In this document: positions 1 through 41,734 of the stretch, in pieces
How the letters are laid out: each line of letters starts with the position of its first letter
Numbering within the stretch: position 1 is the first letter of the stretch
Assembly: GCA_018240245.1 (NCBI GenBank)
Contig: JAFEGD010000079.1
Location: forward strand, 1 to 41,734
Direction of reading: 5' to 3'
DNA from: Spirochaetota bacterium
Lineage (GTDB): Bacteria > Spirochaetota > Leptospiria > Turneriellales > Turneriellaceae
Length of the DNA stretch: 41,734 nucleotides
Notes under the pieces: generated by a model
What the model was told of the DNA's origin: nothing
The model's database searches: none
Seen by the model: the letters and a program-made list of their open reading frames with translations, nothing else
Made by a program: the position numbers and the translations under genes

Positions 1-3
1 AAT

Positions 4-960
4 ATGAGAGAAGATAATTTTATATTGAGCAAAAGCTTTGGGTCGGTAGTCGTTGCGGCGATTGTCGTGCTTTTTTGCGGCATGTTTGCGCTCACGATGA
101 CGACCATTCGTACGCCGGTAATGCCGCTTAAGGCCCCCGATTCGCCGCTGGGTTACTCGATCAGCAACTTGCAGTGGCTTATTCCTGCGCTCGGCATTGT
201 CTTGCTTTATTTTGCCATAAAAATACGCCCCTCCGAGCGGCGCGCGCTGCAGTTGACGCTATTTGTTTTGCCGTTCACGGGGTTTATTCTCGATATATTT
301 TTCGCCGATCGATTTTTTACATTCCCGAATACGAAATCCGTATGGGGCTTATCTATTCCCGGTTTCAATTTTCGCACCCTTGCGTTCGATGCTCCGATAC
401 CGATCGAAGAATTTATTTTTTACATCACCGGGTTTTTGTATACGCTTGCTGTGTATTTATTCGGTCGCGATATTTGGCTCAGTCGCTATACGCCGCCATG
501 CGACGCGGTGCCGCGCGGCAAGTGGCGTCCTCTCGCGGCCAGCTTCGTTGTCTTAGTTCTCGTCGTTCTCGGTTTTCTCGCAAAAGCACTCTTCAAAACA
601 CCCGGCGAGTCTGTCGTACCCGAGTATTATCTGTTCTTAATACTCTTAGGCATAGGCCCGTGTATATTTCTCTATCCTATCGTGTATCGGCGCGTGAATT
701 GGCAGGCGCTCTCGTTCACCTTATTTTCTGTTTTGCTTATTTCAGTCATCTGGGAAGTCACGATGGGGATTCCCTATGGTTGGTGGGGATACCACCGCGA
801 AGTGATGATGGGTATTTTCATTAAACCTTGGTTCAACCTACCGCTCGAATCGGCAATCGTATGGCTTACTGTTTCGTTTACCACAGTCTTTACTTTTGAA
901 GCGATTGTGCTTGCGATAAAGACGCGGGGCTCGCGAACAACTGGCGGAGTTTCTCTCTGA
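4..960 (+). CDS. Lycopene cyclase-domain membrane protein
   Basis: A 318-residue polytopic membrane protein with seven or more hydrophobic segments. It has two related halves, each with an acidic P-[IL]-E signature: PIEEFIFYITGF near residue 131 and PLESAIVWL near residue 279, the second preceded by IWEVTMGIPYGWWGYH. This is the layout of the CrtYcd/CarR-type lycopene cyclase domain, in which two homologous repeats cyclise the ends of lycopene in the membrane. A carotenoid role is inferred from family and from the convergent hydroxylase next door, whose coding region overlaps this one by 71 bases. The start is the first ATG, three bases into the window, so upstream signals and a longer N-terminus cannot be excluded. 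The exact substrate cannot be read from sequence. Confidence 0.78.
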   Translation: MREDNFILSKSFGSVVVAAIVVLFCGMFALTMTTIRTPVMPLKAPDSPLGYSISNLQWLIPALGIVLLYFAIKIRPSERRALQLTLFVLPFTGFILDIFFADRFFTFPNTKSVWGLSIPGFNFRTLAFDAPIPIEEFIFYITGFLYTLAVYLFGRDIWLSRYTPPCDAVPRGKWRPLAASFVVLVLVVLGFLAKALFKTPGESVVPEYYLFLILLGIGPCIFLYPIVYRRVNWQALSFTLFSVLLISVIWEVTMGIPYGWWGYHREVMMGIFIKPWFNLPLESAIVWLTVSFTTVFTFEAIVLAIKTRGSRTTGGVSL

Positions 961-1741
961 AATTTTTTGCCACGCGCGCGTCGCGGAACATTGTTACAAA
1001 TTCGTGAAACTGAATCGTAAACCAATTATGCGTCGCGAGGTTTTTCGTGAGCCCATAGCGAACCGGCGCCGTCTCGGGTACGAACGTGCCGAAGAGGCGA
1101 TCCCAAAAAATAAAAATGCCGCCGTAGTTGGTGTCGAGATATTCGGCGTTCGAGCCGTGGTGTACGCGGTGGTGCGACGGCGTATTCATGAAGTATTCCA
1201 GCGGCCCCAACGTACGAATCGTTTCGGTATGAATCCAATATTGATAGATGAGACTCACCGACATTTGCATCAGAATCATGTACGCGGGAAATCCGATAAA
1301 CGCAATCGGCAGCCAAAACGGCGTCTCGACGAGTGGCGCTGTCCACGATTGGCGCAGCGCCGTTGCGAGATGGTAACGCTCGCTCGAATGGTGCACGACG
1401 TGCGTGCCCCAAAGAAAACGAACCTCGTGGCTGAAGCGGTGCATCCAATAAAAAGCAAAGTCGTCTAAAAAAAGTAGGAGCACCCACGCATACCAACCAT
1501 GGCCTACGAGTTTGAGTCCGTGCTCGTAAAAGAACTCGAGTAAAAAAACGAAAAATATATTCCAGAAGAAGCGCACGACGAGGCTACCGACGCCGCCCGA
1601 GAGACTCGCCGCCGTATCGGCGACACCGTACGCTCTGCCGCGCCGCCACAGCAGAAAATTTTCGACGGCCATCGTGACGAGATAAAAAGGAATCGCTAAG
1701 ATCGTCGGCTCGTCGCGAATATATTGCAGCACTTGGTGCAT
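890..1741 (-). CDS. Sterol desaturase / fatty acid hydroxylase-family protein
   Basis: A 283-residue integral membrane protein with the di-iron histidine clusters of the fatty acid hydroxylase superfamily: HRFSHE, HVVHHSSE and HRVHH, separated by hydrophobic segments. Members insert oxygen or double bonds into lipids, sterols or carotenoids, using iron held by these histidines. The converging lycopene cyclase-domain gene makes a carotenoid or other isoprenoid lipid a reasonable substrate guess, but nothing in the sequence proves it. The gene starts at an ATG with no Shine-Dalgarno; a TATAAA box ends five bases upstream. Its last 71 bases overlap the 3' end of the cyclase gene on the other strand. 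Confidence 0.82.
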   Translation of the reverse strand: MHQVLQYIRDEPTILAIPFYLVTMAVENFLLWRRGRAYGVADTAASLSGGVGSLVVRFFWNIFFVFLLEFFYEHGLKLVGHGWYAWVLLLFLDDFAFYWMHRFSHEVRFLWGTHVVHHSSERYHLATALRQSWTAPLVETPFWLPIAFIGFPAYMILMQMSVSLIYQYWIHTETIRTLGPLEYFMNTPSHHRVHHGSNAEYLDTNYGGIFIFWDRLFGTFVPETAPVRYGLTKNLATHNWFTIQFHEFVTMFRDARVAKNFREKLRQLFASPASLSQAQSLQK

Positions 1742-1746
1742 GAAAT

Positions 1747-1773
1747 TTTATATTAAATTAAAAGGCAGTAAAA
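1747..1773 (-). promoter_or_regulatory. Candidate leaderless promoter of the hydroxylase gene
   Basis: On the minus strand a TATAAA box (1752-1747) ends five bases before the ATG at 1741. A TTTTAC hexamer (1773-1768) lies 15 bases upstream of it, which is shorter than ideal. There is no ribosome binding site between them and the start, so the transcript would begin at or within a few bases of the start codon. Confidence 0.35.
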
Positions 1774-1806
1774 CGCCTCGTAGTCAAAATTGGCACGAGG
1801 CATTTT
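1771..1806 (-). terminator. Intrinsic terminator after the small exported protein gene
   Basis: A 7-base stem (1775-1781 with 1795-1801, GCCTCGT/ACGAGGC) encloses a 13-base loop. It is flanked by an A/T-rich run on each side, so it could work in both directions. It lies 17 bases after the stop of the small exported protein gene and just upstream of the hydroxylase promoter. Confidence 0.6.
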
Positions 1807-1822
1807 TGAATCGATCGACGAA

Positions 1823-2032
1823 TTATTTAGCTGCTGGAGCTTTTTCTTTTTTCTCGCCAGCGTCCTTTACCCATTTGCCTTTGGCTTTATGGCATTCTTT
1901 TTTAGATTTTGCCATGTCCATCGAGCCGTCGGCCATTTTGCAGTGGTGATTCTGCTTATTGTTATGCGCAGACACTACTGTAAAGCCAGCTACCGTTACG
2001 GCAACCAGTAAGAATTGAAAAATTTTCTTCAT
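1823..2032 (-). CDS. Small exported Cys/His/Met-rich protein
   Basis: A 69-residue protein. The start is placed at the internal ATG giving MKKIFQFLLVAVTVAGF because a clear AGGAG lies eight bases upstream (on the minus strand, 2040-2044); the reading frame remains open to 2074, but the extension has no such site. Residues 1-21 form a signal peptide with probable cleavage after VSA. The mature part is short, hydrophilic and lysine-rich, with a HH-C cluster and a second cysteine (CKMADGS and KECHKAKGKW), suggesting a disulfide or metal-binding motif in the periplasm or at the cell surface. I do not recognise a named family. A terminator follows. Confidence 0.7.
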   Translation of the reverse strand: MKKIFQFLLVAVTVAGFTVVSAHNNKQNHHCKMADGSMDMAKSKKECHKAKGKWVKDAGEKKEKAPAAK

Positions 2033-2253
2033 TGTTTTCTCCTGAATCGAAAAATTTACGAGAATGCCGAGCACATTTACATTTCATTGCCTGTCAATAA
2101 AATTATGCGTTAATTAACGATTAGTATATCGCATGCAAATAGTGTAGAACTCGCGCAGTTTGTACTATAGTGACTAGGTGGGAACTCGCTGGCGTGATTT
2201 TTTGCCGCAGTTACCGAGGCTAAACCGCACAAATTTCCGCCCAGTCATTCTAC

Positions 2254-3567
2254 TCACGCTAACCGATAGATTTTTACCGGCCGTTCTCGGCCTTTTACCT
2301 GCGTTTCAGAAACGAACTCGGGAGCCAAATCTTCGCACACGCGCATTACGTCTTCTGACATCAAGAGCCGAGAACTGAATTGCTTGTTGAGTTGCTCGAT
2401 GCGCGAAGCAAGGTTGACGACATCGCCGATGACCGTATATTCTTTGCGCGAGGTCGACCCGACATTGCCGGTGACTGCGTCGCCCGAATGTAAGCCGATG
2501 CCGACCGTAACATCGGGTAGGCGCCCTGCGGCGATTTCTTCGGCAACGCGCGCAATAATCTCGTTCGCTGCGTTGACCGCGCTACGAATATCTTGCCCGT
2601 TACTCAGAGGTGCTCCGAAGACGGCCATAAATCCATCGCCGAGAAACTTGTTTATTATACCGTTATGCTTGTTGATGATTTCGATGCAAAACGCAAAAAT
2701 CGTGTTTAAGAATTCGACGACTTCTTGCGCCGAGCGCTTTTCTGAAAATGTCGTAAAGTTGCGAATATCGAAAAACATGACGCAAACATTGCGACTCTCG
2801 CTTTGATCTTTTTGGTTCAAAAGCGCTTCGACCACCGCAGGCGAAACATGCTGCCCGAAAATACTCGTCACTTTGTTGCGCTCTTGCAAGAGACGAAACG
2901 AATGCAATTGCCGTTTGCGAATTTGTGCCGTCACAAATGCTGCGGCGACGCCGGTGCCGAGTAAGAAGAATATCTTACCCGAATGCAGCATGGGATTATT
3001 GACGATACCAAGGTTGCCGTTGCTCTGTGCGAAACAGTACAAACCGAAAAGGGCAAATTCGACAGCGGCGACAAAGCCGGTAAATAGACTTAATTTTGGG
3101 TCGAGCCGCAACGTCGAAAGCACGATAAAAAGTGCGTACGCGAACGGCGCCGGCGTGTAGAGAGCGCGGCTGCGCGGCTCGATAAAATGCGTGAAGAGTA
3201 GCATGACAGCGGTTGGAGCGCTCGTTTCGATAAATGCGTTCATGTAACGGGTAACCAACGGTACGTGGCGCTCGCGGCGACTCACCCAACCGAAAACAAA
3301 TCGCACTCCGGCACAGTAGAGTGCGTACCCGAAAAACAAAGCAGCCGAAAGTATTGCAAAGCGATCGATACGCGGCCCGATAACTCGTTCGATGTGTTCG
3401 CGGGCAAAGAACGACCCGAGCGTGAAGATTAACCCGAGCAACGCAAAAGAAACGCTCACCAAGAGCAATCTAAAACGCTCGCTCTGAATAGTCTCTTTCT
3501 CAATATCTTTCTGAAACAACTCTTCAATCGGGTCTTTTTCGCGAAGTATAGAACTTTTGCTTAACAT
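2254..3567 (-). CDS. Membrane-bound class III adenylate/guanylate cyclase
   Basis: A protein of about 437 residues. The N-terminal half has about six hydrophobic segments and no recognised extracytoplasmic sensor. The C-terminal half is a class III nucleotide cyclase catalytic domain. Metal-binding aspartates sit in FFDIRNFT and FLGDGFMAVFGAP, the base-recognising lysine in NKFLGDG, and the transition-state Asn/Arg pair in GDVVNLASRIEQ. YTVIGD is typical of bacterial adenylate cyclases, so cAMP synthesis at the inner membrane is the best reading. The ATG at 3567 is used; an in-frame GTG two codons upstream (3573) is an alternative, and neither has a Shine-Dalgarno. The gene is divergent from the hydrolase gene at 3677. 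Confidence 0.88.
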   Translation of the reverse strand: MLSKSSILREKDPIEELFQKDIEKETIQSERFRLLLVSVSFALLGLIFTLGSFFAREHIERVIGPRIDRFAILSAALFFGYALYCAGVRFVFGWVSRRERHVPLVTRYMNAFIETSAPTAVMLLFTHFIEPRSRALYTPAPFAYALFIVLSTLRLDPKLSLFTGFVAAVEFALFGLYCFAQSNGNLGIVNNPMLHSGKIFFLLGTGVAAAFVTAQIRKRQLHSFRLLQERNKVTSIFGQHVSPAVVEALLNQKDQSESRNVCVMFFDIRNFTTFSEKRSAQEVVEFLNTIFAFCIEIINKHNGIINKFLGDGFMAVFGAPLSNGQDIRSAVNAANEIIARVAEEIAAGRLPDVTVGIGLHSGDAVTGNVGSTSRKEYTVIGDVVNLASRIEQLNKQFSSRLLMSEDVMRVCEDLAPEFVSETQVKGRERPVKIYRLA

Positions 3568-3641
3568 AGGCACTACAGCAGTTATCTCGGCTCGTGTGTT
3601 TACAAGTATCTTTTTATTTGCTTCGATTACTTTGTTTTGAA

Positions 3642-3670
3642 GTTTCCGCTCTGTCGCAATAGCCTATTAT
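3642..3670 (+). promoter_or_regulatory. Candidate leaderless promoter of the hydrolase gene
   Basis: TATTAT (3665-3670) ends six bases before the GTG start at 3677. Upstream, GTTTCCGCTCTGT begins exactly 35 bases before the start codon and resembles the CTTTTCACCCTGT string found at the same distance before two other genes of this window. No Shine-Dalgarno is present. Confidence 0.4.
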
Positions 3671-3676
3671 AACCTT

Positions 3677-4657
3677 GTGGCTTCTGAAACGACTGTTGAC
3701 TCCACGCCGTTTGCAACCTTCATGCGCAGCACCTCGTCGTGGGCGGTCGAACAGTTCTATCTACGCTTCAGCCAACTCGGGCGTTTGCATCCCTTGTGGA
3801 CGCCGCTCGCGCAGGGCGTGCAGGTACTCCAGAATATCCCGTACCTACCCACCGGTTCGAGCTTTCACACGCTCGACATCTATCGCCCCGCGCAGATGAA
3901 GCGCCACGCACCGGCAGTGCTCTACATTCACGGCGGCGGTTTCACGATGCTCTCGAAAGAGTCGCATTGGATTATGGCGCTCATCTTCGCCCCCGCGGGC
4001 TATGTCGTTTTCAACATCAACTACACGCTCGCACAAGAGGCGCCTTTTCCGGCGGCGATCGAAGATTCGCTGCACGCGCTCAAGTTTGTCGTGCGCAACG
4101 CGGGACTCTATAAAGGCGAAGCAAAGCGCATCATCGTCGCAGGCGAATCGGCGGGCGCAAATCTTGCGCTGTCGGTGGGGCTCGCGGCATTACACGACGA
4201 AGTCGATAACGCGCTCGCGCACGAAGTCTATGCGCTTCGACCCCACATCGAAGCCTTGATGTTAGGGTGTGGGCTTTTTGAGGTCGGGCGGATGGATCGC
4301 TTTCGCGGCAAGGTACCCGACGTAGTGATGCCTGTGCTCGAACATATCTCTAATACCTATCTTGGGGCAGACGACAACGCACAGCGACCGTTGGCAAACC
4401 CATTGTCGCTATTAGAATCGAGCGAAGAGCTGCGCCGCGCGCTGCCGCCGACATTCGTTTTCTGCGGCGGCGCCGACCCGATTCTCGATGATAGTTTGCG
4501 TTTAGCGGCAGCACTCAAGCGCCGGGGGGCACGTACTTCGCTGCGCATCTATCCCAAACGGCACCATGCTTTTCATGCGTTCGTGCCGCTCGACCCAGTC
4601 GCGCGCACTGCATGGAAAGACCAGATTGATTTCTTAAAACATGTCGAATTATCTTGA
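3677..4657 (+). CDS. Alpha/beta hydrolase, hormone-sensitive-lipase-like esterase
   Basis: A 326-residue serine hydrolase of the HSL/Abhydrolase_3 group. It carries the oxyanion-hole motif HGGGF, the nucleophile elbow GESAGAN (Ser158), the acid in GGADPILDD (Asp267) and a histidine in RHHAFHAF (His297 or His300). Such enzymes hydrolyse short acyl esters; the physiological substrate is unknown. There is no signal peptide, so it is probably cytoplasmic. The GTG start at 3677 is preferred because a -10-like TATTAT sits six bases before it; an ATG at 3722 is the alternative. The stop codon and last residues (ELS) are encoded inside a 17-base inverted repeat shared with the converging gene. Confidence 0.85.
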   Translation: MASETTVDSTPFATFMRSTSSWAVEQFYLRFSQLGRLHPLWTPLAQGVQVLQNIPYLPTGSSFHTLDIYRPAQMKRHAPAVLYIHGGGFTMLSKESHWIMALIFAPAGYVVFNINYTLAQEAPFPAAIEDSLHALKFVVRNAGLYKGEAKRIIVAGESAGANLALSVGLAALHDEVDNALAHEVYALRPHIEALMLGCGLFEVGRMDRFRGKVPDVVMPVLEHISNTYLGADDNAQRPLANPLSLLESSEELRRALPPTFVFCGGADPILDDSLRLAAALKRRGARTSLRIYPKRHHAFHAFVPLDPVARTAWKDQIDFLKHVELS

Positions 4658-4686
4658 GAGTGTGATACGCTCTCAAGATAATTCGA
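4644..4686. terminator. Long perfect hairpin shared by two convergent gene ends
   Basis: Perfect 17-base arms (4644-4660 and 4670-4686) around a nine-base centre that can pair further. It contains the stop codons of both the hydrolase (+) and the SRPBCC gene (-), and because the arms are complementary both proteins end in Glu-Leu-Ser. There is no U-tract, so it is not a textbook intrinsic terminator, but its place between convergent genes suggests it ends transcription or protects both 3' ends. Confidence 0.6.
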
Positions 4687-5119
4687 GTTTGTGCTTCAGA
4701 TTTTGTAACGCCGCCAGCGACTGGTAGTGCATCCGTGGCCTCACAATAAGAGGATTCAGTACCGCCATCAATCCTTTTATGGAGTAATTGAGCGTGCGTA
4801 TGAAGAGCGTACTTTCACCGCGCACTTCGAAGTCGTAATGTATGGTTAAATCGAAGAGCGACGATGTGCCTTTTGCTTCCCAGCGTGCGGCGCGATCGCT
4901 CTGTGTGACACGGTAGTGCGTGGCGCGTTGAATATCTATAAAAGGATAGTGGATGCAGATGACTTCGTCGAATTCGTCGCCGACTTTGAGCGGCGTTCGC
5001 GGTAATGCGGCCGAGCGCGAAGCGGGGTGCCACTCGTGCCAGAGGTCGGGGCGTGTGACATAATCGAAAACCACAGCCGGGCGTTTGACGATGAGTATTT
5101 CATGGTAGAGCTGCGACAT
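4673..5119 (-). CDS. SRPBCC (START-like) family protein
   Basis: A 148-residue soluble protein. The opening pattern, a short strand followed by RPAVVFDYVTRPDLWHEWHP, is typical of polyketide cyclase/SRPBCC domains. These form a helix-grip fold around a hydrophobic pocket and bind or convert lipids, polyketides or other small hydrophobic molecules. No catalytic residue can be assigned. It starts at an ATG without Shine-Dalgarno, preceded by a GATAAT box. The C-terminus lies in the hairpin shared with the hydrolase gene. Confidence 0.72.
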   Translation of the reverse strand: MSQLYHEILIVKRPAVVFDYVTRPDLWHEWHPASRSAALPRTPLKVGDEFDEVICIHYPFIDIQRATHYRVTQSDRAARWEAKGTSSLFDLTIHYDFEVRGESTLFIRTLNYSIKGLMAVLNPLIVRPRMHYQSLAALQNLKHKLELS

Positions 5120-5124
5120 TCTTG

Positions 5125-5153
5125 ATTATCGTCAATCGGTCGCGGGTGCTAAA
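5125..5153 (-). promoter_or_regulatory. Candidate leaderless promoter of the SRPBCC gene
   Basis: On the minus strand TTTAGC (5153-5148) and GATAAT (5130-5125) are separated by exactly 17 bases. GATAAT ends five bases before the ATG at 5119, leaving no room for a ribosome binding site. Confidence 0.45.
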
Positions 5154-5227
5154 AAGAATATACGCCCTGTTCGATTCGTAAATTGTGCCTGCTTGAGCGC
5201 CTTTATGCGCACGTTTTGGAGAATATC

Positions 5228-5449
5228 ATGGCAAGAAAATGTCAATTAACCGGAAAAGGAACTACCTTCGGCAACAATGTGAGCCACTCGCATCGCAAAA
5301 CGCGCCGTACTTTCAAGGCTAACGTGCATAAGAAGCGCATTTTCTTACCCGAAGAGGGCCGTTTTATTACACTGAACGTTTCGACACGGGCACTGCGTAC
5401 ATTGCAGAAAAAAGGTCTGGCGTCGATGATGAAAGACGCTGGTCTTTAG
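5228..5449 (+). CDS. rpmB: 50S ribosomal protein bL28
   Basis: A 73-residue basic protein matching bL28 over its full length: [20 protein letters not shown] at the N-terminus, [13 protein letters not shown] near the end. It binds 23S rRNA in the large subunit. The start is the ATG at 5228, with GGAG seven bases upstream; the frame is open further upstream but that would add 15 residues unlike L28. It has only one cysteine, so it is the zinc-free form of the protein. The next gene, hppA, begins 87 bases later with its own Shine-Dalgarno. Confidence 0.97.
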
Positions 5450-5536
5450 TTTCTTTCTTTTTTGCTTTACCCCACGTTTTTTACGCAAAGCGTAACCCGC
5501 TATCTCTTTCTAATGAACAAATCTCAGGAGAATTTC

Positions 5537-7993
5537 ATGTCCAAACTACGCAACGTAGCGGGCCTACTAATGGGTCTGCTGGTCGTTTCTGCGTCGCCTC
5601 TTATGGCGAGCGAAGCCGACCTTAGAATCCCCGATCTCGCGAGCCAACACTTTTTAGGCTTCGACGGGCGTACACTTCTCATGATTGGTCTCGGTGCCTG
5701 TTTCTTCGGGCTCCTTTTCGGTCTGATTGAGTATGTGCGTCTGAAGAACTTGCCGGTACACAAAGTGATGCTCGATGTTTCAGAACTCATCTATGAAACG
5801 TGCAAAACCTACATGGTCACACAAGGTAAATTCCTCGGCTTTTTGTGGATTTTTATCGCGGCAATCATGGTCTATTATTTTGGTTTTCTCGCCCAAGCGA
5901 AAGATGCGACTGGCGTCGCTGTTCACGGTTATGGCGTCGCGAAAGTTATCGCGATTCTCGCCTGTTCGGTCGTCGGTATCGCTGGCAGCTACGGTGTCGC
6001 CTGGTTCGGTATTCGTATTAACACCTTTGCCAATTCGCGCACGGCGTTTGCTTCACTTACGGGCAAACCCTACAACACGTACGCAATCCCCCTGCGTGCC
6101 GGTATGTCGATCGGTATGCTCTTGATTTCGGTCGAGCTTGTTCTCATGCTCGCAATTCTTCTTTTTATTCCCGCCGATTTCGCGGGCCCGTGCTTTATCG
6201 GTTTTGCAATCGGTGAGTCGCTCGGTGCATCGGCACTCAGAATCGCCGGCGGTATCTTTACGAAAATCGCCGATATTGGTTCTGACCTCATGAAGATTGT
6301 TTTCAAAATTAAAGAAGACGACGCGCGTAACCCGGGCGTAATCGCAGACTGCACCGGCGACAACGCCGGCGACTCTGTCGGGCCCACGGCGGATGGTTTT
6401 GAGACATATGGCGTCACCGGTGTGGCGTTGATTTCTCTTATTCTCTTGGCGGTTTTTCCCCAGTTTCAAGTACAACTTTTAGTGTGGATTTTCGCAATGC
6501 GCATTGTGATGATTTTCGCCTCGCTCGGTTCATATTGGCTGAACAGCGTGATTGCCGCTGCAAAATATAAAAAGGCCGACAGCTTCAACTTTGAACATCC
6601 GCTGACTTCGCTGGTGTGGATTACATCGATTGTTTCAGTCGGTCTGACATACGCAGTGTCTTACCTCTTGATCCCAACCTTGGGTGATGGTACGCTCTGG
6701 TACAAGCTTTCTACAATTATTACTTGCGGTACTCTTGCAGGTGCGATTATTCCCGAGCTCGTGAAAGTGTTCACGTCGACCGAGTCGTCGCATGTGCACG
6801 AAGTCGTCACTGCTTCTAAAGAAGGGGGCGCATCGCTCAACGTTCTTTCGGGTCTTACCGCCGGTAACTTCTCTGCCTATTGGATGGGCATCACAATCGT
6901 AATCCTCATGGGCGTATCGTATTACGTTGCATTAACCGGCCTCGGTACGCTGATGCATCCGATGGCAATCGCCGTATTTGCCTTCGGCCTCGTGGCCTTC
7001 GGCTTTTTGGGTATGGGACCGGTAACAATCGCTGTCGATTCATATGGTCCAGTAACCGACAATGCACAGTCGGTGTATGAACTCTCTCTTATCGAAGATG
7101 TTCCGAACGTAAAAGCAGAAGTAAAAAAAGACTTCGGCTTCGACCTCAACTTCGAGAAGGCTAAACATTTTCTCGAAGCTAACGACGGCGCGGGTAACAC
7201 CTTTAAGGCAACCGCGAAACCGGTTCTTATCGGTACTGCGGTTGTGGGCGCTACAGCCATGATTTTCTCGATCATCGTGATGCTGATTGGCGACATCAAG
7301 AGCGAGGCTGCTGTAAACGCAGTCAGCGCGAAGCTTTCGTTGCTTTCGGCTCCATTTCTTTTGGGAATCGTCACCGGTGGCGCGGTTATTTACTGGTTTA
7401 CCGGCGCATCGACGCAGGCTGTTTCAACGGGTGCTTACCGTGCGGTTGAGTTTATCAAAGCGAATATCAAACTCGACGGTGTTACAAAAGCATCGATGGC
7501 TGATAGCAAGCGCGTGGTCGAAATCTGTACGCAGTATGCGCAAAAGGGGATGGTTAACATCTTCTTCGGTATCTTCTTCAGCACGCTGGCATTCGCTTTC
7601 GTGAACGAATTCTTCTTCATCGGCTACCTTATCTCGATCGCTATCTTCGGTCTCTACCAAGCGATCTTTATGGCGAACGCCGGTGGCGCGTGGGATAACG
7701 CGAAGAAACTCGTCGAAGTTGAACTCAAGCAAAAAGGTACGCCGCTGCACGACGCGACTGTCGTCGGCGATACCGTAGGCGACCCGTTCAAAGATACTTC
7801 GTCGGTTGCGATGAACCCGGTTATCAAGTTCACAACGCTCTTCGGTCTTCTCGCAGTTGAGTTGGCTGTCGAAATGAAAGGTAACCAATCTGCGTTACGG
7901 ACGATACTCGCTGTAGTATTCTTCGTCGGTAGCATGTTCTTCGTCTGGCGCTCATTCTACGGAATGCGCATCAAGTCGGGTAAAGCCGTCTAA
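5537..7993 (+). CDS. hppA: Membrane-bound ion-pumping pyrophosphatase
   Basis: An 818-residue polytopic protein that hydrolyses pyrophosphate and pumps H+ or Na+ across the membrane. Signature segments are GDNAGDSVGPTADGFETY (about residue 275) and, near the C-terminus, GDTVGDPFKDTSSVAMNP, which bind Mg-pyrophosphate. The ATG at 5537 is chosen because AGGAG lies seven bases upstream; an in-frame ATG at 5513 lacks one. The first 25 residues form a hydrophobic leader or first membrane helix. In the motif that decides potassium dependence this protein has GNTFKA with a lysine (Lys557), as in potassium-independent enzymes. A strong terminator follows. Confidence 0.95.
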   Translation: MSKLRNVAGLLMGLLVVSASPLMASEADLRIPDLASQHFLGFDGRTLLMIGLGACFFGLLFGLIEYVRLKNLPVHKVMLDVSELIYETCKTYMVTQGKFLGFLWIFIAAIMVYYFGFLAQAKDATGVAVHGYGVAKVIAILACSVVGIAGSYGVAWFGIRINTFANSRTAFASLTGKPYNTYAIPLRAGMSIGMLLISVELVLMLAILLFIPADFAGPCFIGFAIGESLGASALRIAGGIFTKIADIGSDLMKIVFKIKEDDARNPGVIADCTGDNAGDSVGPTADGFETYGVTGVALISLILLAVFPQFQVQLLVWIFAMRIVMIFASLGSYWLNSVIAAAKYKKADSFNFEHPLTSLVWITSIVSVGLTYAVSYLLIPTLGDGTLWYKLSTIITCGTLAGAIIPELVKVFTSTESSHVHEVVTASKEGGASLNVLSGLTAGNFSAYWMGITIVILMGVSYYVALTGLGTLMHPMAIAVFAFGLVAFGFLGMGPVTIAVDSYGPVTDNAQSVYELSLIEDVPNVKAEVKKDFGFDLNFEKAKHFLEANDGAGNTFKATAKPVLIGTAVVGATAMIFSIIVMLIGDIKSEAAVNAVSAKLSLLSAPFLLGIVTGGAVIYWFTGASTQAVSTGAYRAVEFIKANIKLDGVTKASMADSKRVVEICTQYAQKGMVNIFFGIFFSTLAFAFVNEFFFIGYLISIAIFGLYQAIFMANAGGAWDNAKKLVEVELKQKGTPLHDATVVGDTVGDPFKDTSSVAMNPVIKFTTLFGLLAVELAVEMKGNQSALRTILAVVFFVGSMFFVWRSFYGMRIKSGKAV

Positions 7994-8005
7994 ACTCAGC
8001 GACAG

Positions 8006-8046
8006 CTCCCAAAAAAAGCCTGCGTAAGCAGGCTTTTTTATGGGAG
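8006..8046. terminator. Bidirectional intrinsic terminator
   Basis: Stem 8012-8023 with 8028-8039 (12 base pairs including an A6/T6 tract) around a GTAA loop, extended by CTCCCA (8006-8011) with TGGGAG (8041-8046). It ends hppA on the plus strand and the anti-sigma candidate on the minus strand, whose stop codon (8038-8040) lies in the T-tract and whose last codons form the outer arm. Confidence 0.93.
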
Positions 8047-9063
8047 GGCATCGCGTTCGAGGTTTGCTAATTTATTCGAGCGCGACTTCTGGTTATAACG
8101 TACAAGCAAGACTTTGAGTCGAGTGCGGCGCTTTCGGTCTTTGGCGAATGATTTCGGATTTTTTTCAAACTCTTTCCAGAGTTTTTCCATTTCTTGTTTC
8201 TCGGCGTCTTCGGCAATTTCTTGGCGCTTCATGCGTGCCTTGTTGTTTTCAATGCGTATCGAGCGTGTTGTTGGGGTAGTCGGGGGTGTGGCGTCGGGTT
8301 GAGTTGATGCACTTTCGGCTCTTGCCATCGCTCCGCGCTCGGTGTTTTGCGGGGGTGCTGCGGCGCCTGCGCGCGCATCGTCTGCTTGAGGTGCAGCAGC
8401 GGGTGCGGCCTTTGGCGCCATAGTGATTGCCGCTAACGGAGAATCTTTCTCTTCTTCTTTTGCCGCTCTCAATGCAAGTGCATTGTCTGCATCGCCTTCG
8501 CTGGCAGGCTTGGTCTCGGCAATTGTCGATTTCTTGCGAGCGAGAGTTTTGCTGTTTGAGGGCAGGTTTGTATCTCTTTGCGGCCGGGGTATATTCTTTG
8601 CTTGTGGTGCGGAACTCTGCGCTATTACGTCGTTTTTCGTCTGGGGGGGACGCCTTGCCGACGGCGAAGCTATTTCTGGCGCCGCATCGCTGTCGTTCGA
8701 TAGTACTTTGGCGTTCTCTGATGCGTGCGCAGCGTTCGCAAGTCGCACTTCGGCAATTTGCCGCTCTTCAAATTTTTGCCGATTCAGTTGGATGACCATC
8801 GGTACTGCAACGGCGACGAGCACGGCGGCGGCGATACCATATTTATAACTATCGAAAAATTTTAAGACACGGCTATTGCCGCCATGCGGTTGCTCAACTG
8901 CGCCGCCGGGGAGAGCAAGTTTCTTGCCGCCTTTTCGTGTCGTGGCCGCATGTGCGTCGAGTTCTCTCTTAAGCGCCGTAAATTGTCGCCGCAAGAAATC
9001 TTCAAATTGTTGATCGGCGTTATCCTGCGTGCCATTGCGCGGCGTATTTTTTTTGTTAGCCAA
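8038..9063 (-). CDS. Putative membrane anti-sigma factor
   Basis: A 341-residue protein with a hydrophilic N-terminal region of about 73 residues, one membrane helix (about 74-92), a long Ala/Pro-rich low-complexity stretch, and a basic C-terminal region (about 270-341) rich in Lys, Arg and Glu. No zinc-binding HxxxCxxC motif is seen, so the anti-sigma call rests on context: it directly follows an ECF sigma gene, overlaps it by eight bases, and is a single-pass membrane protein. The start is a TTG, read as the only reasonable start in this frame; GGGGGCG lies just upstream and translation is probably coupled to the sigma gene. The periplasmic part probably senses the signal. Confidence 0.6.
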   Translation of the reverse strand: MANKKNTPRNGTQDNADQQFEDFLRRQFTALKRELDAHAATTRKGGKKLALPGGAVEQPHGGNSRVLKFFDSYKYGIAAAVLVAVAVPMVIQLNRQKFEERQIAEVRLANAAHASENAKVLSNDSDAAPEIASPSARRPPQTKNDVIAQSSAPQAKNIPRPQRDTNLPSNSKTLARKKSTIAETKPASEGDADNALALRAAKEEEKDSPLAAITMAPKAAPAAAPQADDARAGAAAPPQNTERGAMARAESASTQPDATPPTTPTTRSIRIENNKARMKRQEIAEDAEKQEMEKLWKEFEKNPKSFAKDRKRRTRLKVLLVRYNQKSRSNKLANLERDALP

Positions 9064-9577
9064 GGTAGTCGCCCCCGATGCCGCGCGCTTCGAGTTTTGT
9101 TTTGAGTAAAGCCTTAGCTTGATTCATGCGCGACTTCACAGTACCGAGGTTAATCCGCATTGCGTGAGCAATGTCTTCATAGCTCAACTCTTCAAAATAA
9201 CGCATGAGAATAAGCGGTTTGTAATTAGCGCCGAGTTCATTCACTGCACTGATTAGATGCTCCGAAAGCTCTGAAAGTTCGATATTTTCGGAGCCCTGCG
9301 CGCGCGGATCGGCAATTTGGCTCGCCTGTTGCGCACTCGCTTCACCGGAAATTTCACGTTTCAGCCGTCGCGCGCTCTTGCGTTGCAAATCGTGGCAGTG
9401 ATTTATAAGAATGCGCACAACCCATGTGTATTCGCTCGCTTCGCTACGAAACTCGCTCGAATTTTTGCCCGCCTTAATGAGCGCCTCTTGCACCGCGTCT
9501 TCGGCGTCGGTCGTGTTCTTGAGTTGCGCCAGCGCGAGGCGAAAAAGACGTTCGCGGTAAGGCGTCAGGCGCGCCAT
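9056..9577 (-). CDS. ECF-type RNA polymerase sigma factor
   Basis: A protein of about 173 residues with the two conserved ECF regions: sigma region 2 (RERLFRLALAQL, DAEDAVQEALIKA) for core and -10 binding, and region 4 (LSYEDIAHAMRINLGTVKSR) for -35 recognition. The start at ATG 9577 gives the usual ECF length and begins just before region 2. The frame extends to 9742, but that would overlap the upstream gene by 100 bases; a GTG at 9631 is another option. It is followed by a single-pass membrane protein that probably restrains it and preceded by a small exported protein. Target promoters cannot be predicted. Confidence 0.9.
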   Translation of the reverse strand: MARLTPYRERLFRLALAQLKNTTDAEDAVQEALIKAGKNSSEFRSEASEYTWVVRILINHCHDLQRKSARRLKREISGEASAQQASQIADPRAQGSENIELSELSEHLISAVNELGANYKPLILMRYFEELSYEDIAHAMRINLGTVKSRMNQAKALLKTKLEARGIGGDYLG

Positions 9578-9642
9578 GAAATCGGCGGCGGTCGCGAGCG
9601 CGGTGAGGAGTGAGAGTCGAACGGATAACACTTTGCGGTGAA

Positions 9643-10227
9643 CTATTTTTTGAGTAACGCCTCGATCGCCGCGAGACCGTCTTTGCCGAACCAGGTTTCG
9701 TAATGCGTCTTGAGCGCGGCGTCGTGCGTGAGAAAGCGCCATTTGCCGTCGGTGAGCGTGTCGGCAATTGCGAGCGTAATATCGGGGCCCGTCGAATAGA
9801 ACGCCTGCGCTTTGGCGTCGAAACGTACTTTGCGTGCGGGTGATAGTCGCGCAATACTGTCGCGAATCGTTTCTGCCTGATCGATACTCATGGGTTCTTT
9901 GAAGGCGAGGCGTAAAATTGTTTCGCGCGTGACGACGCAGAAGCGGCGCGATTTCAACTGGCGAATCGCGCCGAATTCGGGTTTTGCGTCGTGCTTTACA
10001 AAGCTGACGTTTACCGTCGGATCGAAAAAGGCTTTCTTCATTTCGGCGACAAGCGCTTCGCGACCCGCAAGCTCTAAGAGTTTTGGGTACGTCGCATCGA
10101 TGATCGCCTCGAAGTCGAGCTTCTGCGTCGCTGCGACCATTGCGTTATAAGTATTTGTAAGATCTGCCGGCGTCTCGGCAAAAAGAGGAGAAAAGAGGAA
10201 AATTGCTATGACAATTCTACGGAACAC
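9643..10227 (-). CDS. Exported protein of unknown function upstream of the ECF sigma gene
   Basis: A 194-residue protein with a signal peptide (MFRRIVIAIFLFSPLFA, cleavage after FAE or nearby). The mature part is an alpha/beta protein of about 175 residues with alternating helices and strands, somewhat like NTF2-type small folds, but I cannot assign a family. It uses a GTG start. A near-perfect promoter (TTGACA, 17 bases, GATAGT) ends five bases before it, so the mRNA should be leaderless. It is the first gene of the exported protein / sigma / anti-sigma operon, so it may take part in the signal that the anti-sigma factor senses; this is inference. Confidence 0.75.
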   Translation of the reverse strand: MFRRIVIAIFLFSPLFAETPADLTNTYNAMVAATQKLDFEAIIDATYPKLLELAGREALVAEMKKAFFDPTVNVSFVKHDAKPEFGAIRQLKSRRFCVVTRETILRLAFKEPMSIDQAETIRDSIARLSPARKVRFDAKAQAFYSTGPDITLAIADTLTDGKWRFLTHDAALKTHYETWFGKDGLAAIEALLKK

Positions 10228-10232
10228 AATAT

Positions 10233-10261
10233 ACTATCGACTGCGGGCAACAGAGTGTCAA
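10233..10261 (-). promoter_or_regulatory. Strong sigma-70-type promoter, leaderless
   Basis: On the minus strand TTGACA (10261-10256, full consensus) and GATAGT (10238-10233) are 17 bases apart. The expected transcription start falls at or next to the GTG start at 10227. The -35 box is part of CTTGACACTCTGT, which begins exactly 35 bases before the start codon. Confidence 0.7.
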
Positions 10262-10292
10262 GAAATCCGTCTAAGAGTATTCAACGAACTAT

Positions 10293-11885
10293 TCAAGCAA
10301 AATAACGGATGATTTCTTCGAGCGTTACCGATTTTTCTTTGAAGCTATTGGCGAGAATCGCGACATTGCGGCTCGATGCGACTACTTTATCGGTCACTCC
10401 GGTGATGCGTGCCATATTTTGACTTAGTTCGCCGCCCGAAGCATCAACAATTTTTTCGATTTGCGAAGCATTAAGACCGCTATACTCGCTGATTTTTTCA
10501 AACTGGGCACTGGCGGCGTGCGCGGCAGTTTTTCCTTTACTAGAGCGTAATGTGGCCGCGACAATAGATTCTCTAATACGCTTGGAATTTTCTTTAGTCT
10601 GTTCGGATAATTTCGAAATTTCATCGGCGACGACCGAAAAACTCCGTCCTTCGGTACCCGCGCGCGCAGCTTCAATAGTCGCATTCAACGCGAGTAAGGT
10701 AACTTGGCGCGAGATACCGTCGATCACGCCGACGGAGTTTTCAATTTCACTTGTTTGTTTATCAATTTCAACCATACGTTCAGAGACGGTTGAAATCGCA
10801 TCGAAGCCTACTTCGATCGCCTGCACGGTTTCTATCATGCTGTCTTTTGCGTCGTGCGAGGCCGTCGCAATCTGTCGAACGTGAGTCGATACCGCTTGAA
10901 TCGAATTTGACTGTTCGCTTGCGTCTTGTGCAAGACTCTGCGCTTCTGTTTCGAGTTCGGTAGCCCCTTGCGAAAGTGCTTGTGCCTCTGTACGAACACG
11001 CCCGACAATCTCGCGCAGCTGCTCGGCTTGCCGATTGATAAGATAGCCGATGTTAGAAATATCGTGCGCACCAAATTGAGGAATATTAATCGAAAGGTTA
11101 CCATGGGTAATTGTCGTAATCGCATCGATGCTTTCTTGTAATGCGGGCTTGAACGCTGCGTGCGAAATATAAGTCGTATACAGAGCAAAACCGAGCATCA
11201 CACTAATGCTTCCTAAACTATGCAGCAAAGGATGCGCCATGAAAATCTTATTAGCGATAGGCTCGTGTAAAATATAACTAAAAAAATAGATCGTCAGTAT
11301 CGCGACCCCCAGCAAGCCGAGTAAAAATCTCGCTGAAAAAGACAAACTACGATACTCGTCGGGCGCCAGCAAAATAGAGCTCAATTTAGAATCTTTTTGT
11401 AGAGTCGCTAAAGTCGATTCGGCCAAAGTCGTCGAGGCATACCATGCAATTACAGAACCCATCGTCGGCAATAAGAATAGATTTACTATAAAAACTTGCG
11501 ATACGTTATGCCGTGTCACAAAAATAAAATAGAGTGTCAGCATCGCGGTGAACCAGCGAATAATAGAAATCCAGCCTTCGGAGAAAGAATACTGTAAAAG
11601 CCTAATTTTGAGCGGGCGTAATTTTTCGCTATCTTGCGTTTCGTAAATACCGCGCAGGATAGGTAAAAGACGCAACCTGCGGCCTCCCGCATGGATTACA
11701 AAGTCTTGTGTCGCCGCATAAGCGATACAAAACATAAAGTCGAGCATCTGCGGTTCGGTAAGGCCGCCGATGAGCAAGAAAAAATAACCGATAAACGGCG
11801 TGAAAAGAGCCGTCGTCAAGATTTGGTTATGCAAGGTGAGTCGCCAATAAAGCTTTATGGGTTGAAACGGTAGCATAAGATCCAT
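10293..11885 (-). CDS. Methyl-accepting chemotaxis-type signal transducer
   Basis: A protein of about 530 residues. The N-terminal 300 residues hold about six to eight hydrophobic segments with no large periplasmic loop. A short linker follows, then a cytoplasmic MCP signalling domain of about 230 residues with the conserved hairpin tip (LALNATIEAARAGTEGRSFSVVADEI) that binds CheW and CheA. It should report a membrane or intracellular stimulus to the chemotaxis pathway. The frame is open to 12179, but those residues are unlike the family and overlap the divergent gene. The ATG at 11885 fits a promoter ending four bases upstream; an ATG at 11876 is the alternative. Confidence 0.85.
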   Translation of the reverse strand: MDLMLPFQPIKLYWRLTLHNQILTTALFTPFIGYFFLLIGGLTEPQMLDFMFCIAYAATQDFVIHAGGRRLRLLPILRGIYETQDSEKLRPLKIRLLQYSFSEGWISIIRWFTAMLTLYFIFVTRHNVSQVFIVNLFLLPTMGSVIAWYASTTLAESTLATLQKDSKLSSILLAPDEYRSLSFSARFLLGLLGVAILTIYFFSYILHEPIANKIFMAHPLLHSLGSISVMLGFALYTTYISHAAFKPALQESIDAITTITHGNLSINIPQFGAHDISNIGYLINRQAEQLREIVGRVRTEAQALSQGATELETEAQSLAQDASEQSNSIQAVSTHVRQIATASHDAKDSMIETVQAIEVGFDAISTVSERMVEIDKQTSEIENSVGVIDGISRQVTLLALNATIEAARAGTEGRSFSVVADEISKLSEQTKENSKRIRESIVAATLRSSKGKTAAHAASAQFEKISEYSGLNASQIEKIVDASGGELSQNMARITGVTDKVVASSRNVAILANSFKEKSVTLEEIIRYFA

Positions 11886-11889
11886 GATA

Positions 11890-11918
11890 AATATCGGTAT
11901 TAAATTTATGCGGGTAAA
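11890..11918 (-). promoter_or_regulatory. Candidate leaderless promoter of the MCP gene
   Basis: On the minus strand TTTACC (11918-11913) and GATATT (11895-11890) are exactly 17 bases apart, and GATATT ends four bases before the ATG at 11885. No Shine-Dalgarno is present. Confidence 0.45.
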
Positions 11919-12005
11919 GTGGCCCGCGCTACAAAATATAAAGTCCGAAAATGGCGAGCCGGTATGGCTGATTTTTACCATATTACCGCCATGGTTATCG
12001 GGGGG

Positions 12006-13526
12006 ATGCATAGCGAGCCTAAACCTTTGGCGCATAATCAAGCGGAGAATCTGAACTCCGACACCTGCTACCGCGCCGCGCAGTCGCGCGATGCACGTTT
12101 CGACGGCGTCTTCTTTATCGCCGTTGCCAGCACGAAAATTTATTGCCGTACAATCTGCCGCGTTAAAACGCCGCTGCAAAAAAATTGTTCGTTCTACACA
12201 ACTGCCGCCGCCGCCGAAGAAGCAGGCTATCGTCCGTGTCTCAAATGCCGCCCCGAACTTGCTCCCGGTAACTCAACGATAGATGCGACAAAAAGACTCG
12301 CGCTTTTAGCCATCGAGCGCATCGACGCCGGCGCGCTCGCCGAGGGGTCTATTGCCGATCTCGCCGATGAGTTCGGCATAACTGATCGCCACCTACGCCG
12401 CGTTTTAGAGAGTCAATTTGGCGTGTCGCCGATTAGTCTTGCGCAAACGCGGCGCCTCCACTTGTGCAAAAGCCTGCTGACCGATACGCGACTGGCGGTT
12501 ACCGATATTGCCTTCGCGAGTGGTTTCGGGAGCGTGCGGCGTTTCAACGCTTTATTCAAAGAGCGCTATCGCTTGCAACCGGCGAACTTTCGTAAGAATA
12601 AAAATAAATATCAAAATGCGGATGTCTTGGTGTGCTCTCTGGGCTATCGCCCGCCTTTTGCGTGGTTGAATATTTTGCAGTTCTTGCAAGCGCGCGCGGT
12701 CGTCGGGGTCGAACGCATAGAAAATGGCGCGTACCGTCGAACCGTCGCGATGGGTTCGGCGCGCGGTGTCGTTGCAGTCGCGAACGATCTTCAAAAAAAT
12801 TTGCTGCGCGTCGAACTGACGCATTCACTCTTACCCGTTTTCGTACCTGTTTTATCGCGCCTCAAAAGACTCTTTGATCTTGCCGCCGATCCCGTTTTGA
12901 TTTCCCGACAACTGGGTTCGCTCGCAGAACATAATCCGGGGCTAAGAGTTCCCGGCGCCTTCGATGCGTTTGAAATTGCAGTGCGCGCGATCTTAGGTCA
13001 ACAAATCACGGTTAAAGCCGCAACGACGCTCGCCGGTCGGTTTTCAAAAACACTCGGCGAGCCGATCGCAACGGAAAGCGAAGGCCTGACTCATACCACA
13101 CCCACCGCAAATCGCGTCGCCGATACGAAAATTGCCGCGATGACGAGCATGGGGATTATCGCAAAACGCGCCGAAGCGATTCGCGCTCTGGCGCGCGCCG
13201 TTGCCGATGGTCAAATCAGCCTCGAACCATGCGTCGATGTCGCCGCGCAAATTGACAAGCTCGTTGCATTACCCGGAATCGGTCGCTGGACGGCAGAATA
13301 TATTGCGATGCGGTGTTTGAACTGGCCCGATATATTTCTGCACACCGATTTGGGAATCATGAAAGCACTCGGCGAAAGAAGCCCTACGAAAATCTTGCAG
13401 CAAGCCGAGGCGTGGCGACCATGGCGGTCGTATGCGGTGATGCATTTATGGGCGGGCCCCTTCTCCTTAAGCAAGGAGAGGGGTGGCCGACTTGCCCTGA
13501 GCGTAGTCGAAGGGAGGTCGGGGTGA
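12006..13526 (+). CDS. Ada-AlkA fusion: phosphotriester-sensing regulator and 3-methyladenine glycosylase
   Basis: A protein of about 506 residues. Residues 20-90 are an Ada zinc domain with four cysteines (47, 51, 78, 81) spaced exactly as in E. coli Ada; Cys47 would take the methyl group from DNA phosphotriesters. Residues 100-195 are an AraC-type helix-turn-helix pair. Residues 205-485 are an AlkA-type glycosylase with helix-hairpin-helix LPGIGRWTAEYIAMR and a catalytic aspartate in HTDLGI (Asp448). It should sense alkylation, activate repair genes and excise alkylated bases. The start is uncertain: the frame opens at GTG 11919, with ATGs at 11964, 11991 and 12006; none has a good Shine-Dalgarno. 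About 22 C-terminal residues come from repeat sequence. ogt follows after four bases. Confidence 0.9.
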   Translation: MHSEPKPLAHNQAENLNSDTCYRAAQSRDARFDGVFFIAVASTKIYCRTICRVKTPLQKNCSFYTTAAAAEEAGYRPCLKCRPELAPGNSTIDATKRLALLAIERIDAGALAEGSIADLADEFGITDRHLRRVLESQFGVSPISLAQTRRLHLCKSLLTDTRLAVTDIAFASGFGSVRRFNALFKERYRLQPANFRKNKNKYQNADVLVCSLGYRPPFAWLNILQFLQARAVVGVERIENGAYRRTVAMGSARGVVAVANDLQKNLLRVELTHSLLPVFVPVLSRLKRLFDLAADPVLISRQLGSLAEHNPGLRVPGAFDAFEIAVRAILGQQITVKAATTLAGRFSKTLGEPIATESEGLTHTTPTANRVADTKIAAMTSMGIIAKRAEAIRALARAVADGQISLEPCVDVAAQIDKLVALPGIGRWTAEYIAMRCLNWPDIFLHTDLGIMKALGERSPTKILQQAEAWRPWRSYAVMHLWAGPFSLSKERGGRLALSVVEGRSG

Positions 13527-13527
13527 G
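13457..13527 (+). repeat. Composite palindromic repeat forming the Ada-AlkA C-terminus
   Basis: Two adjacent hairpins. The first is CCCCTTCTCCTT / AAGGAGAGGGG (13457-13468 with 13473-13483, one bulge). The second is CCGAC...CCCT / AGGG...GTCGG around TGAGCGTAGTCGAAG (13498-13512). Similar GAGCGTAGTCGAAGGG elements are scattered in many bacterial genomes. Here the repeat is read in frame and supplies the last residues and stop of the Ada-AlkA protein. A second copy of the 15-base core is at 14812. Confidence 0.65.
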
Positions 13528-13530
13528 GTT

Positions 13531-14016
13531 ATGACATATTTCACAAACATAGAAAGCCCGATTGGCGAGTTGTTGCTGGTTTCCGATGGCAAAAATTTGA
13601 TACGTGTATCGATGGATCAGCAGAAATATGCTGCAGCAATAGATCCCGCATGGATTGAAAAAAAAGATATCGCTGTGTTGCAGCAGGCGGCGGAACAGTT
13701 GCAATCGTACTTTGCGAAACAACTACGGCGGTTCGATTTGCCGCTCGCTCTTGCTGGCACCGAATTTCAAAATAAAGTCTGGCGCGAGCTGGTAAAAATT
13801 CCTTATGGGATTACAATCTCATACGGCGAACTGGCGCGTCGCGTTGGCAATCCCCAAGCGTCGCGTGCGGTGGGGCTCGCGAACGGGAAAAACCCGATCG
13901 CAATTATCGTGCCATGCCATCGCGTGATTGGTGCGAACGGCAAGCTCACCGGCTTTGGCGGGGGCTTGCCGCGCAAGAAAAAACTTTTAGATATCGAACA
14001 GAGCTTGTTTGCTTAG
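13531..14016 (+). CDS. ogt: Methylated-DNA-protein-cysteine S-methyltransferase
   Basis: A 161-residue suicide DNA-repair protein. The active-site motif IIVPCHRVIG contains Cys129, which takes the alkyl group from O6-alkylguanine. The helix-turn-helix (EFQNKVWRELVKIPYG) and ASRAVG motifs of the AGT/Ogt family are present. Length matches the Ogt type without the Ada N-terminal domain. It begins four bases after the Ada-AlkA stop, with GAGGT five bases before its ATG, so the two genes form an alkylation-damage operon. The last codons lie in the left arm of an inverted-repeat element. Confidence 0.95.
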   Translation: MTYFTNIESPIGELLLVSDGKNLIRVSMDQQKYAAAIDPAWIEKKDIAVLQQAAEQLQSYFAKQLRRFDLPLALAGTEFQNKVWRELVKIPYGITISYGELARRVGNPQASRAVGLANGKNPIAIIVPCHRVIGANGKLTGFGGGLPRKKKLLDIEQSLFA

Positions 14017-14176
14017 AGCGTGTGTTAAAACGCGCCAGCGAACCGAAAACCTCGAAAATCGCTTTGCGATTTCCTGCTAAAGCGGCCGAAACGGCCTGCT
14101 TTCGGTTCGCTGCCGTGCCGTTCGGGCACGGTTCGCGCATTTAAACGCACGCTCTTCGCTCATAACACAAGCTCTT
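14000..14176. repeat. Large inverted-repeat element with nested hairpins
   Basis: Imperfect outer arms: AGAGCTTGTTT (14000-14010) matches AACACAAGCTCT near 14164-14175 in inverse, and 14015-14035 pairs with about 14134-14155. Inside, AGCGAACCGAAA (14037-14048) pairs perfectly with 14100-14111. Three small hairpins sit on this frame: 14056-14062 with 14066-14072, 14084-14088 with 14092-14096, and 14113-14119 with 14125-14131. It lies between convergent ogt and SDR genes, and its left arm covers the ogt stop. It could be a small mobile palindromic element, a structured RNA or a 3'-end structure. Confidence 0.6.
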
Positions 14177-14191
14177 AACGAGTGCTAACTA

Positions 14192-14935
14192 CTATTGCGC
14201 GGTTAATCCGCCGTCGACGACGAGTGTTTGCCCCGTGATGTAACTGGCGCCGTCTGAGGCGAGCATTATCGCAGGGGCGGCGATGTCTGCCGGTGTGCCG
14301 AGGCGCTTCAGGGGAATAAATTCGAGCATTTTTTGCATCAGCGATTCGCGCTTCTTTATCATGTCGGTCATATCGGTGTCGATAAACCCCGGGCAAATCG
14401 CATTGACACGAAAACCCGAATTAGCCCACTCGATCGCAAGCGCCTTGGTGAGTGAAATGACCGCGCCTTTTGTGCCCGAATAAACCGACGCGAGCGACGT
14501 ACCGACGAGACCGAGGACACTTGCGACGTTGATGATACAGCCACCCGACTTGCGCTGCATTTTATAATAACTTTGGCAACACGTGAAAACGGCACGAAAA
14601 TTGGTGTCGATGATGCGCGAAGTTTCATTAGCGTCGAGCGACGATGCGGGCGTGTTTGCGGCGATGCCCGCATTATTAATCAAGCAATCGAGGCGACCGT
14701 GCGTTTCTTTTATCTCTTGCATGATTGCCGCCATCGCCGCTTGATCGGTTACGTCCGCCTGCTTGAGGATTATTTTTCTATCCGTAGCCCAAGACAAAGT
14801 GTTTGCGTCGCTGAGCGTAGTCGAAGCGCGACCGGTGCCGTAGACAATCCACCCTGCATCGGCAAAGCCGATCGCAATGCCTTTACCGATGCCGCGTGTT
14901 GCGCCGGTGATGAGTACGGTTTTTGCCTGTGCCAT
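14192..14935 (-). CDS. Short-chain dehydrogenase/reductase (FabG-like)
   Basis: A 247-residue NAD(P)-dependent oxidoreductase with a Rossmann fold. Motifs: TGATRGIG (cofactor binding), NNAG, and the catalytic set Asn112, Ser139, Tyr152, Lys156 (YSGTK). PGFIDTDM and the VDGG C-terminus are typical of classical SDRs of the 3-oxoacyl-ACP reductase type. The substrate cannot be predicted. The sequence just after the first turn (TGRASTTLSDA) is encoded partly by a copy of the TGAGCGTAGTCGAAG repeat. It is divergent from deoB. No Shine-Dalgarno is visible before the ATG. Confidence 0.9.
   Translation of the reverse strand: MAQAKTVLITGATRGIGKGIAIGFADAGWIVYGTGRASTTLSDANTLSWATDRKIILKQADVTDQAAMAAIMQEIKETHGRLDCLINNAGIAANTPASSLDANETSRIIDTNFRAVFTCCQSYYKMQRKSGGCIINVASVLGLVGTSLASVYSGTKGAVISLTKALAIEWANSGFRVNAICPGFIDTDMTDMIKKRESLMQKMLEFIPLKRLGTPADIAAPAIMLASDGASYITGQTLVVDGGLTAQ
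14812..14826 (+). repeat. Second copy of the TGAGCGTAGTCGAAG core
   Basis: Fifteen bases identical to 13498-13512 and in the same orientation, here flanked by CGC / CGC instead of CCC / GGG. It lies inside the SDR coding region (opposite strand), where it encodes a variable surface-loop position, so both copies in this window are translated. Confidence 0.55.
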
Positions 14936-15039
14936 AGAATGCTCATCTATAGATGCCCGTTAGGTGTAAATGATTTTGAGATTTGCAGCACATCGCTATT
15001 GCCCGACGGGCGTTCAGTGCGTAATTTTCGGTTGCAACC

Positions 15040-16251
15040 ATGAACCTCGGCATCGGGAAATCGATCGTGCTTGTTATCGACGGCTTCGGCGTCGGCGAAC
15101 AACCCGATGCGTATCTCTACGGGCCGCGCGGCGCGAATACGCTATCGCATATTGCCGAACTCAAAAATCGCATTGAAGTCCCTAACTTCGCGCGCATGGG
15201 GCTTTCGAATTTGACTTACACCAAGGGGTGGCCGCGCGAAGAAGAATCGGTCGGCTTTTACGGTAAGGTAGCACAACGCAACGAAGGTAACGATAGCATC
15301 GGCGGCCATCGCGAAATTTTGGGGATGTTTCAAGAAGAAAAATATCTTACGTTTCCGCATGGCATCAGCGACGACATTATGCAAGAGTTGAACCAGGCGA
15401 CCGGAAAAATTTTTCTCGGTAATACGAACGACGTTCAACAGGGGTTTTTGACAAAATACGGCGAGACGCATCTTGAAACGGGAAATCCAATTTTGCTCGT
15501 CACCGACGACTCGTTAATTCATATTCATGTACACCAAAATAAATTTCAACCCGACGAATTTTTTTTGCTCGGCCAAAGCGCGTGGGAGGTTCTTTCGCGA
15601 CATGGCTTAGGCCGTTTGCATGTGCATTACTTCAAAGGCGATATCGCGAGCTTTGCGCTCGATAACGAAGCGCCCGTGGCAAAATTTCATTCGCCGCCCA
15701 ATGCGCCGACGCTCGCTACATATTTGAACGACGCCGGTATACCTGTTTTCGCGGTCGGTAAAGTCGCCGAAATGATCGAAGGCGCTGCGCTTAAGGATAC
15801 GCGCGAGGCGACGACAAACGCCGAGTGTCTCGATCAACTGACCGATCTTGTGCGCGAGGGCGAAACGAATCGGATAAAGCAGTCGTTTATTATTGCGACA
15901 TTGCCCGAACTCGACGCGCAGTTTGGGCACAACCGCGATGCGCCGGGCTACATCAACGCGCTCGAAGCGCTCGATCAATATTTACCGCGTCTACTGCGCG
16001 CGATGGAAAACGAAGACATGCTCTACATCACGTCAGACCACGGTAACGACCCAACGTTCGAGGGTACGAACCACACGCGCGAATACGTGCCGCTCTTGGT
16101 CTACTCGCGCATGTTTCGTCCGCGCCGTCAGGCGAGCTTGGGCAATCGATCGACGCTCGCCGATATTGCCGAGACTATCGCCGACTCGTACGATTTGAAT
16201 ATTCGATTCGCCGCCGCAAGTTTTTGGGAACACATGATTTCGCAATTATAA
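15040..16251 (+). CDS. deoB: Phosphopentomutase
   Basis: A 403-residue enzyme of the alkaline-phosphatase-like superfamily that interconverts ribose (deoxyribose) 1- and 5-phosphates in nucleoside salvage. Metal-binding and catalytic motifs are visible: VIDGFGVGEQPDA, the threonine in GANTLSHI, DAQFGHNRD, and SDHGNDPTFEGTNHTREYVP near the C-terminus. Length matches DeoB. There is no clear Shine-Dalgarno; a TTGCCC-17-TAATTT promoter-like pair ends 12 bases before the ATG. No other nucleoside-catabolism gene is adjacent; the gene is divergent from the SDR gene. Confidence 0.92.
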   Translation: MNLGIGKSIVLVIDGFGVGEQPDAYLYGPRGANTLSHIAELKNRIEVPNFARMGLSNLTYTKGWPREEESVGFYGKVAQRNEGNDSIGGHREILGMFQEEKYLTFPHGISDDIMQELNQATGKIFLGNTNDVQQGFLTKYGETHLETGNPILLVTDDSLIHIHVHQNKFQPDEFFLLGQSAWEVLSRHGLGRLHVHYFKGDIASFALDNEAPVAKFHSPPNAPTLATYLNDAGIPVFAVGKVAEMIEGAALKDTREATTNAECLDQLTDLVREGETNRIKQSFIIATLPELDAQFGHNRDAPGYINALEALDQYLPRLLRAMENEDMLYITSDHGNDPTFEGTNHTREYVPLLVYSRMFRPRRQASLGNRSTLADIAETIADSYDLNIRFAAASFWEHMISQL

Positions 16252-16349
16252 GATCGGTAACGAATTTGCGATATCATACCTTTCGTGCGGGCGCGTTCTG
16301 CTTTGTAATATTCGAAAAACTTCTCAGCCTGAATGGAGGGTAAAATTTG

Positions 16350-16481
16350 GTGCTACCAATATTGCTCATGCAACGCTCGCAAACCGATTTTTTCCTCTGG
16401 GTAAACTTCGCGGGCCGGGTAGTCGCCGACTCGCCTTTCGCCACATTTTATTTAAGGGAGCACCCGATTTCACAACTATAG
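16350..16481 (+). CDS. Possible small protein (43 codons)
   Basis: A short reading frame in the 239-base gap between deoB and the outer-membrane protein gene. It starts with GTG and has a good GGAGGG nine bases upstream (16335-16340), the strongest ribosome binding site in this stretch. The peptide is moderately hydrophobic at its start (MLPILLMQ) and resembles nothing I know. It ends ten bases before the next gene, so it could be a leader peptide or a chance frame. Confidence 0.22.
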   Translation: MLPILLMQRSQTDFFLWVNFAGRVVADSPFATFYLREHPISQL

Positions 16482-16490
16482 CCGCTCTTA

Positions 16491-17255
16491 ATGCAAAGAA
16501 ATACACTACGGCAAACGTCGCGTTGGCTATTTCTGAGTATCGCATTATCGTTAACGGCACGGCTTTTCGCCGCCGAGGTCTCTCCTACCGCTCAAGCCGA
16601 AAATGCGCGCATCAAACTTTTGATCTATTCGCGCTCGATTGTATCGGCACAAGGTAATTTTCGCATCGACGAAAATCTCGTACCGAATTTTTGGCTCTCG
16701 AATTGGCTGCGGTTCGAGCCGGGTCTGCGGTTCGGCCAAAGCGAGAGCGGCTTCGGCGCCTACTACCATTACAAACTCGAGTTGCAAACGAAATCGTTCT
16801 GGGAGGTCGCGCGCGTGATTACACGCCTTTCGGACGATGTCGAACAGCACCCGACGCCTTCGGCGACCAAGACCAATGCGCTATCGGCGATTGAAACCAA
16901 ATGGCGGTTAAACCCAAAATTCATGTTCTTATTAGCCGGTGGGTTTGTTTTCACGGGAACGCAGAATAATCGGCTAAGTTTTGCGCCGTCGTTTGCCGGG
17001 ACCAACGAGGGGTTTCCGATTTTTAAGGCGTCGTTTCGCTACATACCGAGCCAGCGCGGTTACGTCGAAGCGACGTATGGCTCGTACGACGTGTTCAACC
17101 CCTACGCTCTCAATCAACCGTTTTTTCAGGTGGGGGGGGAGTACAGCCTATCTAAAGACTTTACCTTTACGGGATATTTCAGATATCAGTACGACAATAA
17201 CGTGACCGTACCGAAAAATTATTTCGTAGGTCTCGGAATCAAGACCCACCTATAA
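16491..17255 (+). CDS. Outer-membrane beta-barrel protein
   Basis: A 254-residue protein with a signal peptide (hydrophobic residues 12-27, cleavage near LFAAE). The mature part alternates hydrophobic and polar residues with repeated aromatic strand ends (YHYKLELQ, FKASFRYIP, YVEATYGSYD, FTGYFRYQYD), as expected for a barrel of about ten strands. The last strand ends in hydrophobic residues. Function is unknown; it could be a pore or structural protein. An eight-G tract (17132-17139) in the coding region is a possible slippage site. No Shine-Dalgarno is evident. Confidence 0.65.
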   Translation: MQRNTLRQTSRWLFLSIALSLTARLFAAEVSPTAQAENARIKLLIYSRSIVSAQGNFRIDENLVPNFWLSNWLRFEPGLRFGQSESGFGAYYHYKLELQTKSFWEVARVITRLSDDVEQHPTPSATKTNALSAIETKWRLNPKFMFLLAGGFVFTGTQNNRLSFAPSFAGTNEGFPIFKASFRYIPSQRGYVEATYGSYDVFNPYALNQPFFQVGGEYSLSKDFTFTGYFRYQYDNNVTVPKNYFVGLGIKTHL

Positions 17256-17256
17256 A

Positions 17257-17583
17257 ATGCGACTGCGCTCCGCCATATTTTTTCTCTTGGCCGTTTTTCT
17301 GGTCGGCGAAGCGCGCTCGCTACTCTCGCACCACAAACCGTCGCTGATTGTGCGCACGACACGCCACGTAAAGCGCCTCAAGTGTACAAAGCCCGACCAG
17401 ACGCTCGTCGTCGAAGCGAGCGAAGCTCAAGCAGATAAAGACGCCGGTATTCAAAATACCGGCGCGTTAGCTTTTTCGTACCGCCTCGACAAGCGACGCT
17501 TTGTTCGACAAAATAGTTATTCTTCTTCTCTAAAAATCTATTTAGCCGATATCTCCTCGCGCGCACCGCCCCGTACCGCTTAA
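17257..17583 (+). CDS. Possible small exported protein after the barrel gene
   Basis: A 108-residue frame starting one base after the preceding stop, so it could be translated by coupling. Residues 1-20 look like a signal peptide (SAIFFLLAVFLVGEA). The rest is basic, with one cysteine, and matches nothing I recognise. A terminator-like hairpin (17442-17475) lies inside its second half and another follows its stop. The first could mean that the frame is decayed or fortuitous past that point, or that transcription is attenuated there. Confidence 0.4.
   Translation: MRLRSAIFFLLAVFLVGEARSLLSHHKPSLIVRTTRHVKRLKCTKPDQTLVVEASEAQADKDAGIQNTGALAFSYRLDKRRFVRQNSYSSSLKIYLADISSRAPPRTA
17442..17475 (+). terminator. 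Terminator-like hairpin inside the 108-codon frame
   Basis: Perfect 10-base stem (CGCCGGTATT, 17442-17451, with 17455-17464) with a three-base CAA loop, followed after six bases by CTTTTT. The stem is strong but the T-run is displaced. It is suitable to end the barrel-gene transcript, but it sits within a possible downstream coding frame. Confidence 0.45.
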
Positions 17584-17643
17584 CCATTTTTTTAACAATG
17601 CGAGCACGGCAATGCCTGCGCTCGCATAGAAAATGGTTTTTTC
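17582..17643 (+). terminator. Intrinsic terminator before the RND efflux operon
   Basis: An outer stem AACCATTTT / AAAATGGTT (17582-17590 with 17630-17638) and an inner stem ATGCGAGC / GCTCGCAT (17598-17605 with 17620-17627), ending in a T6 run. It starts at the stop of the 108-codon frame and ends 27 bases before the RND gene, so it separates the two transcription units or attenuates read-through into the efflux genes. Confidence 0.7.
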
Positions 17644-17669
17644 AAAAAATAATTTTTGTGAGGTGACGT

Positions 17670-20600
17670 ATGGCACGTAAACAAAACGATGCGAGCGAAA
17701 AGCTCGCACACGAGAATATTCAACCCGGCGATGGTGCGAACGCGCTGGAGAAAAAATCGGAATCAAAAAAAACGCGACTACGACGCTGGATATCGACGGT
17801 AAAACCCGATAGCATCGCCGGTTTTGCCGTCACGAATTTGCATCTCATGCTCGTAATTTGCATCATGATCGGCATCTTGGGCACGCTCGCGATCAGCAAG
17901 ATGCCCAAAGATTTACTACCGCCCTCGAAGCAACCGGCGGTCGAAATTTTGACGCTCTACCCCGGCATGGCGACGCCGAATATCGAACAGAATTTGACAT
18001 ACAAATTTGAACGCTACACCGGGCAAGCGATCGGCATCACGCGGCAAGAATCGCGCTCGTTTCCCGGAGTGAGCGTCGTTAAAAATTTTTTTAACGAAAA
18101 GGCGACCGATCAGAATTCGGCGATGGCGTCGACGACCGCGCTCATCATGTCGGTCTTGCGCCGCTTACCACCGGGCGCGCAGCCGCCGATTGTGTTGCCG
18201 TTCGACCCGATGGGCGCGGTACCGCTGACGCTCGTTGCCGTCGGCGGCGATTATCCGCCGAGCAAGATTTACGACTTCGCGCAGTACTATGTGCGCCGCG
18301 ATATTCAATCGAGCCCGGGCGCGGTCGCGCCGACGCAAATCGGCGGCGCAGAAAAGCAGGTAATCCTCAACCTCGACCCGGCGAAGTTGCGTAACTACAA
18401 CATGTCTGCCGCCGAGGTCATGGATAAAATCTCTCGGCTCAATACGTTTATTCCCGGCGGCGACGTCAAAATCGGCGAGCACGACATGCAAGTCTACACC
18501 AACGGTATCGCCGATACGATCGACAGCCTCAACTCGTTTCCGCTGCGCACGCAAGAAGGCGTACACGTTTATCTGCGCGATGTCGGCAAGGCGACCGACT
18601 CGAATATCGTGCAAACGAACGTCGTCACCATCGACGGTAAAGAGCAGGTCTATGTGCCGGTCTTTCGCCAGCAGGGCGCGAACTCGCTCGCGGTCGTCGA
18701 ACACGTGCGCGATCGCATGCAGTCGTTGGCGAAAGACTTGGGCTTGAAGCTCGATCTTGTCGCCGACCAAACGGTATTTATTCGTCATGCGATTTCTGCC
18801 GTCGGCGAAGAAGCGATGGTGGGGGGAGGTCTCGCGGCGCTCATGGTTTTTCTCTTTTTGGGATTGCCGCGAGCGGCGATTGCGATTATGCTTTCGATGC
18901 CGCTGTCGACGCTCTTTGTTTCGATGGGTCTGAATGCATTCGGGCAAACGATCAACCTCATGACTTTGGGCGGGCTTGCGCTCTCGATCGGACTACTCGT
19001 CGATAACTCGATTGTCGCAATGGAAAATATCATGCGGCATTTGCACGAAGACGACAACCCGAATCGCGTGCAGGTGATTGTGAACGCGGTGCAAGAGGTC
19101 ACGGGGCCGATCATCGCGATCACGCTCTGTAACATGATCGTGCTGCTGCCGCTCCTCTTGACATCGGGCGTTATCAACGTCTTATTCGGAGCAATTGCGA
19201 TGACAGTGATTCTCGCGATTTCGGGTTCGCTGATTTCAGAAACGTCGATTTTACCGCTTTTTGCGAGCTACTTTTTATCGGGCGCGCTCAAAGCGCCGCC
19301 GAAGTTTATGCAAGCGATTCAACGCTTCATTAAATCGCTCTCTGAAAAATATGTGCGGGCGCTCGATAAAATGATGCGTAAACCGAAGACGGTGCTTGCC
19401 GTTGTCGGGTTCGTTTTGCTCGCGGGGATCGTGCTCGTGCGCTTTATCGGCACCGAACTTTTCCCGCGCGCCGATGCGGGTAATCTCGTCGTCGAAGCGC
19501 GCTTCGAATCGGGGTTGCGCATCGAAGAGACTCGTAAGCGCACGCTACAACTCGAAAATAAAATTCGCGAATTGATACCTCCGCACGATTTGAAAATGGT
19601 GCTCGCGAATATCGGCGTCTACAACGGCTACCCGGCGGCGTTCTCCGAGAACGCGGGTACGCACGACGCGACGTTGACGCTCGAACTCGCCGAACACCGC
19701 AAAGAGACGTCGCAATATTACGCCAAGATTTTGCGCCGCGAATTACCGAAAGTTTTTCCGAAAATGGACTTGGGAATTCAATTAGGCGGGCTTTTGACGT
19801 CGGCCTTAAACGGCGGCGCTAAAGCGCCGATTGCGATACAAGTTCAGGGCAAAGACTTCTACGAGTCGAACCGCATCGCGCAAGAGATGCTCCCCAAAAT
19901 TAAAGCGATACGCGGTGCAACCGACGTGCGTATTCAAGAGCGCTTCGACGCGCCGGGGCTGGATGTCACGATCAATCGCGTCAAAGCCGACGAGCGCGGC
20001 ATCTACGCCGAAGAGGTCGTGCAGAATATCGTCAGTTCGTCGACGGGTTCGATCACCTACAAACCCAATATTTGGATCGACCCTAAAACCGGTCTCGACT
20101 ATTTTATGGGCGTGCGTTTTCCCGAACGCGATATTGCAACGCGGCAGTCGTTCGCGAATATGCCGATTAGCGGGCACATGCAGATGCGGTCGGTGCCTTT
20201 ATATAGCCTCGCGACGATTAAAGACATGAAGAGCATTACCGAGATTAGCCGCGTCAACATGAAGCGCGTCGTGAATATCTATCTCGACGCCGAGGAGCGC
20301 GACGTGGGTTCGCTTTCGCAAGAAATCGAAAACTCGATCATAAAGAAGACACAATTTCCCGAAGGCTACAAGGCTGAAATTCGCGGCGAGATCGAAACAA
20401 TGCGCGACGCGGTCGGCCAAATGGGCGGTGGTTTCTTGCTCTCGGTTGTGCTCGTCTATCTCGTACTCGTCGTACAATTTCGCTCGTTTATATTGCCCAG
20501 TATCATGATGGTCACGGTGCCGTTGGGTCTGGTCGGCGTTGTCATTATGCTGAGTCTGACGCACACGTATTATAGTTTGCAAGCGGGTATCGGCACGATT

Positions 20601-20936
20601 TTTCTTATCGGTATTTCGGTCGCGAACGGGGTGCTCTTGGTCGAGTTCTTGTTGCATAAAATCGAACACGACAAGATGCCACTCGACGCAGGGATTCTCG
20701 CCGGTGCGCGCGATCGCTTGCGACCGATTATGATGACGGCGCTCGCCTCGATGTTGGGTCTAACGCCGATGGCAATCGGCTTCGGCAAAGGCTCCGAGGC
20801 GAATATACCGCTCGGGCGCGCAGTCATCGGCGGGCAGCTATTTTCGACGATTCTTACGTTGTTTGTTTTACCGACGATTTTTCGTCTCGTTTACAATCGC
20901 TTCATCAGAAAAGAGGAGAGTACTCATGAACACTAA
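17670..20936 (+). CDS. RND-family efflux permease
   Basis: A 1088-residue inner-membrane transporter with the RND layout: a charged N-terminal tail of about 40 residues, one membrane helix, a large periplasmic porter loop, a block of helices, then the same pattern again. It is AcrB-like in length. In the proton-relay helix it has GLLVDNSIV, keeping the first aspartate (Asp445) but with asparagine at the second, and in the partner helix SVANGVLLVEF, with alanine at the usual lysine position. GAGG precedes the ATG. It overlaps the downstream TolC-like gene by 11 bases. No membrane-fusion adaptor gene is adjacent, so the adaptor must be elsewhere. Substrate unknown. Confidence 0.93.
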   Translation: MARKQNDASEKLAHENIQPGDGANALEKKSESKKTRLRRWISTVKPDSIAGFAVTNLHLMLVICIMIGILGTLAISKMPKDLLPPSKQPAVEILTLYPGMATPNIEQNLTYKFERYTGQAIGITRQESRSFPGVSVVKNFFNEKATDQNSAMASTTALIMSVLRRLPPGAQPPIVLPFDPMGAVPLTLVAVGGDYPPSKIYDFAQYYVRRDIQSSPGAVAPTQIGGAEKQVILNLDPAKLRNYNMSAAEVMDKISRLNTFIPGGDVKIGEHDMQVYTNGIADTIDSLNSFPLRTQEGVHVYLRDVGKATDSNIVQTNVVTIDGKEQVYVPVFRQQGANSLAVVEHVRDRMQSLAKDLGLKLDLVADQTVFIRHAISAVGEEAMVGGGLAALMVFLFLGLPRAAIAIMLSMPLSTLFVSMGLNAFGQTINLMTLGGLALSIGLLVDNSIVAMENIMRHLHEDDNPNRVQVIVNAVQEVTGPIIAITLCNMIVLLPLLLTSGVINVLFGAIAMTVILAISGSLISETSILPLFASYFLSGALKAPPKFMQAIQRFIKSLSEKYVRALDKMMRKPKTVLAVVGFVLLAGIVLVRFIGTELFPRADAGNLVVEARFESGLRIEETRKRTLQLENKIRELIPPHDLKMVLANIGVYNGYPAAFSENAGTHDATLTLELAEHRKETSQYYAKILRRELPKVFPKMDLGIQLGGLLTSALNGGAKAPIAIQVQGKDFYESNRIAQEMLPKIKAIRGATDVRIQERFDAPGLDVTINRVKADERGIYAEEVVQNIVSSSTGSITYKPNIWIDPKTGLDYFMGVRFPERDIATRQSFANMPISGHMQMRSVPLYSLATIKDMKSITEISRVNMKRVVNIYLDAEERDVGSLSQEIENSIIKKTQFPEGYKAEIRGEIETMRDAVGQMGGGFLLSVVLVYLVLVVQFRSFILPSIMMVTVPLGLVGVVIMLSLTHTYYSLQAGIGTIFLIGISVANGVLLVEFLLHKIEHDKMPLDAGILAGARDRLRPIMMTALASMLGLTPMAIGFGKGSEANIPLGRAVIGGQLFSTILTLFVLPTIFRLVYNRFIRKEESTHEH

Positions 20937-22215
20937 AAAAATCTGCGCCACGTTGGCGCTCCTACTCGTGGCATTGGTGCCGTTTGCGATCAATGCCGAC
21001 GACGAAATCGTCGGCGATCAAGACATTATCGCACGCCTGAGCGCAATCGACCCCAAGATCGCGGCGACCAAATTTCTCGCGAACGAAGCCGACGCGCGCA
21101 AGACACAGGCGCAGTCGCGCTATTACCCGACACTCGAATTGCAAATGCTCGAACCGGTGCCTGGTTCTTACCCCGGTAGCAACGGGCACAGCCAGAGTGG
21201 AATTCACGGCCTGATGCAATCGCCGTTTCATGTCGGCTTTGCTGCGGGCTTTGCAACCGATTTTACGCTCTACGATTTCGGTCGCACGAGCAACAGCGTT
21301 AAAGCGGCCGAGCAAGACCGCCTTACCGCCGAGATTATGGCAAAGATCGAGCGCATCGAAGTCGTACAACGTGGTCTCAATATTTTTTACAACGCGGTCA
21401 AATTTCGCGAATTGCAAAAGCTGTGGAGCGAAGAACAGAAAGAACTACAAAATATCGAGCGCGAAATCAATCGCTTTGTGCGCACCGGACAAAAATCGAT
21501 CGTCGATCGCCACATTATTCGTTCGCAAGTCGAAGACGTCGAGCGCGAGTCGTTCGAGTTCGCCGATCAATACCAATCGGGTAAAAAAGTCATCGGCAAT
21601 TTTTTGATGGCCGATGCCGCGACGTTGCAGCTCGTTGCGATCGAGAAAATTCAACCCGAGAGCGCAGGTTATGCCGTCGACGAGGCGAATAGTCCCTACG
21701 TGCAGAGGCTGCGCTCTGAAAAGGCATCCGCCGAATATGGCGTCGCCCGCGCAAAAGCCGATCACTTACCCAATTTGGTCGCGTTCGGAACCGCCGGTTA
21801 CATGCAGGGCACGCGCCTTGTCGATATGTCGAATTGGGCGGTTGGTTTCGCCGCGACGCTGCCGCTCTTTCAAGGCTTTCGCGTGCAGGGACAAGTGAAA
21901 GAGGCCGAAGCGAAAGTCGCACGCCTTAAAAAAGAACTCGAAGCGATTGCGATGCGCATTCACGAAACGAATTTGCAGCTCGAACAGGGTATTCAAACGA
22001 CGCGCGATAATATCGAACGGCTCAAAACCGAACTCAAAACCGCGCGCGCGGGACTGATCACTGCGAAACAGCGCTACCGCACTTTCGAGGGCAATTTGCG
22101 AGACGTGCGCGACACCATCGCGACGTATTACCACACGCGCGGGCTACAGATCGAAGCGCAGTTGCGCTTGGCGTACCTACTCAAAATTCACGCTTTGACG
22201 AACGGCGCGCTATAG
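20926..22215 (+). CDS. TolC-like outer-membrane efflux protein
   Basis: A 429-residue protein with a signal peptide (residues 1-22, cleavage near INADD) and the long alpha-helical repeats of the outer membrane efflux family: two related halves with heptad-rich helices (KVARLKKELEAIAMRIHE and similar) between short barrel strands. It should form the trimeric exit duct for the RND pump upstream. The start at 20926 is supported by GGAGAG upstream and lies inside the last codons of the permease gene. Its 3' end overlaps the converging glycosyltransferase gene by 28 bases. Confidence 0.88.
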   Translation: MNTKKICATLALLLVALVPFAINADDEIVGDQDIIARLSAIDPKIAATKFLANEADARKTQAQSRYYPTLELQMLEPVPGSYPGSNGHSQSGIHGLMQSPFHVGFAAGFATDFTLYDFGRTSNSVKAAEQDRLTAEIMAKIERIEVVQRGLNIFYNAVKFRELQKLWSEEQKELQNIEREINRFVRTGQKSIVDRHIIRSQVEDVERESFEFADQYQSGKKVIGNFLMADAATLQLVAIEKIQPESAGYAVDEANSPYVQRLRSEKASAEYGVARAKADHLPNLVAFGTAGYMQGTRLVDMSNWAVGFAATLPLFQGFRVQGQVKEAEAKVARLKKELEAIAMRIHETNLQLEQGIQTTRDNIERLKTELKTARAGLITAKQRYRTFEGNLRDVRDTIATYYHTRGLQIEAQLRLAYLLKIHALTNGAL

Positions 22216-23411
22216 AGTTCGAGCCATTGCGGCAGCACTTGCTCCCACGTGTGTTCGTGGCGAGCCCAGGCTGTCGCCGCTTTTTGCATTTTTTTGCAGA
22301 GCGTAGGATTGTCTTCGGCAAACTCGAGCGCGGTTGCAATCATCGCCGCGCTCTGCGCAGGTATCAACAGCCCGCGCTCGCCTCTCCGTGGAATTTTATC
22401 GGCGAGCAATTGCTCGCCTCTCCGTGGAAATTTGTCGGCGAGCAATTGCTCGCCTCTGTCGAGTTGTTCGACGGTGCCGCCGTTGTCGGTGCCGATAATC
22501 AGGCAACCCGCCAGCATTGCGTCGATTAGAGACAGCGAATACATTTCGTCGTAGCTCGCGAGCACGAAATAATCGGCGGTTAAAAGAAACGGGATATATT
22601 TTTCTTGAAAAGGCAGTAATACAAACCGTGCGTAACTTCCCTTGCCCTTGGCGCGCGCTTGTAATGCGGCGAACGCGGCTTCAGACTCGGGAGCGTATAC
22701 GGGATTGTTCTGCGCATCGTAGCGAATAATCGTGCGCTCGCCAATCTGCGCAAAAACCAACTTTTTCTTTAGCTTCGTATCGAGGTGTTCGGTTGCCGCC
22801 GCAAACTCGACAACACCTTTCATGGGGTCGAGCCTGCCCAGCGACAACACGAGTTTTTCGCCTTTTCTTAATCCGACAGTTTTTTGCGCCGCTTGAATTT
22901 CTGCGGCAACGCGCTTGAACGGCGCCTCTTCGCGACCGTAGCGAATGCACTTAAGTTGTTCGATAGTAACGGGCAAACGTTCGAGCGCAAGCGCGTTCAT
23001 GAGCTGCGACGTCGTAACAAGGTGCTCGATGCGGCGATAGACCAGGCGGTGCAACAAATCTTGCTTGCGCGCAAAGCCCATGTAAAGGCTAAAAATATGG
23101 CGAAAGCGCGTGCGAAAAAGAAATGCCAACGCCACAACGATCATATCGTCGCGCTGATGGCTGTGCCAGATTGCTACCGCATATTTTTTATCGAGCGCTC
23201 GCAGACGCTGCATGCGGAGAAAACTGTAGCGCGACCCAGTCTGCAAGTGCTCCACCGCAATGCCCTGTGCTCTCAGGTCGGCGACCATAAAAGAATTTTG
23301 GTCGCAGATGACGACTTGCTTGAGCCCCGCGCTGTGTAGCTTCAGAATTAGCTCGCGCACATAGAGTTCGAGCCCACCGCGTGAGACAGAAGTCATGAGA
23401 TGCGCAATCAC
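22188..23411 (-). CDS. Family 4-type glycosyltransferase with an in-frame repeat insertion
   Basis: A 407-residue GT-B enzyme. The N-terminal domain begins with a strand and SRGGLELYVRELI. The C-terminal nucleotide-sugar-binding domain has LSLGRLDPMKGV and the acidic motif region ASYDEMYSLSLIDAMLAG, followed by GTDNGGTVEQL. It should transfer a sugar to a cell-envelope polysaccharide or glycolipid. About 24 residues (EQLLADK.PRRG twice) come from a tandem 36-base repeat inserted just before ERGLLIPA, where family members usually have a short loop. The GTG start overlaps the upstream stop (GTGA). Confidence 0.88.
   Translation of the reverse strand: MIAHLMTSVSRGGLELYVRELILKLHSAGLKQVVICDQNSFMVADLRAQGIAVEHLQTGSRYSFLRMQRLRALDKKYAVAIWHSHQRDDMIVVALAFLFRTRFRHIFSLYMGFARKQDLLHRLVYRRIEHLVTTSQLMNALALERLPVTIEQLKCIRYGREEAPFKRVAAEIQAAQKTVGLRKGEKLVLSLGRLDPMKGVVEFAAATEHLDTKLKKKLVFAQIGERTIIRYDAQNNPVYAPESEAAFAALQARAKGKGSYARFVLLPFQEKYIPFLLTADYFVLASYDEMYSLSLIDAMLAGCLIIGTDNGGTVEQLDRGEQLLADKFPRRGEQLLADKIPRRGERGLLIPAQSAAMIATALEFAEDNPTLCKKMQKAATAWARHEHTWEQVLPQWLELYSAPFVKA
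22377..22457. repeat. Tandem 36-base repeat with perfect palindromes inside a gene
   Basis: Two full copies (22377-22412 and 22413-22448, three mismatches or fewer) and nine bases of a third. Each junction forms the perfect 18-base palindrome GGCGAGCAATTGCTCGCC (22401-22418 and 22437-22454). As the unit is a multiple of three, copy-number change keeps the glycosyltransferase frame open. Confidence 0.9.
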
Positions 23412-24076
23412 GGCTTGGTCTCGCCCTCTTTGCCCGCGTTATCGCCCGCCGCGCTGCCTTTGTCGACTGGCTCGAAATATTCGAGACGATTGAAAGCCGC
23501 CGGGTGCGCGCGCCGCGTCTGTTTGACAAACGGCTCGCCCTCGCGCTCTTGCCAGCCGCGTTTGCCGCGCCAAGTATCGGCAAAAAAAGCGAAGACGGTG
23601 AAAGAGCCGTCCGCATTTTTTGCTTTGATTTTTTTCAACTCTTTGAAGAGATATTGCAGCTTGAAAACCTGACCGTCTTTGAGCTCGATGCGCACCGTCG
23701 CCGGCTCGAATTCGTAAACGTCGCCGTCTTTCGCCGAGGCGACGCGATGCGCGCGATAACTTTCTATCGCTATCTCGCGAATGTCTTCGGCGCGCACCGT
23801 CTGGTTATATTGAATTTGTCCCTTCTTATGCGTGAACGAATACGTTGCCGGTATCGCCGCTTCGGCGACGAGCACCGATTTGTCGCCGAGATGAATTCTG
23901 AGCCGCATTGCCGTCAATGGCACCTTTGCCGTTGTGTTTTTTGTTTTCTTGCCCCGGGTGGATTTTTCGCTGTTCTCGGAAATGGGCTCGCGTACCGTTG
24001 GCTCTTGCGGCGGCGATGGGTATTCGATCGCAAAGAGCGGTGAGATCAAAAAAAACAGAAATAAAACTTTGCGCAC
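23408..24076 (-). CDS. Exported protein of unknown function
   Basis: A 222-residue protein with a signal peptide (RKVLFLFFLISPLFA), a Ser/Thr/Lys-rich linker, then a region of about 120 residues rich in short strands (TAMRLRIHLGDKSVLVAEA, ATVRIELKDGQVFKLQYLF), and a charged tail ending in Asp, Gly, Glu and Lys. The strand pattern suggests a small beta-rich periplasmic domain. I cannot assign a family. The start is a GTG without clear Shine-Dalgarno. The stop overlaps the glycosyltransferase start, so the two are translationally coupled. Confidence 0.65.
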   Translation of the reverse strand: MRKVLFLFFLISPLFAIEYPSPPQEPTVREPISENSEKSTRGKKTKNTTAKVPLTAMRLRIHLGDKSVLVAEAAIPATYSFTHKKGQIQYNQTVRAEDIREIAIESYRAHRVASAKDGDVYEFEPATVRIELKDGQVFKLQYLFKELKKIKAKNADGSFTVFAFFADTWRGKRGWQEREGEPFVKQTRRAHPAAFNRLEYFEPVDKGSAAGDNAGKEGETKP

Positions 24077-24158
24077 GCGCTCGACGTGAGCGGGGGCAAA
24101 TCATGGCACGGCAAGTGTTTTAGTAATTTGCACCGAATCGATTCGATTTGTTGCAAAG

Positions 24159-24974
24159 CTATGCCTCACTCGCCTTCACCTTCTGCCACAGCAACTCCCA
24201 GTCGTCGAGAGCGATTATTTCGCCGGCGTCGATACGCGGCGCTGCGGTTAACTCCATCGCACGAAAGCGGCGCTCGAATTTATTGCACGCTTTGCGCAGC
24301 GCTCCCTCGGCGTCGATTTTTGCGTGGCGTGCGTATTGTGCGAGTACGAACATGAGGTCGCCGAATTCTTCTTCGGCGCGCGCGGGCGATTCGCCGAGCG
24401 CCTCTTCGAGTTCGGCAAGTTCTTCGGCGATTTTCGCGCGGATTCCCGTGTCTCTTGGCCAATCAAACCCCACGCGCGAGGCTTTGTCGCCTAAGCGTTC
24501 GGCGCGCTGCAATGCCGGTAGCGCTTTCGGTACGCCGTCGAGGCGCGAGGGGCGGCGCGCGTCGGTCGTTGGCTGGGCCGATCGTTCGCGCGCTTTGATG
24601 GCTTCCCAACTCTGTAACACTTGTTCGGAGTTCGTTGCGGTGCCCGTGCCGTACACGTGTGGGTGGCGCGAAACGAGTTTGTCGGTCACATAGCGCGCGA
24701 CATCGTAAAAATTAAAACGCCCGTCTTCGGCTGCCAGTTGCGCGTGAATCACGACTTGAAAAAGTACGTCGCCCAATTCTTCTTTGAGCGCGCGCGTGTT
24801 TTCTTTATTTTCAATAACTTCGACGAGCTCGTGTGCCTCTTCGATCCGATTTTTTGTTAGACTGCTATGCGTCTGTTCGATGTCCCACGGGCAGCCGCCA
24901 TGAGGATCGCGTAAGTCGCGTGCAAGGGCAACGAGGTCGGCGATGGCATCGTCGCTGCATGGTGGTGTCTTCAT
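24159..24974 (-). CDS. mazG: Nucleoside triphosphate pyrophosphohydrolase MazG
   Basis: A 271-residue all-helical enzyme with two MazG repeats. The first carries LRDPHGGCPWDIEQTHSSL and EELGDVLFQVVIHAQLA; the second KIAEELAELEEAL and EEFGDLMFVLAQYAR. The EExxE and ExxD motifs bind Mg and the triphosphate. It hydrolyses (d)NTPs to monophosphates and helps to clean nucleotide pools. The frame is open to 25154 but the ATG at 24974 matches the family N-terminus. It has no Shine-Dalgarno, and a large palindrome starts five bases upstream. Confidence 0.92.
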   Translation of the reverse strand: MKTPPCSDDAIADLVALARDLRDPHGGCPWDIEQTHSSLTKNRIEEAHELVEVIENKENTRALKEELGDVLFQVVIHAQLAAEDGRFNFYDVARYVTDKLVSRHPHVYGTGTATNSEQVLQSWEAIKARERSAQPTTDARRPSRLDGVPKALPALQRAERLGDKASRVGFDWPRDTGIRAKIAEELAELEEALGESPARAEEEFGDLMFVLAQYARHAKIDAEGALRKACNKFERRFRAMELTAAPRIDAGEIIALDDWELLWQKVKASEA

Positions 24975-24978
24975 AAGC

Positions 24979-25017
24979 CATTTTTTATGTGGCACCGTGC
25001 GTGCCACATAAAAAATG
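24979..25017. promoter_or_regulatory. Perfect 17-base-arm palindrome between divergent mazG and dehydratase genes
   Basis: Arms 24979-24995 and 25001-25017 around CGTGC. The transcript would carry U6 in the 5' arm and A6 in the 3' arm, the reverse of an intrinsic terminator, so it is more likely a DNA-level element. The core reads TGGCAC-N5-GTGCC on both strands, with GG and GC spaced as in sigma-54 -24/-12 boxes. It fills almost all of the 48 bases between the two start codons. Operator, shared promoter and inserted element are all possible. Confidence 0.5.
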
Positions 25018-25022
25018 ACCCG

Positions 25023-26789
25023 ATGCTTGGGAGACTCAAACCCTACGCGCTGACTCTGGCAGGCGATTTTGTAATCATCGCCGCAACGTATGTGGCGTGG
25101 TTCGTGGTCAACGCGCATGCGTGGTGGTGGGCGTTGCCGACGGCGACAGTGCATATCGCCGCTTTGGCGTCGCTGCGTCTCTATCGCGCCAATTTAAAAT
25201 ATCTCAGTCTCTACTCGCTAAAAATTTTACTCGGCGTATCGCTCGCCGTCGTTGCGGCGCTCACGGTGAAAGAAACATTAACGCAGACAATCCTACTGTA
25301 TGCTGGTATGCTATACTTCGTGCAGAATGTGTTCGTTTTGCTACACAGATTAGTTTGGTACTTTCGCTTAAACCCCGAAGCGCGCTTAAAAAAGCAGGGA
25401 TTAACCCCGGTCTTGATCTATGGTGCCGGTACTGTCGGCTACCACCTGCTGCAAGATTTATCGACCGAAGACCTCTTGGGCAAATACCAGATTGCGGCAA
25501 TCGTCGATAACGACACCGAAAAAGTCGGCGGCCACTTGGGGCCGTATCGAGTACACGCGGGGAGCGATTTACGCGCGCTCGCCGAGCGGCACCGCATTCG
25601 CGAGATTTGGTTCACGATGCCGACGACGCCCGATTTCTTAAAGCAAGTCATGGATGCCGTACACGATCTTGCAATCGAATTTAAAGTTGTGCCGCGCAAA
25701 TTGCACGAGTTTGCACCCGACATTCGCAACTTGCGCATCGAAGATTTGATACGCCGGCCTGAAATTCGACTCGATGAAAAACCTGTTGCCAAAATTTTGC
25801 AGGGCAAGCGAATTCTTGTAACCGGCGCGGCGGGTTCGATCGGGCGCGAACTCTCGCGGCAAATCGCGGCGTTGCAACCCGCGCGCCTCACGCTCATCGA
25901 CCAGTGGGAGCACGGCGTCTATCAACTCGAACAAGAATTTATCGGTGAAAATATTTTTTGCGCGATCGCCGATATTCGCAACGAGCGCCGCTTGCTCGAT
26001 ATTATTGCCGCAGAAAAACCGCAGCTAATTTTTCACGCGGCCGCATACAAACACGTGCCGCTTATGGAAACGAACCACCTGCAAGCGATCGACACGAATA
26101 TTTTCGGTACGTGGCATCTCATCGGTGCGGCGCTGAATTACAGTAAGACTCTTCCCGAAAACGCAGCGATTCGCATTGTGAATATTTCGACCGACAAGGC
26201 CGTCGCCCCTGAAAATATCATGGGCATCACGAAGCGCATCGCCGAGCTACTCATGTTCAACGCCGCACGCGCAAGCATGGGCCGCCTCAAAACGACGAGC
26301 GTGCGTTTCGGTAATGTCTTGGGTTCGTCGGGTTCGGTCGTGCCGCTCTTTTGGGAGCAAATTCAGCGGGGTGGGCCGCTCACCGTGACGCACCCCGACA
26401 TGGAGCGTTTTTTCATGACCATACCCGAAGCGGTGCGTTTGGTTCTGCAAGCGGCGGCACAGGGCGGCGAGGCAGGCGCAATTTTGGCGCTCGATATGGG
26501 ACGCCCGGTGCGCATCGTCGAACTCGCCGAGCGCCTTATTTTGCTGGCGGGAAAAAAACCGTACAAAGAAATCGCCATCGAATTTACGGGAATTCGCCCC
26601 GGCGAAAAATTAAAAGAAGAATTATTTTGGCAGCAAGATTCGGTGCAAACGGCAATCCCATTCATATTTCGTTCGACGGGCGATTTGAAAGAAGTCGATA
26701 TCGCCGATTTTATTGCAACGCTGAAGCAGGCGCTCGAAGAAAATCGTTCACGGTCGTGGTACCGAGATTTTCTTTTGCGGTGGGTATAG
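25023..26789 (+). CDS. PglF/CapD-type nucleotide-sugar 4,6-dehydratase
   Basis: A protein of about 588 residues. Four N-terminal membrane helices (1-120) are followed by a first Rossmann region (YGAGTVGYHLL), then the catalytic SDR domain with GAAGSIGRELS (about residue 268), STDKAVAPENIMGITKR, where the usual Tyr-x3-Lys pair is replaced by the Met/Lys arrangement of the FlaA1/PglF group, and GIRPGEKLKEELFW. The family makes UDP-4-keto-6-deoxy sugars for glycans, in keeping with the nearby glycosyltransferase. The frame opens at ATG 24987, but that lies inside a palindrome and adds residues unlike the family; ATG 25023 is preferred. Confidence 0.88.
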   Translation: MLGRLKPYALTLAGDFVIIAATYVAWFVVNAHAWWWALPTATVHIAALASLRLYRANLKYLSLYSLKILLGVSLAVVAALTVKETLTQTILLYAGMLYFVQNVFVLLHRLVWYFRLNPEARLKKQGLTPVLIYGAGTVGYHLLQDLSTEDLLGKYQIAAIVDNDTEKVGGHLGPYRVHAGSDLRALAERHRIREIWFTMPTTPDFLKQVMDAVHDLAIEFKVVPRKLHEFAPDIRNLRIEDLIRRPEIRLDEKPVAKILQGKRILVTGAAGSIGRELSRQIAALQPARLTLIDQWEHGVYQLEQEFIGENIFCAIADIRNERRLLDIIAAEKPQLIFHAAAYKHVPLMETNHLQAIDTNIFGTWHLIGAALNYSKTLPENAAIRIVNISTDKAVAPENIMGITKRIAELLMFNAARASMGRLKTTSVRFGNVLGSSGSVVPLFWEQIQRGGPLTVTHPDMERFFMTIPEAVRLVLQAAAQGGEAGAILALDMGRPVRIVELAERLILLAGKKPYKEIAIEFTGIRPGEKLKEELFWQQDSVQTAIPFIFRSTGDLKEVDIADFIATLKQALEENRSRSWYRDFLLRWV

Positions 26790-26934
26790 CTACAGTACCG
26801 GTTGACGCGATAATGGCGCGGTTCTACGCGGTAATTCTTATGGGGCTCACATTTATCGATGGAAAAGTCAGTCACAAGAATATCTCGCTACCTTTGCGCC
26901 TGTTGCTTTTGTCGTTAATTTCCCCTTTACTTCG

Positions 26935-26940
26935 TATAAT
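26935..26940 (+). promoter_or_regulatory. -10 box of the Ig/DUF1554 protein gene
   Basis: TATAAT matches the consensus fully and would place the transcript start about 14 bases before the GTG. That leaves room for the AGAGGAAG ribosome binding site. No clear -35 box is present at 16-18 bases; TTGTCG lies 20 bases upstream. Confidence 0.5.
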
Positions 26941-26960
26941 TACTTATAGAGGAAGTAACG

Positions 26961-28952
26961 GTGCGGAGCGAAATTGCTATTCGTCTTGTTATTGCCATTT
27001 CGTTCGCTGTATTGCTGCATTGTCGCGGTTTTGATTGGCCTGTTGCGGCTAAAGATAGGGTGGCTGCGATCAATCCCACACTATTTTCGATTACCGCGAC
27101 GAGCCCCGCCGATGCTGCGGCCGGCGTCGCAACCAACACACTCATCGTTGTCGATTTTTCAGAGCCCGTCAGCTTTGCGGGCTTAACTTACAATGCCGCG
27201 AACGGGCCGTGTGCGACGAATAATTTGCAAGTCAGCGTCGATAGTTTTTCGAATTGCATTGCGTTGACGACGCCGACATGGAATGCGGCGAAGACGCAGT
27301 TGACGATGACGCCAGCGGTGGCACTCGCCAATTCGACGGCGTATCAAATTCGCGTGACGCCAACGCTCGCTGCGGCAAGCGGTCGAACGCTCGCCACGAA
27401 TTTTACGACACCGACAGGGTTCACGACCGCCGCCCCAGGAGTTCTCGTGCCCTCGATGAGTGCGCCGGTTGAGGGCGCAACTGGCGTCTCGATCTCAACG
27501 GGTCTCGTGGTGAATTTTACATACGCTGTAAATACGGGCACGCTTTCCTATAATAGCAGCAGCGGCGCATGCACCGGCAGTTTTCAATTCAGTGCCGATG
27601 GCTTCGCAACGTGCCTCGCTTTGGCCACGCCAGCTTGGACGGGCGGCAATACGACGCTCACGATAAATCCGAGCGTGCCGCTGAGTTACAACACGCACTA
27701 CCAAGTGCGCATCACGACCGCTCTCGTCGGCGCGAGCGCCGAGACGCTGAGCGCCACCTATACTTCGATGGGATTTACTTCGGCCCCGCCGCCGCCGCTC
27801 ACGGTTGCTTTAACGACGCCAGCCGATGGGGCGACGGCGGTGGTGACATCGACGTCATTTCTTCTTACTTTTAATTACGCAGTCAATATCTCCACAGTAA
27901 CTCACAATTCGACTGCCGGCGCATGCACAGGTTCGGTGCAAATTTCTCAAGATAATTTTTCGACGTGCATCTCGCTCAACACTCCGGGGTGGGCGGGCGG
28001 TAACACACAATTGACGCTGACGCCGTCGACGCCGTTAGCGCCGGGCGGCGTCTATCGCGTTAAGGTGACGACGGCCGTCGTGGGTGCCGTTGGTAATTTG
28101 CTCGCCACCGATTACACGACAGCGTCGGGTGTGGCAGCGCTCATCAATGCGCCGACGCCGCTACAAGTGTATACCGCAAATGCGCAAAATATGTTGATCT
28201 GGCCGCCGACTCCCGGTGCGGCGTCGTACAATCTTTATTTTAGTACAACCGCTGGAGTGACTACCGGTACGGGAACTTTAATCGCCAGCGTGAGCGCTCC
28301 GTATACGCACACGGGTCTCACAAACGGTACGACGTATTACTACATTGTTGCGGGTGTGAGCGGCGGTAACTTGGGTACGCCATCGGCGCAAGCGTCGGGA
28401 GCACCGATAGCAGCAAAGAAAATTTTCATCACAAGTTCGCTTTATACCGGCAATTTGGGTGGTGTTGCCGGTGCCGATTCGCAGTGTGCTGCGCGTGCCA
28501 GTTCGGCTTCGCTCGGCGGGCAATGGCGCGCGTACCTTTCGACCTCGACCGACGATGCGGTGTGTCGCGTACTTGGGGTTGCGGGTAAACTTTCGGCAAA
28601 TTGCGGATTACCCGTTGCTCCGAATTTGGCTGCGATGGGGCCATATGTTAACACAGCGGCAATAACGGTTGCCACGAGCTTACAATCTTTGCTTTCGAAT
28701 ACTCTCGCCGCTGCGGTTGGCTTTAACGAAACCGGCGCGAGTGCGAGCCTTGCCACACCGTTTACAGGCACCGCAAACGGCGTGCTATCGGGCCCTAATT
28801 GCAGCGATTGGACCGACGGTTCGGCGCTCAATAACGCGACAACCGGCAGCGCCAGTGCGACCAATGCGCAATGGAGTGCTAACGGCACGGGAATTTGCAG
28901 CGTACTTGTGACATTCGTAGCAATCTCCCCTATTTACTGCGTACAGTATTAA
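26961..28952 (+). CDS. Surface lipoprotein candidate with Ig-like repeats, FN3 domain and DUF1554
   Basis: A 663-residue exported protein. Residues 1-21 form a signal peptide ending LLHC, a possible permissive spirochaete lipobox (Cys21). Three Ig-like repeats of about 115 residues follow (each with a P-x-x-G-A-x-G-V opening, a C-T or C-A pair with a second Cys about 17 residues later, and TLTINPS- or TLTPS-type strands). A fibronectin type III-like domain spans about 395-480. The C-terminal 180 residues match DUF1554 (KKIFITSSLYTGNLGG, QCAARA, SDWTDG), a family best known from Leptospira. The GTG start has GAGGAAG upstream. Likely an adhesin or other cell-surface protein. Confidence 0.85.
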   Translation: MRSEIAIRLVIAISFAVLLHCRGFDWPVAAKDRVAAINPTLFSITATSPADAAAGVATNTLIVVDFSEPVSFAGLTYNAANGPCATNNLQVSVDSFSNCIALTTPTWNAAKTQLTMTPAVALANSTAYQIRVTPTLAAASGRTLATNFTTPTGFTTAAPGVLVPSMSAPVEGATGVSISTGLVVNFTYAVNTGTLSYNSSSGACTGSFQFSADGFATCLALATPAWTGGNTTLTINPSVPLSYNTHYQVRITTALVGASAETLSATYTSMGFTSAPPPPLTVALTTPADGATAVVTSTSFLLTFNYAVNISTVTHNSTAGACTGSVQISQDNFSTCISLNTPGWAGGNTQLTLTPSTPLAPGGVYRVKVTTAVVGAVGNLLATDYTTASGVAALINAPTPLQVYTANAQNMLIWPPTPGAASYNLYFSTTAGVTTGTGTLIASVSAPYTHTGLTNGTTYYYIVAGVSGGNLGTPSAQASGAPIAAKKIFITSSLYTGNLGGVAGADSQCAARASSASLGGQWRAYLSTSTDDAVCRVLGVAGKLSANCGLPVAPNLAAMGPYVNTAAITVATSLQSLLSNTLAAAVGFNETGASASLATPFTGTANGVLSGPNCSDWTDGSALNNATTGSASATNAQWSANGTGICSVLVTFVAISPIYCVQY

Positions 28953-29050
28953 AGTCGATGGGCGAAAGGTGCGGGTGCGTTTTGTGGGTTTCTCTTGACT
29001 TGCGAACGGGAATCGCCTGCTGCCACCGAGAAAACCACCTGACGACTTTA

Positions 29051-29079
29051 CTTTTCACCCTGTCTCGTGAAAGTAAATA
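29051..29079 (+). promoter_or_regulatory. Candidate leaderless promoter of the sigma-54 activator gene
   Basis: CTTTTCACCCTGTC (29051-29064) starts 35 bases before the ATG at 29086. A TAAATA hexamer (29074-29079) ends six bases before the ATG. The same 14 bases at the same distance precede purM. The region also folds as TTTCAC/GTGAAA. Confidence 0.5.
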
Positions 29080-29085
29080 AGCATA

Positions 29086-31188
29086 ATGCAGAATGCGTTT
29101 ACTAATCCGCTCGTTGCTTTACACGAAGTGACGCTGTCGCTTCTGACACAAGAATCGAGCGCTAAACTTTTAGACGCACTCCTCGACCGAGCTGTCGAGT
29201 TCACCGGCGCCGATTCGGGTACGATTTCTATTCTCGACAATTCGCATAAATTTCTCGAAATCAAGGCGCAGCGAGGGTTTGCGCAAGACTTGCCAAAGAC
29301 CGTGCGTCTTAAAATTGGCGAGGGTGTCACTGGGCGCTGCATCGTCACGGGTAAATTGCGCAATGTGGGAGACACCTCGCAGGACAAATATTACATCGCG
29401 GTGCGGCAAGATATCCGTTCGGAGCTTGCGGTACCGCTCAAAGTAGGGAATAAAAACTTCGGCGTAATTTCTGTCGATTCAAAACGGCTCGATGCGTTCA
29501 ACGACGATCACGAAGAATATTTACAGATGCTCGCAGAATATGCGGGGCAGATATTTACAACGACGACTTCGGTCGAGTCCTTGAGCCACCGCACGCACTT
29601 GCAAGAGATACTGCTGCAAATAAGCGGTGTGCTCGGCAAATACGCCGATGTGAAACTCTTCTTTGAAGAAGTGATGCGCATTCTCGCCGAAAAGCTCGGG
29701 GTGAAGCGTGCGGCAATTTATCTCTACGACGCGGTTACCGAAGAACTCTCGGTCGCTGCGGCGCTCAACTACAGCAGCGAAGAAATCGAGCGGGGGCGCT
29801 ATGCGATCGGCGAAGGGGTTACGGGCAAAACCTTCAAGCAACGCAAGGCGATTGCAATCGCCAACGTTGCGCACGACGACCAATTCTTGAATAAGACAGG
29901 GCACCAGCGCGAAGACGAAGAGAGTACGAGTTTTTTTACGGCACCTTTTTTCGAGGGCGGCGACGCAGGTGCAGCCTCTGACGCGAGCACCGGCGGCGTC
30001 TTCACGATGGAGATACGTTTTCAATCGCAGAGCAAATTCGAAGACTACGCATTCTTAACGCAAATTTTATCGTCGCTTTTTGGGCAGGCGTTACAGATCG
30101 AAAAACTCGTGCGGCAAACATCGCACGAAGTTCAAGAAGAAAATATTATTCTGCGCCGCCAATTAGAAAGCACGTTCGAATTCGAGAATATCATCGGCAC
30201 GCATCCGCGTATGACCGAGCTTTTCGCGCGCATGAAGATGGCCGCCGATTCGGCGAGCTCGGTCTTAATCACCGGCGAATCGGGTACGGGAAAAGAACTC
30301 ATTGCGAGTGCTCTCCACCAGAATAGTCTGCGGTCGGCGAATGCGCTTGTGAAAATTAATTGTGCCGCGATACCGGCCGATCTTTTAGAGAGCGAACTCT
30401 TCGGCTATGCGCGCGGCGCATTCACCGGCGCCATCGACGATTACAAAGGTAAGGTCTTATCGGCGCACAAAGGTACGTTATTTCTCGACGAAATCGGCGA
30501 ACTCGATTTGAAATTGCAGGCGAAGCTCTTGCGCGTATTGCAAGAAAAAGAATTTTCCCCGTTGGGGAGTAACAAGGTTATCAAAGTCGACGTGCGCATT
30601 ATCGCTGCGACGAATACAAATCTCGAAAATGCGGTTAAAGAAAAAACGTTTCGTGAAGATCTTTTTTATCGCTTAAATGTCATACGCCTGGTTGTGCCGC
30701 CGCTGCGCGAACGGCTTTCCGATTTACCGATTCTTATTCGGCATTTGCTCGAGCGTGTCTGCGAGCGTAACGGCAAGAAAAAAGCGAGTCTGACCCCGGC
30801 GGCGTTCGGCAAATTGCAGATGTACTCGTTTCCCGGCAATATTCGCGAACTCGAAAATATTTTAGAACGTGCGGTTGTTCTCAATGCGAAAACCGAAGTC
30901 GACGCGGGGGATCTTCAACTGGGCGACGCGCCGATGCCATTGCCGCAGGGGGTAATCCACCCGGCAACGAATGTGGCATTCGAGCTCAAAGCTTATCTCA
31001 AAGACGCTATCGCGAAGACGCCGACAGGCACCGTTCTCGACGGCGTGATGGGCGGCGTCGAAAAAGAGCTAATTCGTATTATGCTAAACCAAAACCAGTT
31101 CAACAAGCGCAAGACCGCCGAAGCGCTGGGAATGAACCGCGTGACGCTCGACAAGAAGATTCAACAGTATAGTCTATTTGAAGTTTGA
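29086..31188 (+). CDS. GAF-domain sigma-54-dependent transcriptional activator
   Basis: A 700-residue regulator of the FhlA/NtrC type. GAF domains lie at about 15-155 and 170-345 and would bind a small ligand; no phosphoreceiver is present. The AAA+ domain (365-600) has Walker A GESGTGKE (about residue 396), the sigma-54 contact loop GAFTGA, Walker B TLFLDEIG and a full C-terminal subdomain. A Fis-type helix-turn-helix (NKRKTAEALGMNRVTL) ends the protein. It should remodel RNA polymerase-sigma-54 at target promoters. The ATG has no Shine-Dalgarno. It lies just upstream of the phosphatase/kinase cluster, which may be a target, though I see no -24/-12 box before 31272. Confidence 0.93.
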   Translation: MQNAFTNPLVALHEVTLSLLTQESSAKLLDALLDRAVEFTGADSGTISILDNSHKFLEIKAQRGFAQDLPKTVRLKIGEGVTGRCIVTGKLRNVGDTSQDKYYIAVRQDIRSELAVPLKVGNKNFGVISVDSKRLDAFNDDHEEYLQMLAEYAGQIFTTTTSVESLSHRTHLQEILLQISGVLGKYADVKLFFEEVMRILAEKLGVKRAAIYLYDAVTEELSVAAALNYSSEEIERGRYAIGEGVTGKTFKQRKAIAIANVAHDDQFLNKTGHQREDEESTSFFTAPFFEGGDAGAASDASTGGVFTMEIRFQSQSKFEDYAFLTQILSSLFGQALQIEKLVRQTSHEVQEENIILRRQLESTFEFENIIGTHPRMTELFARMKMAADSASSVLITGESGTGKELIASALHQNSLRSANALVKINCAAIPADLLESELFGYARGAFTGAIDDYKGKVLSAHKGTLFLDEIGELDLKLQAKLLRVLQEKEFSPLGSNKVIKVDVRIIAATNTNLENAVKEKTFREDLFYRLNVIRLVVPPLRERLSDLPILIRHLLERVCERNGKKKASLTPAAFGKLQMYSFPGNIRELENILERAVVLNAKTEVDAGDLQLGDAPMPLPQGVIHPATNVAFELKAYLKDAIAKTPTGTVLDGVMGGVEKELIRIMLNQNQFNKRKTAEALGMNRVTLDKKIQQYSLFEV

Positions 31189-31271
31189 GAAGGCTACGGG
31201 CCCGCACCCCCTTTGAAAAGCACTGCTTAAAACGGGCTTTTCCGCTGTGGTGAATCCACAACTGTGGTGTA

Positions 31272-32897
31272 ATGTTTCTGGATGCGGCACGCGCGCATAT
31301 CGAATCGAGCGAAAGTTCGGTTATACTCTTCACAGGCAATGTGCGCGATGTTTATGCAGCCGGTGCGCAGCGAGATTTCAAAACGCTCAGCGAACTCTTG
31401 CGTAGTGAAATCTTTTCGACATACGACGCAGTAGCCGAATATGACCCGCAAGGCGGTATTCAATTTGCCGACGCAAAGATGCGCGAAAGTTATTTTCGCT
31501 CGCTTTCGGGTTACGATGCGTACCATAAAACCAATTTTGCTCAGAATCCTCCGAAAGACCCGGTCGCTGCGTTTTCAATTCTCGATAATTTGGCGCGACT
31601 AAGTTTACTCGATAAAAAATCCTTTGCGGTTATCATTCACTATCTCGACCAGATTGTGCCGACGGGCCTCGCGAATAATCCCGAATTGCGCTTTCTGATT
31701 ATCGCGCTCGACAAATGGGCGCAAAATCCCGAGTTTCGGCGTAATAAGATTCGCTTCGTGTTGGTCGCGCCCGAAATTGCGCGCCTCGACAGCTTCATCG
31801 GCAAGAATGCGTTCATCGAACATGTTGCAATTCAACGACCCGACTTAGAAGAACGTACGGTCGCTTGCGGTAACGGTGCCATGGCAGAGCTGACGGCTGG
31901 CCTTACGAATCGACAAATTCTTGAAATCATCGCACAGGGCCAAACCGATGCGGTGGCGCTACGTGCGCTGAAAAAAGAATTGATTGGTAACGAGTGCCGT
32001 GGCCTCTTAGAAATTGTCGAGCCGCGCCACGCGCTCGCGGCGGTCGCCGGGCATGAAAAGGTTAAAGATATTCTGTCGCTCACCGCCGAAGCGATTAAAC
32101 AAGGGAAAACAAATTTCTTACCGATGGGTTTTCTCATTTGCGGCCCGGTGGGTACGGGTAAGACTTTTATTACCGAATGCTTTGCGCACGATGCGGCCTT
32201 ACCTGTGGTAAAATTTTTAAACTTTCGCTCGCAGTGGCAAGGCGAGACCGAAGCGAATCTCGAAAAAATTTTCAATATATTGAAGTCGATTTATCCGGTT
32301 GCGGTGATGATCGACGAGGCGGATGCATTTCTGGGAAACCGCGACGCACAGGGCGACAGCGGCGTCTCGATGCGTGTCTTCGCGTCGCTTGCCGCTCTCA
32401 TGAGCGACACTCAATATCGCGGAAAGATAATTTGGTTTCTTATGACATCCCGCCCCGACCTCTTGCCTGTCGATATGAAACGTCAGGGTCGCGCCGAAGA
32501 GCATCTTGCGCTTTTTCATCCGCAAGACACGGTTGAACTCGAAGCGCTTTACCAGAGCGTGTGTAAAAAATTGAAAATTGCGCCGCCGGTTGCCGAACTT
32601 TCGCCGCTTCTCGACAAAGGTCGCGCATATTCGGGCGCCGACATCGAGGCGATGCTCACGCGCGCCGCGCTTGCAGCCGAAGTGCGGCATGGCGCGGCAC
32701 TTTCCGCAGAAATCATGCGCGAGACAATCGCGAATTTTCGCAGCCCCGAATATCCGCTTGCGATCGAATTGCAGACGCTCGCGGCGGTGCGCGAATGTAC
32801 GCACCAAAATATGGTGCCCGAAAAATACCGCATGCTCAAAGCCGCAGACATCGAGGCGCGCATCAACGAGCTCTTAGGAATCTTGCGACAACGATGA
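31272..32897 (+). CDS. AAA+ ATPase of the Ycf46/FtsH-like group
   Basis: A 541-residue protein. Residues 1-250 form an N-terminal domain of unknown function that begins FLDAARAHIESSESSVILF and resembles the partly degenerate first half of Ycf46-type ATPases. Residues 255-440 are an AAA+ module with Walker A GPVGTGKT, Walker B VAVMIDEAD, a sensor-like LMTSRPDLLPVDMKRQGRAEEH and an arginine-rich second region. The C-terminal helical lid follows. No protease motif is present. It is first in a gene cluster and shares an ATGA overlap with the following phosphatase gene, so it may remodel or control the signalling proteins encoded downstream. Confidence 0.8.
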   Translation: MFLDAARAHIESSESSVILFTGNVRDVYAAGAQRDFKTLSELLRSEIFSTYDAVAEYDPQGGIQFADAKMRESYFRSLSGYDAYHKTNFAQNPPKDPVAAFSILDNLARLSLLDKKSFAVIIHYLDQIVPTGLANNPELRFLIIALDKWAQNPEFRRNKIRFVLVAPEIARLDSFIGKNAFIEHVAIQRPDLEERTVACGNGAMAELTAGLTNRQILEIIAQGQTDAVALRALKKELIGNECRGLLEIVEPRHALAAVAGHEKVKDILSLTAEAIKQGKTNFLPMGFLICGPVGTGKTFITECFAHDAALPVVKFLNFRSQWQGETEANLEKIFNILKSIYPVAVMIDEADAFLGNRDAQGDSGVSMRVFASLAALMSDTQYRGKIIWFLMTSRPDLLPVDMKRQGRAEEHLALFHPQDTVELEALYQSVCKKLKIAPPVAELSPLLDKGRAYSGADIEAMLTRAALAAEVRHGAALSAEIMRETIANFRSPEYPLAIELQTLAAVRECTHQNMVPEKYRMLKAADIEARINELLGILRQR

Positions 32898-34993
32898 CGC
32901 GCGCAGTCACATCGTTCTACGCTCGCCTAACGCGCTTATGGACGGCGCTCGTTGGTTTTTACGCGGGGCCGCTGTTGCATATTTTTTTGACGAGCGTAAT
33001 CATGACGGCCGGTTTTGCGTATGGCTATACGCGCGGGCGACTATCGCACTTGCATCCGAAACTCATCGACGCGCTAGTCGCCGCGCTCGTAATCGTTTCG
33101 CTTATAGAGCTATATTTGTGCGATGGATTCTATCGCTTGCGTATTCGTTCGTTTCGTCCGCGTGTGCGTTTTATCAACAGCATGTTTGTTGACGGTAAGC
33201 TGCGCTTTGATCGCTCGATCGGGCATTATAAGCGGCTCTTACAGTATCTCACTGTCTTTGGTCGCCGTCGCATGTATATGGGGCCGTTGCACATTGCGAT
33301 TGTATTGTGCATCGTTGCTCTTTACGACTACTGGTATATGCGCACCGGCGAGTTTTGGACTTACTTACAAGCGGCAGCGATTGCGTTGCCGATTCACATG
33401 CAGTTTCTCTACGTCACGGGCGATCTTCACATGGGCAAATATCGCTCCCTCGTTAAGCGCCAGCTTTTTTTCTTCGGCTACGAGCCGCCCAACCAATATG
33501 CGGTTTCGCTCAAGTTCAAATTTTTAAGCATCATGTTTGTGACGGCGCTCAGCGATTATATTTTGGTCTCGCTCTTTCGTTCCGATATGGCGCAGACCGC
33601 GTCGGGCTATTGGTATATCGTGGGATTTTCCTTGTTTTCGCTTGCGCTCTTGATGCTGTTGACGATACTCTATTTTTCGACGATTTTTATGTCGATTAAA
33701 GAGTTACAGCTTGCGGCAGAAAGTTTGCAGCACGGTTACGATCCCGATTTTTATTCGCGCACTTCGGATCGCGAACTTGCGACGTTATCGAGCGGCTTTT
33801 TTCAGGCCGCGCAAAAAGTGCTCAATTATCGCCGCGATCTCGAACAGCAAATTCGCGAGGCGACGAAACACTTGAGCGCCGCGAACGAAGAGTTGAAGCA
33901 AAAGGACCACGAAATTCAAACCGAACTCGACTTTGCTGCAGAGATTCAGAAAGAAATGATTCCGCTGAAGCATGCGCCGTGGCATGCGATCGAGTTTGGT
34001 ATTGTCTATCAACCGATGCACAAGGTTTCGGGCGATTTTCTAAATATTTATCGTAAAGGAAAAGAACTCTTCGTGTTACTCGCCGACGTATCGGGCCACG
34101 GCGTGCCGGCGGCGCTCATCACGATGGCTGCAAACGAGGCGTTTGCGACGGCGATTCGCAATGCCGATGCGCCCGCCGAAATTTTCAGAACGGTTAACAC
34201 GCAACTCAGCGAGCAAATTAAGACGCAAGATTACCTCACGGCGTTTCTTGTGCGCATCGACGAAAAATTGCGCATCACGTACGCCAATGCGTCGCACCAG
34301 AAGGCTCTCCACTATCGGCGCAGCCGCAACACTATCGAAGCGTACGACACGGGCGGATTATTTATCGGCGCGATGAGCGATGCGACGACATCGTACGAAG
34401 AAAAAACAGCGAGCTTGCAATACGGCGATGCGCTTGTGCTTTTCACCGACGGTATTACCGAACAGATTAACGATGCCGGTGAGGAGTTCGGACACACGCG
34501 CTTGCATGAATTATTGCTAGAATTTCGCGATTTATCCGCGCAAGATTTGGCCGACAAAATTTTTGACGTACTCATGCGCTTTAGAGGACAGGCAAAAATT
34601 CGCGACGATATTTCTATGCTTGTTCTCACGGTACACCCGCAGTATAAAAAATTTATCGAACTATTTAACGAGACTGTACAAAAAATGAAATCGCGCATGG
34701 TCTCCGAATCGTCGCATCTACTCGAAGAGCTTTGGCGTCTTTACCCGAGCTTTCCCGCGTTGCCGTTGCTTTCGGCGCGCATCTATTATCAGCTCGGCGA
34801 ATTTGCCATCGCCGAGAAGCATGCAAAACTACAACTCGAACGCTTTCCGAACGACGTGCGTGCGACGCAGATTCTAGCGGCGATTGCTTTGAAAGCGGGA
34901 AATCGCACGCGCGCGACAAATTTGGTAAATCGTCTCGCCAAGAACAACGTCGACGACCGCGTCACGCGCCACTTGAAGGATAAACTACAGTGA
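32894..34993 (+). CDS. Membrane PP2C (SpoIIE/RsbU-type) phosphatase with TPR-like tail
   Basis: A 699-residue protein. Six hydrophobic segments span about 20-270, a short linker and coiled coil (about 280-350) follow, then a PP2C phosphatase domain (about 355-590) with SGDFLNIY, LADVSGHGVPAAL, LFTDGITEQ and RDDISMLVLTV, so the Mg/Mn-binding aspartates are kept. The last 90 residues form paired helices resembling TPR repeats. It should dephosphorylate a serine/threonine-phosphorylated partner, typically an anti-sigma antagonist, in response to a membrane signal. The start is the ATG overlapping the ATPase stop (ATGA); its stop overlaps the next start (GTGA). Confidence 0.88.
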   Translation: MTRAVTSFYARLTRLWTALVGFYAGPLLHIFLTSVIMTAGFAYGYTRGRLSHLHPKLIDALVAALVIVSLIELYLCDGFYRLRIRSFRPRVRFINSMFVDGKLRFDRSIGHYKRLLQYLTVFGRRRMYMGPLHIAIVLCIVALYDYWYMRTGEFWTYLQAAAIALPIHMQFLYVTGDLHMGKYRSLVKRQLFFFGYEPPNQYAVSLKFKFLSIMFVTALSDYILVSLFRSDMAQTASGYWYIVGFSLFSLALLMLLTILYFSTIFMSIKELQLAAESLQHGYDPDFYSRTSDRELATLSSGFFQAAQKVLNYRRDLEQQIREATKHLSAANEELKQKDHEIQTELDFAAEIQKEMIPLKHAPWHAIEFGIVYQPMHKVSGDFLNIYRKGKELFVLLADVSGHGVPAALITMAANEAFATAIRNADAPAEIFRTVNTQLSEQIKTQDYLTAFLVRIDEKLRITYANASHQKALHYRRSRNTIEAYDTGGLFIGAMSDATTSYEEKTASLQYGDALVLFTDGITEQINDAGEEFGHTRLHELLLEFRDLSAQDLADKIFDVLMRFRGQAKIRDDISMLVLTVHPQYKKFIELFNETVQKMKSRMVSESSHLLEELWRLYPSFPALPLLSARIYYQLGEFAIAEKHAKLQLERFPNDVRATQILAAIALKAGNRTRATNLVNRLAKNNVDDRVTRHLKDKLQ

Positions 34994-37900
34994 CCCGGCG
35001 CGCGCTCGTTTCGATCAGTTTTGTATTTATCGTATTTACCGGTTGTGCGCGGCGATCTGTCCCGCTCAATATCGTCAACGGGCATGCCGACTTGTCGGGC
35101 GTCGATTTGACGCAGGCGGTTTTAGAATTGAACGGCGATTGGGAGTACTATCCAGGGCAGATTATCAATCCCGAAGAGATGCAGCGTTATACTGATAAAA
35201 AAAAATTTGTTCATGTTCCGGGCAGCTTTAACCGCTATGGAAATCCACAGCTGGCGCTCCCTGCCGCCGCGAGCGCCACATACCGACTCACTCTGGTTTT
35301 GCCGGCGCGGGTGCTGCCCTATACGTTTCGCATACCCCCCCCGGCGACCGCATCGGCGGTCTTCATCAACGGCAATCGCGAGCTGACGAATGGGGTTGTT
35401 TCTGAAAATCTGAGCGAGGTGCGCGAGCGCACACCGATGCGCTATTTGCACCTGCCGTTGGCGGGCAAAACAGAGATCGTTATCCAAACGAACAATGTAA
35501 TTGCGCCCAATGGCGGTATCTGGCTACCCATTAGTCTCGGTAGCGCGCAGTCGATCGATAGTTTTCGCTTCATCGCGGTTATCCTCGATGTATTTGTCAT
35601 TGTCGGGCTTTTGACGTTCGGCGTTTACCATCTGCTCCTTTTTTCGATGCGGCTGCCCGAAGCCTCTTCGATCTATTACGCGCTTGTGTGTTTTGCCGTC
35701 GCCATTGGGCGCCTTTTTGCCGGCGAAATGATCGGTGGCGACATCTTGCCGTCGCTATCGTGGTCGATGGGGCAGCATATTGCACTCGTCGCCGATTTTT
35801 TACATACGTGTTTTTTCGTACTTTACTTGCGGAGCTTCTTCGGCGATCGGAGTTTGGGGCGTATCATGCTATTCGTCGCTGCGGTTTCCGGGCTGTTTGC
35901 CGCTGCTGTGATTGTCTTGCCCGGGACTTTATGGATAAATCTCCACAAGTATTTTAGAATTTTCACATTACTTATTTCTCCGGTTGGTTTCTATTTTTTT
36001 GCGCGCCTTGCGGTGCGCGGTGTCTTTGGCTCGCGTATTATTCTTGTCGGTCTTTTTGTAATTTTTGCGGCGTTCGTGAACGATACATTAAGAACAGCGG
36101 AGATTATCCAGACGCCGCCGATATATCCGTTTGGGATTTTAGGTTTTACTTTTATGCAAGCGGTATTGACTTCTAAGAAATCGGTTTTAATTTCCCGCGA
36201 GAACGCCAATCTTTCACAGCGGTTAATCCGCGCTGAGAAGCAGCGCGACGAGTTTTTGACGCAAGGCTCGAACGAGCTCAGAACACCCGTGCAGGCAATG
36301 GTGCAGACTCTCGAAAATTTGCGCCGGGGTGCAAGCGGGGCGGTGAGCGAACAGGTGCAGAAAGGTTTAGGCGTCATCGAAGAGAACGGTAGGCGCTTGC
36401 TCTATCTCATCGACGACTTAACCGATTCGGTTCATATTCGACAAAATACTTTGCAACTTAATTTTGCGAACGTATCGCTCAAGAAAGTCGTGGCACCGGT
36501 TCTTAAACTCTCGCTCGGCTTGTCAGAGAAGAACGATATTGTCATAATCGATGAAGTTCCCGACGGTCTCGACGATGTGCACGTCGATCCCGATCGTTTG
36601 CAGCAAATTATTTTAAGTCTGATTAGCACCGCGATACGGTATGCGCATTCGCCGACGATTAACGTTCGTGTCGGCTCGAACGGCGGCTTTTTGACGCTCG
36701 GTGTGCTATACCACGGCGCCGAACCCGACCACCGTCATACTTCGACTTGGTTAGGCGACGACGATGCGGCGGCGATGGTCGTAACGCGCAAACTCGCAAA
36801 ATTGATGGGCGGGCACTATTATTACCACAAGCATTCGGAGTCGCAGCATACGCTCGGCATTGCATTGCCGTACAACCACCCAGAATTGGTCGATGAGATT
36901 TTGCGACGTGGTAGACAACATACCGAATACCGCGCGACGGGCGAGAAGTCGACTTTTGCCTTTGCGACAAAGACGACCGATTTTGCACGCGGCGCGGGTA
37001 CACGAATCTTAATAGTCAGCGAACACGCGAGCCAAATTAAGCTTTTGCAAGAACAGCTTGTTTCGCTCGATCGTGCCGCGCTCATCGCTAAGAACGCGGC
37101 AGAAACTCTTATCGCACTCGAAAAACACGACGACATCGCGCTCATTATCGCCGACGTGCTATTGCCCGATATATCGGGAGTCGAACTAGCGATCAATATT
37201 CGCGCGCATTACGACATCGGAATTTTACCGATCATTTTAATCATCGATAATAACCAGATCGGCATTACGGCGAGTGCTTTTTCTGCGGGGGTGAACGATA
37301 TTATCCGCCGCCCGTTCGAAAAAGTTGAAGTGTTGGCGCGCGTCAAAAATGTGCTGCTCCAGCGTGAAGCGAGTTTGGCGCGCGAAAATTATCGCGCGCT
37401 AAATCGCGAACTCGAAATCGCGCGCAGTATTCACGAATCGATATTGCCGATCGTGCAACCGAAAAACGATCTCTATAAAATCGAAGCCGTGTGTCTGCCT
37501 GCGCGCAGCATCGGCGGCGACTTCTACGATTTTATCGAAGACGAGACTTCGATTGCGGTGATCATCGCGGACGTTGCCGGGCACGGTATTCCTGCGGCGC
37601 TCTATGCATCGATGCTCAAAATTGCATTTCATAATTTACGCGCTCAGGCGCGCTTTCCCGAGAGGCTGCTGAAAGAACTTAACGATCTCATGATTGATCG
37701 CAGCGAGCGTACGTTTATTAGTTGCGCATACACGCTGGTGGATTTCAAAAACAAACGCTTATTGCACGCGAACGCAGGGCATTTACCGCTTTTACTGCAA
37801 GAGGCGAATGCAAAGGCCGTCAAAAAAATTCAACCACCGGGGGGGGTCTTGGGCGTAAGAAAAGAGGCTGCCGTGACAGTAGAGATGCTGCATTTGCAAC

Positions 37901-38115
37901 CTAAAACGCGCTTAACGCTTTTTACCGACGGTGTGATCGAACTCATGAACCGCAAAGGCGAGTTCTTTGAAGAAGAACGCCTTATTGCAATTTTAGAAGA
38001 AATGCGCTCGGCGTCGATCGCCGAACTCAAAGAACGCTTGCTCGCAGAAATGCGCGCATTTTCCGAAGGTGAAAATTTTCTCGACGACGTGACGTTTGTA
38101 ATTCTCGACGTTTGA
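34990..38115 (+). CDS. 7TMR-DISM sensor with degenerate kinase and receiver and an intact PP2C phosphatase
   Basis: A 1041-residue lipoprotein-type sensor. Signal peptide with lipobox FTGC (Cys19), a DISM extracellular beta domain (about 30-185), seven membrane helices (about 190-390), then a HisKA-like helix pair in which the phospho-accepting histidine is asparagine (SNELRTP, Asn428). The ATPase-like domain lacks the N-box asparagine (STAIR, Thr547) and glycine boxes. The receiver domain (about 665-790) keeps the phospho-acceptor Asp722 but lacks the double acid, the Thr/Ser and the conserved Lys (RRPFE). The C-terminal PP2C domain (about 830-1041) is intact (GGDFYDF, ADVAGHGIPAAL, LFTDGVIE, DDVTF). 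Signals probably pass by conformation, not phosphorelay. It uses a GTG start. Confidence 0.9.
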   Translation: MTRRALVSISFVFIVFTGCARRSVPLNIVNGHADLSGVDLTQAVLELNGDWEYYPGQIINPEEMQRYTDKKKFVHVPGSFNRYGNPQLALPAAASATYRLTLVLPARVLPYTFRIPPPATASAVFINGNRELTNGVVSENLSEVRERTPMRYLHLPLAGKTEIVIQTNNVIAPNGGIWLPISLGSAQSIDSFRFIAVILDVFVIVGLLTFGVYHLLLFSMRLPEASSIYYALVCFAVAIGRLFAGEMIGGDILPSLSWSMGQHIALVADFLHTCFFVLYLRSFFGDRSLGRIMLFVAAVSGLFAAAVIVLPGTLWINLHKYFRIFTLLISPVGFYFFARLAVRGVFGSRIILVGLFVIFAAFVNDTLRTAEIIQTPPIYPFGILGFTFMQAVLTSKKSVLISRENANLSQRLIRAEKQRDEFLTQGSNELRTPVQAMVQTLENLRRGASGAVSEQVQKGLGVIEENGRRLLYLIDDLTDSVHIRQNTLQLNFANVSLKKVVAPVLKLSLGLSEKNDIVIIDEVPDGLDDVHVDPDRLQQIILSLISTAIRYAHSPTINVRVGSNGGFLTLGVLYHGAEPDHRHTSTWLGDDDAAAMVVTRKLAKLMGGHYYYHKHSESQHTLGIALPYNHPELVDEILRRGRQHTEYRATGEKSTFAFATKTTDFARGAGTRILIVSEHASQIKLLQEQLVSLDRAALIAKNAAETLIALEKHDDIALIIADVLLPDISGVELAINIRAHYDIGILPIILIIDNNQIGITASAFSAGVNDIIRRPFEKVEVLARVKNVLLQREASLARENYRALNRELEIARSIHESILPIVQPKNDLYKIEAVCLPARSIGGDFYDFIEDETSIAVIIADVAGHGIPAALYASMLKIAFHNLRAQARFPERLLKELNDLMIDRSERTFISCAYTLVDFKNKRLLHANAGHLPLLLQEANAKAVKKIQPPGGVLGVRKEAAVTVEMLHLQPKTRLTLFTDGVIELMNRKGEFFEEERLIAILEEMRSASIAELKERLLAEMRAFSEGENFLDDVTFVILDV

Positions 38116-38128
38116 GACCGAAAATACC

Positions 38129-39106
38129 ATGTCCGCAAAAATAGTCGTCTTCGAGCCCGACGGTATTTACCGCACTATTATTGAAAATATTCTTCTCAAG
38201 AACGGCTATGCGCCATATTTTGTCGATTCGTCGGCCGAATGCAAGGTTGTCGCCGACGAGGTGCGCCCCGATGTCTTACTTCTCGACGTCGCGGCGGCGC
38301 GCCCGCACGATTTTCGCCTATTGAGCGATCTCAAGGTGCTGAGCAATGCGCCGATTATTTTAACGACCGAAGAAAATGTCGACGACTATATGCCCGCGCT
38401 CGGCAGCAAAAACGTGACGATTGTGCTGCCCAAGCCGATCAAAGGCGCAGAGCTCGCACGTGTTTTAGAAAACTTGCTCACGGTCGATTCGCGCGTCTGG
38501 TTCGGTATCCATAATTATATTCCCGATTTGCGCAAGTTGCGTAAGGTGAAAATCAAACGCTCGACGCAAGTGCGCACGTGCATTAAGACGATGCTGAGCG
38601 AGATGCACGCATGGGGTTTCAATTTCAGCCACGAAACGGAGATGGATTTAGTTTGGCAAGAAATCCTCATTAACGCAGTTTATCACGCGCACGGCTATAC
38701 CGAAGAAAAAAAACAGCGTGTCTCGATTGAACTGCCCGACCCCTATATCGTCGAAGTGACATACGGCGCGAGCGAGCATGCGTTTGGTATCGCGGTGCGC
38801 GACTTTATGGGATCGTTAACGCCCGAGATGATTATCGCCGCGCTCAGGCAGGCGGTCGACCAACAAAAAATGATCCTCAAGGCCGCAGAAACGGGAGAAG
38901 ATATTTCGCAAGATCTGCTCGACCGCGGGCGTGGACTCGATTTGATTCGCCAACTTTCGGGAGAATATTATTTCATCATTGACCCCGGCAACTCGACCGA
39001 AGTTATTATCATCTATGATCGGTATTACGAGAAAGACGATGCCGTCGGCTCTCTTAAAATTTTCGATCTTTCTTACCATTTGCGCAGCGCCAGCACACCC
39101 CGATAA
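38129..39106 (+). CDS. Receiver-HATPase fusion, RsbW-like kinase candidate
   Basis: A 325-residue cytoplasmic protein. Residues 1-120 are a receiver domain with phospho-acceptor aspartate (LLLDVA), Thr (ILTTEE) and Lys (LPKP) in place, but with only part of the acidic pair (FEPD). Residues 150-310 are a GHKL ATPase of the HATPase_c_2 type: N-box EILINAVYHAHGY, G1-like VRDFMGSL, G2 DRGRGLDLIRQLSG. There is no HisKA helix, so it is like anti-sigma kinases such as RsbW/SpoIIAB and not a histidine kinase. The natural guess is a serine kinase opposing the two PP2C phosphatases upstream. Start: ATG 13 bases after the preceding stop. Confidence 0.82.
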   Translation: MSAKIVVFEPDGIYRTIIENILLKNGYAPYFVDSSAECKVVADEVRPDVLLLDVAAARPHDFRLLSDLKVLSNAPIILTTEENVDDYMPALGSKNVTIVLPKPIKGAELARVLENLLTVDSRVWFGIHNYIPDLRKLRKVKIKRSTQVRTCIKTMLSEMHAWGFNFSHETEMDLVWQEILINAVYHAHGYTEEKKQRVSIELPDPYIVEVTYGASEHAFGIAVRDFMGSLTPEMIIAALRQAVDQQKMILKAAETGEDISQDLLDRGRGLDLIRQLSGEYYFIIDPGNSTEVIIIYDRYYEKDDAVGSLKIFDLSYHLRSASTPR

Positions 39107-39401
39107 GGCCGGAGCGTCGGCTGCCGGTAAGGCGCCGATCGAGGTAACGTTTGTCGGGATGCGCGACGAGAGCGTTGCAGAGAGTTGCCTTGTTACGGTA
39201 AATCGTCGGCGCAAGCGCGCACTTGCGTTGGCGCAAAAGGGCGACGGCGAATACCAAATCGTGATCGAAAAAAAACGCCCGGGCTATCAAGTGCGCGTCG
39301 AACGCATGGGTATGGCGCTGGCGACGGCGCGCGCGCTGCACGATTATGAAATTTGCATTGCTGCGGCGACAGTCGCACGCGATGCGATTGCCGACGAGTA
39401 A
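39039..39401 (+). CDS. Small exported protein overlapping the kinase gene end
   Basis: A protein of about 120 residues. The start is placed at the ATG at 39039 because it gives a signal peptide (MPSALLKFSIFLTICAAPA) and has GAGAAAG upstream; the gene overlaps the receiver-HATPase gene by 68 bases in another frame. The frame is open further upstream without a leader-like sequence. The mature part is basic, with two cysteines (ESCLVTV, YEICIAA) that could form a disulfide. No known family is recognised. It closes the signalling cluster and may be a periplasmic partner or simply a passenger. Confidence 0.5.
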   Translation: MPSALLKFSIFLTICAAPAHPDKAGASAAGKAPIEVTFVGMRDESVAESCLVTVNRRRKRALALAQKGDGEYQIVIEKKRPGYQVRVERMGMALATARALHDYEICIAAATVARDAIADE

Positions 39402-39435
39402 CTGTCACAACGCGCACCTGCAACTGCAATTAAGC

Positions 39436-39464
39436 CTTTTCACCCTGTCGAAAATAGCGATTAT
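39436..39464 (+). promoter_or_regulatory. Candidate leaderless promoter of purM
   Basis: CTTTTCACCCTGTC (39436-39449) starts 35 bases before the ATG at 39471. GATTAT (39459-39464) follows after 17 bases from the first hexamer and ends six bases before the ATG. The layout is identical to that before the sigma-54 activator gene. Confidence 0.55.
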
Positions 39465-39470
39465 CTCACT

Positions 39471-40490
39471 ATGGATTATAAATCCGCCGGTGTCGACACC
39501 GCGTACGCGCAGACGCTGATTCAAAACCTAAAAACAAAGATTACCGCAACACATAAAGTACCTGGTGTGGGCGAAATTGGCGGCGCTTACGGCGGTTTTG
39601 CGGGTCGTTTTATTGCGATGCAAATTCCCGGTTTCGACGTTGTCGCGACAACCGACGGCGTCGGTACCAAAACGCAACTTCTGCGCCGGTTCGATTATCT
39701 CGAAGGTATCGGGCAAGATCTTGTCGCGATGTGCGTGAACGATCTCTACTGCTCGGGCGCGACGCCGGCTTTTTTTCTCGACTATATTGCGTGCGGCAAG
39801 CTCGACGAAAAATGGTATAACCGCGTGCTCGCGAGCATCGCCGATGCGTGTGCAGCGACGCCGATGGCGCTCATGGGCGGAGAAACCGCCGAACACCCGG
39901 GCGTCATGCCCGACGACGATTTCGATCTTGCCGGTTTTGCGGTGGGCTTCATACCGAAAGAGCGTAAGCTACCGCAATTCGACGCGCAGAAAGAAAACGA
40001 TTTTGTGATCGGTGTCGCATCTTCGGGTTTGCATTCCAACGGATTTTCTTTGGTCCGTAAAATTTTTGCCGAAATCGAAAAAAATAGTCGCAGCGAATTC
40101 GAGAAGTTAATTGCAGATCGAAAAGAATTTGTCTCCGCCTGGCTAAATCCCACGCGCATCTACCGCGAAGTGCCGCAACTCATCGCCAAAGCCGACATCA
40201 AAGGTATCGCGCATATCACGGGCGGCGGCATTCACGAAAATTTGCCGCGCGTTTTGAAACCGGGTCTCGGCGCGGTGATCGAGAACGCCGAACCTTTTCG
40301 CTTGAAGGCTGCGCCGCTGCTCGAAAAATATGTACCGCGCGAAAAACTTTTTCATACGTTTAATATGGGTACCGGGCTGATTCTCATCGCCGCCGCATCG
40401 GAGCTGCCGGGCATTCGCAGCGTTTACCCCGAAGCGGCGATAATAGGCCGCTTGCAGGCGGGCAGCGGCGTGCAATTGCAAACCAATTGA
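39471..40490 (+). CDS. purM: Phosphoribosylformylglycinamidine cyclo-ligase
   Basis: A 339-residue PurM, the fifth step of purine synthesis: ATP-dependent ring closure of FGAM to aminoimidazole ribonucleotide. Family motifs are clear: MDYKSAGVD at the start, GGFAGRF, TTDGVGTK, MCVNDLYCSGA, GGETAEHPG, GVASSGLHSNG and HITGGGIHENLPRVL. The start has no Shine-Dalgarno but fits a leaderless promoter. No other pur gene is adjacent. Confidence 0.97.
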   Translation: MDYKSAGVDTAYAQTLIQNLKTKITATHKVPGVGEIGGAYGGFAGRFIAMQIPGFDVVATTDGVGTKTQLLRRFDYLEGIGQDLVAMCVNDLYCSGATPAFFLDYIACGKLDEKWYNRVLASIADACAATPMALMGGETAEHPGVMPDDDFDLAGFAVGFIPKERKLPQFDAQKENDFVIGVASSGLHSNGFSLVRKIFAEIEKNSRSEFEKLIADRKEFVSAWLNPTRIYREVPQLIAKADIKGIAHITGGGIHENLPRVLKPGLGAVIENAEPFRLKAAPLLEKYVPREKLFHTFNMGTGLILIAAASELPGIRSVYPEAAIIGRLQAGSGVQLQTN

Positions 40491-40522
40491 CGCGGATACT
40501 CCACCCCCGAAAACTTCGCAGC

Positions 40523-41113
40523 ATGATGCGAATTTTGTGGTGTACTCTTTGCGCGCTCGGCGGTATCGTTATTATCGCGTGTGGCCCCAAGCAAATCGAC
40601 GATAAGAATTATTTGACGTTTGCGGGACAAGCGATGCAAGATATTCTACCGCCGATGATGCAGACTTTGAAAGAGCACGTCGACAAAGACGGCTTTGCGA
40701 ATGCGGTGAAATTTTGTTCGACGTTTGCCGGCGAATATGGTCGGGGTAAAAACGCGGAGTGGTCTAAAAAGGCGCAGGCGGATTTCGGCATCAAAGTCTT
40801 CCGCTTTCGCCGAATTTCAGATCGCAATCGAAATCCGCAAAACGCGCCCGACATGAAGCAGGCAGAAATTCTGACCGCATGGCGCGCCAATGGTGCGAAG
40901 CCTACTCTCTATCGAGACGGTGCGCGTTTAATAACTTTGCACCCGATCAAAATTCCGATGGAGATGTGCTTAGGCTGTCATGGCGATAGCGAACATCTCG
41001 ATAAAAGTGCGGCGGTCGAAATTGCGAAATTATACCCGCACGATCGCGCGACGGGCTACAAGCTCGGTGAATTACGCGGCGCGTTTGTGACCGAAGCGAC
41101 GCTCGGGCAATAG
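40523..41113 (+). CDS. Tll0287-like (DUF3365) haem-binding lipoprotein
   Basis: A protein of about 196 residues. The N-terminus (MMRILWCTLCALGGIVIIAC) is a lipoprotein signal with lipobox IIAC. The mature part has the DUF3365/Tll0287-like layout with a c-type haem motif CLGCH (Cys149, Cys152, His153) and an upstream region with KFCS and RRISDRNRNPQN typical of the family. It is probably a periplasmic redox or ligand sensor holding one haem. The start is uncertain: the frame opens with TTG 40487, which overlaps the purM stop, and ATGs at 40523 and 40526 give a more usual signal peptide. It ends directly against the stop of the converging gene. Confidence 0.8.
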   Translation: MMRILWCTLCALGGIVIIACGPKQIDDKNYLTFAGQAMQDILPPMMQTLKEHVDKDGFANAVKFCSTFAGEYGRGKNAEWSKKAQADFGIKVFRFRRISDRNRNPQNAPDMKQAEILTAWRANGAKPTLYRDGARLITLHPIKIPMEMCLGCHGDSEHLDKSAAVEIAKLYPHDRATGYKLGELRGAFVTEATLGQ

Positions 41114-41734
41114 CTATACGAGCGCGGCGAATAATTTAGCGGCGGGTATAACGCTGACTCCCGACGCGCGATCGAAATAATCGTGGCGTTCTTCGAGGCA
41201 GACCATATATTTTTCTTTTACGCCCAATTTCTCGCCGAAGTAACGTAACGGGCCAAAGTTATCGGGTTTGCCGACTTTCGCTTCGAGTAGCATCCATGGC
41301 TTCTTATTGAAAACGATGAGAAAATCGACCTCGCGTTTTTCGCGGTCGCGTACATAGCATAAATCGACGTCGATGCCGTTCACGTCGCGATAATAGTGGC
41401 AGAATTTCAAGAGGTGCGCAGCGACCATGTTTTCGAACCGCGCGCCTAAATCTTCGAGAATACTATAATCCCAAAAATAAAATTTTGCTTCTTTTTTCAG
41501 CGCGCGCGTCAATCGCGCGTGGTATGGCGCGACACTAAAGACAAAATAATTGCGATTCAAAATTTCAAGCCACAGTTTAATCGATTTCGGTGTTGTTGCA
41601 ATATCTTCGGTGAGCGATGCCATCGAGAGGGGTGAACCCACGCGCGCTGGCAATAGGTCAGCGAGAAGCTCGAGTTGTGCGAGATCTTGAATCAGCTCCC
41701 ATGAACGAATATCCTCGCGAAAAACACGTTCGAA
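41114..41734 (-). CDS. ATPase with DUF4143 domain (C-terminal part)
   Basis: The frame is open from the window edge, so this is the last 206 residues of a larger protein. Visible are the helical section FERVFREDIRSWE, the start of DUF4143 (PLSMASLTEDIATTPKSIKLWLEILNRNYFVF), the KFYFWDYSI motif and a PD-(D/E)xK-like EVDFLIVF...LLEAKVG stretch. Full proteins of about 380-450 residues have an N-terminal P-loop ATPase (AAA_14) and are common, often mobile, genes whose role is not settled. Its stop codon abuts that of the haem lipoprotein gene with no gap. Confidence 0.85.
   Translation of the reverse strand, partial: FERVFREDIRSWELIQDLAQLELLADLLPARVGSPLSMASLTEDIATTPKSIKLWLEILNRNYFVFSVAPYHARLTRALKKEAKFYFWDYSILEDLGARFENMVAAHLLKFCHYYRDVNGIDVDLCYVRDREKREVDFLIVFNKKPWMLLEAKVGKPDNFGPLRYFGEKLGVKEKYMVCLEERHDYFDRASGVSVIPAAKLFAALV

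Follow-up and report, generated by a model that had tools for sequence, protein, structure and literature searches.

Two separable gene modules, AAA-PP2C and receiver-RsbW, as plausible parts of a partner-switching pathway in a relative of Leptospira

The five consecutive genes at 31272-39401 constitute two separate modules that have different histories and stand together only in some relatives. They lie in a stretch of 41,734 nucleotides (contig C220, here called the window) from the fragmented 3.3-Mb assembly of an uncultured relative of Leptospira, and we gave them the working names AAA, PP2C_A, PP2C_B, RRHK (receiver plus HATPase_c_2) and SEC (small ORF), with EBP for a neighbouring sigma-54 activator. 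Module 1, AAA-PP2C_A-PP2C_B (31272-38115), was kept in all six same-genus relatives, and module 2, RRHK-SEC (38129-39401), in every family member examined as well as in one genome of another family (G015). As judged from sequence, a partner-switching reading of these parts is plausible: the two membrane phosphatases and the switch-like kinase are probably the opposing halves of such a pathway. Of greater interest than the five-gene cluster is the family of receiver-gated kinases.

All five ORFs are on the plus strand in the order given in the earlier note, and their coordinates were verified. The ATGA overlap between AAA (31272..32897) and PP2C_A (32894..34993) is obtained with the ATG at 32894, the longest PP2C_A ORF beginning at 32795, and the GTGA overlap between PP2C_A and PP2C_B (34990..38115) is obtained with a GTG start at 34990. 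A gap of 13 nt follows before RRHK (38129..39106), which SEC (39039..39401) overlaps by exactly 68 nt from its ATG at 39039. The assigned identities were likewise borne out by Pfam matches to AAA, SpoIIE (twice) and HATPase_c_2, the match to Response_reg being marginal. Promoter and terminator scans gave results near shuffle expectation.

To compare gene order we used 31 neighbourhoods, nearly all from relatives. The conservation of the modules in these relatives exceeds chance, but only three of the seven genus genomes have the two side by side, namely the window, G006 and G001 (the last pieced together from contigs L153 and L152). In G003 and G005 they are split by seven unrelated genes (FKBP, FKBP, DUF1318, ZapA, hypothetical, MlaC and MlaA) together with EBP, and are still on the same strand about 6 kb apart. 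In G002 and G004, RRHK comes immediately after EBP, of which G004 has a fragment, and module 1 is found on a different contig. Moreover, RRHK-SEC is also present in four genomes in which AAA was not found (G008, G011, G012 and G015), and G017 has RRHK without AAA. The earlier view of the five genes as a single unit thus has to be given up: conservation of order in relatives holds for each module and fails for the full set, and one conserved operon of five genes is ruled out by the synteny. In a small RRHK tree with mixed support values, the three genomes with adjoining modules did not cluster, and contiguity may therefore be an old trait of the genus.

The separation of the modules raises the alternative that they are chance neighbours and functionally independent, the PP2Cs feeding another partner-switch kinase and RRHK having its phosphatase elsewhere. 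We consider this possible but rather unlikely. In its favour are the split loci of G003 and G005, the genomes having RRHK without AAA, and the genome's 20 SpoIIE and 16 HATPase_c_2 matches, which leave room for other pairings. Many genomes have RRHK but not the AAA-PP2C module, so the phosphatases may serve a different switch. On the other hand, the modules keep one strand and a short distance even where they are separated in G003 and G005, the contiguous form recurs in three genomes, and PP2C_B-like genes are found near RRHK in another family too. The reading that we prefer, with confidence evenly balanced, is that the two modules form a pathway of the partner-switching type, in which a receiver-gated STAS kinase would be opposed by two membrane PP2Cs.

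With regard to the phosphatases, the motifs GDF, ADxxGHG, DGxxE and DD[IV][ST] are present in both PP2C_A and PP2C_B, and by sequence both proteins combine an intact PP2C active site with membrane sensor parts. PP2C_A has a multi-spanning membrane domain with its hydrophobic segments present, a SpoIIE-type PP2C domain (142.6 bits) with complete metal-binding Asp motifs (GDF, ADVSGHG, DGITE and DDIS) and a TPR-like C-terminus (TPR_19, 26.3 bits). Its nearest curated family is SiaA of the SiaABCD system, but the score of 138.8 bits is far under the cut-off of 700, and PP2C_A was rejected as a SiaA equivalog; a search of the genome for SiaC gave no match, the control genomes being equally silent. 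PP2C_B has a lipoprotein-like N-terminus, a 7TMR-DISM region and a SpoIIE PP2C domain (151.7 bits), and between the last two we found HisKA, HATPase_c and receiver domains that are absent from the earlier note. This core is degenerate. In the alignment the position of the phospho-acceptor His is occupied by Asn in the window and by Gln in G005, the G1 and G2 boxes of the ATP site are absent in every ortholog aligned, and the receiver is without the conserved Thr and Lys. The loss of the acceptor His and of the G1/G2 boxes led us to reject PP2C_B as a working hybrid histidine kinase. In a relative from family f12, 7TMR-DISM is fused to PP2C without an intervening kinase/receiver core, which makes direct conformational coupling the likelier route for PP2C_B.

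RRHK matches HATPase_c_2 with 30.8 bits (cut-off 27.4) and Response_reg with 29.8 bits, just below the cut-off of 30.2, and the receiver Asp, Thr and Lys are present. Full-length relatives were detected by profile search in 58 of 393 Spirochaetota genomes, nearly always as a single copy. The 58 aligned proteins all share E178, N182, D225, G228, L230 and G267-R268-G269, among them the Glu and Asn of the N-box and the GRG of the G2 box. The N-box Glu corresponds in position to the SpoIIAB catalytic base. The textbook form of the G1 box is D-x-G-x-G, and that of RRHK is D-x-x-G-x-L. A profile of the ATPase domain searched against structures matched no SpoIIAB or RsbW structure, and for this reason, together with the noncanonical G1 box, kinase activity is only inferred. 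The three receiver residues are kept in all 13 members of the family to which the window belongs. Across the wider set the Asp position shows Asp, Glu, Gln, Asn and Ser, with Glu in 31 genomes (most Spirochaetales relatives) and Gln in five (family f12). As far as its residues tell, RRHK belongs to the RsbW-family ATPases and has a receiver that should be phosphorylatable.

The kinase-like protein does carry its own receiver, as the earlier note had it, but such a fusion is already described. TciR of Vogesella indigofera is a REC-RsbW response regulator that pairs with the adjacent histidine kinase TciK; its authors counted 100 REC-RsbW proteins, five of them from spirochaetes, and describe TciR as the first with a functional characterisation (PMC12826045). 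The architecture is therefore known and widely distributed, with one genetically studied member. RRHK resembles TciR in having an N-terminal receiver (marginal by Pfam) and a C-terminal RsbW-like domain, and differs from it in that no intact histidine kinase adjoins the gene, the only kinase-like neighbour being the degenerate core inside PP2C_B, and in that its 3' end is shared with a small ORF. TciR has been proposed to act as a receiver-controlled binding protein, and according to its authors REC-RsbW fusions have no known biochemical target (PMC12826045). By analogy, RRHK might be a binding protein and not a kinase, its RsbW fold sequestering a sigma factor or another regulator under receiver control, with the PP2Cs unrelated to its output. 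The noncanonical G1 box is in line with this, the replacement of the receiver Asp by Glu or Gln suggests fixed states, and the TciR organism is reportedly without an RsbV homolog (PMC12826045). We nevertheless regard this alternative as quite improbable, since neither the N-box Glu and Asn nor the G2 residues vary among the 58 proteins and since a STAS gene takes part in the gene order of one distant relative.

That relative emerged when the neighbours of RRHK were scanned for STAS, SpoIIE, HATPase and sigma genes with profiles built from the window's genome. In G059 (L171), a distant member of the RRHK family, a receiver-PP2C gene, a STAS gene and RRHK are consecutive, which is the canonical order. 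This was the only one of the 58 RRHK loci with a linked STAS gene, and no sigma gene was found near RRHK in the loci scanned. In four f12 loci a 7TMR-DISM SpoIIE gene precedes RRHK in the same orientation, at a distance of 1.5-1.9 kb and with genes of the opposite strand intervening. In the remaining loci RRHK is solitary, often adjoining a divergent 245-aa gene that gave no Pfam match.

Taken against known systems, the window shares with RsbU/RsbV/RsbW and SpoIIA the PP2Cs and an ATPase of the RsbW family whose N- and G2-box residues are conserved; the PP2C-STAS-kinase order is seen in the distant RRHK homolog of G059. The window differs from these systems in that the cluster is without a STAS or sigma gene, the kinase bears a receiver, and two large membrane phosphatases and an AAA protein are present. 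SypE of Vibrio fischeri and PA3346 of Pseudomonas aeruginosa both contain a receiver and regulate STAS proteins (PMC12826045, PMC8256260). SypE/SypA and PA3346/PA3347 resemble the proposed pathway in that a receiver-controlled kinase/phosphatase acts on a STAS protein, but there the kinase and the phosphatase reside on one response-regulator protein, whereas in the window they are separate genes. The intact PP2C sites, the invariant RsbW-family residues, the G059 order and the f12 phosphatases near the kinase gene thus uphold the partner-switching parts of the earlier proposal, though not their being a single conserved unit.

In the preferred partner-switching pathway, outside signals would cause PP2C_A and PP2C_B to remove the phosphate that RRHK would place on a serine of a STAS protein. 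The RRHK receiver would be phosphorylated by a separate histidine kinase, which would set its kinase activity or binding. PP2C_B would signal through its dead kinase/receiver linker by conformational coupling and not by phosphotransfer, AAA would probably be an accessory ATPase with a remodelling role that joined the phosphatase operon in the genus, and SEC a putative small protein of the envelope, expressed together with the kinase. The STAS partner would be encoded elsewhere in the genome.

The genome contains 18 STAS, 16 HATPase_c_2, 20 SpoIIE and 16 sigma-70 region 2 matches. It is correct that no STAS or sigma gene lies within the cluster, the nearest sigma match in the window being at 9365-9562, about 28 kb away. 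This absence is not special as the earlier note had taken it to be: the 18 STAS matches are scattered over contigs, which makes a missing local STAS ordinary, and 57 of the 58 RRHK loci have none. One contig (C134) holds a canonical PP2C-RsbW-STAS trio. The candidate partner is a 111-aa STAS protein (C109:9228-9563), which scored 84.8 bits against the STAS protein of G059, the next of the 18 scoring 46.3. Its ortholog is found phylum-wide and is followed by a DUF4398/LysM lipoprotein-like gene in 28 of 30 loci. Among the genomes tested it was present in 42 of 43 with RRHK and in 23 of 30 without (Fisher p=0.007, uncorrected for phylogeny). An exclusive co-occurrence of STAS and RRHK was rejected, as the association is one-sided and confounded by phylogeny. 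These observations are no more than suggestive of the C109 protein, the best partner candidate for RRHK. Besides the G1 box, the ATPase-domain profile, the single STAS-linked locus and the occurrence of RRHK without the AAA-PP2C module, it counts against the pathway that this STAS protein is common also in genomes without RRHK and that the AAA-PP2C linkage is confined to the genus.

The RRHK family offers a concrete substrate candidate, one STAS protein of 18, and a natural series of receiver states together with one canonical PP2C-STAS-kinase example, and it would connect partner switching with two-component signalling in spirochaetes. A wider reading, which we put forward tentatively and hold to be rather doubtful, is that RRHK represents a family of receiver-fused RsbW kinases spanning the spirochaete phylum: most lineages would have frozen the receiver (by Asp to Glu or Gln), while the Leptospira-like lineage would keep it switchable, carry in addition the overlapping gene for a small envelope protein and have as its target the phylum-wide STAS protein of the STAS-LysM lipoprotein operon.

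As for that small gene, an in-frame SEC start inside RRHK was found in 13 of 13 relatives measured, and a start exactly 68 nt before the end of RRHK is available in several of them. SEC is conserved at the family loci and in G015. Its 120-aa product had no match in Pfam or NCBIfam, and its structure model was unreliable (pLDDT 42) and was set aside. The earlier description of an exported protein draws only on a short hydrophobic N-terminus, and no 19-residue segment exceeded the Kyte-Doolittle threshold.

The AAA protein (Pfam AAA, 74.7 bits) has intact Walker A and B motifs and an intact arginine-finger region in the alignment. Its AF2 model (pLDDT 78) was aligned over the full length by Foldseek to tandem-AAA Cdc48/p97 chains, at an overall TM of about 0.3-0.46, which suggests that the N-terminal half may be a degenerate AAA-like repeat. 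The nearest named matches are from MAGs labelled Leptospiraceae or Spirochaetota. A resemblance to Ycf46 is conceivable, but a literature search on it gave no useful result. The family was found in Spirochaetota, Myxococcota and Balneolales, and among 78 loci none outside the genus had PP2C or STAS genes beside AAA; AAA was accordingly rejected as a general partner-switch component. A new pathway of all five products, in which AAA would disassemble a STAS-kinase or STAS-target complex, is very improbable: the tight translational coupling of AAA, PP2C_A and PP2C_B in genus members and the contiguous order in three genomes would fit it, but AAA lacks such neighbours elsewhere and is missing from many genomes with RRHK, and the earlier claim of a single new pathway is not supported by these 78 loci or by the separability of the modules.

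A further gene, absent from the earlier note, stops 83 nt upstream of AAA. This gene, EBP (29086..31188, plus strand), encodes a GAF-GAF-AAA-HTH sigma-54 activator (Sigma54_activat 234.8 bits, two GAF, HTH_8). No ortholog of it was found in G006. EBP is a variable neighbour, located upstream of AAA in the window and upstream of RRHK in G002, G003, G004 and G005, and it is widespread in the class at other loci.

The homologs of RRHK (loci L263-L302), in which a receiver domain is fused to an RsbW-family HATPase_c_2 domain (38129–39106, forward strand), constitute a natural series of receiver states. The receiver aspartate, D53 in the window protein, is replaced by glutamate in 31 of the 58 homologs found across the phylum and by glutamine in all five homologs of family f12, whereas the ATP-site residues are invariant. 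The same genome also encodes a second receiver and HATPase_c_2 protein (L321:1992-2948 on contig G000:C41), whose RsbW-like score, 62.7 bits, is more canonical.

A conserved divergent gene for a protein of about 245 residues adjoins RRHK in 24 of the 55 RRHK loci (e.g. L282:5838-6575); it occurs in families f23, f31 and f35, and its product gave no Pfam match. In the same-genus relative G006, a gene divergent from the AAA ATPase gene (L160:3450-4190) showed a sub-threshold HATPase_c_2 match of 21.5 bits.

On another contig of the window's genome (G000:C27, L305:385-2152), three consecutive genes on a single strand encode an ECF-type sigma factor, an anti-sigma-like protein (weak zf-HC2) and a STAS protein. 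Of 30 loci with a phylum-wide STAS gene (L303:2729-4419 and L324-L352), 28 have a DUF4398/LysM lipoprotein-like gene next after it.

Elsewhere in the window, a lipoprotein-like gene (40487–41113) contains a Tll0287-like domain (63.9 bits) and has an AIR synthase-related (purM-like) gene upstream. The product of 26961–28952 combines three Big_5 domains, an fn3 match and a DUF1554 domain, and the sigma-54 activator gene (29086–31188) lies downstream.
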